The position numbers were made by a program, and so were the translations under genes. The notes under the pieces were generated by a model that saw only the letters and a program-made list of their open reading frames with translations, did no database searches and had not been told where the DNA came from. Of a stretch of DNA of 49,593 bases, positions 1 through 49,593 are shown piece after piece. Origin of the DNA: Bacteroidota bacterium (GTDB taxonomy: Bacteria; Bacteroidota; Bacteroidia; B-17B0; Aurantibacillaceae); contig JANYEQ010000110.1 in assembly GCA_025363015.1 (NCBI GenBank), positions 1 through 49,593 on the forward strand. The letters are read 5' to 3'. Positions within the stretch are counted from its first letter, which is position 1; every line of letters starts with the position of its first letter.

Positions 1-1
1 T

Positions 2-490
2 GCCCCACACATTTTAGCGGAAGTAAATACTGAAATTTATAACTATTTACAGCGTAAACAAAAAACAAAAAAAACATTAAATGAAGGGATGGATATTGCC
101 ATTTGTATTATTGATAAAACCCAAAATAAATTAAGTTATGCGGGTTCAAAAATAGATTTATATACTGTAAACACACATCATGAATTAAAAATGGCCGAAA
201 GCTATAAAATAGAATTAGGAAAACAACAACACCTTACTAATATTACGGAGCAAATATTTTTACTTAACGAAATAAATGGTTTTTATATTACAACCGATGG
301 GTTTAAAGACCAATTGAAATACCGCAGTAATAAAACTAAATTTGGCTTTAATGGTTTTGAGAATTTTATTAAAGACAATATTAATATGCCATTTTCTGAA
401 CAAAAAAACAATATTCAAAATATATATTCACAATTAATAGTATCCGAAAAACAAATAGATGATATTTTAGTTTTTGGTTTTAAAATTTAA
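2..490 (+). CDS. SpoIIE-family PP2C-type serine phosphatase, C-terminal part (partial)
   Basis: The frame is open from base 2 to the stop at 490, so this is the last 162 codons of a gene that starts outside the window; the ATG at 89 is internal. The visible part matches the end of a PP2C/SpoIIE phosphatase domain: an APHILAEVN segment, a GMDIAICIID strand carrying a metal-binding Asp, a YAGSKIDLY segment, DGFKDQ, and a final DDILVFGFKI with the last metal-binding Asp pair. In Bacteroidota such domains usually sit at the end of TPR- or sensor-containing proteins that dephosphorylate anti-anti-sigma or other regulatory proteins. The sensor part is not visible, so the input signal is unknown. 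The next gene starts 12 bases downstream and is probably co-transcribed. Confidence 0.85.
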   Translation, partial: APHILAEVNTEIYNYLQRKQKTKKTLNEGMDIAICIIDKTQNKLSYAGSKIDLYTVNTHHELKMAESYKIELGKQQHLTNITEQIFLLNEINGFYITTDGFKDQLKYRSNKTKFGFNGFENFIKDNINMPFSEQKNNIQNIYSQLIVSEKQIDDILVFGFKI

Positions 491-502
491 CACATATTAA
501 AT

Positions 503-832
503 ATGGCAAGCGATTGGAATATATTACAACAAAAATTAAGCGAACGATTTGACGCACCAATGGATTATGACTCTATTTTATTTATGATTGGTTTACAAGA
601 GTTAAACAAACCATTTAAAAAGTATAAAAAAGATGAAAAATTAGAGATAATGCATATAGCAATTTGCACGTTATTACAGCCCTATGGTTTTTACGAATAT
701 AAAGGGCGAGACGAAGATGGTTGGCCACACTGGGAGCTTAAAGAGAACTTGCCGCACTTAGATGCCAAACAACAAAATAAATTGATTATTGATTCGATAA
801 TTGATTATTTTAAGAAAGAAGATTTTATTTAA
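503..832 (+). CDS. Small conserved hypothetical protein (109 aa)
   Basis: A 109-residue soluble protein without signal peptide or membrane segment. It is rich in charged residues and has a distinctive GRDEDGWPHWEL stretch near residues 70-81 and a helical C-terminus ending in IIDYFKKEDFI. I recall similar short proteins with a D-x-DGWPHW motif in Bacteroidota, but no function is known to me. The gene lies 12 bases after the SpoIIE-type phosphatase and reads in the same direction, so a shared transcript is likely and a role linked to that phosphatase is possible; this is inference from position only. No terminator is seen after it. Confidence 0.75.
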   Translation: MASDWNILQQKLSERFDAPMDYDSILFMIGLQELNKPFKKYKKDEKLEIMHIAICTLLQPYGFYEYKGRDEDGWPHWELKENLPHLDAKQQNKLIIDSIIDYFKKEDFI

Positions 833-899
833 AAAAAGAGCAATTTAAATTAACAAGCCATTGTTATTAAAACATCCTAACCAACAAGTATTCAGGTTA

Positions 900-920
900 T
901 TACTAAAGCTATTTTAGTAA
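900..920 (+). promoter_or_regulatory. Hairpin abutting the start codon of the next gene
   Basis: Perfect 8-bp inverted repeat (ttactaaa / tttagtaa) with a 5-nt loop, ending one base before the ATG at 922. In the mRNA it would occupy the ribosome landing site. It has no following T-run, so it does not look like a terminator. The stem is AT-rich and weak; a functional role is inference. Confidence 0.3.
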
Positions 921-921
921 A

Positions 922-2277
922 ATGATAAAATACCTATTTATTGTTATAAATGCCTTAACTGTTTTTATTTACAGTTTGTTTAGTGGCGATGGTGCAATTA
1001 CTGTTACCAATAACATTCCTAAAAGCATTAATCCTGGGCAAGAAATTACTGTTGAGTTTAAAATTACTAAAGGTAATATGAGCGGCTTTGCAAAGCTGCA
1101 AATAGAATTACCCGAAGGTATTTTAATAAAAGAAAAAGAAAATAAAGGCGCCGATTTTACATTGGTAGAAGGCATTGCAAAATGGGTATGGAGTAGCCTG
1201 CCAGCCGATAACGAATTAATTGTAAAAGCTACATTAGTGGCAGCACCCAATGCTAATGGACTTAAAACAATTGGCGGTAAATATTCGTATGTTGAAAATA
1301 ATGGCAAACAAGTAGTAGAAATGCTACCCACCGAAATTACCATAGGAAATTCAGAAACAGTAACTAATAATTCAAGTGCCAACACCAATACTGTAAACGA
1401 AACAGACGGGCAAACCACCAATACAACAGCAGCTACACCCACCACCGAAGTAACTAAAAGTACACAGCCAAGCACAAATGCCGAACCAGCAACTAATATT
1501 ACAATACAACGTACAATTGTAAAAAATTCGGATAATGAATATGTTATCAACTTAAAAATTAACAAAGGTAGCACCAAAGGTTTTGCACGCTATAGCGATG
1601 ATTTACCCGAAACATTAACCGCTAAAGCTACTAAAACCGAAGAGGCTTCTTTTTCAGTAGCCGACGGTAAAATAAAATTTGTATGGGTTACAGTGCCCGA
1701 TAAGGAAGAATTAGAATTATCGTATACACTCAGCGGGTCAAGCGCATCGCCCGTTACTTTAAATGGTGAATATTCATTTTTAGAACAAAATCAAAGTAAA
1801 AAACATAAAGTACAACCCGAAACAATTACATTTAGTAGTTTTAACAACACGGCCAATATAAGTTCTGTTGGCACGGAGACAAACAACACAGCTCAAACAA
1901 CAAATACGGTAGATAATACGTCTCAAACAAACAATAACTCAAACAACAGCACGCAAACAACTAACCAAACACTTGCAAAAACAGATGGTAATATAAACTA
2001 TATGGTACAAATTGGTGCCTTTACTAATGCCAATGTATCAGCCTCAACACTTGCTCAAAAATTTAATATTACCCAAACTATTAAAAGCGAAATGCAAGGC
2101 GGTTTTTCTAAATTTATGATTGGTAATTATGCGCAATATAATTTAGCACACGATGCCAGAGAAACTACAAAAAACAACAATGGTGTAAAAAGTGCGTTTG
2201 TAGTAGCCTATAATAGTGGTAAACGTATTACCGTGCAAGAAGCATTAATGATTACTAACCAAAAATGGTTTAAGTAA
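922..2277 (+). CDS. Exported SPOR-like domain protein with duplicated N-terminal domain
   Basis: The 451-residue protein starts with a hydrophobic signal segment (about residues 1-20). Two related beta-rich domains follow, at about 26-142 and 190-312. Each shows the order NKGSTKGFARY- or TKGNMSGFAKL-type segment, then an FSVADGKIKFVWVTVP- or FTLVEGIAKWVWSSLP-type segment, then a GEYSFLEQN- or GKYSYVENN-type segment, so they arose by duplication. Asn/Thr/Gln-rich linkers separate the domains (about 143-188 and 315-352). The last ~95 residues form a SPOR-like module (MVQIGAF at the start, SAFVVAYNSGKRITVQEAL near the end). SPOR domains typically bind denuded peptidoglycan, so a periplasmic or outer-membrane location is likely. 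The following gene carries related modules. Function is not known. Confidence 0.8.
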   Translation: MIKYLFIVINALTVFIYSLFSGDGAITVTNNIPKSINPGQEITVEFKITKGNMSGFAKLQIELPEGILIKEKENKGADFTLVEGIAKWVWSSLPADNELIVKATLVAAPNANGLKTIGGKYSYVENNGKQVVEMLPTEITIGNSETVTNNSSANTNTVNETDGQTTNTTAATPTTEVTKSTQPSTNAEPATNITIQRTIVKNSDNEYVINLKINKGSTKGFARYSDDLPETLTAKATKTEEASFSVADGKIKFVWVTVPDKEELELSYTLSGSSASPVTLNGEYSFLEQNQSKKHKVQPETITFSSFNNTANISSVGTETNNTAQTTNTVDNTSQTNNNSNNSTQTTNQTLAKTDGNINYMVQIGAFTNANVSASTLAQKFNITQTIKSEMQGGFSKFMIGNYAQYNLAHDARETTKNNNGVKSAFVVAYNSGKRITVQEALMITNQKWFK

Positions 2278-2411
2278 ATGAATAGCCCTCTTTTATTACT
2301 AAATTCTTCAAAGTAGAGAGCTGATGTAGCAAAAAAATAGTAAAAATTAATTTGACTTTTTAGATTTTATTTAACATTATTTTTTTCTATATTTACCCTA
2401 TTAATTAACAT

Positions 2412-4775
2412 ATGTACAAACTAATACTTTTAGTTTTATTTCTTTTTGCTTTATCTGTTAAGTCTCAAACAGATACTGCTGTATTAAATAAACTCTCCCC
2501 ACAAGAGTTGTTACAATATTATATTAACGAAAAAGAACCCGAAGGCATGTATAAAGGTCCACCATTTATTGGCGATTCTTTATATAACATACTAAACCCT
2601 TTAGTTATTCCCACTCAAACTGTAAATGCGGATGCCGTTTACCGAGATGGTGTCAAAACAAGCGAAGAGCAAATAAAATTAGGAGATACTATTAATAGAA
2701 TTGATCAAAAATTAAAACCAAAAATAGCATTAGGCGTTGGTCGATTAGGTTTTTACGGCAATATGTACCAAAAACATTTTCAATCGCCACTTACAGCCCG
2801 TCCAGCCTTTGATTTAAATGTATCACAACGCTTAACAAGATATTTACAGTTAAACTTTAATATAATGTTCGGTCAATTAGGGGCTAATGAAAATACAACC
2901 ACCCGCCACGAAAATTTTCAATCCGAAATTAGAGCAGGTGGTTTAAATTTACTGTACGATTTTGGTAACTTTATTCCAGATAGGTTTAAGGTTAGGCCAT
3001 TCATAAGTTTGGGTATTACAGGATTTGAGTTTTTAAGTAAAACCGATTTAAAGGATAAAAACGGTAATACTTACTATTATTGGAGTGATGGTAGTATAAA
3101 AGATAAAGCCGAAAATGCTGCCGATGCCCAATTTGCCATAGATTTAAAACGTGATTATACTTATGAAACAGATGTACGCATTCGCAACCAAAAAATTAAT
3201 GGTAAGTATGCCGAACGTGCATTTGCAATACCAGTAGGTGCTGGAGCTATTATGCAAGTAACCGATAGGGTTGATTTTAAACTAAATTTCCAACTATTTT
3301 TTACCAACACTACCTTTATTGATGGCATTACTTCGCAAAATGCAATAGGCAAGCTTACTAAAGATAAATTTACCTATACCTCATTTGCCCTGCAATACGA
3401 TTTAATATCTAAAAATCATCAAAAACAAAAATTACAAAAAGATACGTTAAACGATGCGTTTTGGTTAGCCTTTGATAAAACCGATAGCGATAAAGATGGC
3501 GTACCCGATTTACAAGACGATTGCCAGGGCACCCCTCAAGGCGCTGCTGTAGATGCTAAAGGTTGCCCATTAGATGAAGATAAAGATGGTATACCAAATT
3601 ACCGCGATGATGAATTAAACACCGCATTAGGCGTTCCGGTAAATGATAAAGGTGTAGGCCAAACCGATGATTATTGGCAAGCATGGGTTAGCCAATATCT
3701 TAACGATAGCACAGGGACAGATAAAACTACCGAAATTGTTGGTAATGTTTTTGATTTAGCAAATAAAAAAACAAAACTATCAACTGAAAAAGATGCTTAT
3801 ACCGTTGAACTAATTCGCTATGCAGGTGCCATACCTACAGATGAATTATCATTCTTATTAAGCATTGGCGATATTCAATCAACTACCCTACAAGATGGTA
3901 CAACGGTAGTTTACACATCGGGCGATTACAAAAAAGTAAGTACCGCTATGAAACGTCGCGACGAATTTAGAAGCGAAGGAAATAAAGGCGCTGGTGTGTC
4001 GCGTATAAAAGGTAAAAACATACAAAAAATTAGCGATGAAGAATTAGAAGCCCTATTGAAAAAGGAAAAAGAAGATGAGTTAAAACTAGCCAATAACCCA
4101 GCCTTAAAAGATAGCTTAAATGCTAACAATAATAATACCAATCAAAACAACAATAGTAATACCGAAGAAGTAATTGAAAAATTTGGTAAAGACGAAATTG
4201 TATATCGCGTACAATTAGGAGCATTTAAAAATAAAATTTCAACTAAAATATTTAACACTAGTGCAGGCGTTTTAGAACTTAAAACAGGCGAAGAAATTTT
4301 TAAATATGTTACCAAAGGCTATAAAACAATTGATTTAGCAGCAGCTGTAAGAGCCGATTTAGTTATACAAGGCTATAGCGATGCCTTTGTTACAGCATAC
4401 AAAGGTGGTAAACGTATTTTATTAAATCAAACAAAAGCCACGGTTGATAAAAAATATAAAGAAGATTTAAACGAAGAAAAAATGTTTAGCTCGGTAGATA
4501 AGAAACTAGTACTGTTTAAAATACAATTAGGGCCACTTAAAAAAGCATTTGCCGAAAAAGCAATGGATGAAAAAGTGAAAGACCTTGCAGACAAAGACAA
4601 GCAAACCACAGTAACAGGTAGTATTCGTTACACATCGGGTAATTTTAATAAATTTGATGCTGCCGAAAAATACCGTAAAGAGTTAGAGGCAAAAGGTTTT
4701 GCTGATGGCTTTATAATTGCCACCTTTAAAAACGAAATTATTTCAATACAAGAAGCAATGGAGCTATTGAAATAA
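2412..4775 (+). CDS. Outer-membrane beta-barrel protein with TSP3 repeats and tandem SPOR-like modules
   Basis: The 787-residue protein begins with a signal peptide (LILLVLFLFALSVKSQ). Residues about 90-335 contain alternating aromatic/polar strands typical of an outer-membrane beta-barrel (for example LQLNFNIMFGQLG, FKVRPFISLGITGFEF). Residues about 355-402 hold thrombospondin type 3-like calcium-binding repeats (DSDKDGVPDLQDDC, DEDKDGIPNYRDDE). Three SPOR-like modules follow at about 461-545 (YTVELIRYAG), 595-680 (YRVQLGAF) and 699-787 (FKIQLGPL), with a Lys/Glu- and Asn-rich linker before the second. The layout parallels OmpA-family proteins, but the OmpA peptidoglycan-binding domain is absent and SPOR-like modules occupy its place. 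A role in tethering the outer membrane to peptidoglycan is inferred. The preceding gene ends in the same kind of module. Confidence 0.8.
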   Translation: MYKLILLVLFLFALSVKSQTDTAVLNKLSPQELLQYYINEKEPEGMYKGPPFIGDSLYNILNPLVIPTQTVNADAVYRDGVKTSEEQIKLGDTINRIDQKLKPKIALGVGRLGFYGNMYQKHFQSPLTARPAFDLNVSQRLTRYLQLNFNIMFGQLGANENTTTRHENFQSEIRAGGLNLLYDFGNFIPDRFKVRPFISLGITGFEFLSKTDLKDKNGNTYYYWSDGSIKDKAENAADAQFAIDLKRDYTYETDVRIRNQKINGKYAERAFAIPVGAGAIMQVTDRVDFKLNFQLFFTNTTFIDGITSQNAIGKLTKDKFTYTSFALQYDLISKNHQKQKLQKDTLNDAFWLAFDKTDSDKDGVPDLQDDCQGTPQGAAVDAKGCPLDEDKDGIPNYRDDELNTALGVPVNDKGVGQTDDYWQAWVSQYLNDSTGTDKTTEIVGNVFDLANKKTKLSTEKDAYTVELIRYAGAIPTDELSFLLSIGDIQSTTLQDGTTVVYTSGDYKKVSTAMKRRDEFRSEGNKGAGVSRIKGKNIQKISDEELEALLKKEKEDELKLANNPALKDSLNANNNNTNQNNNSNTEEVIEKFGKDEIVYRVQLGAFKNKISTKIFNTSAGVLELKTGEEIFKYVTKGYKTIDLAAAVRADLVIQGYSDAFVTAYKGGKRILLNQTKATVDKKYKEDLNEEKMFSSVDKKLVLFKIQLGPLKKAFAEKAMDEKVKDLADKDKQTTVTGSIRYTSGNFNKFDAAEKYRKELEAKGFADGFIIATFKNEIISIQEAMELLK

Positions 4776-4798
4776 ATGTCGCGCTCTACAAATAAAAA

Positions 4799-5536
4799 AT
4801 GAACCTGAAAAAACACATCCCTAATGCCATTACCTGTGGTAATTTATTGTGTGGGTGTTTAGCAATTGTAAAATGTTTTGAAGGCAATTTAGTATGGGCA
4901 GCTTATTTAGTAGGCATAGCAACTGTATTAGATTTTTTTGATGGCTTTGCCGCACGCTTATTAAAAGTAAGTTCGGCCATTGGTAAAGATTTAGATAGCC
5001 TTGCAGATATGGTAACCTTTGGTGTAGTGCCAGGCATAATAATGTTTAAACTAATTGGGTATGCTCAAATTATAGCTTTGAATTTTAATCCAAACACAGC
5101 TAATAGTATTTTTTCAATTCAATTATTTGCGTTTATAATTCCAGTATTTTCGGCCATACGGTTAGCCAAATTTAATAATGATGTTAGACAAGCCGAATCA
5201 TTTATTGGTTTGCCAACTCCAGCCAATGCAATTTTTATTTCCTCGTTACCTTTAATTATAACAAGTAACGGACAGTTTTCTTTTAACGAAAGCCATTATT
5301 TGTTTTTAATGCAACCCTATATTTTATGTGTTTTATGTTTTGCGTTAAGTTTTTTACTTGTAGCGCCACTCCCATTATTCTCACTAAAATTTAAACATTT
5401 TAAATGGAAAGATAATCAACTACGTTTTGTGTTTTTGGCTTTAAGTGTAGTGCTATTAATTTCCTTACAGTTTATTGGTATTCCACTAATTATTATACTA
5501 TATATTTTGCTTTCATTAGTGGCAAAGTTTGTTTAA
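4799..5536 (+). CDS. pssA: CDP-diacylglycerol--serine O-phosphatidyltransferase
   Basis: Integral membrane enzyme of 245 residues that makes phosphatidylserine from CDP-diacylglycerol and serine, the first step to phosphatidylethanolamine. The complete CDP-alcohol phosphatidyltransferase signature is present: D45-x2-D48-G49-x2-A52-R53-x8-G62-x3-D66-x3-D70, with all metal- and substrate-binding residues. Several hydrophobic segments follow (about residues 75-100, 112-125, 165-190, 207-243). The length and the NAITCGNLLCGCLAI opening match type II bacterial PssA proteins. It starts 23 bases after the barrel/SPOR gene and may share its transcript. It is convergent with the DUF3108 gene, with a 31-bp gap and no clear terminator. 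Confidence 0.93.
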   Translation: MNLKKHIPNAITCGNLLCGCLAIVKCFEGNLVWAAYLVGIATVLDFFDGFAARLLKVSSAIGKDLDSLADMVTFGVVPGIIMFKLIGYAQIIALNFNPNTANSIFSIQLFAFIIPVFSAIRLAKFNNDVRQAESFIGLPTPANAIFISSLPLIITSNGQFSFNESHYLFLMQPYILCVLCFALSFLLVAPLPLFSLKFKHFKWKDNQLRFVFLALSVVLLISLQFIGIPLIIILYILLSLVAKFV

Positions 5537-5567
5537 GGTATTTCACAAAAAACATTTTCTTTATAAA

Positions 5568-6416
5568 TTAATTCACCTTACTCGTTTCATTTGCTAAATT
5601 TTTAGCACTGGTAATATCCATTTTAATACTGCCCACTAAAACATTAGCTTGTGCACGCATAATGGTGTGGTTTTTATCGTCACTTATCCACACATTTAAA
5701 TCTTCTTCTTTTTTAAACACACGGCCTTTTTGTACTATGGGTCTAAATTTTAAGCAACGGTATTTCCCTAAATCAGTGTCAATGGTTTCTTTACCAACAA
5801 ACTTTATTTTTAAGGGCCAAATTTCTTTATCTAAAAAACAATTTAAGCTAAAAATATCGCCTTCCTTAGCATTGCTTAAATCTAAATTTCGAGCACTATA
5901 AAATGCACTTACCATATCTTGTACGCCAGTGGGAATATCAAATTTTTCGCCATTGCCAATATCTACTTTTTTGGTATAATGATTAAAAGCATAATTCTGG
6001 TTAAATTTATAACCACCTTCGCTTACGTTACGCACAAACATCCAAGGTAAAAGAGCATCTTTATCCATATAGGTTTCGTAACGGTCGCGTACTTTAAAAA
6101 ACCAATCGGTACTACCAGTAGTATAACCACTACCAACAATATGGTAAACTTTTCGGCCGTTAACATCAATTAAATCGGGTTTTACTTCTAAAATAGCTAC
6201 ACCAGCATTAATAATACCATAGTGCATGCGGTAACTTAGTATTTCACCTTCTTTAAAGGCAATATTTGTGTGTGTGGGTAATTGATCTGAGGTTTTGCCA
6301 CTTTCAATACTTTGAGAAATAATGTAGGTTTGCTCAGTTTTAAAACCAGCCGAACATAAAGCTAATACGGCAATAGTAGCTGAAGTTTTTATGGCAATAT
6401 TTTTTATTTTTTTCAT
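5568..6416 (-). CDS. DUF3108 domain-containing exported protein
   Basis: The 282-residue protein has an N-terminal signal sequence (about residues 1-25, ending near LCSAGFKTE) and one DUF3108 domain over most of its length. Diagnostic segments are FKEGEILSYRMHYGIINAG at the domain start, GSTDWFFKVRDRYETYMD in the middle, a YRCLKFRPIVQKG segment and a VWISDDKNHTIMR segment near the end. DUF3108 proteins are periplasmic beta-structured proteins of unknown function. The gene is minus-strand, downstream of the acyltransferase gene (86-bp gap), but a consensus -7 element in that gap suggests it has its own promoter. Confidence 0.88.
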   Translation of the reverse strand: MKKIKNIAIKTSATIAVLALCSAGFKTEQTYIISQSIESGKTSDQLPTHTNIAFKEGEILSYRMHYGIINAGVAILEVKPDLIDVNGRKVYHIVGSGYTTGSTDWFFKVRDRYETYMDKDALLPWMFVRNVSEGGYKFNQNYAFNHYTKKVDIGNGEKFDIPTGVQDMVSAFYSARNLDLSNAKEGDIFSLNCFLDKEIWPLKIKFVGKETIDTDLGKYRCLKFRPIVQKGRVFKKEEDLNVWISDDKNHTIMRAQANVLVGSIKMDITSAKNLANETSKVN

Positions 6417-6480
6417 TGTAATTGTTGTTTATCCTTTTATTGAGTTCAGGATATTTCAATTATATAAGCAAACCGTATGC

Positions 6481-6488
6481 CAAAGATA
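6481..6488 (-). promoter_or_regulatory. Predicted Bacteroidota -7 element for the DUF3108 gene
   Basis: On the minus strand this reads TATCTTTG, a perfect match to the Bacteroidota TAnnTTTG -7 consensus. It sits 64 bp upstream of the DUF3108 start codon, in the short gap after the acyltransferase stop. No convincing -33 TTTG is seen at the right spacing. AT-rich DNA gives such matches by chance at roughly one per kilobase per strand. Confidence 0.45.
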
Positions 6489-6502
6489 CAAAACTAATGC
6501 CG

Positions 6503-7822
6503 CTAAAATTTGTTAAATAAAAATAGTAGTTCGTTTCGAGATTGTAAAAGGCTGCTTTTAAGGGCTTTATTTTTAAGTAGTACAGCCATACCCATTGTTT
6601 TTTTGTAAAACGGCTGGTAGTATAAACTAAACCAAGCACTAAGGCCTATAATTGAGCAAATAGCTAATGGATAAAATAGAGTATTAGCAAAAGCATAACT
6701 TATAAAAAACCATAATAAATAATTTATTAAAAATAAAATCATACTAGTTGCCATTATTACCGATGAGTAAAACTCTTTACCATTTTTTACAATTTTTTTA
6801 GTAATAAATTGGGTTAAAAAAAACGGCAAATAATTTCCTGTTAATCCTACTAAATAAATAGGAGAAAAGATAATTAATGTAATAATTCTTAAAAAAAGAA
6901 AAATTGGCGTAACCCTTTTATTTTGATTTGGGTTAATAAGCCAGTCTTTTAAACCATGTTTTTTTAGTTGACTAAAATAAGTATTGCTTTTATTTTTAAA
7001 TTCATCTAAAAGTTCTTTATTACTAATTTCGGCTTTATTAATGGTTTGCGTTAGTTGTTGTGTTACTAAAAAATGGTGCTCTAAATTTTTATAATTTAAG
7101 TGCTGTTGGCTTAGCCTATCTTTTTTAAATAATTCTTCTGCATTAAAAACAACATCATCATACTCTTTACTATTAATGTGTGTTATTAGTTCTTTCATTT
7201 TTGGTTCTAATACTTGTATAAATTTATTATAGGTTCGGGCAGGGTTTTGGGTATAATCGTCAATAAAATCTTTCACCAAAATAGGCCCACCCACATTATA
7301 AAAAACAGTGCTTCTAAATTTATTAGGGTTACTGTAATTTATACCTACTGGCACAACAATTAAATTTTCGGTTTTTAAAAAATCGTAAGCACCAAAAACC
7401 ATGCGTGGCACTCCTTTTTTAAGTGGCCGCAATCTGCGTTCTTGTACACACAACCCTTCGGCAAAAACAATGAGTTTATTATTTTTTTTTAAAAGCTGGT
7501 TTACACGTTTATATGTCTCATCATTTTTTTTTAAACCTTCTTTTCCACCATCTTGTATTCTAAAAATAGGCACTATGCCTATTTGTTCTAAAAGCCAACT
7601 AACAATACCAGGTTTAAAAGCATCGCCTCGGGCTAAATATTTTAAATTGGTTGGGTGCGTTAAAAAATTAATAAGCGTTGGGTCGGTAAAAGCATTTGGA
7701 TGGTTCATGGCAATAATTACCGGACCTTTTACCGTAATATTTTTTATATTTTTAGCTTGAATTCGTTTGTAAAACGTAGGTACTAAAAACGATATCCAAA
7801 TTTTTATAATTAGCTTAATCAT
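6503..7822 (-). CDS. 1-acyl-sn-glycerol-3-phosphate acyltransferase-like membrane protein
   Basis: The 439-residue protein has a PlsC-type acyltransferase domain in its first ~210 residues. It shows a catalytic His/Asp pair in NHPNAFTDP (H41 and D47, an H-x5-D spacing instead of the usual H-x4-D) and a substrate-binding FAEG at 120-123 followed by RRLRPLKKGVPRM. The middle part is charged and helical, and the C-terminal third has about four membrane segments (roughly 305-400). The length is close to double that of PlsC, so it belongs to the longer acyltransferases with a C-terminal membrane region. The probable role is acyl transfer to glycerol phosphate or another phospholipid acceptor; the exact substrate is not clear. 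Confidence 0.82.
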   Translation of the reverse strand: MIKLIIKIWISFLVPTFYKRIQAKNIKNITVKGPVIIAMNHPNAFTDPTLINFLTHPTNLKYLARGDAFKPGIVSWLLEQIGIVPIFRIQDGGKEGLKKNDETYKRVNQLLKKNNKLIVFAEGLCVQERRLRPLKKGVPRMVFGAYDFLKTENLIVVPVGINYSNPNKFRSTVFYNVGGPILVKDFIDDYTQNPARTYNKFIQVLEPKMKELITHINSKEYDDVVFNAEELFKKDRLSQQHLNYKNLEHHFLVTQQLTQTINKAEISNKELLDEFKNKSNTYFSQLKKHGLKDWLINPNQNKRVTPIFLFLRIITLIIFSPIYLVGLTGNYLPFFLTQFITKKIVKNGKEFYSSVIMATSMILFLINYLLWFFISYAFANTLFYPLAICSIIGLSAWFSLYYQPFYKKTMGMAVLLKNKALKSSLLQSRNELLFLFNKF

Positions 7823-7838
7823 TTTGTAATTTTCAGCA

Positions 7839-7846
7839 CAAAAATA
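7839..7846 (-). promoter_or_regulatory. Predicted Bacteroidota -7 element for the acyltransferase gene
   Basis: On the minus strand this reads TATTTTTG (TAnnTTTG consensus), 16 bp upstream of the start codon at 7822. A GTTG on the same strand 24 bp further upstream (7871-7874) could serve as a weak -33 element. Transcription would begin only about 10 bases before the ATG. Chance matches are frequent in this AT-rich gap. Confidence 0.35.
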
Positions 7847-7970
7847 AGCTTATTTTTTAGATATATTTTTCAACATGTTGTTAGTAAAATTTACAATTTT
7901 TAAAACCATTAATCCCAATAAATTCAGTACATTTAAAAGATAATATAAATTTTAAGAACGATACAAAATT

Positions 7971-9923
7971 ATGTCAGAATTAGTAGAAGATAAAGCAAAT
8001 TACGGAGCAGATAATATTCAAGTTTTAGAAGGATTAGAAGCGGTTAGAAAACGCCCATCCATGTACATAGGCGATACAGGTTTTAAAGGTCTGCATCATT
8101 TAGTGTATGAAGTGGTAGATAACTCCATTGACGAAGCTTTAGCGGGGCATTGTAAAAACATTACAGTTACAATTTTAGAAAACAATTCCATACGTGTAAA
8201 AGATGATGGACGCGGTATTCCTACTGGCATTCATCCAAAATTAGGTGTTAGTGCTTTAGAAGTAGTAATGACAGTTTTACACGCCGGCGGTAAATTTGAT
8301 AAAGATACTTACAAAGTTTCGGGTGGTTTACATGGTGTGGGCGTAAGTTGCGTAAATGCTTTATCCGACCCTTTAATTGCCGAAGTGCACCGCGATGGTA
8401 AAATCACCATGCAGGAATTTAGAAAAGGGAAGCCAATGTATCCAGCAAAAGAAGTAGGCAATACCACTCAAAGAGGCACTACGGTAACATTTACGCCTGA
8501 CATGAGCATTTTTACAATTGGCGAATATAATTACACCACTCTTGCCAATCGTATGCGCGAACTTTCTTTTTTAAATAAAGGCATTAGCATTACGTTAATT
8601 GACGATCGTCAAAAAGATGAGCAAGGCAATTCCTTTACCGAATTATTTTATAGCGAAGGCGGTTTACGCGAATTTGTAAAATATATTGATGGAGCTAAAG
8701 AAAAATTAATTGATGAGCCTATTTATATTGAAAATAATACGGGTGCTATTCCTGTAGAAGTAGCTATGCTTTATAATAATTCGTTTAGCGAAACTATACA
8801 AAGCTATGTAAACAACATTAACACACATGAAGGCGGAACGCATTTAAGCGGCTTTAGACGCGGTTTAACACGTACTTTAAAAAATTATGCCGATAAAAAC
8901 GGACTTCTTAAAAATGTTAAAATTGAAATTAGTGGCGATGATTTTCGTGAAGGATTAACCGCCGTTATTTCGGTAAAAGTACAGGAGCCACAATTTGAAG
9001 GTCAAACAAAAGGTAAGTTAGGAAATAATGAAGCCATTGGTGCCGTTGACCAAGCCATAAGCGAAGCACTTTCAAATTATTTAGAAGAACATCCTAAACA
9101 AGCGCGTACCATTGTAGATAAAGTAATTTTAGCAGCTACAGCGCGTCTTGCAGCCAAAAAAGCACGTGAATTAGTACAACGTAAAAATGTAATGACAGGT
9201 ACGGGTTTGCCCGGAAAACTGGCTGATTGTGCTAGCGGCGATCCATTTTTATGCGAACTATTTTTAGTAGAGGGTGATAGTGCCGGTGGAACAGCCAAAC
9301 AAGGCCGTAACCGTGAGTTTCAAGCGATATTACCGTTGCGTGGAAAAATTTTAAATGTAGAAAAAGCATTAGAATATAAAATTTACGAAAACCAAGAAAT
9401 TAAAAACATATTTACTGCTTTGGGTGTATTTAGAGGCACCTCGCAAGATGAGCGCGCTTTAAATATTGAAAAATTACGTTATCATAAGGTTGTTATTATG
9501 TGTGATGCCGATGTGGATGGTTCGCATATTACAACTTTAATTTTAACATTCTTTTTCCGCCACATGAAAGAATTGGTAGAAAAAGGGCATGTTTACATTG
9601 CCGCTCCGCCATTGTATCTTGTTAAAAAAGGTAAAGAACAACGCTACTGCTGGAACGAAGATGATAGAGCTATTGCCGTTAAAGAATTAGGTGGCGAAAA
9701 AACTGATAGTGTAAACATACAACGCTACAAAGGTTTAGGTGAAATGAATGCCGAACAATTGTGGGAAACAACATTAAACCCTGAATACAGAACCTTACGC
9801 CAAGTAACAATTGATAGTGCTGCTGAAGCGGATAGAATATTTAGCATGTTAATGGGCGACGAAGTACCACCACGACGCGAGTTTATTGAAAAAAATGCGA
9901 AGTATGCAAAAGTAGATTTGTAG
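7971..9923 (+). CDS. gyrB: DNA gyrase subunit B
   Basis: ATPase subunit of the type II topoisomerase that introduces negative supercoils, working with GyrA encoded elsewhere. At 650 residues it has the length usual for gyrases without the insert found in E. coli. The GHKL ATPase motifs are intact: VVDNSIDEALAGH, DDGRGIPTGIHP and GGLHGVGVSCVNALS. The transducer domain follows at about 220-390. The TOPRIM domain has its catalytic Glu in LVEGDSAGGTAKQGRN (E434) and the metal-binding DADVDGSHI. The C-terminal RYKGLGEMNAEQLWETT is also present. The ATG is preceded by an AT-rich stretch with a near-consensus -7 (TACATTTA, 7928-7935). It is monocistronic as far as can be seen. Confidence 0.97.
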   Translation: MSELVEDKANYGADNIQVLEGLEAVRKRPSMYIGDTGFKGLHHLVYEVVDNSIDEALAGHCKNITVTILENNSIRVKDDGRGIPTGIHPKLGVSALEVVMTVLHAGGKFDKDTYKVSGGLHGVGVSCVNALSDPLIAEVHRDGKITMQEFRKGKPMYPAKEVGNTTQRGTTVTFTPDMSIFTIGEYNYTTLANRMRELSFLNKGISITLIDDRQKDEQGNSFTELFYSEGGLREFVKYIDGAKEKLIDEPIYIENNTGAIPVEVAMLYNNSFSETIQSYVNNINTHEGGTHLSGFRRGLTRTLKNYADKNGLLKNVKIEISGDDFREGLTAVISVKVQEPQFEGQTKGKLGNNEAIGAVDQAISEALSNYLEEHPKQARTIVDKVILAATARLAAKKARELVQRKNVMTGTGLPGKLADCASGDPFLCELFLVEGDSAGGTAKQGRNREFQAILPLRGKILNVEKALEYKIYENQEIKNIFTALGVFRGTSQDERALNIEKLRYHKVVIMCDADVDGSHITTLILTFFFRHMKELVEKGHVYIAAPPLYLVKKGKEQRYCWNEDDRAIAVKELGGEKTDSVNIQRYKGLGEMNAEQLWETTLNPEYRTLRQVTIDSAAEADRIFSMLMGDEVPPRREFIEKNAKYAKVDL

Positions 9924-9947
9924 TTTTTACAAACTAGTTACTAACTA

Positions 9948-11030
9948 TTACGGAATGATATAATTTATTTGAATGCTTGTGTTTGTTACGCCCTGCGCTA
10001 ATAAACTAAAAGTGGTGTTTGTATTACTAATCCAATCTCCTGAATTTGGTATATTATTGCCATCGTTATCATAAAACGCAGCTAAATAATAAGTACCTGG
10101 GTGCATATAATTAAAACTAAAATTTAAATCAAAAGGCGATAAAGTAACGTACCTCGATCTAGAACTAAAATAGAAAGGATTAATCGTTGATCCTAAAAAC
10201 AAAGGTTGTGTACTAATCACTAAAAAAACTTTTTTTGTTGCAAGGGGTGTAAAACCACTAGCATAAGTGTAGTTGGCGTTTGTAATACCTAAATAAGGTT
10301 GCTGTGCTTCGGGGTAAGGGTCGTTTGCCGGATTACCACTTGTCGAAAAATAAATCGCTTCAAGCTGGCCAGTAAATGTATTTGAAAAATCTTTTGTTTG
10401 CGTTTTTTTAGGAAAACCAAACGAAGCGGTAGTAGGTTTATACGACATAGAATCTTGCAACTTAGCACTCCAAACCATATGTGGCGCCGCATTTGCTAAG
10501 GTATTGTATTTATTAGTGTACGATTTTACGTATAAACTATCGGCAATAAAAATTACTTCAGTATAAGCTCTGCTTTTTCCTTTTATAATTTCACTAAAAC
10601 GGTAAAACGATTTTGTAGTAGTTTCAAAAACGCTATCTGCCAAAAAGTACGAAACACGTTTTGAACCACCAAACGAACCCCCATTTCTAAAGGCTACTTT
10701 ATACGCATTATTATATTTTGCAATAAAAAACGACATAAAAATATCATTTAAGGTATCTAATTCATTTTTAGCCGAAATTTGATTTTCAGAAATAGGTCTA
10801 AAATCAACAATCCATTCAGGGTAGCCACCAAGCATGGTAGTAGAGCTTACAGGGCCATTCCAAATACCTCTAAGTTTTTTTAAAACATTAAATCCAAATG
10901 TAGAATTTAAATCAGCAGTGTTGGCTGGCGTTTCGATTGGCATTTCAGCTGGTGTCGTTTTTTTATCTTTGCAATTACATAAAATGGCAATAATTAAAAC
11001 AAGTACACTAATTATTATTTTTAATTTCAT
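9948..11030 (-). CDS. Putative lipoprotein of unknown function
   Basis: The frame is open back to an ATG at 11123, but the ATG at 11030 is preferred: it begins MKLKIIISVLVLIIAILCNC, a typical lipoprotein signal with Cys18 or Cys20 as the likely lipidated residue, followed by a Lys/Thr/Pro-rich linker. The upstream extension would overlap the divergent promoter region. The 360-residue product has an N-terminal beta-rich part (about 45-190, KLRGIWNGPVSS onward, lipocalin-like in its strand pattern) and a C-terminal Ig-like part (about 240-360) with PGTYYLAAFYDNDGNNIPNS. No family is recognised with confidence. It diverges from the channel-like gene. Confidence 0.7.
   Translation of the reverse strand: MKLKIIISVLVLIIAILCNCKDKKTTPAEMPIETPANTADLNSTFGFNVLKKLRGIWNGPVSSTTMLGGYPEWIVDFRPISENQISAKNELDTLNDIFMSFFIAKYNNAYKVAFRNGGSFGGSKRVSYFLADSVFETTTKSFYRFSEIIKGKSRAYTEVIFIADSLYVKSYTNKYNTLANAAPHMVWSAKLQDSMSYKPTTASFGFPKKTQTKDFSNTFTGQLEAIYFSTSGNPANDPYPEAQQPYLGITNANYTYASGFTPLATKKVFLVISTQPLFLGSTINPFYFSSRSRYVTLSPFDLNFSFNYMHPGTYYLAAFYDNDGNNIPNSGDWISNTNTTFSLLAQGVTNTSIQINYIIP
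10964..10971 (+). promoter_or_regulatory. Possible -7 element for the channel-like gene, inside the lipoprotein gene
   Basis: TATCTTTG followed by C, a perfect TAnnTTTG match on the plus strand, about 160 bp upstream of the ATG at 11131 and within the 5' end of the opposing lipoprotein gene. It could drive the channel-like gene and its downstream glycosyltransferase with a long leader. A chance coding match is an equal possibility. Confidence 0.25.
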
Positions 11031-11120
11031 TACTTTTAAATTACTTAAACAATTAAAGTTAATCATATTTTTTAAAGACAGTATTGCACGTAATAAAAAA
11101 AATGTAATTTTAAAGAGCCT

Positions 11121-11152
11121 CAAACATAAAATGAAAAAACTCCCTCATCAAA
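11121..11152 (-). promoter_or_regulatory. Predicted promoter of the lipoprotein gene
   Basis: The minus strand carries TTTG at 11152-11149 and TATGTTTG at 11128-11121, separated by 20 bp. This fits the Bacteroidota -33/-7 pattern (TTTG, then TAnnTTTG). Transcription would start near 11115, giving a leader of about 85 nt before the ATG at 11030. It overlaps the first codons of the divergent channel-like gene. Confidence 0.45.
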
Positions 11153-11460
11153 AACATTTTTTTAATAAACTATTTAAAAATGCATTGGTAGCTATAATAG
11201 TTATTATACTATCACTATTTATAGGTATTTGGGGCTATATGCACTTTTTTAATTTAGGTTTTGTAGATGGGCTTTATAATGCTAGTATGATTTTAACAGG
11301 TATGGGCCCAGTTGATAAACCCATAAATAATGCCGGAAAAGTATTCGCATCTTTTTACGCTATTTATAGTGGCGTTGCTTTTTTAACAAGTGTTGCCGTT
11401 TTGTTTTCGCCTATTGTACATAGGTTTTTGCATAAATTTAGTTTAGATATTGAAGAGTAA
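11131..11460 (+). CDS. Small two-TM potassium-channel-like protein
   Basis: The start at 11131 is preferred over more upstream in-frame starts because the region before it lies in the divergent promoter and the lipoprotein gene. The 109-residue product has two membrane segments (about 18-39 and 70-92) with a short re-entrant-type loop between them: GFVDGLYNASMILTGMGP. This layout is that of the pore module of two-TM potassium channels, and TGMGP (56-60) occupies the place of the selectivity filter, normally T-V-G-Y-G. There is no regulatory RCK domain; the C-terminus ends soon after TM2 in a His/Arg-rich HRFLHKFSLD. Its stop codon overlaps the ATG of the glycosyltransferase by one base, so translation is probably coupled. 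Actual ion conduction is not established. Confidence 0.65.
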   Translation: MKKLPHQKHFFNKLFKNALVAIIVIILSLFIGIWGYMHFFNLGFVDGLYNASMILTGMGPVDKPINNAGKVFASFYAIYSGVAFLTSVAVLFSPIVHRFLHKFSLDIEE

Positions 11461-12539
11461 TGCCTAAGGTTTTAATACTCTGCGCACATCGCCAAAAACG
11501 CTCGCCTAGCCAACGTTACAGGTTTGAGCAGTATTTGCCTTTTTTACAAAACCATAATTTTACATTTACTTTTTCATATTTATTAAATGAAAAAGACGAT
11601 ATAATTTTTTATGGAAAAGGTAATATAATTTTAAAATTTCTTATTCTTTTAAAATCTATCTTTATTCGTTTAAAAGATGAACGTCGTTTTAAAAATTTTG
11701 ATATTATTTTTATTCAGCGCGAAACCTTATTTATAGGCACTTCTTATTTCGAAAAAAAAGCATTTAAAAGTGGCGCAAAAGTTATTTTTGATTTTGATGA
11801 TAGCATTTGGTTTGCAGATACAAGTCCGCAAAATAAAAAGTGGGAATTTATAAAAAAGCCACAAAAATTTTTTAAATCAGTAACCTATGCGCATACCGTT
11901 ATAGCTGGAAATGCCTATCTACAAAGCAAAGTGCTTCCTTATAATAAAAATACAATTGTAATTCCAACCACGTTAAACACAGCTATTCATGTTTTAAAAC
12001 CCGAATTACGAAATAAAGAGTATGTAACTATTGGCTGGAGTGGTAGTATTAGTACCATAAAACATTTTGAAAATATAGTGCCCGTATTAGTTCAAGTTGC
12101 AAACCTATATAAAAATAAAGTGCATTTTAAAATTATTGGGCAAATAAATTATACCAATAATTTATTAGCTGTTGAAAGTGTAAATTGGAGCGAAGAAACA
12201 GAAGTTAATCAATTAAATACGTTTGATATTGGCATTATGCCTTTGCCAAATAACGAGTGGGCACAAGGTAAGTGTGGCCTAAAAGGCTTATCTTACATGG
12301 CTTGTGGCGTAGCAACAATAATGAGTAATGTGGGAGTTAACGCTACCATTATTCAGCATGGCAATAATGGTTTTTTAGCAAACACAGAAAAAGATTGGTT
12401 AAATTATTTAATTAAATTAATTGATGATAAACAATTACGCCAACAATTAGGAGAAGCTGGTCGCCAAACAGTAATTGATAAATACAGCCTTGATGCAAAC
12501 AAAGATTTATATTTAAATGAGTTTAAACGCTATAAATAA
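11460..12539 (+). CDS. Glycosyltransferase family 4-like protein
   Basis: The 359-residue cytoplasmic protein has a GT-B fold layout. An N-terminal domain starts KVLILCAHRQKRSPSQRYRFEQYLP and includes VIFDFDDSIWFAD near residues 105-120. A C-terminal Rossmann domain begins around GWSGSISTIKHFE. The sugar-nucleotide binding region reads KCGLKGLSYMACGVATIMS (about 272-290), followed by VIDKYSLD near the end. In this subfamily the classical E-x7-E pair is not kept (K-x-G-x-K-x3-S instead). It probably acts in cell-surface polysaccharide or glycolipid synthesis; donor and acceptor cannot be told. The start codon overlaps the stop of the channel-like gene. Confidence 0.85.
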   Translation: MPKVLILCAHRQKRSPSQRYRFEQYLPFLQNHNFTFTFSYLLNEKDDIIFYGKGNIILKFLILLKSIFIRLKDERRFKNFDIIFIQRETLFIGTSYFEKKAFKSGAKVIFDFDDSIWFADTSPQNKKWEFIKKPQKFFKSVTYAHTVIAGNAYLQSKVLPYNKNTIVIPTTLNTAIHVLKPELRNKEYVTIGWSGSISTIKHFENIVPVLVQVANLYKNKVHFKIIGQINYTNNLLAVESVNWSEETEVNQLNTFDIGIMPLPNNEWAQGKCGLKGLSYMACGVATIMSNVGVNATIIQHGNNGFLANTEKDWLNYLIKLIDDKQLRQQLGEAGRQTVIDKYSLDANKDLYLNEFKRYK

Positions 12540-12885
12540 TTATTTTTTAGTGCAACCCGAGCCTCAACAAAGTTGCTTATTGTTTTTGCGCCAATTTATT
12601 TTAAATCATTCGCCAAATTTTACTGAAGAATGGAAGTTTAATTTGCCATTTTATTATTATAATAAAAAATGGTGTTGCTATTTATTTGTGTATAAAAAAA
12701 CACAAAAAATACATGTTGGTTTTATGGATGGAAACAAAATAACACATAAAAAATTGCTGAGTGAAGGTAGAAAGCAACTAAAAGTTTTCCCAATAGATGT
12801 TGAAAAAGATATTGATACTAAAACCTTAACCACCCTTCTAAATTTAGCTATTAAAGTAAAAAAAATGCCAAAACCATCTAAGTAA
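12517..12885 (+). CDS. DUF1801 domain-containing protein
   Basis: The 122-residue protein has a DUF1801 (YdhG-like) fold. FLRQFILNHSPNFTEEWKFNLPFYYYNKKWCCYLFVYKK contains the family's W-K-F/Y-x-x-P-F-Y pattern, followed by a GFMDGNKI segment and a Lys-rich tail. DUF1801 proteins are small cytoplasmic proteins of uncertain role, sometimes linked to iron or stress responses; here nothing narrows it down. The first 23 bases overlap the end of the glycosyltransferase gene in another frame, which suggests translational coupling. No later ATG gives a complete domain. Confidence 0.8.
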   Translation: MSLNAINNYFLVQPEPQQSCLLFLRQFILNHSPNFTEEWKFNLPFYYYNKKWCCYLFVYKKTQKIHVGFMDGNKITHKKLLSEGRKQLKVFPIDVEKDIDTKTLTTLLNLAIKVKKMPKPSK

Positions 12886-13144
12886 TAATTTTTTCGTCTA
12901 TAATAAATAAGCTTTTGTCGATACTTAAAAATTGCTTAAAATATGCTTATAAACAACTTTTTAATTAACTGATAAACAATAACTTAACATTTAATTAACC
13001 TAATTTAAACAGCTTTTTAACAAGCTAAATGCTTAATTTTAACAAAAGTTTTAATACTAATATAATTCTTTCGTCTAAAAAATAAAGTTATTAACAATTT
13101 AATGGTTAACTTTATGCTCCCAATCACTTAAACCTAAAAAAACT

Positions 13145-13582
13145 ATGTTAGACATTTTAAAACACTTTGAAACAAAGTACGGTACACTAAAGAAAAAAGG
13201 TTTACGTATAGAAGGTTTATCTATGATTGATCCTAAGCGTAAAAAACATGCTATAATGGTAAGTAAACCATTTATGTTTGATAACCGCCAGTTACCTAAA
13301 ACGTATGAAGGTATAGATATAAAATCTAAAATTGAAGGTGTGCTTCCTAAAGAGTTTGCTATTAATAAAGATGCCGTTAAAAAAGAATATGTTTGGGCAC
13401 CTATAAAATTTGAAAAATATGTTGATCGTTGTGCCGAAGATATTAAAAAACAATTTGGTAATCCCGATATGACACGACAAGAAATGCTAGATGCATTGGC
13501 ATTTGGTAGCTTTGAAGATCACAAAAAGAAAAGTTTACAATTAATGGCAGAAGGAAAAATTCCGCCATTTAAAATGAATTAG
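13145..13582 (+). CDS. Hypothetical protein (145 aa), single-gene unit
   Basis: A soluble, basic protein without signal peptide or membrane segments. Visible features are an N-terminal helix (LDILKHFETKYGTLKKKG), a central PKEFAINKDAVKKEYVWAP segment and a C-terminal helical part with DMTRQEMLDALAFGSFEDH. No family is recognised. A 259-bp AT-rich gap lies upstream, with a near-consensus -7 (TAACTTTA, about 13107-13114) some 30 bp before the ATG. A strong hairpin terminator follows, so it appears to be transcribed alone. Codon use resembles the neighbours and gives no sign of recent transfer. Confidence 0.75.
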   Translation: MLDILKHFETKYGTLKKKGLRIEGLSMIDPKRKKHAIMVSKPFMFDNRQLPKTYEGIDIKSKIEGVLPKEFAINKDAVKKEYVWAPIKFEKYVDRCAEDIKKQFGNPDMTRQEMLDALAFGSFEDHKKKSLQLMAEGKIPPFKMN

Positions 13583-13655
13583 TTGTTAGTTCTGTTTTAG
13601 AGATAGTAAGCAATCAATTGAATAATTAAGGGTTAAACAATAATTGCTTTGGTTC

Positions 13656-13684
13656 AAAAAAGTCGGTTGGTTACCGACTTTTTT
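13656..13684 (+). terminator. Rho-independent terminator
   Basis: Perfect 12-bp stem (aaaaaagtcggt / accgactttttt) with loop tggtt, ending in a T-run. It lies 73 bases after the stop of the 145-residue protein. The A-run on the 5' side means it could also stop transcription from the other strand. Confidence 0.88.
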
Positions 13685-13748
13685 GTTTTAAGTTAAAGCC
13701 AATTAAAATTTAAATCGTAAATTCATACTTTAAAATTTTATAAATTAT

Positions 13749-14060
13749 ATGGAAGAGATTAATCCCAACCAACCACATTTAGATATTGAATTAAGCGAAG
13801 AAGTTGCCGAAGGCATTTACTCAAACCTTGCTATAATTACACACTCGCAAAGCGAATTTGTAATAGATTTTATTAAAATTATGCCAGGTGTACCTAAAGC
13901 CCGCGTTAAATCGCGCATACTTTTAACGCCGCAACATGCCAAGCGTTTAGTAAAAGCATTAGCTGAAAATATTCAAAAATTTGAACAACTAAATGGCAAA
14001 ATTAAAGAAGTAGATAATGGCTTTCCGATGAATTTTGGAGGCCCAACAGCACAAGCATAA
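13749..14060 (+). CDS. DUF3467 domain-containing protein
   Basis: The 103-residue protein matches the DUF3467 family: NQPHLDIELSEEVAEGIYSN at the start, AIITHSQSEFVIDFIKIMPG in the middle, then RVKSRILLTPQHAKRLVKAL and a helical tail (IQKFEQLNGKI). The family is common in Bacteroidota as a small cytoplasmic protein of unknown function. It lies between a terminator upstream and a 20-bp palindrome downstream, so it may form its own unit or be read through into the helicase gene 85 bp further on. Confidence 0.88.
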   Translation: MEEINPNQPHLDIELSEEVAEGIYSNLAIITHSQSEFVIDFIKIMPGVPKARVKSRILLTPQHAKRLVKALAENIQKFEQLNGKIKEVDNGFPMNFGGPTAQA

Positions 14061-14086
14061 GTAAATGTTAAATTAGAAATGTTGAA

Positions 14087-14106
14087 TTATAAATAGCTAT
14101 TTATAA
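14087..14106. repeat. Perfect 20-bp palindrome before the helicase gene
   Basis: ttataaatag is followed directly by its reverse complement ctatttataa, giving a perfect 20-bp palindrome in the gap between the DUF3467 and DEAD-box genes. It is followed at about 14112-14149 by imperfect direct repeats of a taattta-type unit reaching the helicase start. It could be an operator for a dimeric regulator or part of an mRNA structure. All-AT composition makes a chance origin possible. Confidence 0.4.
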
Positions 14107-14145
14107 CATTACCTAATTTATAATTTACAATTTATAATTTATAAT

Positions 14146-15480
14146 TTGTTTAATATGACCTTCCAAGACCTAACTTTAACCAAACCCTTATTGAGGGCAA
14201 TTACCGATTTAGGTTTTACAACGCCTACACCCATTCAAATAAAAGCCTACCCAGCCGTAATGAGTGGTAAAGATACCATTGCCATTGCACAAACTGGTAC
14301 AGGTAAAACATTTGCATATTTAATACCCATTATTAGGCAACTAACTTTTTCTGAAAATCGCCACCCTCGTATTTTAATTGTTGTGCCCACGCGCGAATTA
14401 GTGGTACAAGTAGTAAACGAAATTAATAAATTAACAACCTATGTTACCGTTAGAGTTGGCGGCATATATGGTGGTGCCAACATTAATCCGCAAAAGCAAT
14501 TAGTATATAACGGCTTAGATATTTTAGTAGCAACACCAGGTCGATTGATGGATATGATTTTAGATAGAACATTACAATTAAAAGATATTCAAAAATTAGT
14601 GTTAGATGAAGTGGATGAACTTTTAAGCTTAGGCTTTAGAACGCAACTAGTTCAACTCATGGAAAAATTACCTGCTAAACGTCAAAACCTTTTGTTTTCG
14701 GCTACTTTAGACGAAGAAGTTGAAAAAATAATTGAAACCTATTTTATTACACCACAGTATTTAGAATTAATTGCCCGCGGCACACCGCTTGATAAAATTG
14801 CACAAAGTCTTTATTTTGTTCCTAATTTTTATACCAAAGTAAATTTACTTGAACATTTAGTATTAAATAATACAGCCTTAAAAAAAGTATTGGTGTTTTG
14901 TAAAAATAAAAATATGGCTAACGATTTATTTAAAGAATTAGAGCCAGTTTTAAAAAACGAAATTGCCATTATACACTCAAATAAAACGCAACCACAGCGC
15001 TTTGCAGCTTTACAAGATTTTGAAAAAGGAATATCGCGCGTGCTAATTGCTACTGATGTTATAGCCCGTGGTTTAGATATTGCTGAAGTAACACATGTTA
15101 TCAATTTTGATACACCACAAAGCCCCGAAGATTATATTCATCGAATTGGTAGAACGGGTAGGGCCGATAAAATTGGCGCAAGTATTACCTTTGTTAGTGA
15201 AGTGGAAAAACAATTTCAAAAAGCAATTGAGTTGCTTATGAATAAAAAAATAAAAGCAACACCTTTACCAAAAGCCGTTGAAATATCTGACGTATTAACG
15301 GCTGATGAAAAACCAGTAAAACGAGATAAAAATCTTAAAAAAATACCCAAATTAGAAGTAAAAACAGGCGCTTTTCATGAAAAGAAAGCAAAAAATAGTA
15401 AAGTACAATTGGGTGGCCAACGCAGGCAAGAGCGTATGCGCCGAAAAGATGAATTATATAAAAAAAATAGAGGAATTTAA
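14146..15480 (+). CDS. DEAD-box family ATP-dependent RNA helicase
   Basis: A cytoplasmic RNA helicase of 444 residues (441 if the second ATG at 14155 is used). The Q-motif region (FTTPTPIQIKAYPAVMSG), motif I AQTGTGKT, motif Ia PTRELV, motif Ib ATPGRL, motif II, motif III SAT, then RVLIATDVIARGLDI and motif VI HRIGRTGRA are all present. Motif II reads D154-E-V-D instead of D-E-A-D; the two metal- and water-binding acidic residues are kept. The tail after about residue 365 is short and strongly basic (Lys/Arg-rich, QLGGQRRQERMRRKDELYKK), probably an RNA contact. Such enzymes act in ribosome assembly or RNA turnover, often at low temperature; the specific role is unknown. Confidence 0.93.
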   Translation: MFNMTFQDLTLTKPLLRAITDLGFTTPTPIQIKAYPAVMSGKDTIAIAQTGTGKTFAYLIPIIRQLTFSENRHPRILIVVPTRELVVQVVNEINKLTTYVTVRVGGIYGGANINPQKQLVYNGLDILVATPGRLMDMILDRTLQLKDIQKLVLDEVDELLSLGFRTQLVQLMEKLPAKRQNLLFSATLDEEVEKIIETYFITPQYLELIARGTPLDKIAQSLYFVPNFYTKVNLLEHLVLNNTALKKVLVFCKNKNMANDLFKELEPVLKNEIAIIHSNKTQPQRFAALQDFEKGISRVLIATDVIARGLDIAEVTHVINFDTPQSPEDYIHRIGRTGRADKIGASITFVSEVEKQFQKAIELLMNKKIKATPLPKAVEISDVLTADEKPVKRDKNLKKIPKLEVKTGAFHEKKAKNSKVQLGGQRRQERMRRKDELYKKNRGI

Positions 15481-15564
15481 TTTTGGTATACACGAATCTA
15501 AATGCATAATCTTGTTTTTAAAGCCATAATTTACTAAATTTGGAATAGTTAATTACTAAGCAGT

Positions 15565-18474
15565 TTGCGTACATTAAAAATAATAATTTTTTTTGCCTTT
15601 TGTTGTCACTCTATTTTTTCTCAAAATACAGTAAAAACAAGTGCTATTATTTTTACCGAAAATAAAGGGCAAGTACACAACCAACACGCAATACCCAATA
15701 ATAATGTTCTTTTTAGCGGTAGTAGTAATGAGTTAGTGTATCACTTAAAAAATAATGGCATTTCGTATCAGCTATCTAAACCAACGGCATTTAAATTAGT
15801 TGAAGGTTTAAAGACGAAACAAAAAATAAAATATGCTACGCAAACTACTATTTATAGAGTAGATGTAAACTGGCTTAACGCCAACAAAAATTGTAGCATA
15901 CAAACGGGCCAAGCTTTAAACGATTATACTAATTATTACAATGCGGCCTGCCCTAATGGCGTTACAGATGTAAAATCGTATGAAACGCTGTTGTATAAAA
16001 ATTTATATGAAGGCATTGATTTAAAATGGTATTCAAAACAAGGAAATTTAAAATACGATTTTATAGTTCAGCCAAATGCAAACCCAAATAGTATTCAATT
16101 GCAAATTAATGGCGCACAATCTATTTTAATAACTAAAAATGGTGAGTTACACATTAAAACTCCTTTAGGCACTATTGTAGAACAAGCACCAATAGCCTAT
16201 CAAGGTAACACAATAATTAAAACAAAATGGATTTTAAAAAATAATTGCGCTAGTTTTTTAGTTGAAAATTATAACAAACAACTACCTTTAATCATCGATC
16301 CTGCCTTGCGTATTTGGGGTACTTATTATGGTGGCGCTTTAATTGATTATAATTACGGTTGCACTACCGATGCAAGCGGTAATGTGTTTAATTGCGGCTA
16401 TACGCAATCTAACACTGGTACAAATATAGCAACCACAGGCAGTTACCAAAGCAGTTATGCTGGCGGTACAAACGATGCTTATTTAGCAAAATTTACTACT
16501 AACGGTTTGCGGCTATGGAGCACTTATTACGGTGGCGCCACATTAGATGTGGGATCGGCTTGCGCTATTGATAATGCCGGAAATGTTTATATGAGTGGCT
16601 ATACCGATTCTAACACAGGCATTGCTACCATTGGTGCACATCAACCAAATTTAAACGGAAATGTAGATGCATTTTTAGTAAAATTTACAACCAATGGCGC
16701 TCGTATTTGGGCAACGTATTATGGCGGCACTTTAAATAATTACGGATATTTTTGCGCCACCGATGTTACAGGAAATGTCTTTTTAAGTGGCAATACATCC
16801 TCTACAAGTGGTACTGATATTGCAACTCCGGCTAGTCATCAACCTACGCATGGAGGTAGTACTTGGGATGGATTTATTGTAAAATTTAATAGTTTTGGTG
16901 TTAGACAATGGGGTACATATTATGGTGGTTTTGCAAACGAATATGCTTATAATTGCGCAACCGATGCTAGTGGTAATGTATATTTTGTGGGCCGAACATA
17001 TACAAATACGGGTAATTCTATTGCCACAGTAGGCTGCCATCAAGTTACACATGGCGGTAACCAAGATGCTTTCATTGTAAAATTTAACAGTGCAGGTGTT
17101 AGGCAATGGGGCACATACTATGGGGGTTTTAATGATGAGTATGGCTATGGCGTTGCTGTGGATAGTTTCGGAAATGTATATCTATCTGGTAGTTCCGATT
17201 CGGTTGGAGGAACTATTATTGCCACTAGCGGAAGCGCACAGCCCAATAATGGTGGCGGTTTTGCCGATGCTTTTATTGTAAAATTTAATAGCGCGGGTGT
17301 AAGATTATGGGGAACATATTATGGTGATGGTGCTTTTGAAGAAGGTCTTTCGTGCGCAATTGATGGCTCTAATAATGTTTATTTAGCGGGGCAAACAGGT
17401 AGCTCCACCGGAACGGTAATTGCTACTCCAGGCGCGCATCAAGCAGTTTTTGGTGGTGGTAATTACGATGCTTATTTAGTTAAATTTAATGCAAATGGCA
17501 CAAGGCAATGGGGCACTTATTATGGCGAAATTGGTGATGATTACGCTTTAGTGTGTGCTGTTGATAATAGCTACAATATTTATATTGGTGGCCGAACATC
17601 TACCAATACTGGTAATAACATTGCATCGCCTGGGGCGCACCAAGTTGTTTATGGTGGCGGAAACTACGATGGCTTTTTAGCTAAATTTTTTGAATGTCAA
17701 ATATTATCTACTGATATTTTTGGCAATAATATTACGTGTAATGGGCAAAGCAATGGATCGGCAACGGTTTCGGTTAGTGGGGGTAGCGGCTTTACATATT
17801 CATGGGTGCCTTCTGGTGGTAATGCCATTACAGCAAATAATTTAGCCCCAGCAACTTATTCATGCATTATTACAAATAGTTGTGGCAGTACAGCTACCGA
17901 AACAATTCTTATTTCACAGCCAAATATATTATCATTAATAGCTACATCTAGCAATAGTATTTTGTGCAATGGCAACACCGCTACACTAACAGCTATTGCA
18001 AACGGAGGTAATGGCTCATATATGTATACTTGGAGCACAGGCGCTTTAACTAATACCACAACCGTAAGTCCAACTACCAATACAAATTACACTTTAAGTG
18101 TTACCGATTTTAAAAATTGTACCGCAAACGCAATTTTTACGCAAAGTGTTGGTATTTGCACAGAAATTAAAAATCAAAATGCGATTGAGAGCGGCGTTCA
18201 TGTATTTCCAAATCCAACAAATGACTTATTAACTGTAGATTTAGAAAATATAAATACCTCTTTTTTAACAACAAATGCATTAAATACTGTCGTAAATATT
18301 ATATTAATAAATACTTTAGGGCAAACGGTAATTAATCAAACGGATGCCTTACAAAAACTATCAAATACCAAACAGCAATTAATAATTAATACTGCGCAAT
18401 TAGTAAATGGCTTGTATATTTTAAAAATAGAGATTAACACTGCAACTAAGATTATAAAAATAATTAAAGAATAA
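15565..18474 (+). CDS. Secreted SBBP-repeat protein with T9SS type A sorting domain
   Basis: The gene appears to start with TTG: no in-frame ATG precedes the signal peptide (RTLKIIIFFAFCCHSIFSQ), and an in-frame stop lies at 15550. The 969-residue product opens with a DUF7948-type region (IIFTENKGQVHNQ onward). Seven SBBP beta-propeller-type repeats of about 65 residues follow at roughly 249-710, each beginning W-x-T-Y-Y-G. An SprB-like repeat comes next (about 718-785, ITCNGQSNGSATVSVSGGSG), then a PKD-like domain (about 790-870) and a type A C-terminal sorting domain (HVFPNPTNDLLTVDL, ending KIIKIIKE). It should be exported by the Sec system, then across the outer membrane by T9SS, to the cell surface or medium. 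The ligand is unknown. Confidence 0.87.
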   Translation: MRTLKIIIFFAFCCHSIFSQNTVKTSAIIFTENKGQVHNQHAIPNNNVLFSGSSNELVYHLKNNGISYQLSKPTAFKLVEGLKTKQKIKYATQTTIYRVDVNWLNANKNCSIQTGQALNDYTNYYNAACPNGVTDVKSYETLLYKNLYEGIDLKWYSKQGNLKYDFIVQPNANPNSIQLQINGAQSILITKNGELHIKTPLGTIVEQAPIAYQGNTIIKTKWILKNNCASFLVENYNKQLPLIIDPALRIWGTYYGGALIDYNYGCTTDASGNVFNCGYTQSNTGTNIATTGSYQSSYAGGTNDAYLAKFTTNGLRLWSTYYGGATLDVGSACAIDNAGNVYMSGYTDSNTGIATIGAHQPNLNGNVDAFLVKFTTNGARIWATYYGGTLNNYGYFCATDVTGNVFLSGNTSSTSGTDIATPASHQPTHGGSTWDGFIVKFNSFGVRQWGTYYGGFANEYAYNCATDASGNVYFVGRTYTNTGNSIATVGCHQVTHGGNQDAFIVKFNSAGVRQWGTYYGGFNDEYGYGVAVDSFGNVYLSGSSDSVGGTIIATSGSAQPNNGGGFADAFIVKFNSAGVRLWGTYYGDGAFEEGLSCAIDGSNNVYLAGQTGSSTGTVIATPGAHQAVFGGGNYDAYLVKFNANGTRQWGTYYGEIGDDYALVCAVDNSYNIYIGGRTSTNTGNNIASPGAHQVVYGGGNYDGFLAKFFECQILSTDIFGNNITCNGQSNGSATVSVSGGSGFTYSWVPSGGNAITANNLAPATYSCIITNSCGSTATETILISQPNILSLIATSSNSILCNGNTATLTAIANGGNGSYMYTWSTGALTNTTTVSPTTNTNYTLSVTDFKNCTANAIFTQSVGICTEIKNQNAIESGVHVFPNPTNDLLTVDLENINTSFLTTNALNTVVNIILINTLGQTVINQTDALQKLSNTKQQLIINTAQLVNGLYILKIEINTATKIIKIIKE

Positions 18475-18475
18475 T

Positions 18476-19009
18476 TTACACCAACTTAATTAAGGCAAAT
18501 ACACTGTAATTAATCATATCCATATAATTAGCATCAACGCCTTCGCTAATAATAGTTTTGCCTTTGTTATCTTCTATTTGTTTTACTCTAAAAATTTTCA
18601 TTAAAATTAAATCCGTAAGGCTACTTACTCGCATATCACGCCATGCTTCGCCATAATCATGATTTTTATGTAACATTAATTGCTTAGTAGTATTTATACT
18701 TTTTTCATACAAACTTGCTACCTCGTTATAAGGTAAATCTATGCGTGTATCATTTTCTAATTCTAATTGTATTAATCCAATAATACAATAATTAATAATG
18801 CCAATGTACTCCCCTTTAATACCATCGTTAATTTTTTGAATACCTTTTTCTTCAATACTTTTAATGCGTTGGGCTTTAATAAAAATTTGATCGGTTAGGC
18901 TGGTAGGGCGTAAATTTCGCCAAGCAGTGCCATAATCTTTCATTTTCTTTAAAAAGATATCTTTGCATTGCGAAATTGCTGCGTCGTATTGTTGCGATGT
19001 ATTTTGCAT
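18476..19009 (-). CDS. DUF1599 domain-containing protein
   Basis: The 177-residue soluble protein is built from two copies of one unit: KDYGTAWRNLRPTSLTDQIF (about 23-42) and HDYGEAWRDMRVSSLTDLIL (about 117-136). Each is followed by an R-x-K-x-I-E helix and a segment of the type YIGIINYCIIGLIQL or YMDMINYSVFALIKL. This duplicated layout defines DUF1599. The family is related in pattern to all-alpha nucleotide-binding pyrophosphatase-like folds, but no activity is assigned. It is head to head with folP (start codons 6 bp apart), an arrangement I recall from other Bacteroidota, and convergent with the SBBP gene (stops 1 bp apart). Confidence 0.88.
   Translation of the reverse strand: MQNTSQQYDAAISQCKDIFLKKMKDYGTAWRNLRPTSLTDQIFIKAQRIKSIEEKGIQKINDGIKGEYIGIINYCIIGLIQLELENDTRIDLPYNEVASLYEKSINTTKQLMLHKNHDYGEAWRDMRVSSLTDLILMKIFRVKQIEDNKGKTIISEGVDANYMDMINYSVFALIKLV
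18958..18965 (+). promoter_or_regulatory. Predicted -7 element for folP, inside the DUF1599 gene
   Basis: TATCTTTG followed by C, a perfect TAnnTTTG match, 50 bp upstream of the folP ATG. Because the two start codons are 6 bp apart, any folP promoter must lie within the opposing gene, which supports this site. No clear -33 element is seen. Confidence 0.45.
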
Positions 19010-19015
19010 AAACTT

Positions 19016-19873
19016 ATGAATCCTAAAAATACCAAAAATATTACAATTGATTATACCTATAATGGTAAATCATTAACATTTACTAAACCACTCATAATGG
19101 CAATAGTAAATCTTACACCCGATAGTTTTTACGATGGTGGAAAGTTTGATACCCTTAAAGATGTATTACATGATGTGGCAGAAAAACTAAATCAAGGTGC
19201 TGATATTATTGATATTGGTGCAGCATCTTCGCGCCCCAATGCCATTCAAATAAACGAAGAAGAAGAGTGGCAACGTTTACAAAATAATATTATTGCCATT
19301 CGTAAAGAGTTTCCAAATACTTTTATTAGTGTTGATACCTATAGTAGCAACATTGCAAAAAAATGTGCTGATAATGGCGCAGATATTATTAACGATATAA
19401 GTGGTGGAAATTTTGATGCCAATATGTTTACAACAGTTGCTAATATTGGCATACCGTATATACTCATGCACATAAAAGGGACGCCACAAACCATGCAGCA
19501 AAACCCCATTTATAGTAATGTAGTTGAAGAAATTAAAATAGAATTGGAAGAAAAAATTACAACATTTAAACACTTAAATTTTAGTAAACTAATTTTAGAT
19601 GTTGGCTTTGGTTTTGGAAAAACAACAGAACATAATTATACGCTTTTAAAACAATTAGTAGAATTTAAAAATTTAGGTTTCCCAATATTAGCAGGGCTTT
19701 CGCGTAAAAGTATGATTAATAAAATAATAGGCACAAATCCTGTAACGGCATTAAATGGCACTACAGTTTTAAATACTATTGCCCTTTTAAATGGTGCAAC
19801 TATTTTGCGTGTGCACGATGTAACTGAAGCTAAACAGGCTATTAATTTAGTGGAATATTACAAAACAAATTAA
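19016..19873 (+). CDS. folP: Dihydropteroate synthase
   Basis: Cytoplasmic enzyme of folate synthesis that joins p-aminobenzoate to hydroxymethyl-dihydropterin pyrophosphate; it is the target of sulfonamides. The ATG at 19016 gives a 285-residue protein of normal length, and more upstream starts would run through the promoter and the divergent gene. Motifs in order are IMAIVNLTPDSFYDGG (pterin/Mg site), DIIDIGAASSRPNA (the G-A-x-S-x-R-P signature), FISVDTYSS, INDISGG, LMHIKGTP, LDVGFGFGKT, AGLSRKSM and ILRVHDVTEAK at the C-terminus. In many Bacteroidota folP is followed by the diadenylate cyclase gene; here the next gene is instead the convergent DUF4340 gene. Confidence 0.95.
   Translation: MNPKNTKNITIDYTYNGKSLTFTKPLIMAIVNLTPDSFYDGGKFDTLKDVLHDVAEKLNQGADIIDIGAASSRPNAIQINEEEEWQRLQNNIIAIRKEFPNTFISVDTYSSNIAKKCADNGADIINDISGGNFDANMFTTVANIGIPYILMHIKGTPQTMQQNPIYSNVVEEIKIELEEKITTFKHLNFSKLILDVGFGFGKTTEHNYTLLKQLVEFKNLGFPILAGLSRKSMINKIIGTNPVTALNGTTVLNTIALLNGATILRVHDVTEAKQAINLVEYYKTN
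19033..19040 (-). promoter_or_regulatory. Predicted -7 element for the DUF1599 gene, inside folP
   Basis: The minus strand reads TATTTTTG (TAnnTTTG), 23 bp upstream of the DUF1599 start at 19009 and within folP codons 6-9. With the site at 18958-18965 it would give divergent transcripts that overlap at their 5' ends by roughly 50 nt. Confidence 0.35.
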
Positions 19874-19907
19874 AATATGCCTTACTTACTTTTTTGTACT
19901 TGCCTTT

Positions 19908-20927
19908 TTAATTTTTAAAATATAAAGGTGTTATTAATAGTTTACCAAACACAAAATATTGCGCTAAGGCCCACTCCTTATCATTTGCAAAACGCAGGTA
20001 TAACCTATCAGGATCGTACGTATAGTTTAGGCCCATTTCAGGCACTTTTTGTTTGGGCTGCTTGTAATAAAATTTATATTCGTTAGTGTTAAAACCAGTA
20101 CCAAACACGGTTATTTTACAAAATGGTTTTTGTGCACTTAACGAGTCTTGCAGCTTTTTATTTTGTCCTGTAAATAAATATTCGTAAGATATATTTTGAT
20201 AGTAGGCCAAATACTGTTTTAATTTCACTTCGTTAAATGCTAATTCGTTTTTTTTACCATCGTATAATTTAAATTTACTGGTGCTTATTAACTCTATAGT
20301 AAATGATGAGTCGGGGTAATTTAGATGCTCTACCTTAATTTGTTTTATTTGAGGAGGCGTATAATTTATTACTAATCTATCACGCCACTCGGTTGCATTT
20401 GCAATATAGCGTGGTTTTAAAAAGCCAACAAAGCCTGGTATATAACACAAATAAGGGTCGGCATAATTTTCACCAGTTTCAATATTAGTTAATAACATAT
20501 ACGATCCCTCCGAATCGGGTGGCTCATTACCAACATAATATTGTTTTACTAATTTAGTGCCAGTGTAAATTTCAATTTTAATAGCTTGTGTGCTCATTAC
20601 TTTTAAAATAGCTTGCTTAGTTTTTTTTTGCACACTCATTTTCACATCTACATGTTTTATAACCTCCATTAAATTTAAAATGGCATCACTTCGGCAAGGA
20701 TAGTTATTATTAACGAACCAGCCTTTATCGGTACGTTGTAATAGCGATTTGTTTCCGTTTTTATCAGCAATAAAAATTTTAGTAATGCTTGCGGTATCTT
20801 TAAAACTAAAGTTACGGGCCTCTTCATCAACAGTAGTTGTTTTGCCTTTTGTTTTAAATACAAATATGGCAACACCCGATAATAAAAGCAATACGCTTAT
20901 TATAATAAACGACGACCGTTTCTGCAT
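19908..20927 (-). CDS. DUF4340 domain-containing protein
   Basis: The 339-residue protein has one N-terminal membrane anchor (FIIISVLLLLSGVAIFVF, about residues 7-24) followed by a periplasmic beta-rich region. Segments ITKIFIADKNGNKSLLQRTD, KGWFVNNNYPCRSDAI and a VEHLNYPDSSFTIEL-type repeat fit DUF4340, known elsewhere as a component next to gliding-motility or ABC-type export genes, with no defined function. It is the third gene of an apparent minus-strand operon after the CotH-like protein and the PorP/SprF protein (21-bp gap). This placement suggests a role near the cell envelope, but the link to T9SS is inference. Confidence 0.85.
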   Translation of the reverse strand: MQKRSSFIIISVLLLLSGVAIFVFKTKGKTTTVDEEARNFSFKDTASITKIFIADKNGNKSLLQRTDKGWFVNNNYPCRSDAILNLMEVIKHVDVKMSVQKKTKQAILKVMSTQAIKIEIYTGTKLVKQYYVGNEPPDSEGSYMLLTNIETGENYADPYLCYIPGFVGFLKPRYIANATEWRDRLVINYTPPQIKQIKVEHLNYPDSSFTIELISTSKFKLYDGKKNELAFNEVKLKQYLAYYQNISYEYLFTGQNKKLQDSLSAQKPFCKITVFGTGFNTNEYKFYYKQPKQKVPEMGLNYTYDPDRLYLRFANDKEWALAQYFVFGKLLITPLYFKN

Positions 20928-20948
20928 TTTAAGGAGATTAATTTGGGT

Positions 20949-22001
20949 TTATTTAAATTCGCTTCGTGCGTCAAACAACGAGCTTGCTAAATTATTATAG
21001 CGTAAGCAAAACTCCAATCCACCTCTATAGCGTGAAGCGTTTCGGTAGCTTGATACGTTAACGTCATATGAAAAACCAAAGGCGTAATCGCCCATTTCAT
21101 ACATAATTTTAGGAATTAAGGCATCGTAAGCTCGGTAAAATAAACCTACACCTATTGCATTTTGTGTTTTTTGACCAGTTACTTTAGTGCCCATATTTAC
21201 GCGGTATTTCACATAGGTTCCACCCACAACTTCCCAGTATTTACCTTGTTTTTGGTATAGTAACGAAGGGGTAATTGTAAATTTAGTATCTTCAAAATCA
21301 AAGTTAGAGGTAAAAGATGCCGCTAAACGCACGGGCATTCGGTAACTAGCTCCAGCACTAAAGTCTTGCACAGGTTTATTTAAATGGTAAGCACCAAATG
21401 CAATTTTAAATGATGAAACATCGTCGTGATCTTGATCTGTTTTTATTTTACTGTACTCGTAAGCAAAGCCTGTACCAATATCGGTTGTGGTAAATTGTCT
21501 AAAATTTTGTTCGCCATTTAAGGCTGTATTATCTTCTAATTTATTACCATCAAATTGCGAGGCAAATGTTAGTTTATTATAATTGGCATTGGTTGCATTT
21601 ACACCACCAGCAATACCAGCACTAAATACGCCACGTTTATTTACTTTAATTATACCGCTAATATTTAATAATACATTTGTTTTTCTGAGTTGTGCTACCC
21701 CTGCTTGGTCGTATAATACGGTTAATCCTACACCTAAAAAGGCTTTGCGCCTGCGCGATTTAAACAAACCACCATCTATACAAATGGCACCTGTTTTATA
21801 GGCGCTTCCAGAGGTGTTCCCTAAAGAGTTCCATTGGTTGCGGCCATTTAGAGTAGCTCTAAAATAACCATTAAAAAAGCCAGTGTTGGCAGGGCTAATA
21901 AACATAGGCATTTCGTTTATTTGCGAAAAATGTATATCCTGCGCTTGTGTGGCGCCAAAAATGGTAATTATAAATAAACTTAGTAGGTATTTTTTTTGCA
22001 T
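20949..22001 (-). CDS. PorP/SprF family type IX secretion system membrane protein
   Basis: The 350-residue outer-membrane beta-barrel protein has a signal peptide (MQKKYLLSLFIITIFGATQA) and then the family hallmark QDIHFSQINEMPMFISPANTG, with the Y/F-R-A-x-x-x-x-R-N-Q-W pattern next (FRATLNGRNQWNSLG). The rest alternates strands and turns, with GVGLTVLYDQAG and a KIMYEMGDYAFGFSYDV strand near the end. PorP/SprF proteins sit in the outer membrane and are commonly paired with large T9SS cargo proteins with type B C-terminal domains, apparently to anchor or handle them at the surface. The gene 19 bp upstream encodes just such a cargo, so the two very probably work together. Confidence 0.93.
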   Translation of the reverse strand: MQKKYLLSLFIITIFGATQAQDIHFSQINEMPMFISPANTGFFNGYFRATLNGRNQWNSLGNTSGSAYKTGAICIDGGLFKSRRRKAFLGVGLTVLYDQAGVAQLRKTNVLLNISGIIKVNKRGVFSAGIAGGVNATNANYNKLTFASQFDGNKLEDNTALNGEQNFRQFTTTDIGTGFAYEYSKIKTDQDHDDVSSFKIAFGAYHLNKPVQDFSAGASYRMPVRLAASFTSNFDFEDTKFTITPSLLYQKQGKYWEVVGGTYVKYRVNMGTKVTGQKTQNAIGVGLFYRAYDALIPKIMYEMGDYAFGFSYDVNVSSYRNASRYRGGLEFCLRYNNLASSLFDARSEFK

Positions 22002-22020
22002 AATTATTAAGTGTAATTGT

Positions 22021-24858
22021 TTATCTAACTAATGTTACGTTTCCTTTTGCTAGCTTACTTTCACCGTACACGTTTTTATAGTTTATAACCCAAGCATAAA
22101 CTCCCGTTTGCGCTTGTTGGCCATTATAAATCCCATCCCAACCTGTGGCAGGGTCAGTGGTTCTGAATACTTCTTGTCCCCAACGGTTATAAATCCTAAA
22201 ATCATATTCTGTAGCAAAGGCTGCACTGCCAAGGGGTTTATAAATATCGTTTACATTATCGTTGTTAGGCGAAAAAGCACTTGGCATATTGGCATTATCG
22301 CCATTCTGCGTAATATCAGCACTTTTATCAGTAAATACCGCAATCACTTCTTCGTTGCTTTGCCCTGCCGATTGTACAAAACTTATGGCAACTGAATCTA
22401 AACTTAAAGGTGCATTATTTAAAGGTTGGTGTATTTTAAATTCCCAATGATGAAAGGTGTACAGCGTATTTGTTGGTATAGCTTTAAAACTTAATGTTGT
22501 TTGAAAATAGTTACCTGTCCATTTATAATAAGGCAGTACAGTACTGTTTAACTTTACCACACCAGCTCCTGCAGGTTCAACATCTACGGTAATTTGGTAT
22601 GGGCCTTGTGCAGGGTAGCAAGTTTTTAAACCATTAATAATCCAATCACAACGGTAAGCTATAATACGACGTAAATGCACCATATTTGTATCCCAAGTGC
22701 CAATTACTCCAGCATAAAGGCCTGGTGTTGGCGATGAGCCGGGGTCTTCGTGATAATGCATTTCTTTGGTGTAAAGGTTATTTATATAATCAAAATGTTT
22801 TAAAATATTATCACAACGTAAGGGGCCATTTAATAAATCTTGGTAACGGTTTTTATAATCTAACTGAAAAGAAGCATTACCAACACTTGTTTGAAAAAGT
22901 TTTTTCATCATGTTACCATGCCCGTTAAAGGCGTTTGGGGTAATGGCTATAGTGGGGGTATTGCCTGTTGGGTACATATTATCACAGGGGTGAGCAAAAT
23001 AATTATTATATGTTGTAGGAATGCCACCCGAATTACCAGCTATTGTAAAATTAAAAATAGTGGGCATATTCCACATATAATAATGCCATTTTGTACCTGG
23101 TTTACCAACTTGGTTACCTCTGCCAAACGCCACATTGTAGGCCCAAAAATCGTTATTAATGGCGTAAGTGCCTAATACAAAATAATCAATAAAGCTTTCC
23201 TTGTCTAACTTACTCATAACTTGGTTATAATAAGTTAAGCTGTTCATAGGGTAATTGTTAACAGTCCCATACACTTGTGTACTAAATGTTGATAGTGGAG
23301 TAAAAGAAGGGTGTGAAGAGCCATCGCCATTTGGTGGATTGGATTCGGTATTCGAGTAATTGATATTTAAATCAACCGAATCTTTTGCTTGGTTGTTATA
23401 GTAAGCTTCGTAATGTTGATCAAACACTTCGCGTAAATCGTAAACACCTTGGTATTTACCATTTATAAAGGCTACTACAGGTTTAATGTGAAGGGGATTA
23501 ACGTGTAAATTGTTTTTTATAGCTAACGATTGATAAAATACATCGCGAATACCAGTGCCCTCTACCAATCCACTTGGTGGTGCGGGTGTTAGCATAGAGT
23601 TACTTTCATAATCGCCTGCTTTTAAGTGTAGGGTTGGAAAAACCGTTCGGCCTGATTTACCTAAGCCATCCACATTAAATATAGGGTAAGGGCTGCTACT
23701 AGTAAAATCGCAGCCAAAACCCATTTTATCATCCATAGTTAAATAAATACCTTTTTGGGCCGTTTTCCAAGTTTCTTGTTGTGGCCTAAACATTTTAGCA
23801 TAACCTTCGGTAATTTGATTTTTGTCAAAATACTCAACATGCACCGTTGGCGATGTAGGTGCGCTACCGCCACCAGCAAACCAAGTAGCTTCGGTACTAT
23901 GAATAGCTATTGAAACAATACCAAACTCTTGTTGAAACTGTGTATATTCTTGATCGTAAAAAAAAGTATTGGTTTGGCAAAAACTGGGTAAATAAATATC
24001 GGGTAAACAGGTAAGTGTAGTAGTAGCATAACCATTTTTAGGATAAGCAACGGCCCTAACCATCATAGTATTTACAAGTTGTAACGGAGAGTTTGCAACT
24101 GAATCAAAAATAGGGTCATTAATTGATGGAAAATCGCCGTTAACGGTATAATGAATGTTAAAACAATCAGCCACAGTATCGGCTATGTGCCCATTTATTT
24201 TTATTCTTACTTCGCTTAACGGGTTGCAAAAGTTGCCAGGCGTATAAATTCCGGCATTACATTCAAATTGTGGTGTAGGTAAATAATCTTTAAATGTAAA
24301 ACTTAAAGGCGGATTATTCATTAAAAAAGTATTGCCATTGTACAAACGCCAGCCATTAATACCTAAAACAGAGTTATACATACGCTCCCAACTATGACCT
24401 AATTGTGTTTTTCGAACAAAAATACTATCGCGCACTACGCCCCCTGGTGCTGTTAAAATTAACCATTGATTTTTGCATTGTTGTAAATCAAAGCTAGCAT
24501 GCACCTCGCCCCCTGTGGTTACTATATTTTTACCCGTTAACCATACGGCTTTGTAGGCGCCTGGTGCCATTGTAAATGTAGATGGAAATTTCCATTTATA
24601 TAAATTATACCTATCGTTGCTTAAGTAATAACCTGCTAACGAAACATTGCTACTTTGTGTGGTGGTAAGTTCTACCCAATCGCTTGCTGCCCCATAACTA
24701 TCTAGGGGGGCGCCAGCATTACTAGCCGAATATTCGTTTAATATAATACCTTGGTTAGATGCAAATTGCGCTTTAGTTTGCGTAAAAAATAGCACCACAA
24801 AAAGCACAATTAATGTTATTGAAAGTTGCTTAGTAAACATATTACTTTTTTTGTTCAT
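22021..24858 (-). CDS. CotH-like protein with lamin-tail domain and T9SS type B sorting domain
   Basis: The 945-residue protein has a signal peptide (about 1-31, ending TQTKAQ; the second ATG at codon 7 is an alternative start). A lamin-tail domain at about 35-150 opens GIILNEYSASNAGA. A CotH-kinase-like region covers about 305-640, with NGKYQGVYDLREVFDQHY and NNDFWAYN (568-575). A cysteine-containing linker region follows, then the gliding-motility-type C-terminal domain at 858-945 (SAFSPNNDNVNDIYKPLG, RIYNRWGQEVF, GWDGIYNGQ, TGVYAWVINYK). The W-D-x-D metal site of active CotH kinases reads W596-N-M-P here, so catalysis is doubtful. It should be secreted by T9SS and held at the surface, with its PorP/SprF partner encoded 19 bp downstream. 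Confidence 0.88.
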   Translation of the reverse strand: MNKKSNMFTKQLSITLIVLFVVLFFTQTKAQFASNQGIILNEYSASNAGAPLDSYGAASDWVELTTTQSSNVSLAGYYLSNDRYNLYKWKFPSTFTMAPGAYKAVWLTGKNIVTTGGEVHASFDLQQCKNQWLILTAPGGVVRDSIFVRKTQLGHSWERMYNSVLGINGWRLYNGNTFLMNNPPLSFTFKDYLPTPQFECNAGIYTPGNFCNPLSEVRIKINGHIADTVADCFNIHYTVNGDFPSINDPIFDSVANSPLQLVNTMMVRAVAYPKNGYATTTLTCLPDIYLPSFCQTNTFFYDQEYTQFQQEFGIVSIAIHSTEATWFAGGGSAPTSPTVHVEYFDKNQITEGYAKMFRPQQETWKTAQKGIYLTMDDKMGFGCDFTSSSPYPIFNVDGLGKSGRTVFPTLHLKAGDYESNSMLTPAPPSGLVEGTGIRDVFYQSLAIKNNLHVNPLHIKPVVAFINGKYQGVYDLREVFDQHYEAYYNNQAKDSVDLNINYSNTESNPPNGDGSSHPSFTPLSTFSTQVYGTVNNYPMNSLTYYNQVMSKLDKESFIDYFVLGTYAINNDFWAYNVAFGRGNQVGKPGTKWHYYMWNMPTIFNFTIAGNSGGIPTTYNNYFAHPCDNMYPTGNTPTIAITPNAFNGHGNMMKKLFQTSVGNASFQLDYKNRYQDLLNGPLRCDNILKHFDYINNLYTKEMHYHEDPGSSPTPGLYAGVIGTWDTNMVHLRRIIAYRCDWIINGLKTCYPAQGPYQITVDVEPAGAGVVKLNSTVLPYYKWTGNYFQTTLSFKAIPTNTLYTFHHWEFKIHQPLNNAPLSLDSVAISFVQSAGQSNEEVIAVFTDKSADITQNGDNANMPSAFSPNNDNVNDIYKPLGSAAFATEYDFRIYNRWGQEVFRTTDPATGWDGIYNGQQAQTGVYAWVINYKNVYGESKLAKGNVTLVR

Positions 24859-24930
24859 AATTATAACTCGTAAATATACATATTACTACGTTAAAAATCA
24901 AATAATGGTTGGCTAATTGTTAAATATTTG

Positions 24931-24962
24931 TTGTTAATACAAAAATCAAAACAGTACCTTTA
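24931..24962 (+). promoter_or_regulatory. Possible promoter of the PurF-like gene
   Basis: TTG at 24931-24933 and TACCTTTA at 24955-24962, 21 bp apart. The second element matches TAnnTTTG in seven of eight defined or free positions. It lies 17 bp before the ATG at 24980. It is a plausible but not perfect Bacteroidota promoter. Confidence 0.3.
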
Positions 24963-24979
24963 CCATTCTGTAAAGTATT

Positions 24980-26881
24980 ATGAGCGATATTATCCATCAC
25001 GAATGTGGCGTTGCCCTTGTTAGATTATTAAAACCGGTAGAGTTTTATAAAGAAAAATATGGTAGCGCACGCTATGGCTTACACAAGCTTTATCAATTAA
25101 TGGAAAAAATGATTAACCGTGGGCAAGATGGCGCTGGTATTGCTACCATTAAGTTAGATGTAGAGCCCGGCACAACCTACATTGACAGGCTTCGCTCAAT
25201 AGAAAATAAAGCTACGCAAGATATTTTTAGTCAAGTAAACAACCTTTTTGTAAACGCGCAACAACAAAATCCACAAGAGTATAAAAGCGCGCAATGGCAA
25301 AAACAAAATATTCCGTTTTTGGGCGAGTTGTTATTAGGTCATTTACGATATGGTACTTTTGGTAAAAATACAGTACAAAGTTGCCACCCCTTTAGGCGTC
25401 AAAATAATTGGATGAGCCGTAATTTACTACTAGCAGGTAATTTTAATTTAACTAATGTTGATGAGCTGTTTGGGCATTTAGTAGAACTTGGCCAACACCC
25501 TACCGAAAAAGCAGATACCGTTACTGTAATGGAAAAAATTGGACATTTTTTAGATAAAGAAAACGACCGATTGTTTAAAAAATTTAAAGAACAGAATGAT
25601 AAAAATTACCAAATAAGTAAACTCATTCAACAAAATATTGATGTAGCAGCAATACTAAAAGAAAGTAGTAAGCGTTGGGATGGTGGCTATGTAATGGCAG
25701 GCATGATTGGTCATGGCGATGCGTTTGTGTTGCGCGACCCCAATGGTATTAGGCCAGCATTTTATTATCACGATGATGAAATTGTTGTAGTGGCAAGCGA
25801 GCGCCCTGTTATACAAACCGTATTTAACGCCCCTTTTGAAGGGATTAAAGAAATAAACCCAGGTAACGCTTTAATTATTAAAAAAAATGGCACGTTAAGT
25901 CAAGAAGAAATTATTGAACCCTTAGAACGTAAAAGTTGTAGTTTTGAACGTATTTATTTTAGTCGTGGTAACGATGCAGATATTTATAACGAACGAAATA
26001 AATTAGGGAGAAATTTAACTCAAAGTGTTTTAAAAAGTGTAAATTACGATTTAGAAAATACCGTATTTAGTTATATACCTAATACCGCCGAAGTGGCATT
26101 TGGAGGATTAGTTGAGGGTATTGATGAATATGTAAATAAAACCAAAACCGAACAAATCATTAAATTAAAAAATAATTTAAGCGATGTTGAAATTACCAAA
26201 ATATTAAGTACTCACCCTCGCATACACAAAGTAGTATTAAAAGATGCTAAGCAACGCACCTTTATTACCGCCGATGAAAGTCGCGATAGCCTTGTGAACT
26301 TAATTTACGACGTTACCTACGGTACTGTAAAAAAAAATGTAGATAGCCTTGTGGTATTAGATGATAGCATTGTGCGTGGTACAACTTTAAAACAAAGTAT
26401 ATTACAAATATTAGATAGGCTACACCCTAAAAAAATTATTGTAGTAAGTTCTGCACCGCAAATTCGTTACCCCGATTGTTATGGCATAGATATGGCAGTG
26501 TTGGGTAAGTTTATTGCTTTTGAAGCCGCAATTACACTACTAAAAGAAAATGGCAAGCAAAATTTTTTAAACGATTTATACCAACGTGCAAAGTTAGAAG
26601 TTGAAAAACCAAAAGAAGAGCAAATTAACTTAGTAAAAGAAATTTACGCACAATTTACACCCGAAGAAATTTCTAAAAAAATTGCCCTACTATTAAAACC
26701 TGCCAATTTAAAAGCCGATTTAGAAATTATTTACCAAAGTTTAGAAGGCTTACACAGTGCTTGTCCCAACCATACTGGCGATTGGTACTTTAAAGGTAAT
26801 TACCCAACAGCTGGGGGTAACAAAGTAAGCAATAAAGCACTTATAAATTATATTGAAGGCAATCATGTTAGAGCCTATTAA
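24980..26881 (+). CDS. PurF-like amidophosphoribosyltransferase (long Bacteroidota form)
   Basis: At 633 residues it is clearly longer than classical PurF (about 460-510) and matches the long paralogue family known from Bacteroidota. The class II glutaminase nucleophile is Cys9 in HHECGVALVRL; removal of eight residues would expose it, as in propeptide-bearing PurF proteins. Other landmarks are NRGQDGAG, GHLRYGTFG (classical GHxRYSTxG), AGNFNLTNVDEL, SSKRWDGGYVM, DPNGIRPAFYY and SFERIYFSRG. The phosphoribosyltransferase PRPP loop is LDDSIVRGTTLKQS (about 460-473). The C-terminal ~100 residues include LEGLHSACPNHTGDWYF. It likely uses glutamine and PRPP, in purine synthesis or a related reaction. 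Whether it replaces or supplements PurF cannot be told here. Confidence 0.87.
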   Translation: MSDIIHHECGVALVRLLKPVEFYKEKYGSARYGLHKLYQLMEKMINRGQDGAGIATIKLDVEPGTTYIDRLRSIENKATQDIFSQVNNLFVNAQQQNPQEYKSAQWQKQNIPFLGELLLGHLRYGTFGKNTVQSCHPFRRQNNWMSRNLLLAGNFNLTNVDELFGHLVELGQHPTEKADTVTVMEKIGHFLDKENDRLFKKFKEQNDKNYQISKLIQQNIDVAAILKESSKRWDGGYVMAGMIGHGDAFVLRDPNGIRPAFYYHDDEIVVVASERPVIQTVFNAPFEGIKEINPGNALIIKKNGTLSQEEIIEPLERKSCSFERIYFSRGNDADIYNERNKLGRNLTQSVLKSVNYDLENTVFSYIPNTAEVAFGGLVEGIDEYVNKTKTEQIIKLKNNLSDVEITKILSTHPRIHKVVLKDAKQRTFITADESRDSLVNLIYDVTYGTVKKNVDSLVVLDDSIVRGTTLKQSILQILDRLHPKKIIVVSSAPQIRYPDCYGIDMAVLGKFIAFEAAITLLKENGKQNFLNDLYQRAKLEVEKPKEEQINLVKEIYAQFTPEEISKKIALLLKPANLKADLEIIYQSLEGLHSACPNHTGDWYFKGNYPTAGGNKVSNKALINYIEGNHVRAY

Positions 26882-26922
26882 AATTGTTTAAACTAAAATT
26901 TTAATTTACCACGCACTTACAT

Positions 26923-26930
26923 TATATTTG
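26923..26930 (+). promoter_or_regulatory. Predicted -7 element for the 1498-residue protein gene
   Basis: TATATTTG, a perfect TAnnTTTG match in the 84-bp gap after the PurF-like gene, 35 bp before the ATG at 26966. It suggests that this gene, hflX and the glycosyltransferase form a unit separate from the PurF-like gene. No strong -33 element. Confidence 0.45.
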
Positions 26931-26965
26931 GTAGAAATAATTTAAACTACCAACATTATAAAAAT

Positions 26966-29900
26966 ATGCCAATAAATAAATTAAAATTTTTAAGTTTTAT
27001 ATTTTTATCTATTATAACAGTTTGCAGCTACGCCCAAAAATTTACCCAATTTGCAAACGACACTGGTAAATTTACAAAAGATTTAGGGCAGTATTTTTAT
27101 GATAATACCGTAAATAAAGAAGATGCTCAAACTTACGTTAAAGCATTTGATAAGCTATGGAAAGAAAATGTAGTAGCTGGTTATTATAAAGAAATAGCAA
27201 TAAAAACTGCCAACGCCATGCTGGCAAAGCGCATGAAGCCCTATCCTTATTTTTATGGGTATTTTAATACATTAATAAATTGCATACAAAGCAAGCAATC
27301 GTACGAAAATTTTAATAATTGGCAAATTTGTATTGATAAAATTTTATCAGGTAAAACCATTCGTGGTGTGCAAGAGTTTTTTGATATGAGTGAAAATATT
27401 TTTAAAAACAACGTATTTTATAAAACGCCATCGTATGCCTATTACAGCGTAGAGCCAAATTTTAAATTTGAATACGACACTATTCCAAAAGTTATATTTA
27501 AAAATTTTACGCTAGTGGGTGTAAACCCACGTGGCGATAGTATTGCCATTGAAGAAACACAAGGTATATTTTATCCTACCAATGGTAAATTTGTAGGTAA
27601 AGGAGGTAAAGTAAGTTGGGCGCGCTGTGGCTTAGATGCTAGTGTTAACGCTACTTTAAAAAAATATACTATTGATTGTAAAACGGGTAATTACACCAGC
27701 GATAGCGCTACTTTTGTGGGCAAACAATTTTTTGATAAACCACAAGTTGGTAAACTATCCGACCGTGTTATTACCGAAAATCAAGAAAAAACATACCCTC
27801 GGTTTGATTCGTACAGCAAACGTTTGGTAGTAAAAAATATTTACCCCGATGTAGATTATGATGGTGGCTTTGGTATGCGAGGCTCTAAATTTGTGGGATC
27901 GGGTAGCCCATCCAACCCTGCTAAAATTGTATTTAAACGCAATAACATTAAGTTTTTAGAAATTAGCGCCCGTGCCTTTGGTATGAGTAAAGAAAAAATT
28001 GTTGCTAACCCAGGTATTGTAAAGTTTTTTTTAGATAAGGATACCATTTATCACCCTGGATTAAGTTTTACCTATCAGGTAGATAAACGATTGGTTACTA
28101 TTTTGCGTGGCGAAGATGGATTAGAAAAAACACCATTTTCAAATTCGTTTCATAAATACGATATGTATTTTGAACAAATTACCTGGGCTTTAGATGAACC
28201 CCTCATGCAATTTAGTTTTTTACCCAATAATTTTCAGGGTGAGGCCTATTTTGAATCGTACGATTTTTATAATTTACAAAAATCTGAAGCTATTAAAAGT
28301 GGCGAAACCGTTAGCCCTATTACTAAAATGATAGATTTTTACAACAACACAGGCAAACCCCAAAGCTTTACAGTTGTTGATTTAGCAAAATATATAAAAT
28401 ATTTAGCTGTTGATTTGCGCCCTATAATTTTTAAAATGGCCATTTCTGGTTTAATTTATTATAACCCCGAAAGTGATATTATTTCGGTGCGCCAACGCTT
28501 GTTTGATTATGCCGAAAATGCCAAACACAAACACGATTATGATATTATTACCCTACACTCCGTATTACCAGGTAAAAATAATGCTACTGTAAATTTATTA
28601 AATTATGATATTACTGTTCGTGGTGTAAAACAAGTATTATTAAGCGATACACAAAAAGTATTTATGTTTCCAAAACATGGCGAAATTTTATTAAAGAAAA
28701 ATCGCGAAATGTATTTTAGTGGCACCGTGGCCTCTGGTAAATTTGAGTTTATTGGGAAAGATTTTATTTTTGACTACAATGAGTTTAAAGTAAAAATGAA
28801 AACCATCGATTCGATAAAAATATTTGTTGAAGCATCTGAACCCGATGTAAATGGTAATATTCCATTTAAAAAAGTACAAACCTTAATCGAAAATGTAAAT
28901 GGAGAACTAAGAATTGACGCACCAAAAAATAAAAGCGGATACGGTAAAGCGCCCACATTTCCTAGCTTTCAAAGCTTTAAAGACAGTTATGCATTTTATG
29001 ATAAACGTCAAATATTTAAAGGTGCTTATAATAAAGATAAATTTTATTTTAAGTTAGATCCTTTTAGTATCGATAGTCTCGATAACTTTCGTAACGAAGC
29101 CTTGCGTTTTGATGGAAACTTTGTTTCTGCAGGTATTTTTCCAACATTTAAAGAAGTATTAACTCTACAAAAAGATTATTCGTTGGGGTTTATTAGGCAA
29201 ACACCCCCAGGAGGTTTTGATGCCTATGGCGGTAAAGCTAAATTCACTAACGAAATTCGTTTAAGTAATAAAGGTTTACGTGGTGGTGGCGATTTGGATT
29301 TTAGTTCAAGTCACTCGGTCGTTCCCGATTTAATTTTCTTTCCCGATAGTGCGAATGGTATAGCGGCAACATTTGATGTAAAAGAAGGTGATAGCCCAGA
29401 GTTTCCCAACGCACACGGCGATACCGTTCGCTTGCATTTTATGCCTTATAAGGAAGTGCTGCAGGCATTTGATATAAAAAAACCGTTTATTTCATATAAA
29501 GAAAAAATTCAATTTAGAGGGCGATACGATTTAACCAATAAAGAATTAACAGGTAATGGTAAAGTTGAATTTGATAAAGCAGATTTAAGTTCTGGAAAAA
29601 TTTTATTTGTAAAACGACGTTTTTTTAGTGATACCGCAAACTTTCACCTAAAAGCCTTTGATGAGGAGGGCTTTACATTTAGTACCGTAAACGTAAATGC
29701 AAAAATAGATTTTGATAAACGCGAAGGAGAATTTATCAATAACGGCGATGGTAGCTATGTTAAATTTGATAAAAATCAATATATCGCTTATATGGATAGA
29801 TTTAAGTGGTACATGGATCAAGAAGATATTGAATTAGGCGATACACAAAAAAAGCTAGATGTTGATAAATCCGAATCGGGGTTAGATTTAGATGGACCAC

Positions 29901-31462
29901 AATTTATAAGTGTTCATCCCAAACAAGATTCATTAAAGTTTTTTGCACCAGGCGCAAAATACAATTTACGTAAATATATTATTAGTTGTAAAAATGTACC
30001 TTATATAAATGTGGCTGATGCACGTGTATTTCCTGATAATGGCGATGTGACCATTTTTAAAAATGCAGTAATGGATACTTTAAAAAAATCAAATATTTTA
30101 GCAAATACAGTTACTAAATTTCATAATATTCGCAATGCAACTACAAATATTTTTGGCAGACGAAGTTATCTTTCATCGGGCGAGTATCAATATTTAGATG
30201 AAAACGATAAACCCTATTTAATTTATTTTAAAACTATAAAACCTGATACATCGGGGCAAACAATATCTGAAGGGGAAATACCTGAAAAAGAAAATTTTAA
30301 ATTTAACGATCATTTTAGTTTTGCAGGTAAAGTGTATTTACAAGCCACACAGCAGTTTTTAACGTTTGATGGTGGTACAAAAATTGTACATGCTTGTAGT
30401 AAAATTGGCAAATCGTATTTAAAATTTACGGGCGAAATTAATCCAAAAGAAATTTTAATTCCTATTCCTAAAAAAGCAATTGATATGAATAATGCTCAAG
30501 TAGGTACAGGTTTATTTTATAATGCCGATACAAATATGGTTTACTCTACATTCCTTTCTCTACAAGGTGCCCGAAGTAGCAAAGAGGTCATTGAAGCCGA
30601 TGGTGTTTTGAGTTTTGATAAAGAAACGAAGGTGTACGAAATTTCTAATAAAGAAAAATTGGCCGAAAAAAGTTTACCTGGAAATTATGTAAGCCTAAAT
30701 ACTGAAAACTGTATAATTAGCACCGAGGGTAGTTACAATTTAAGTACCGATTTAGGCCAAATAAAATTAAAAACTGTAGGAAACGCCATTCACAGTACTG
30801 TTAACGATAGTGTTAGTTTTAATTTAATGCTAGTATTTGATTTCTTTTTTGATAACGGACCCATTAAAAAAATGGCAAAAGATTTAGAAATATTTTTAGG
30901 AACTCTTAACCCCACACCTTTTGAAGGCGATTTATTAAATCATGGTTTAATAGAAATTTTAGGTAAAGAACGAGGTGATAGAGCGTTATCTGAATTAAAT
31001 TTATATGGTAAGTATAAAAAATTTCCTGATGAGTTAGATAAACCAATTGTACTTAACGATGTGAAAATGACTTACAACAAGCGTGCAAAGGCTTATCTGT
31101 CGCAGGGCGATATTGGTGTAGGCAACATTTTAAAAACCGAAATTTTTAGATATATGAAAGGTGTTGTTCAAATAAAAAAACAACGTGGTAACGATATATT
31201 AGATATTTATATTGAGGCTGATGGAAATACTTGGTACTATTTTAATTTTTTTAAAGGTAGAATGTTAGCCGTCAGTAGCAACGAAGCGTTTAATACCGAA
31301 ATAAAAGAGATGAAAAGTAAAAATAAAAAAATGGAAGTTGATAAAGGGCCCTCGTACAGTTTTGATGTTGGAAATAAAAACAAAAAAGATCAATTTTTAA
31401 GTAAGTTAAAACAAATAGGTGCGTACGGTAGCGAGGATGGCGGAAAAAAAGAGGAAGAATAA
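26966..31462 (+). CDS. Very large exported protein of unknown function (1498 aa)
   Basis: An N-terminal signal peptide (residues 1-23, ending ITVCSYAQ) precedes one long chain with no internal membrane segments. The first ~150 residues are helical (for example FDKLWKENVVAGYYKEIAIK). The remainder is beta-rich, with many short strand-turn units of the type FRGRYDLTNKELTGNGKV and YFSGTVASGKFEFIGKDF. These recall in style the strand repeats of OstA/LptA- or AsmA-like lipid-transport proteins, but no family motif can be named. It has no T9SS sorting domain; the C-terminus is charged (GSEDGGKKEEE). It lies 2 bp upstream of hflX, on the same strand. I treat it as a conserved envelope-type protein of unknown role. 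Confidence 0.75.
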   Translation: MPINKLKFLSFIFLSIITVCSYAQKFTQFANDTGKFTKDLGQYFYDNTVNKEDAQTYVKAFDKLWKENVVAGYYKEIAIKTANAMLAKRMKPYPYFYGYFNTLINCIQSKQSYENFNNWQICIDKILSGKTIRGVQEFFDMSENIFKNNVFYKTPSYAYYSVEPNFKFEYDTIPKVIFKNFTLVGVNPRGDSIAIEETQGIFYPTNGKFVGKGGKVSWARCGLDASVNATLKKYTIDCKTGNYTSDSATFVGKQFFDKPQVGKLSDRVITENQEKTYPRFDSYSKRLVVKNIYPDVDYDGGFGMRGSKFVGSGSPSNPAKIVFKRNNIKFLEISARAFGMSKEKIVANPGIVKFFLDKDTIYHPGLSFTYQVDKRLVTILRGEDGLEKTPFSNSFHKYDMYFEQITWALDEPLMQFSFLPNNFQGEAYFESYDFYNLQKSEAIKSGETVSPITKMIDFYNNTGKPQSFTVVDLAKYIKYLAVDLRPIIFKMAISGLIYYNPESDIISVRQRLFDYAENAKHKHDYDIITLHSVLPGKNNATVNLLNYDITVRGVKQVLLSDTQKVFMFPKHGEILLKKNREMYFSGTVASGKFEFIGKDFIFDYNEFKVKMKTIDSIKIFVEASEPDVNGNIPFKKVQTLIENVNGELRIDAPKNKSGYGKAPTFPSFQSFKDSYAFYDKRQIFKGAYNKDKFYFKLDPFSIDSLDNFRNEALRFDGNFVSAGIFPTFKEVLTLQKDYSLGFIRQTPPGGFDAYGGKAKFTNEIRLSNKGLRGGGDLDFSSSHSVVPDLIFFPDSANGIAATFDVKEGDSPEFPNAHGDTVRLHFMPYKEVLQAFDIKKPFISYKEKIQFRGRYDLTNKELTGNGKVEFDKADLSSGKILFVKRRFFSDTANFHLKAFDEEGFTFSTVNVNAKIDFDKREGEFINNGDGSYVKFDKNQYIAYMDRFKWYMDQEDIELGDTQKKLDVDKSESGLDLDGPQFISVHPKQDSLKFFAPGAKYNLRKYIISCKNVPYINVADARVFPDNGDVTIFKNAVMDTLKKSNILANTVTKFHNIRNATTNIFGRRSYLSSGEYQYLDENDKPYLIYFKTIKPDTSGQTISEGEIPEKENFKFNDHFSFAGKVYLQATQQFLTFDGGTKIVHACSKIGKSYLKFTGEINPKEILIPIPKKAIDMNNAQVGTGLFYNADTNMVYSTFLSLQGARSSKEVIEADGVLSFDKETKVYEISNKEKLAEKSLPGNYVSLNTENCIISTEGSYNLSTDLGQIKLKTVGNAIHSTVNDSVSFNLMLVFDFFFDNGPIKKMAKDLEIFLGTLNPTPFEGDLLNHGLIEILGKERGDRALSELNLYGKYKKFPDELDKPIVLNDVKMTYNKRAKAYLSQGDIGVGNILKTEIFRYMKGVVQIKKQRGNDILDIYIEADGNTWYYFNFFKGRMLAVSSNEAFNTEIKEMKSKNKKMEVDKGPSYSFDVGNKNKKDQFLSKLKQIGAYGSEDGGKKEEE

Positions 31463-31464
31463 AA

Positions 31465-32664
31465 ATGAATAAAGAATTAATTTCAACAGCAATACCAAAT
31501 CACACCTGTGTTTTAATAGGTGTTATAAATAAAATGCAAAACGATGGATTAGCTAACGAGTACTTAGAAGAACTTGCTTTTTTAGCCGAAACCTATAGCT
31601 TAAAAACTATAAAAACATTTACTCAAAAATTAGAACGCCCAGATAAAGCAACCTTTATTGGTAAAGGAAAGCTATCTGAAATTAAAAATTTTGCCATTGA
31701 AAACAAAGTGGATGTTATAATTTTTGATGATGAATTATCGCCCTCGCAACAACGTAATTTAGAAAAAGAATTAGGTAAAAAAATACTCGATAGAACGACC
31801 TTAATTTTAGAAATTTTTGAACAACGCGCACAAACCGCACATGCTAAAACACAAGTACAGTTAGCCCAATACCAGTATATGCTGCCACGTTTAACGGGTA
31901 TGTGGACGCACTTAGAAAGGCAACGTGGAGGCACAGGTACACGTGGTGGCGCAGGGGAGAAAGAAATTGAAACCGATAGACGAATTGTGCGCGATAAAAT
32001 TTCGGCTCTAAAAGATCGCTTAAAAGATATTGATAAACAAATGGCTACCCAACGTAAAAACCGTGGCGAATTAATTAGAGTAGCTTTGGTGGGTTACACA
32101 AATGTTGGTAAAAGCACTATCATGAATTTATTAAGTAAAAGCAATGTATTTGCTGAAAATAAATTGTTCGCAACCTTAGATACGACTGTGAGAAAAGTAA
32201 CCATAGAAAATTTATTTTTTTTATTAAGCGATACGGTTGGCTTTATTCGCAAACTACCTACCGAATTGGTAGAAAGTTTTAAATCAACCTTAGATGAGGT
32301 GAGAGAGGCGGATGTATTAATACATGTGGTTGATATTTCGCATAAAAATTTTGAAGAACATATTAATGTTGTAAAACAAACCTTACAAGATATTGGCGCT
32401 GCTGATAAACCCTGTATTTTAGTATTTAATAAAATAGATGCCTTTAGTTATACGCCAAAAGAGGAAGATGATTTAACGCCAAGTACCCGCGATAATTTAT
32501 CGCTACAGGACATTAAAAATACGTGGATGAAAAATTTGAATACAAGCTGCTTATTTGTTAGCGCCCAAAATAAAGAAAACATTGATGAGTTTAAAAAAAC
32601 AGTTTACGGTTTAGTAAAAGAATTACACATTAAACGCTATCCTTACCATAATTTATTATACTAA
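31465..32664 (+). CDS. hflX: GTPase HflX
   Basis: Ribosome-associated GTPase of 399 residues that splits stalled or stressed ribosomes in the species studied. The N-terminal HflX domain (about 15-190) has KLERPDKATFIGKGKLSEI, a glycine-rich GGTGTRGGAGEKEIETDRR and a long helical segment. The G domain begins at about 208 with GYTNVGKST (G1). DTVGFIRKLP (G3), FNKIDA (G4, N-K-x-D) and VSAQNKENI (G5) follow. An acidic insert (TPKEEDDLTPSTRDN) sits between G4 and G5, as I recall for Bacteroidota HflX. It starts 2 bp after the large exported protein gene, and the next gene begins within about 10 bp. Confidence 0.95.
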   Translation: MNKELISTAIPNHTCVLIGVINKMQNDGLANEYLEELAFLAETYSLKTIKTFTQKLERPDKATFIGKGKLSEIKNFAIENKVDVIIFDDELSPSQQRNLEKELGKKILDRTTLILEIFEQRAQTAHAKTQVQLAQYQYMLPRLTGMWTHLERQRGGTGTRGGAGEKEIETDRRIVRDKISALKDRLKDIDKQMATQRKNRGELIRVALVGYTNVGKSTIMNLLSKSNVFAENKLFATLDTTVRKVTIENLFFLLSDTVGFIRKLPTELVESFKSTLDEVREADVLIHVVDISHKNFEEHINVVKQTLQDIGAADKPCILVFNKIDAFSYTPKEEDDLTPSTRDNLSLQDIKNTWMKNLNTSCLFVSAQNKENIDEFKKTVYGLVKELHIKRYPYHNLLY

Positions 32665-32670
32665 AAGCAA

Positions 32671-34608
32671 ATAAAAATTAAATTTATAAAACAACATATT
32701 GTATTTTTATTTATTCTGTTAATAGCTATTGTTCTCAGGTTAGTTCCTTTATTCAACTATCAATATACGCTTGATGAATTAAGTGGTTTAGATAGAACAC
32801 AGTTTAATTCGTTTGCTTATGTAATTGAAAAAGGTGTTAAAGCTCACGACACACACCCAGCACTTGTTCAAATTTTAATTTATTATTTATCTAAATTTTT
32901 TGGTTATGCTGCTTGGGTAATTAAACTACCCTTTTTACTATTTAGTTTTGGAGCAATTATTTATGCTTATTTTTTTGGTTATACTAATTTTTCAAAAAAA
33001 GTAGGTATTATTGCAAGTTTATTTTTTAGTTTTTCGTTGGTATTTGTGTATTATGCACCCATTGCAAGAATGTATATATCGGGTATTTTTTTTAGTATAG
33101 CTTTACTTTTTTACTTTTTCGAAATAGTTTATTCAAACAATACCAAATTAACAAACTATTTTTTATTTGGATTATTTGCTTTACTATCGGCATTAAATCA
33201 ACACATAAATGCACTATTTGCTTTTACAGTATGTGTTTCGGGTTTATTTTATTTAACTAAAAAAAATGCTAAGTTTTTTTTAATAACATGTGTAATGGTT
33301 GTACTGGCCTATTTGCCTCACTTGCCTGTCACTTTATATCAATTAAGTTTTGGAGGCATTGGTTATAATCAAGGTGGTTGGTTAGAAGTACCCAATGTAA
33401 CTACATTATTTAATTTTATAAAAGTAATTTTGGGTACAGGTAAAAGTTACTTGGTTTTTTTAATTTTATGTATTGTTACTGCCGTTTTAAATAAACAACT
33501 ACTTTTTACAAAAAAGCAAACCTATCTTGCATTTATTTTTTTAATAAACCTTGCTATCGTTTATTTTTACTCTGTATTTCGTGCACCTGTTTTTCAAAAT
33601 TCAGTCATGCTATTTAGCGCTGTAGCATTTGTAATTTTAATAAGTACCCTACTGGAAGCAAAAAATAATTTTATTTTTACAATAAGCGCAATAATTATTA
33701 CCACTTTATTTTTTTATAAAACCTATTATAAAAAAAATTATTACCACGAATGTGTGTCTAATATTTTTGAATATCAATTTAAGCGAACGGCAGAACTTAA
33801 AAATAAGTATGGCAATTTAGCCGTTTACCCTATTTATTTTGATTGCGATACGTTTATGAAAAAAATTTATTTTAAAAAATATAATACAAAATTTGATTGT
33901 AAAATTGCAGCCGATTCAGCTACTTTTTCTTTACTTAAATTTTCACAATTTATTTCAAATTTAAAGTCTAATTACATTGTATTGGCTTCTTCTTTTCCTC
34001 ATTACCAAGCGGTAACAAAAGAGTATTTTCCCTACTTAATAGAAAATGTGCAAACGCAAGGTTTAAATTTTAAAGTATATTCAAAAATTAAAAGCCGCCA
34101 AACAACATGTGTTAGCGATGACGAAATTTTAAATTATGCTTCCATTTCAAATGCTGGAAATTATGAATTTTCTAACCCAACTAATTTAGTAAAATACCCA
34201 AGCCAATTTTTTTACCCAATTAATGCACCTAACGAATTTCCATTTCAAGCAAAAGCTAATTTAAATAAAGTTACTTCAAAAGAGGGGCAGTTTGTTTTAG
34301 TAACCGCAAAAATTAAGGCTAATAATTTTAATCTTACTAATGTGGGTGTATGTATTTCTATTAACGAAACAAAAAAAGATTCACCCATGGTTTATACAGC
34401 CTATGAAAGCGGTGATTTTTTAATAAAAAATGATACAACACTAAATATTTACGCAGGGCTTTATTGTGGTACAAATTATAATAGTATAAAAAATAATTCA
34501 ATACTAAACACCTATGTTTGGAACAGAGGCAAACAAAATTTTATACTTACTAATTATGAAATTAAAACTATAAATTTTTGGCCTCAAAAATGGAATTTTT
34601 GGGAATAA
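32671..34608 (+). CDS. Membrane glycosyltransferase (GT39/ArnT-like), non-standard start
   Basis: The open frame runs from the hflX stop (same frame) to 34608, but contains no ATG, GTG or TTG until the ATG at 33037. That late start would discard coding-quality sequence including a first membrane helix (IVFLFILLIAIVLRLVPLF) and the GT39-type catalytic aspartate pair in YQYTLDELSG (D35 if the ATA at 32671 starts the protein), followed by HDTHPALVQI. I therefore place the start at the ATA (or the ATT at 32677), giving about 645 residues. Roughly ten membrane helices span 10-320, and a soluble C-terminal domain follows. Such enzymes use polyprenyl-phosphate sugars as donors. It is probably co-transcribed with hflX and convergent with the BNR gene (4-bp gap). 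Confidence 0.75.
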   Translation: MKIKFIKQHIVFLFILLIAIVLRLVPLFNYQYTLDELSGLDRTQFNSFAYVIEKGVKAHDTHPALVQILIYYLSKFFGYAAWVIKLPFLLFSFGAIIYAYFFGYTNFSKKVGIIASLFFSFSLVFVYYAPIARMYISGIFFSIALLFYFFEIVYSNNTKLTNYFLFGLFALLSALNQHINALFAFTVCVSGLFYLTKKNAKFFLITCVMVVLAYLPHLPVTLYQLSFGGIGYNQGGWLEVPNVTTLFNFIKVILGTGKSYLVFLILCIVTAVLNKQLLFTKKQTYLAFIFLINLAIVYFYSVFRAPVFQNSVMLFSAVAFVILISTLLEAKNNFIFTISAIIITTLFFYKTYYKKNYYHECVSNIFEYQFKRTAELKNKYGNLAVYPIYFDCDTFMKKIYFKKYNTKFDCKIAADSATFSLLKFSQFISNLKSNYIVLASSFPHYQAVTKEYFPYLIENVQTQGLNFKVYSKIKSRQTTCVSDDEILNYASISNAGNYEFSNPTNLVKYPSQFFYPINAPNEFPFQAKANLNKVTSKEGQFVLVTAKIKANNFNLTNVGVCISINETKKDSPMVYTAYESGDFLIKNDTTLNIYAGLYCGTNYNSIKNNSILNTYVWNRGKQNFILTNYEIKTINFWPQKWNFWE

Positions 34609-34612
34609 AGAA

Positions 34613-36187
34613 CTACTCTTTTAATATCCAACTGTATTGGTTTGTATTATTGTAATATACAAATAACATATAATTATCTTTTGTTAAGTTTAGTTTTTTT
34701 GTGTTAATAGTTAAAGTATTTTTTCCTTTTTTTATTTTTTTATTTTTAAATATAATTTTTTCAAAACTTGCATCTAAAGGCTTGTATAAAGCAATTGTAG
34801 CATGTGTGCTAATAATTGAACTGATATCAATCTTCATTTTATTAGTAAATGTAATTTGCTTTTGTAAATTTATTTCTAAATTATTTTTTAATAAATTATA
34901 ATCGTTTAAGGTTGTATCATTTATTATGGCAGTGTAAATACTTAATTCTTTTTTATCATTTATTTGCATCCAAATGGGTCTAATATTACTATTTACTGCG
35001 CTTAAGCCAATATAATCTCCAAAAAAAACTTCGGGAGCTGGCTTAAAAGGCTTTTGGTTTACTTTATAATAATCAAACTTTAAACCTCCATTTTTACTTA
35101 CTGCCATGTACACGTCTGTTAAAAAACCATCGGCAAAATTTTGTCGTGAATAATAGAGTAAATATAAATAACCTGTTGTTTGGTCTATCGTCAAAAAGGG
35201 CATAAATTGTTCTTTATGGTTGGGATGATAGGTAATTAAAATGGGCTCTGTCCAGTTTTCTCCTTTGTCATCACTATAAACTATAAATACATCTTTATTT
35301 TTTTCGCCATTTTTTTCATCACTCCAGCTAATATAAATTCGACCTTTGTAGGGGCTATTACTTAGGTCACAACTTGTAAAAGGCATGCCATTGGCTCTAA
35401 ACAAACCATCTACTTTATAATCCCAACCATTTTTTATGGGCGCAATAATTACTTCTTTTTCTAAAAATGTTTTTCCTCCATCTGTTGATTTATTAAATAC
35501 TAAGCCTTTTGGCCCAGCCCAAGCCACATAAATTTCACCATTAGGCCCCATACAAGGTACAGCGCCCTCAACAGTGTTATCACTATCAATACAATCGCCA
35601 GTATAATAACTAATTTTTTTTGGTTCGGCCCACGTTTGCCCACCATCCGTACTGTTGCTGTATCTTATTATGGATGTATCGGTAAGCGCATTACTTTCGT
35701 ATTTATCAAACTGTGTCCAGGTTACGTGTATGGTATTTGTTTTTTTATCCACGGAGGCCCAATGTTTATCTTGTACTTTTTTGTTATTTTTTCCAACCGC
35801 AGAGCAGCTTGCGTAGGTTTTACCAAAATCATTGCTTTTATTGGTTACTATTCTATCTACCCAATTGCCATCGGGTGTTATTTTTGGATTTGGAAACGAA
35901 AGGTGCATAAAATAGGCTGTTTGAGCTGTGTCCCAAAAAACTAAAGGGTCGCCATACACGCCAAATTTATCGCATAAAACGGATTGGCGTTGCCACGTTA
36001 AACCCGCATTATTACTATAATAAGCACTGGCAATGTTTGCCCCAGCAATTATGTGTTGTGTATTTTTAGGATTAATGGCAATGGTCACTTCCTCAGGCTC
36101 AAACTGGGAACTAATTAAAACATTTGGTAATTGTGCTTTAAAAAAAACAAAACATATTATTAAAATTAAACTTAAAAAAATACGCAT
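34613..36187 (-). CDS. Exported BNR-repeat (sialidase-like) beta-propeller protein
   Basis: The 524-residue protein has a signal peptide (MRIFLSLILIICFVFFKAQ) and a six-bladed-propeller pattern with Asp-box motifs: YSNNAGLTW, NKSNDFGKTY, NSTDGGQTW, KSTDGGKTF, YSDDKGENW and VSKNGGLKF. The R-I-P motif of true sialidases is not seen near the N-terminus, so substrate cleavage cannot be assumed. The last ~80 residues form a small beta domain that does not fit the classical T9SS sorting domain (SLDASFEKIIFKNKKIKKGK, ending YYNNTNQYSWILKE), although its MKIDISSIISTHATIALYKP strand is reminiscent of one. It is 18 bp downstream of yqeY on the minus strand, and probably shares its transcript. Confidence 0.82.
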   Translation of the reverse strand: MRIFLSLILIICFVFFKAQLPNVLISSQFEPEEVTIAINPKNTQHIIAGANIASAYYSNNAGLTWQRQSVLCDKFGVYGDPLVFWDTAQTAYFMHLSFPNPKITPDGNWVDRIVTNKSNDFGKTYASCSAVGKNNKKVQDKHWASVDKKTNTIHVTWTQFDKYESNALTDTSIIRYSNSTDGGQTWAEPKKISYYTGDCIDSDNTVEGAVPCMGPNGEIYVAWAGPKGLVFNKSTDGGKTFLEKEVIIAPIKNGWDYKVDGLFRANGMPFTSCDLSNSPYKGRIYISWSDEKNGEKNKDVFIVYSDDKGENWTEPILITYHPNHKEQFMPFLTIDQTTGYLYLLYYSRQNFADGFLTDVYMAVSKNGGLKFDYYKVNQKPFKPAPEVFFGDYIGLSAVNSNIRPIWMQINDKKELSIYTAIINDTTLNDYNLLKNNLEINLQKQITFTNKMKIDISSIISTHATIALYKPLDASFEKIIFKNKKIKKGKNTLTINTKKLNLTKDNYMLFVYYNNTNQYSWILKE

Positions 36188-36205
36188 AATTTATTTAAAG
36201 TAAAT

Positions 36206-36646
36206 TTACCCCAGTAATTGTTTAATTAAAGTAGATACTATTTTATTATCGGCTTTGCCAGCAAATAATTTATTGGCAGCACCCATTACTTTACCCATTT
36301 CGGCTGGGTTTGTAACGCCTAATTGCGCTATTAATGTTACAAGTTTGGTTTTAATTTCGTCTTCGCTTAATTGCTTTGGCAAATAACTTTCAATAACGTT
36401 GGCTTGAAAATTTTCAACCTCTTCTAAGTCTGGGCGATTTTGTGTTTTATATATTTCGGCCGATTCTTTTCGTTTTTTTACTTCTTTTTGCAAGGCTTTG
36501 TTTGCGCTGTCTTCGGTTAAACCTTCAGACGATGTTTTTAGTAATAATAAAACTGATTTTACAGCACGTAAGGCTTCTAGTTTTTTAGAATCTTTAGCTA
36601 GCATGGCTGTTTTTATATCGGCATTTATTGTTTCTTCTATATTCAT
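36206..36646 (-). CDS. yqeY: GatB/YqeY domain-containing protein
   Basis: The 146-residue cytoplasmic protein is all helical and covers one YqeY domain: an N-terminal helix (IEETINADIKTAMLAKDSKK), LEALRAVKSVLLL, a KEVKKRKESAEIYK helix with RPDLEEVENFQ, ESYLPKQLSEDEIK and a C-terminal GKVMGAANKLFAGKADNKIV. This is related to the tRNA-binding tail domain of GatB and GatE, and stand-alone YqeY proteins are presumed to act near tRNA amidation or tRNA metabolism, without a firm role. It is the first gene of a short minus-strand unit with the BNR protein. The upstream gap holds a decayed toxin-antitoxin locus reading away. Confidence 0.92.
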   Translation of the reverse strand: MNIEETINADIKTAMLAKDSKKLEALRAVKSVLLLLKTSSEGLTEDSANKALQKEVKKRKESAEIYKTQNRPDLEEVENFQANVIESYLPKQLSEDEIKTKLVTLIAQLGVTNPAEMGKVMGAANKLFAGKADNKIVSTLIKQLLG

Positions 36647-36768
36647 TGTTGTTGTTTTATTTTAAAGCATAAAGTTATAAATAATTTGGTGTAACTACCT
36701 GCAATACTTTGAAAAGTATAAAATTATTAGTAAATTTAATTAAGTAATTTTTATAAAAGTGATTTAAA

Positions 36769-36897
36769 ATGCAAGTAGTATTAGAAACTAAAGATAAAAA
36801 AGGATTACACCTGTTAGATGTGATTAAAGATTTACCCTATGTAAAATAACCTTTTACTAAAAAAAAGCACTAATGCACAAGATTTTTAAATGAATTA
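36769..36897 (+). pseudogene. Remnant of an antitoxin gene
   Basis: An ATG at 36769 opens a 26-codon frame (MQVVLETKDKKGLHLLDVIK, then DLPYVK) closed by TAA at 36847. In the same frame the decayed sequence continues with PFTKKK, a second TAA at 36871, and FLNEL at about 36883-36897. I recall the opening and the FLNEL-type end from short antitoxins paired with RelE/ParE toxins in Bacteroidota; the middle appears to be deleted. The end overlaps the start of the toxin remnant, as in intact pairs. It cannot make a functional protein. Confidence 0.55.
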
Positions 36898-37184
36898 AAA
36901 AGTAAAATCAATTGATGTTTTTGAAAAACAAGCCAAAAGGCTTATTAAAAAATATGCGTTACTAAACAAAGAACTATTAGAGTTAATTAAACAAATATAA
37001 AAACCCTGTACAGGGAATTGCAATTGGCAAAAACTGTTTCAAAATCCGAATTTCTATCGCATCAAAAGGCAAAGATAAAAGTAGCGGTGCAAGAATTATT
37101 ACAACTCTAGTTGTTACTGAAGAAACTGTTTATCTACTTTCTATTTACAATAAATCTGAAAAAGAAAATTTTATATATAAATAG
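36890..37184 (+). pseudogene. Remnant of a RelE/ParE-family toxin gene
   Basis: ATG at 36890 is followed by a stop at codon 3 (36896-36898), then a clear toxin-like N-terminus in that frame (VKSIDVFEKQAKRLIKKYA, then KELLELIK) ending at TAA 36998-37000. The rest of the toxin lies in another frame from about 36996: YKNPVQGIAIGKNCFKIRIS, ASKGKDKSSGARIITTLVV, VYLLSIYNKSEKENFIYK, stop at 37182-37184. Both halves match the RelE/ParE toxin pattern (K-x-R-x-x-I-x-S-K-G-K, S-G-A-R-I-I-T, Y-x-K-S-E). One nonsense change and one frameshift make it inactive. It lies immediately downstream of, and overlaps, the antitoxin remnant. Confidence 0.75.
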
Positions 37185-37325
37185 CTTGCTGAGCTTTTGA
37201 AATTAGTTGATAAATAATTTTATTTAAAGCGAACCTTCAAAGTTTTAATATTTGGATGTAGAACCCTCTAAATTTTTATTTTCCCAATAATTTTACGTTA
37301 TTTGGGTTTCTAAATTTTTACATAT

Positions 37326-38870
37326 ATGAAGGTTGGCATTCCAGCGGAAATATCTCCAAACGAACTAAGAGTTGCCGCAACTCCTAAAACTGTTAAGCGT
37401 TTGCAAAAGCAAGGCTTTGAAGTTCAAATTCAAAAAGGGGCTGGTCTTAAAGCCAATTTTTCAGATAAAGAGTTTGAAGAAGCAGGTGCTAAAATAGTAG
37501 GCACAGCGGCTGAAATATACAGTCAGTCAGATATTGTATTAAAAGTAAAAGAACCAAGCGTTGAAGAAGTGGCTTTAATGCGCGAAGGTTTGGTAATGCT
37601 AAGTTATTTATGGCCAGCACAAAACCAAGAGTTATTAAAATTATTAGCCGATAAAAAAGTAAATGCCGTGGCCATGGATGCCATTCCGCGTATTTCTCGC
37701 GCACAAAAAATGGATGTGTTATCATCTATGGCAAACATTGCAGGCTACAGAGCAGTAATAGAAGGTTCTTATCATTTCGGACGTTTTTTAAACGGACAAA
37801 TTACAGCCGCAGGAAAGGTAGAACCTGCAAAGGTTTTAGTAATTGGTGCGGGTGTGGCAGGCTTAGCCGCTATTGGTGCGGCCAATTCGTTAGGTGCCAT
37901 TGTGCGTGCCTTTGATACGCGTAAAGAAGTAGCAGAACAAATTGAATCAATGGGCGCGCAATTTCTTACAATAGAAATTGAAGAAGATGGCGCTACATCA
38001 TCGGGCTACTCAAAAGAAATGAGTAAGGAGTTTATTGAAGCCGAGATGAAATTATTTTTAGAGCAAGCTAAAGAATGCGATATTGTTATTACTACAGCAC
38101 AAATTCCTGGCAGACCTGCTCCTAAATTATGGATGGATTACCATGTGGCAGCTATGAAACCAGGTTCGGTAATTGTAGATTTAGCGGCGTCAACGGGTGG
38201 TAACTGTGCCCTTACAAAAAATGGCGAAGTTTACACAACAGATAATGGCGTTACTATGGTTGGTAAATTAAATCAATTACCAAGTCAGGCTTCACAATTA
38301 TATGGTAATAACTTATGTCATTTATTAGATGATATGGGTAAAGCCGAAAAATGGAAAATAGATATGGAAGATGCTGTTGTTAGTAGAGCAATGGTAACGT
38401 ATAATGGCAAAATTAATTGGCCACCAGCGCCGCTTCCGGTAAGCCCTACGGCAGGCGGAAAAGTAAAAGTGGTTCCTCCAACTGCAGAAGAATTAAAACT
38501 ATCTGATGCTGTAAAATCTAAAAAAGCAGCCACGTCAATGGTTATTCAGTTAGGTGTAGTTGGTGCTTTATTATTTTTTGTTGGACGTTTTGCACCCCCT
38601 GAATTTATTCAACACTTTACGGTTTTTGTATTAGCTGTTTTTGTGGGTTGGCAATTGATTTCAAATGTAGCGCACTCCTTACACACCCCTTTAATGGCGG
38701 TAACTAATGCCATTAGCGGTATTATAGTTGTAGGTGGTTTATTGCAAACTACCGATGATATAAAAAGCCCAATGACCATACTTGCTTTTATTGCCATTTT
38801 AGTAGCGAGCATTAATATTGTTGGAGGTTTTATGGTAACGCATCGTATGTTGAAAATGTTTAAAAAATAA
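37326..38870 (+). CDS. pntA: NAD(P) transhydrogenase subunit alpha
   Basis: Proton-translocating transhydrogenase alpha subunit, 514 residues, the length of the fused bacterial form. The NAD(H)-binding domain I fills residues about 1-380: [20 protein letters not shown] at the start, [20 protein letters not shown] (Rossmann loop) near 170-190, [16 protein letters not shown] and a [13 protein letters not shown] segment. Four membrane helices of domain II occupy about 400-510 ([57 protein letters not shown]). With PntB it moves hydride between NADH and NADP+ coupled to proton flow, supplying NADPH. pntB follows after a 114-bp gap with an inverted repeat. Confidence 0.97.
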
Positions 38871-38872
38871 TG

Positions 38873-38925
38873 CTTCGACAGGCTCAGCAACCTGCTTCGT
38901 TAGCTGGTTAGTGAGCTTGTCGAAC
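38873..38925. repeat. REP-like imperfect inverted repeat between pntA and pntB
   Basis: Left arm at 38873-38892 (cttcgacaggctcagcaacc) and right arm at 38906-38925 pair at 16 of 20 positions (one of the mismatches allows a G-U pair), around a 13-nt loop. The motif resembles the cttcgacaggctcag / gagcttgtcgaa elements that I recall as dispersed intergenic repeats in many bacterial genomes. It starts 2 bp after the pntA stop and is richer in G+C than the surrounding gap. It could stabilise the upstream mRNA or dampen expression of pntB. Confidence 0.7.
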
Positions 38926-38984
38926 CGCAAAAAATTTTCAAATAATTAAATTAATTAAATAATAAAAAGAGTTAAAAAAATATT

Positions 38985-40379
38985 ATGGCTATAGGAATTC
39001 AAACAGCAGCTTATTTATTTGCAAGTATTCTGTTCATATTAAGTTTAGGAGGTTTGTCCTCACAAGAATCTGCAAAACGTGGTGTATTTTATGGCATTAT
39101 TGGAATGGCTATTGCCATTTTAGCCACCGTATTAGGCGAAGGCGTTGCCGGACAAGTGTATATTATTATTGCTATTGCTATAGCATCGCTAATTGGTTTA
39201 ATGCTTGCTCGTAAAGTAGAAATGACAGCCATGCCGCAGTTAGTAGCTATTTTACATAGTTTTGTAGGATTAGCCGCTGTGTTAGTTGGTTTTGGTTCTT
39301 ACTTAGATTCTAGAACACACCAACTACAAGGTGCTGCACATATTATACATTTAGTAGAAGTATTTATTGGTATTTTTATTGGTGCTATTACATTTACAGG
39401 CTCTATCATTGCTTGGGGAAAATTAGAAGGTAAAATACGTAGTAAGGCATTATTGTATCCTGGCAGACATGCTGTAAACATTGTATTATTAGTAGTATGT
39501 ATTGTATTGGGTGTTTTATTTGCACAACAAGAAGGCACTGGTGGGTTATTGTATTTAAGTATTATGACCGCTATTGCAAGTTTTATTGGTGTGATGTTGG
39601 TTATGGCAATTGGTGGTGGCGATATGCCAGTAGTCGTTTCTATGCTTAATTCTTATTCTGGTTGGGCAGCATCGGCCGCAGGTTTTATGTTAGGTAACGA
39701 TTTATTAATTGTTACTGGCGCTTTAGTTGGTAGTTCAGGTGCTATTCTTTCTATACACATGTGCCATGCTATGAACCGTTCTTTTTTCTCTGTAATTTTA
39801 GGAGGTTTTGGTAATGCGCCAGCTAAAGGCGAAGCAAAAGCTATTGAAGGCGAAGTAACCGCATTAAATCATGAAGAGGTTGCGGGTTTATTAAAAGAAG
39901 CTAAATCAGTAGTAATTGTGCCAGGTTACGGCATGGCAGTTGCCAAAGCGCAATACCCTATTTACGATATGGTACAAACTTTACAAAAGGCAGGTAAAAA
40001 AGTTAGGTTTGCTATTCACCCAGTAGCAGGGCGTTTACCTGGGCACATGAATGTATTGTTGGCAGAGGCTAACGTACCTTATGATATTGTAATGGAAATG
40101 GACGAGATTAATGACGATATGCCAAATACAGATGTGGTAATGGTAATTGGCGCAAATGATGTGGTAAACCCAAGTGCACAAGATGATCCAGCAAGTTCTA
40201 TTTACGGCATGCCCGTAATTGAAGCTTGGAAAGCCGAGAAAGTAATTATTATGAAACGCTCTATGAGTGCTGGTTACTCCGGCGAAGACAACCCTTTATT
40301 TTACAAACCAAATTCAGAAATGTTGTATGGTGATGCAAAAGTAAGTGTAGAGAAGATAATGAGTTTTTTGAAGAGTTAG
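38985..40379 (+). CDS. pntB: NAD(P) transhydrogenase subunit beta
   Basis: Beta subunit of the proton-translocating transhydrogenase, 464 residues, normal length. About nine membrane helices span residues 5-255 (domain II), including [26 protein letters not shown] and [24 protein letters not shown]. The NADP(H)-binding domain III covers about 290-464: [15 protein letters not shown] (dinucleotide loop), [40 protein letters not shown] and [18 protein letters not shown]. It follows pntA on the same strand after the REP-like repeat and is expected to be co-transcribed. A weak hairpin and T-run lie downstream. Confidence 0.97.
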
Positions 40380-40420
40380 TTTTTTATATCTAAAACAAAT
40401 AGAAATATCTGATATAAAAC

Positions 40421-40457
40421 CTATGTTTAAATCATTTAAAAACATAGAATAATTTTT
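40421..40457 (+). terminator. Possible terminator after pntB
   Basis: An 8-bp inverted repeat (ctatgttt at 40421-40428, aaacatag at 40440-40447) is followed by an aattttttt run. The stem is AT-rich and weak, so termination efficiency is uncertain. The rest of the 218-bp gap to the DUF6624 gene shows no other feature. Confidence 0.4.
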
Positions 40458-40597
40458 TTATTTGAGAGTTGCCATTTTTATAAGTATTACTAGTTACATA
40501 TAAATAACTAAGATTAGACACAATGATAGATGATATATACCATCGTTTAGATGTTTGATTGTATTTTAACCTGCTACTTACAAGAGGTATAGTAATT

Positions 40598-41305
40598 CTA
40601 TAATTCGTATTTTATATTATTTTGCAGAGCATACACTTCAATGGGTTTTAGCCCAATCTCCTGTCTGCGTTCGTTTACATTTTTTCTTTCTGCTATAGTA
40701 ACAAACTTTTTTTCTCCTGTATTCATATTGGCTGTAATTTGAGTTCCAAAAATTTGTTTTTGATGTTCAACAACTGCTTTTCTATCTACCAATATTGCAT
40801 AATTTTCTGGAGCTAAAGTGCCAGATTTTACTGCATTTTCCATTACGGTTAAAAATTTACTTTGTGTTTTTAAATCAGAATTTTGAATAACCGTAAATAA
40901 TGTATAATTGTTTTGTGCGCCAATTCTATCAGCCCCTAGCCAACCATATTTGTTAATAATGCTTGTAACTTTGGCAATATGAATGGAATCATTATAGCAT
41001 TTCATTTCGTATATTTTTTGTACCTCGCTCGAATTACTGGCATTCGTTTTAATTGCATCTACAAGGAGTAAAATATTAGTTTGATTTATGGCGTTTATCT
41101 CATTTAACTGTTGAGAAACAATATCATTTATTTTCTTTTTATAATTTGCAAGCTCATCTTTTTTATAGGTCTCCTCATGTTCAAGCTCTCTTAATTTATT
41201 TTCAATGGTTAAATTTCTTTTCTCTGGTAATAAACAATAACCAATAGTAAAAATGCTAAGCAAACATGATAGTATAAAAAGTGTATTTAGTAGGTTTTTT
41301 TTCAT
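40598..41305 (-). CDS. DUF6624-like exported or membrane-anchored protein
   Basis: The 235-residue protein starts with a hydrophobic segment (LLNTLFILSCLLSIFTIGYCLL, about 4-25), which acts as signal or anchor, then a long charged coiled-coil-like helix (about 28-90). The C-terminal half has the pattern of DUF6624: KYGWLGADRIGAQNNYTLFT, VIQNSDLKTQSKFLTVMENA, YAILVDRKAVVEHQKQIFGT and LKPIEVY. The family has no known function. It is the last gene of the minus-strand group, 57 bp after the GlcD-like gene. The DUF assignment rests on recall of the GTQ-type motif and is not certain. Confidence 0.75.
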   Translation of the reverse strand: MKKNLLNTLFILSCLLSIFTIGYCLLPEKRNLTIENKLRELEHEETYKKDELANYKKKINDIVSQQLNEINAINQTNILLLVDAIKTNASNSSEVQKIYEMKCYNDSIHIAKVTSIINKYGWLGADRIGAQNNYTLFTVIQNSDLKTQSKFLTVMENAVKSGTLAPENYAILVDRKAVVEHQKQIFGTQITANMNTGEKKFVTIAERKNVNERRQEIGLKPIEVYALQNNIKYEL

Positions 41306-41362
41306 AATTTGAAGATAAAAAAAAAATTAACGGATAGCTTTTAATTTGCATTGTTTAACAAA

Positions 41363-42775
41363 TTAATCAAAAATTTTACCTGGGTTTAAAATGTAATTGG
41401 GGTCAAATACTTGTTTAATGTTTTTCATTAATTGTAAATGGTAAGGGCTAAATACAATTGGTAAATAGTTTTTTTGTACTAAGCCAATGCCATGCTCGCC
41501 ACTAATGGTTCCGCCAAGGGCTTTACATAATTCAAAAATTTCGGTAATACCTTTTGGTAAATCGTTTTCCCAAACGGCATCGCTTAAATTACCTTTAATA
41601 ATATTTACGTGTAAATTACCGTCGCCCGCATGGCCGTAACAAACAGAATTAAAGCCATATTTTTTACCAATGGCTTTAACGCCCTTTAAAAGTTTTGGTA
41701 ATTCGGCACGTGGCACCACGGTATCTTCTTCTTTATACACACTATTACTTTTAACGGCTTCGCCTACTTTACGGCGTATTTTCCATAAGGCATTTTTTTG
41801 TTCGGCACTATCGGCAAATAAAATTTCATCGCTGTTGTGTTGTGTCATAATTGTGCTAATTATTTCGCAATCTGCCAATAGCAGGTCTAAATTATTTCCA
41901 TCAACTTCTATTAATAATAATGCTTGCCATTCGGGTTTTATTTTAAAAGTAACATCGCCAGCATATTTAATACTCCAATCAATTGCATCGCGTTCCATAA
42001 ACTCCATAGCACTTGGCGTAATACCTGCTCTAAATACTTGCCCAACAGCTTCGCAGGCCTCTTCGGCATTTTTAAAAGGCACTAACATTAATAAATCGTG
42101 CTTTGGTAATGGAATTAATTTAAAAACAATTTTGGTTACAATGCCCAAGGTGCCTTCGCTACCAACCATTAAATGCGTTAGGTTGTAGCCAGTACTGTAC
42201 TTTAGGGTGTTAGCGCCTGTCCAAATAATTTCGCCGTTTGGCAAAACCACTTCTAAGTTTAACACATAATCGCGGGTGGTGCCATATTTTACCGCTTTGG
42301 GACCACCGCTACTATGTGCAATGTTTCCGCCAAGGCTGCAACTTCCCCAACTGGCAGGGTCGGGAGGATAAAAGAGATTTAATTTTTTTACTTCTTCTTG
42401 AAAAACATAATTAATAACACCTGGTTCAACTGTGGCTTGTAGGTTGCGCTCGTCAATAGATATAATTTTATTAAATTTTTCCATACTTAAAAGTACACCA
42501 CCTTTAATAGGCAATGCACCACCACTTAAACCAGTGCCAGCACCACGTGTGGTTAATGGTAGTAAATGTGTGTTGCAAATTTTTGCAATGGCACTAACCA
42601 TACTAACGGTTTGCGGCTTAACAATTATTTCGGGCAAAAAAACCAAATCTTCGGTTTCATCGCGCCCGTATTTTTGTAATTGTTCACCAGTTGAGGTGAT
42701 ATATTCTTCGCCTACAATTTGTTTTAATTCGTTAAATAAAGTTGGCGATACTTTGTTATAATTTTTGATGGACAT
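41363..42775 (-). CDS. FAD-binding oxidoreductase, GlcD / D-lactate dehydrogenase type
   Basis: The 470-residue flavoprotein is of the VAO/PCMH fold. The FAD-binding domain shows RGAGTGLSGGALPIKGGVLL (about 77-96), YPPDPASWGSCSLGGNIAHS and SGGPKAVKYGTTRDYVLNLEVVLPNGEI. The substrate domain contains LTHLMVGSEGTLGIVTKI, CYGHAGDGNLHVNI (metal/substrate site H-A-G-D-G-N) and the C-terminal GGTISGEHGIGLVQK and DPNYILNPGKIFD. This fits a glycolate or D-2-hydroxy acid (D-lactate) dehydrogenase. No GlcE or GlcF partner is next to it, so it is either a single-subunit enzyme or works with partners elsewhere. It lies 29 bp after the HAD gene. Confidence 0.9.
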   Translation of the reverse strand: MSIKNYNKVSPTLFNELKQIVGEEYITSTGEQLQKYGRDETEDLVFLPEIIVKPQTVSMVSAIAKICNTHLLPLTTRGAGTGLSGGALPIKGGVLLSMEKFNKIISIDERNLQATVEPGVINYVFQEEVKKLNLFYPPDPASWGSCSLGGNIAHSSGGPKAVKYGTTRDYVLNLEVVLPNGEIIWTGANTLKYSTGYNLTHLMVGSEGTLGIVTKIVFKLIPLPKHDLLMLVPFKNAEEACEAVGQVFRAGITPSAMEFMERDAIDWSIKYAGDVTFKIKPEWQALLLIEVDGNNLDLLLADCEIISTIMTQHNSDEILFADSAEQKNALWKIRRKVGEAVKSNSVYKEEDTVVPRAELPKLLKGVKAIGKKYGFNSVCYGHAGDGNLHVNIIKGNLSDAVWENDLPKGITEIFELCKALGGTISGEHGIGLVQKNYLPIVFSPYHLQLMKNIKQVFDPNYILNPGKIFD

Positions 42776-42804
42776 ATTAAAAATTTATTGGCTAAATTAC
42801 TATT

Positions 42805-43500
42805 TTAAAAAATTGTAAGTAATTGTTTAAGATTTTTTATTTGATTTGGCATGTCAGCAACGATGTTTTCGTTTAACCAAATGCTTTGCCAGCCTGCATT
42901 TTGAGCACCTAAAATATCGGCCTCATAACTATCTCCAATCATAATGCATTCTTCACTAACGGTGTTATTAATAGTTTGAGCGTGTATAAATAATTGTTTA
43001 TCGGGCTTGGTTAGATTATGCTCTTCGCTAATAATAATACTTGTAAAATAATGGCTAATGTTACAGGTATTAATTTTAATGTTTTGAACTTCTTTAAAGC
43101 CATTTGTAATAATATGAAGTTTGTAATTAGGTTTTAAAAAATTTAAAACGTTGATACAGTTGTCTTTTAAAATTGTACCATGCGGCGAACGTTTCAAATA
43201 CTCGTTGGTAACCACCAAATTTAAATCGTAATTATTATACTTAAAATGCTTAAACGCCTCATTAAATCTATTATTACGTAAATACTCTTTGGTAATTTGT
43301 TTTTTATAATACTGTTGCCATAAGGCAGTATTAATTAATTTGTAGTGATGAAAAAATAAATTAAAGGTGGTGTTTAGTTTGTTTTGTAAGTTAAACTCTA
43401 CAAATAAATTTTGTAAAACGGCACTCGAATTTTTTTCAAAATCCCAAAGGGTATCATCTAAATCAAAAAATATATGTTTTATGTTTTTTGTGTTTACCAT
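42805..43500 (-). CDS. yjjG: HAD hydrolase, YjjG-like noncanonical nucleotidase
   Basis: The 231-residue cytoplasmic protein has a haloacid-dehalogenase fold. Motif I is FFDLDDTLWDF (nucleophile D13, acid D15), motif II IITNGFKEV (T in IITNG), motif III the Lys of LTKPDKQLF and motif IV GDSYEADILGAQNAGW. The W-D-F after motif I, the helical cap and the N-terminal FFDLDDTLWDFEKNS fit the YjjG subfamily, which dephosphorylates noncanonical pyrimidine nucleotides in other bacteria. Its start overlaps the end of the preceding minus-strand gene by 7 bp, so translation is probably coupled. Confidence 0.88.
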   Translation of the reverse strand: MVNTKNIKHIFFDLDDTLWDFEKNSSAVLQNLFVEFNLQNKLNTTFNLFFHHYKLINTALWQQYYKKQITKEYLRNNRFNEAFKHFKYNNYDLNLVVTNEYLKRSPHGTILKDNCINVLNFLKPNYKLHIITNGFKEVQNIKINTCNISHYFTSIIISEEHNLTKPDKQLFIHAQTINNTVSEECIMIGDSYEADILGAQNAGWQSIWLNENIVADMPNQIKNLKQLLTIF

Positions 43501-44258
43501 TTAATACCAATTCTATAATTTAAACTGTACCAAACATACGATTGTTTAGGGTTAATACGATTGGCATAGGAAAGAGAGACGATGCGCAAAAACCCAAAGC
43601 CAAGCGATAAATGCGATTCTAATTTGCGAGTAGGGTTTGAAAATTTTAAACCAAATTGTGTTTGAAGGGAGTAGCCTTCGAGGTTGGCTATAAACAAATC
43701 GGTACCATACCTAAAGCGTGGACCAATAAAATATTTTAAGTTTTGTTTTTTACCCAAATAAAAATTTACATCAAAGCCACTAATTATATTTGTGCCTGTG
43801 CCATGGTTGCGTTTGTAATTGTTTCTGGTAGTATCTACTGCGTTTTTATAAATACTTTCAAACGGGTTAAATGAAATAGAGAGTGGAATCATAAAACCAA
43901 TTTTATTATTTTTAGTTAAGCGTTCATAATTAAATGTAAACCTACCTAACAAAAAATTAAAAGGCTGTACGCCAAAATTATTTTGCTTTAATTTTATAGA
44001 ATCCAAAGCAGTAACTTTATTTTTTTTATCATCATTAGCAAATATATATCTAATACCATTATAGGTTTGAAGCATTACCAATTGATTTTTATTAGTTTCT
44101 GTTGTAGTGGCAGAAGTATCAAAATTTTTATAATACACCACATCTTTTGCAACGGATATTAGATAACAATTTTTTAGAGTGCCATTTTTAAAATACAGTT
44201 TATCTTGAGCCTTGGTTGTAAAAGCAAAAACTAAAAATATGTAAATTAATTTTTTCAT
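43494..44258 (-). CDS. Exported barrel-type protein of unknown function (254 aa)
   Basis: A signal peptide (MKKLIYIFLVFAFTTKA) is followed by QDKLYFKNGTLKNCYLIS, a short beta-domain of about 60 residues (ending near YNGIRYIFAND), and a C-terminal region with repeated amphipathic strands ending in YSLNYRIGIKW (the terminal aromatic typical of outer-membrane barrels). The gene before it encodes a protein with the same layout (QDKIYYINGLSK opening), so the two are likely paralogues by duplication. The start overlaps the upstream stop by 1 bp, and the stop overlaps the HAD start. No family name is recognised. Confidence 0.75.
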   Translation of the reverse strand: MKKLIYIFLVFAFTTKAQDKLYFKNGTLKNCYLISVAKDVVYYKNFDTSATTTETNKNQLVMLQTYNGIRYIFANDDKKNKVTALDSIKLKQNNFGVQPFNFLLGRFTFNYERLTKNNKIGFMIPLSISFNPFESIYKNAVDTTRNNYKRNHGTGTNIISGFDVNFYLGKKQNLKYFIGPRFRYGTDLFIANLEGYSLQTQFGLKFSNPTRKLESHLSLGFGFLRIVSLSYANRINPKQSYVWYSLNYRIGIKW

Positions 44259-45148
44259 TAAAAAGCAAAGCCAATATTTATACCAACATATAGTTTAGGT
44301 AAAAAAGAGATGCTACTTTGGGTTTTACTTGTGTTGTTTTTTTGTTGACGAGAAGGTTGTTGTTTATTTGCCTCGTAATTAAATTGGGTTTTATAATCAC
44401 CGCGTAAATTAAAGCCACCAATGCCAAAAAATGTTTTAATAAAAAAATTTGGTAAAATAGTTGTATGGGTACCAATATTAAAAATAGTTGCAAATTGATT
44501 ACTGCTTGTGGGTTTAAAGGAAATGGTGGAGGATGTTTGCCCACCTATGGTTACACTATCTATTGTAACTATGTTATAACTAAAATTGGTTTGCTTAAAC
44601 AAAATACAATAAGTTATACTTGTTTTTTTTGAAAATGCTTTTGGGTAATAGTTAAGGTAAATGCCTAAATCGTAATTTTTTTTAGCGTTGTTTAAAATAC
44701 TTATATATGCATTTGTGCCAATAGAGTGTATGTTAAAATTATAGGCGCCCATTATACCCAAGCCTATTTTTTTATTTTGCAATATGCGCTCGTAAAAGGC
44801 AGAAGCATCGGCATTGCAAAGCGCTAAAGCATTATAAGAAAGTAAATTATAATTAAACAGAGGCTTATTTTGGATATGAATGTTGTTTTTTTGTACAGAA
44901 TTGGTATTTATAATTTTAGATTGGGTTGGCAAATTAAAAACATCAATAGTTCCATTTTTATACTCAATTAATAATACATTTTGTGTTAAAATAGTTTCGG
45001 TGGTAGAATCGGTTTGGGCAATAATAGTATCGGCACTTATTTGTAATACTTGTAATTGTTTACTTAAACCATTTATATAGTATATTTTATCTTGCGCACT
45101 TAAGTTAATGCAAAGGCAATATGTTAAAAAAAGCAAGTAAAAACGCAT
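44258..45148 (-). CDS. Exported barrel-type protein of unknown function (paralogue)
   Basis: The ATG at 45148 is chosen because it starts directly with a signal peptide (MRFYLLFLTYCLCINLSAQ); the frame is open to an ATG at 45193, which would add 15 residues before the signal. The ~296-residue product has the opening DKIYYINGLSKQLQVLQIS, a beta-domain (about 20-75) and a C-terminal region of strands ending KLYVGINIGFAF with a terminal Phe, as in outer-membrane barrels. It is related in layout to the next gene. A TACCTTTG element (45161-45154 on this strand) sits 5 bp before the ATG, suggesting a very short or absent leader if real. Confidence 0.7.
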   Translation of the reverse strand: MRFYLLFLTYCLCINLSAQDKIYYINGLSKQLQVLQISADTIIAQTDSTTETILTQNVLLIEYKNGTIDVFNLPTQSKIINTNSVQKNNIHIQNKPLFNYNLLSYNALALCNADASAFYERILQNKKIGLGIMGAYNFNIHSIGTNAYISILNNAKKNYDLGIYLNYYPKAFSKKTSITYCILFKQTNFSYNIVTIDSVTIGGQTSSTISFKPTSSNQFATIFNIGTHTTILPNFFIKTFFGIGGFNLRGDYKTQFNYEANKQQPSRQQKNNTSKTQSSISFLPKLYVGINIGFAF

Positions 45149-45153
45149 AAAAC

Positions 45154-45161
45154 CAAAGGTA
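45154..45161 (-). promoter_or_regulatory. Possible -7 element at the start of the minus-strand gene group
   Basis: The minus strand reads TACCTTTG, a perfect TAnnTTTG match, just 5 bp upstream of the ATG at 45148. If used, the transcript would be nearly leaderless. No -33 element is evident, so it may be a chance match. Confidence 0.25.
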
Positions 45162-45247
45162 GCAAAAAGATTTAATTTTAAGTTATGGTTCATATTGGCC
45201 TGTAATAATTGTTAATTAATTACATCATAATTCAATACTTTTTTTTG

Positions 45248-45255
45248 TATCTTTG
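45248..45255 (+). promoter_or_regulatory. Predicted -7 element for the large T9SS cargo gene
   Basis: TATCTTTG followed by C, a perfect TAnnTTTG match in the 103-bp intergenic gap, 41 bp before the ATG at 45297. This is the best-placed promoter element in the window. Confidence 0.55.
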
Positions 45256-45296
45256 CATAGTAAATAATTCAATTTTAATATTAAAATAAAATAACC

Positions 45297-48200
45297 ATGA
45301 AAAAAATATACAATGTATTTGCAACACTTTTATTGGTAGTTGTTTTTCAAAATTCTATAAAAGCGCAATGTATTTCTGCCTCACAATACGGTAGTTCTAC
45401 TTCTAGTGTGCCAGGTGCATACACCATTACAACCTGTAATTTTGCAGGCGAATTTAGTGTATTAACGTTAAACGTGGCGGGCACATACACATTTGCTTCA
45501 AATGTTGCTACCGATTATTTAACCTTAACGGCAGGTTCTAGCACAGTATCGCTGGGTAATGGTACAACACCCATTGTTGTAACATTAACGGCATCGGGCA
45601 CATACAATTTGCACGTAGCCGATTCGCCAACTTGTGGTATTAATAATACGTGCCGTACAACTTCTTATACCTTAGCAGCTTCACCTGGTTCGCCAACAAT
45701 AATTACGCAACCTACTAATAAGGGTGGTTGTGTTGGCTCTAACGTTAGTTTTATTACTAGTGCTACCCCAACAAATTGCACCTACCAGTGGCAAGAAAGT
45801 ACCGGCGGACCTTTTACTAATTTAACCAATACAGGAGTTTATAGTGGTGTTACCACAAAAACATTAAATTTAACTGGTTTAGTAGGTACTATGAATGGCT
45901 ACAACTACCAATGTATTATTACAAACTCTGTGGCTAGTGTAACTACCAATTCGGCAAATTTATCAGTAATTAATAACGGTGCATTACCTTTATTAGAAGA
46001 TTTTAATTCGTCACTAGCAACTCCCACTTTATGGATAAATAACCCAAGTGCACAATGGCAAGTAATGAGTGCGCATGGTACAGGAGGTTCAAACGCAATG
46101 ACGCGAAATTTATATGGCACATTTTCAACCTTAGTGGATATTACTACCGTTAAAGTTGGACCTGCTACACCAAGTACCGCTATTAGTTTTGATTACCGTT
46201 TAATGAATTGGAGTGGTTATCCAACAGGAGGCCCACTAACACTAGCAAATTATGCAAATGATTCGTTAAATGTTTATGTATCTAACAATTGTGGTTCTAC
46301 TTATACCTTATTAGCGTCTATAAATGCGGGCAATCATATTGTTTCTACCAGTCATGTAAATAAATCTTACTCGTTGGCGGCTTATGCGGGATCAAATTTG
46401 GTATTTAAGTTTATTGGAAAAAAAGACCCATCGGGTACTGGCGATTATTATGTAGATGTGGATAATATAAACATTTCAAATATTGTAGCTAACGACGTTG
46501 GTATTAGCGCATTTGTTAATCCGCCAGCAGGGCAGCCTTGTTATAGTGCTGCTGAACCAATAGTAGTAGTGGTTAAAAATTATGGTATTAATACCATTAG
46601 TAATATACCTGTAAAAGTATTAGTTACAGGTGCGGTTACCCAAACATTAAGTGCTATATACACTCCAACATTAGCATCAACAGCTACTGCTATTTTTACG
46701 GTTAATACTTTAAACATGACAACCGCTGGCGTTTATAACTTTAAGGCTTATACTACTTTTGCAGGTGACCCAACTTTAGGTAACGATACTTTACTTCCAG
46801 TAGTTACTCGCACGGTTGTGGCATCGCTTCCGTTACCTTATACTCAAAATTTTAATGCTTCTACCATTTTTCCAGCAAATTGGATAAATAGCCCAACCGA
46901 CCCATGGGCTGTTATAGCAACACATGGCACATTAGGAAGTAATGGTATGACACGTAATTTATTTAGTAGCATTGTAAAAGTAGAAGCGGATATGCCGCGT
47001 TTAGGAGTAATTACTCCAAGTACATCTATTAGTTTTGATTATCGCTATGTTAATTATAGCGGCTACCCATCAACAGCTACTTCAACAGTTGATTTAGTAG
47101 GCGATTCATTAAAATTAATGATTTCTACTAATTGTGGTGCAACATATAGTGTGGTTGGTTTGGTAACAAGTGCTAATCATATTAGTACAACTTCGTTTGC
47201 TAACAAATCTTACCCATTAGCCTCGTATGCGGGTAGTAACGCTATTTTTAAATTTTTAGCAGTGCGTACGGCTTCAAATCCAACGGATTATTATATTGAT
47301 GTTGATAATATTAATTTATTTAATGCAACGGCAATTGATGCTGGAGTAAGTGCATTAGTATCTCCTAACACATCTACTTGTACATCGGCTGCTACACCAG
47401 TAGTAGTTACTATTAAAAATTATGGTGTGGGTGTTATCTCTAATGTTCCAGTAACAGTAACGGTTGCGCCAACAGGCCAAACCATAACCGCAACTTACAC
47501 AGGTAGTATTGCCATTGGAGCTACGGTAAACTTTACAGTTGGAACTGTAAACTTAAGTACAGGCGGCACATTTACGTTTACATCGGGTAGTAATATTGCA
47601 GGTGATGGAAATAATACTAACGATATTTTTATTGCTAGTTATACTACTTCAAATCCTGTGGTAACTATTAATGGTGCAGTGGCTATTTGTTTAGGTAACT
47701 CCAGTACTCTAACGGCTAACGGTACAGCAAGTAGTTATACTTGGAGTACTGGCTCAAATGCTGCAAGTATAGTAGTTACACCTACAGCTAATACTACTTA
47801 TTCAATTACTGGAACAAATTCTATATCGTGTGTGGCAACCAACACTATTGCTATTTCGGTTCAAAATCCTACCATTACTGCTACTGGCACTATAGTGTGT
47901 GGTAGCCCAGCAAATGGTACATTAACAGCAAATAGCTTTAGTCCTTCCACTATTAATTGGTATGCTTCACCTACTAGTACCGTTTCGCTGGCAACAGGTG
48001 GTTCTTATAGTGTAACAGCAGCAAGTACCACTACCTATTATGCTGAAGCAAGTTCAACCGCAACGGGTTCGTTATTTACAACTTTAATTGCGGGTAATGG
48101 TTTTAATGGTAATATGTTTGATGTTACTGCTTTAAGCAACATAACTTTAAATGGAGTGGATTGGCATTTTAATAGCACCACAACTTCTACGGTTGAGGTT

Positions 48201-49298
48201 TGGTATCGTGTAGGTTCATTTGTTGGTTTCGAATCATCGAACGTAGGATGGACGCAAGCCTTTACCGGAACGGTAACGCCTTTAGGAACGGGTTCTTTAA
48301 CAACAATACCAGGAACCTTTGCAATAAATGTACCAGCAGGACAAACGTATGGTATTTATGTAACTACAAATGGTGGCTCAGGGATTAACTACACAAATGG
48401 AACAGCTTTAGGGAATTTATACGCCTCAAATGCTGATTTACAATTATTTGAAGGCAAGGGTGGCGGTTACTTTAGTGTTTTAAATTCGCCACGTATATTT
48501 AATGGTCAATTGCGTTATGATAAGCAAGGTTGTACAAGCCCACGTGTGCCTGTAGTATTTACCGTAACGCCAAGTGCAAGTATAACTGCAGTTGCAAGTG
48601 CAACTACAATTTGTGCAGGACAAACAGCTACATTAACGGCAAATGGCGCCAGTAATTATACTTGGACACCAGGTTTACAAACCACATCAGTAATTGTTAT
48701 TACCCCTACGGTGAATACAACTTATACTGTATTGGGTGGTTCGGGAACATGTACCGGTACTGCAGTTCAGAGTATGTCAGTTAAACCATCGCCTAATTTA
48801 TTAGTTACCCCTACATCAGCATCTATTTGTACTACAGGCGGTTCGGCTACTTTAACAGCCAGTGGGGCTTCAAATTATACGTGGTCGCCAGCTAATTTTG
48901 CAGGTAGTTCTAACATTCCAAACGTCGTAGTAAGTCCTTCTGTAAGTACTGTATATAGTGTTACATCAAGCAATACAGTAGGTTGTACTTCTATTAAAAC
49001 TGTAACTGTACTTATTATTAATTGCATTGGTATTGCAAAAAATAATTTAGTAATTGAAAATACTTTGGTATATCCAAACCCTACTAGTGGTTTGGTAACC
49101 GTTATTGTTGAAAATAATACAGGTAATTATACGTTTGAAGCCTTTGATGTAATAGGCAAGTTAGTTTACAAAAATAATTTAGTAAAAGCCGAAAGTTTAA
49201 TTAATATTGGTGCACTAGCTAATGGTTTGTACACTTATAAAATCACTTCAGTAAATACTAAGCAAGTAATTAAAGAGGGTAAATTAATTAAAGAATAG
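45297..49298 (+). CDS. Large secreted protein with T9SS type A sorting domain
   Basis: The 1333-residue protein has a signal peptide (MKKIYNVFATLLLVVVFQNS, ending IKAQ). An N-terminal region with PQTP-type Ig-like domains (about 30-225) precedes two copies of a ~170-residue jelly-roll-like domain (about 228-400 and 515-685), each opening L-P-L-x-x-x-F-N and closing in a YYVDVDNINI- or YYIDVDNINL-type strand. Each copy is followed by a CARDB-like Ig domain with VVVKNYGINTIS or VVTIKNYGVGVIS. PKD/Ig-like units of the TLTANG-type repeat follow (about 800-1240), and a type A C-terminal sorting domain ends the chain (VYPNPTSGLVTVIVEN, KQVIKEGKLIKE). It is presumably exported to the cell surface or medium by the T9SS; the ligand is unknown. 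Confidence 0.88.
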   Translation: MKKIYNVFATLLLVVVFQNSIKAQCISASQYGSSTSSVPGAYTITTCNFAGEFSVLTLNVAGTYTFASNVATDYLTLTAGSSTVSLGNGTTPIVVTLTASGTYNLHVADSPTCGINNTCRTTSYTLAASPGSPTIITQPTNKGGCVGSNVSFITSATPTNCTYQWQESTGGPFTNLTNTGVYSGVTTKTLNLTGLVGTMNGYNYQCIITNSVASVTTNSANLSVINNGALPLLEDFNSSLATPTLWINNPSAQWQVMSAHGTGGSNAMTRNLYGTFSTLVDITTVKVGPATPSTAISFDYRLMNWSGYPTGGPLTLANYANDSLNVYVSNNCGSTYTLLASINAGNHIVSTSHVNKSYSLAAYAGSNLVFKFIGKKDPSGTGDYYVDVDNINISNIVANDVGISAFVNPPAGQPCYSAAEPIVVVVKNYGINTISNIPVKVLVTGAVTQTLSAIYTPTLASTATAIFTVNTLNMTTAGVYNFKAYTTFAGDPTLGNDTLLPVVTRTVVASLPLPYTQNFNASTIFPANWINSPTDPWAVIATHGTLGSNGMTRNLFSSIVKVEADMPRLGVITPSTSISFDYRYVNYSGYPSTATSTVDLVGDSLKLMISTNCGATYSVVGLVTSANHISTTSFANKSYPLASYAGSNAIFKFLAVRTASNPTDYYIDVDNINLFNATAIDAGVSALVSPNTSTCTSAATPVVVTIKNYGVGVISNVPVTVTVAPTGQTITATYTGSIAIGATVNFTVGTVNLSTGGTFTFTSGSNIAGDGNNTNDIFIASYTTSNPVVTINGAVAICLGNSSTLTANGTASSYTWSTGSNAASIVVTPTANTTYSITGTNSISCVATNTIAISVQNPTITATGTIVCGSPANGTLTANSFSPSTINWYASPTSTVSLATGGSYSVTAASTTTYYAEASSTATGSLFTTLIAGNGFNGNMFDVTALSNITLNGVDWHFNSTTTSTVEVWYRVGSFVGFESSNVGWTQAFTGTVTPLGTGSLTTIPGTFAINVPAGQTYGIYVTTNGGSGINYTNGTALGNLYASNADLQLFEGKGGGYFSVLNSPRIFNGQLRYDKQGCTSPRVPVVFTVTPSASITAVASATTICAGQTATLTANGASNYTWTPGLQTTSVIVITPTVNTTYTVLGGSGTCTGTAVQSMSVKPSPNLLVTPTSASICTTGGSATLTASGASNYTWSPANFAGSSNIPNVVVSPSVSTVYSVTSSNTVGCTSIKTVTVLIINCIGIAKNNLVIENTLVYPNPTSGLVTVIVENNTGNYTFEAFDVIGKLVYKNNLVKAESLINIGALANGLYTYKITSVNTKQVIKEGKLIKE

Positions 49299-49315
49299 TT
49301 TAAAATAATATACAC

Positions 49316-49352
49316 AAAAAAAGCGTTTTGGTTTAGTCAAAACGCTTTTTTT
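49316..49352. terminator. Strong bidirectional terminator
   Basis: Perfect 15-bp stem (left arm 49316-49330, right arm 49338-49352, arms aaaaaaagcgttttg and its complement) with loop gtttagt. The A-run on one side and T-run on the other let it stop transcription in both directions, 17 bp after the cargo gene stop. It fits a convergent gene on the right. Confidence 0.9.
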
Positions 49353-49404
49353 AGTATTATATAGATGCTAGTTGCATAAGAAGCAAATATAAAACGCCTA
49401 TTTA

Positions 49405-49593
49405 TTATTTACAATGATTTAACTGTATTATGGACTGAATACCAGCAAAACAACCAACAAAAACCCCTATACATTTGATTGTTAGTGGTTTATGTTTTTT
49501 AAACGTGGAGAATGATGAAACTAACACCAATAAGTGCAACACTATAAAAAGCATAGAGGGCTTATTTAAAGCACTTGCTACCGATATTGTAGC
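49405..49593 (-). CDS. Possible partial membrane protein gene at the right edge
   Basis: The minus strand is open from the window edge to a TAA at 49405-49407, giving the last 62 residues of a possible protein. They contain two hydrophobic segments (MLFIVLHLLVLVSSF and CIGVFVGCFAGIQSII) separated by a KKHK loop, and end NHCK. The bidirectional terminator lies directly downstream, as expected for convergent genes. The layout loosely recalls small MerC-like membrane proteins, but the sequence is too short to assign. Start and N-terminus are outside the window. Confidence 0.4.
   Translation of the reverse strand, partial: ATISVASALNKPSMLFIVLHLLVLVSSFSTFKKHKPLTIKCIGVFVGCFAGIQSIIQLNHCK

Follow-up and report, generated by a model that had tools for sequence, protein, structure and literature searches.

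The stretch of DNA analysed here, referred to below as the window, comprises 49,593 nucleotides of a Bacteroidota genome and carries, among others, two neighbouring genes that we call B and C, both on the + strand. Gene C (2412..4775) is an open reading frame with an ATG start and 787 codons' worth of protein, in which a signal peptide (residues 1-19, 2412..2468; judged by eye from its VKSQ end, with a helix at 2-14 in the structural model) is followed by a predicted 8-stranded outer-membrane barrel (residues 103-330, 2718..3401), a TSP3-type unit (residues 357-402, 3480..3617) and three modules of SPOR topology. Upstream of it, gene B (922..2277; 451 aa) encodes a hydrophobic N-terminal helix (residues 2-20), two Ig-like domains and a closing SPOR module, and the gap between the two genes is 134 bases. 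The next gene begins 23 bases past gene C, and an open reading frame truncated at the window start (2-490) aligns with the last part of the SiaA phosphatase model at 64.7 bits (cut-off 700). The first-pass annotation of this DNA had proposed for gene C a signal peptide, a barrel, calcium-type repeats and three SPOR-like modules, and this layout is borne out by the open reading frame, by Pfam and by AlphaFold2.

Gene C orthologues are near full-length in most of 36 genomes of the same genus, and the 80 named loci that were kept out of 449 relatives found include 75 that yield a total of 76 full-length proteins. The AlphaFold2 model was built on an input of 72 gene C sequences, over which residue conservation was also counted; it has a mean pLDDT of 74.9 and a pTM of 0.36, a low value that is expected for modules joined by flexible linkers, and pLDDT drops below 50 between domains, among them at 336-346, 441-459, 561-587 and 690-694. 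Prediction of the whole chain, which had been proposed as a check, gives eight strands at 103-330 and three SPOR-topology modules, so that neither of the two outcomes that might have spoken against the annotation, a missing barrel at 90-335 or modules of a fold unlike SPOR, occurred. Chance resemblance as the cause of the layout is ruled out by the orthologues and the predicted fold. A Pfam scan of gene C finds SPOR (PF05036) with 26.4 bits (cut-off 21; E 8.8e-6) and its best stretch at 702-769, in the third module; the same scan returned no enzyme domain and, at E <= 1, no match to OMP_b-brl or to DUF6089, of which the latter matches some relatives only. Compared with PDB sequences, the whole gene C profile finds an OmpA-family chain (5wtl) via the TSP3 stretch at E 7e-4 and the CwlC SPOR domain (1x60) at E 0.023. 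A single-sequence scan of genome contigs confirmed no relative. Residues 20-96 (window 2469-2699) contain a motif, GP...GD...PTxTV, that is common to 12 same-genus alignment rows and absent from six rows of other families; residues 46-96, between signal peptide and barrel, are mostly predicted to be disordered.

The predicted barrel matches the transmembrane domain of OmpA (1qjp with a VIA Z of 16.4 and an rmsd of 2.6 for 135 residues; 9a2m, which is itself a model, with a Z of 18.4). The 8-stranded OmpA transmembrane fold is present in the model, and no OmpA peptidoglycan-binding domain was found: the Pfam scan gave no match to PF00691 at E <= 1, on which membership of the OmpA family was rejected. 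An even number of strands places both ends of a barrel on the same side of the membrane and, taken together with the signal peptide and the OmpA-like fold, this suggests that the gene C modules should be periplasmic. The putative outward loops, 212-268 and 299-318, contain 17 and 5 near-invariant positions respectively, and their mean conservation (0.72 and 0.66) is about that of the strands (0.71), a pattern that points to a conserved partner or ligand on the outer side; OmpA loops, by contrast, are described as variable (PMC5300881). Loop motifs within residues 212-318 (window 3045-3365) include KTD, Y.YW.DG.I, RDY.YE.D.R and DG.

At the sequence level it is the PorG model (NCBIfam T9SS_PorG, NF052316) that recognises the barrel, with 34.1 bits for gene C and 71.2 bits for its L136 orthologue, against an equivalog cut-off of 130 bits. 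Of the OmpA-type tether layout that had been proposed, the fold is thus upheld, and the sequence kinship of the barrel lies with another family. The same genome has a separate PorG (169 bits), with which the gene C profile aligns at 96.1% (E 3e-9) along the greater part of the barrel, including the PorG stretch TDYLDDVS. Gene C has no apparent equivalent of the tail cysteine of PorG, its only cysteines kept in 72/72 sequences being 371 and 385, both within the TSP3 unit, and with this absence and a score of 34.1 against 130 bits PorG membership was ruled out. Given the profile similarity and the confinement of the cysteines to the TSP3 unit, the barrel is, as far as sequence can tell, a distant PorG relative with a different tail. 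The kinship lends itself to another reading of gene C, as an accessory of the type IX secretion (T9SS) or gliding machinery whose PorG-like barrel is anchored to the wall by SPOR modules instead of being cysteine-bonded to the GldK/PorK track. Both family scores and the profile alignment would fit such a role, as would the architecture of PorG itself, an 8-stranded barrel with a cysteine-bearing periplasmic tail that is disulfide-bonded to GldK according to PMC12635249; yet the scores stay far under 130 bits, a PorG proper is encoded elsewhere in the genome and both invariant cysteines are accounted for by the TSP3 unit, and we consider an accessory role improbable. Co-occurrence with PorG was discarded as evidence because it is uninformative, PorG matching at E 1e-30 in 229/247 genomes of the class.

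Between barrel and modules, the TSP3-type unit was recognised from its pattern: D358, D360, D362, D366 and D369 are invariant in 72/72 sequences, as are the two cysteines. The calcium-type DxDxDGxxD pattern seen by the first-pass annotation consequently holds, though TSP_3 (PF02412) reaches only 17.6 bits on gene C, under its gathering score of 25.

Module 1 (residues 462-539, 3795..4028), of divergent SPOR topology, is joined by a variable, low-complexity linker (residues 541-594, 4032..4193; pLDDT < 50 at 561-587) to module 2 (residues 597-669, 4200..4418); module 3 (residues 700-786, 4509..4769) consists of a SPOR part at 700-777 and a C-terminal helix. In the AlphaFold2 models all three, together with the gene B module, have a strand-helix-strand-strand-helix-strand topology, the first helix of module 2 being merely a 3-residue turn. 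The suggested HMM check against PF05036 succeeds for two modules of three: among orthologue stretches, SPOR is found at E 0.01 in 22/25 for module 2 and 24/25 for module 3, and in 0/23 for module 1. As separate pieces of the gene C protein, modules 2 and 3 score 19.7 and 18.9 bits, just under the cut-off of 21, and weak SPOR matches are themselves unspecific, occurring at E <= 1 in 11/14 control genomes and over the cut-off in 6. Profile comparison pairs module 2 with module 3 at 99.2%, module 1 with module 3 at 97.7% (E 2e-12) and module 1 with module 2 at 96.1% (E 4e-9); to judge from such profiles, module 1 is remotely homologous to modules 2 and 3 and to the gene B module. Against PDB sequences, CwlC (E 0.0012) and FtsN (E 0.0088) are hits of the module 3 profile, with unrelated designed proteins scoring between them; module 2 finds CwlC (1x60) only, at E 0.037, and module 1 has no meaningful match. 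Fold searches with the whole models had no SPOR chain among the matches listed, the lists being filled by the barrel for gene C and the Ig domains for gene B, and the assignment of a SPOR fold to the modules is based on predicted topology and sequence. Module number seems to vary, since a relative of 1196 aa (L045:4168-7755; SPOR 65.6 bits) has several module-like matches and apparently more modules; another relative, at L040, ends after module 2.

Residues that would contact glycan are unevenly distributed among the modules. In the RlpA complex, as described in PMC6895207, Q270 contacts two sugars, with further contributions to the site from the A273-N276 backbone and the F274 ring. The equivalent glutamine, located here via the Q-x-G-A-F motif rather than by superposition, occurs in 72/72 sequences in module 2 (Q601, alongside G603 and A604, likewise 72/72), in 71/72 in module 3 (Q705), in 51/51 in the gene B module and in 3/72 in module 1, where the position is Glu in 59/72 (E466 in the window). 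Module 3 is more variable beyond its glutamine: the first position after QxG is A in 34, P in 10 and V in 10 of 72, and the aromatic position has L in 43/72 and F in only 15/72. From the conservation of these contacts, glutamine and aromatic, module 2 and the gene B module are expected to bind glycan best and module 3 to bind it, with no binding expected of module 1.

The gene B protein has a predicted structure of mean pLDDT 83.2, in which Ig-like domain 1 (residues 27-141, 1000..1344) is supported by the model and a fold search and Ig-like domain 2 (residues 194-302, 1501..1827) by Pfam as well; the fold matches are to generic Ig-like folds such as those of pilins, integrins and adhesins. 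Its SPOR module (residues 358-436, 1993..2229) has Q363 and A366 in 51/51 sequences. Pfam SPOR gives 15.3 bits for the gene B of the window, under the cut-off of 21, and E 0.01 or better in 14/51 members, and the gene B profile finds the CwlC SPOR domain 1x60 among PDB sequences at E 0.006. The gene B and gene C modules are related (hhalign 99%). That the upstream gene closes in the same kind of module, as had been noticed from the letters, is therefore confirmed by topology and homology, with a Pfam score of its own below the cut-off.

Genes B and C are a conserved unit across families. In 66 of the 69 named loci with enough flank (the exceptions being L120, L121 and L139), gene B immediately precedes gene C, with a median gap of 35 bases, and in 32/63 loci a further barrel+TSP3 gene, gene A, lies just upstream of gene B. 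A whole-protein search of the window's genome gave no second barrel or TSP3 match at E <= 1, so that gene A seems to be absent from it. Among 247 genomes of the class that are at least 90% complete, surveyed with profile matches at E 1e-20, the gene C profile, whose counts take in barrel+TSP3 proteins without SPOR, was found in 129 and the gene B profile in 113: 109 genomes have both, 20 have C only, 4 have B only and 114 have neither. Strong B/C pairs with listed coordinates are adjacent in 44/50 cases; of the other six, four are on different contigs, one pair is 1.2 kb apart and one 50 kb. Within the genus, 33/36 genomes have a whole or partial gene C match, the three without one being G003, G004 (73% complete) and G024. 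At two loci, L047 and L048, barrel+TSP3 genes stand in tandem arrays that also include a short gene resembling gene B, and three of the barrel+TSP3 genes scanned there have EF-hand matches in place of SPOR. A small, charged and apparently secreted protein of 105-125 aa follows gene C in four relatives (L038:10694-11041, L041:4410-4727, L049:10289-10666 and L054:8515-8877); two of the four share MAINEKGIP and a third has MAITEQGIP.

Elsewhere the genome is rich in conventional wall-binding domains. It has 24 stretches matching the OmpA domain (PF00691), 21 of them over the cut-off, and two Amidase_3 matches over the cut-off, by which bare (denuded) glycan could in principle be made. The idea that SPOR modules replace the OmpA domain accordingly applies to the gene C protein, which lacks PF00691, and not to the cell, where a gene C tether would be an extra kind and may be redundant. 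SPOR-like matches at E <= 1 number nine in this genome, of which genes B and C account for three. P0002, a protein of 2213 aa encoded on a different contig (L058:998-7636, G000:C43), has a PD40-bearing front that resembles, at a best E of 4e-30, OmpA-domain proteins from this genome and, at its end, three stretches similar to the SPOR modules of genes C and B (Pfam SPOR 19.2 against 21); it is present in 20/20 fetched stretches, which were preselected for a hit there and so are no survey. Near it lies P0003 (L058:8334-9212, G000:C43), a short gene B paralogue with one Ig-like domain and SPOR (25.5 bits), 33% identical to gene B over 157 residues. P0002 and P0003 were considered as a second conserved pair and rejected, a separate B-like ORF (at least 150 aa, E 1e-5) being found in 0/20 stretches, from which the P0002/P0003 neighbourhood looks local to this genome. 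A further protein (L062:4207-5286, G000:C115) joins a HU-CCDC81 double domain to SPOR, that is, a front of DNA-binding type to an end of wall-binding type.

The computed evidence, namely the domains of gene C, its predicted fold and homology, the conservation of glycan-contact residues and the pairing of genes B and C across families, makes it somewhat probable that gene C encodes a tether from outer membrane to peptidoglycan that grips amidase-processed glycan. From these we infer a topology in which the barrel would sit in the outer membrane with both ends periplasmic, and the TSP3 unit, binding calcium, would act as a stiffened spacer. Modules 2 and 3 would grip glycan strands stripped of their peptides by amidases, and module 1, having lost the glycan glutamine, would more likely serve as a spacer or for docking, possibly of the gene B protein. 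The latter may be an Ig-SPOR protein, either periplasmic or anchored in the inner membrane, and may bind glycan of the same type next to the gene C protein; the conserved pairing of the genes does not by itself show contact. With modules 2 and 3 and gene B on denuded glycan, a B-C complex would attach the outer membrane preferentially to wall that is undergoing processing, and most of all at the division site.

Two other readings, both of which we regard as unlikely, concern what the modules bind and where. The SPOR modules might mainly bind proteins, in particular each other or the gene B module, with glycan binding secondary or lost; this would suit the loss of the glutamine from module 1 and the tight linkage of two genes whose modules are related, and it leaves unexplained a glutamine, unneeded for pure protein binding, that is kept in 72/72, 71/72 and 51/51 sequences of modules 2, 3 and gene B. 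Alternatively, gene C might encode a small porin or a structural tether of a general kind, distributed over the entire cell surface and not favouring the division site; its layout is shared with OmpA-type proteins, which are abundant, and denuded glycan may occur at a low level everywhere. The conserved glycan-contact residues argue instead for a denuded ligand, and denuded glycan is described as enriched in the septal ring (PMC6895207). A more ambitious version of the amidase-processed-glycan tether, which we put forward as a tentative possibility, is that these tethers form a class widespread in Bacteroidota, with a conditional hold on the wall, in which a complex of B, C and, in many lineages, A engages only such glycan and thereby couples invagination of the outer membrane to splitting of the septal wall, whether in addition to Tol-Pal or in its place.

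To our knowledge, the way in which dividing Bacteroidota draw in their outer membrane and keep it attached to the wall is poorly described. If the tether is real, a barrel-anchored SPOR protein with a linked partner gene would allow the outer membrane to be attached to processed wall alone, and the conserved glutamines make this directly testable. The B-C pair is conserved in Bacteroidota and apparently uncharacterised: among the matches listed in open-licence PubMed Central literature, at the level of titles and abstract openings, there is no description of a barrel-TSP3-SPOR protein, with or without a linked Ig-SPOR partner.

OmpA domains bind the stem peptide of peptidoglycan, and SPOR modules should bind bare glycan. 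OmpA-type tethers (OmpA of E. coli, OmpA1/OmpA2 of P. gingivalis) share with gene C an 8-stranded barrel of OmpA fold and a periplasmic, wall-binding C-terminus, predicted in the case of gene C; they end in an OmpA domain, whereas gene C ends in three SPOR modules. The L057 relative is an OmpA-ended version of the layout, with OmpA at 46.6 bits over its cut-off and TSP_3 and OMP_b-brl below theirs. PorG is a relation with an 8-stranded barrel and a periplasmic C-terminal tail, from which gene C differs in falling far under the family cut-off, in lacking the tail cysteine and in having a tail of TSP3 and SPOR. P0002 has a layout resembling that of PorE/PG1058, as outlined in PMC5053529, with OmpA exchanged for SPOR; like gene C it has its wall-binding domain exchanged, on another framework, and unlike gene C it has no barrel, lies away from genes B and C and has a SPOR score that is itself below the cut-off. 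Since this unrelated framework also ends in three SPOR-like stretches, replacement of the OmpA domain by SPOR may be a recurrent pattern. RlpA, FtsN, DamX and DedD have SPOR domains with the glycan-contacting glutamine, as in gene C, and RlpA is also anchored in the outer membrane (PMC6895207); these proteins have a lipid or single-helix anchor, in contrast to the integral barrel and three modules of gene C, which moreover matched no enzyme domain. Outer-membrane-anchored SPOR proteins, in the lipid-bound form of RlpA, and OmpA tethers are thus already known, and what appears new here, judged from the open-licence papers listed, is an integral barrel that ends in SPOR modules and has a linked Ig-SPOR partner.
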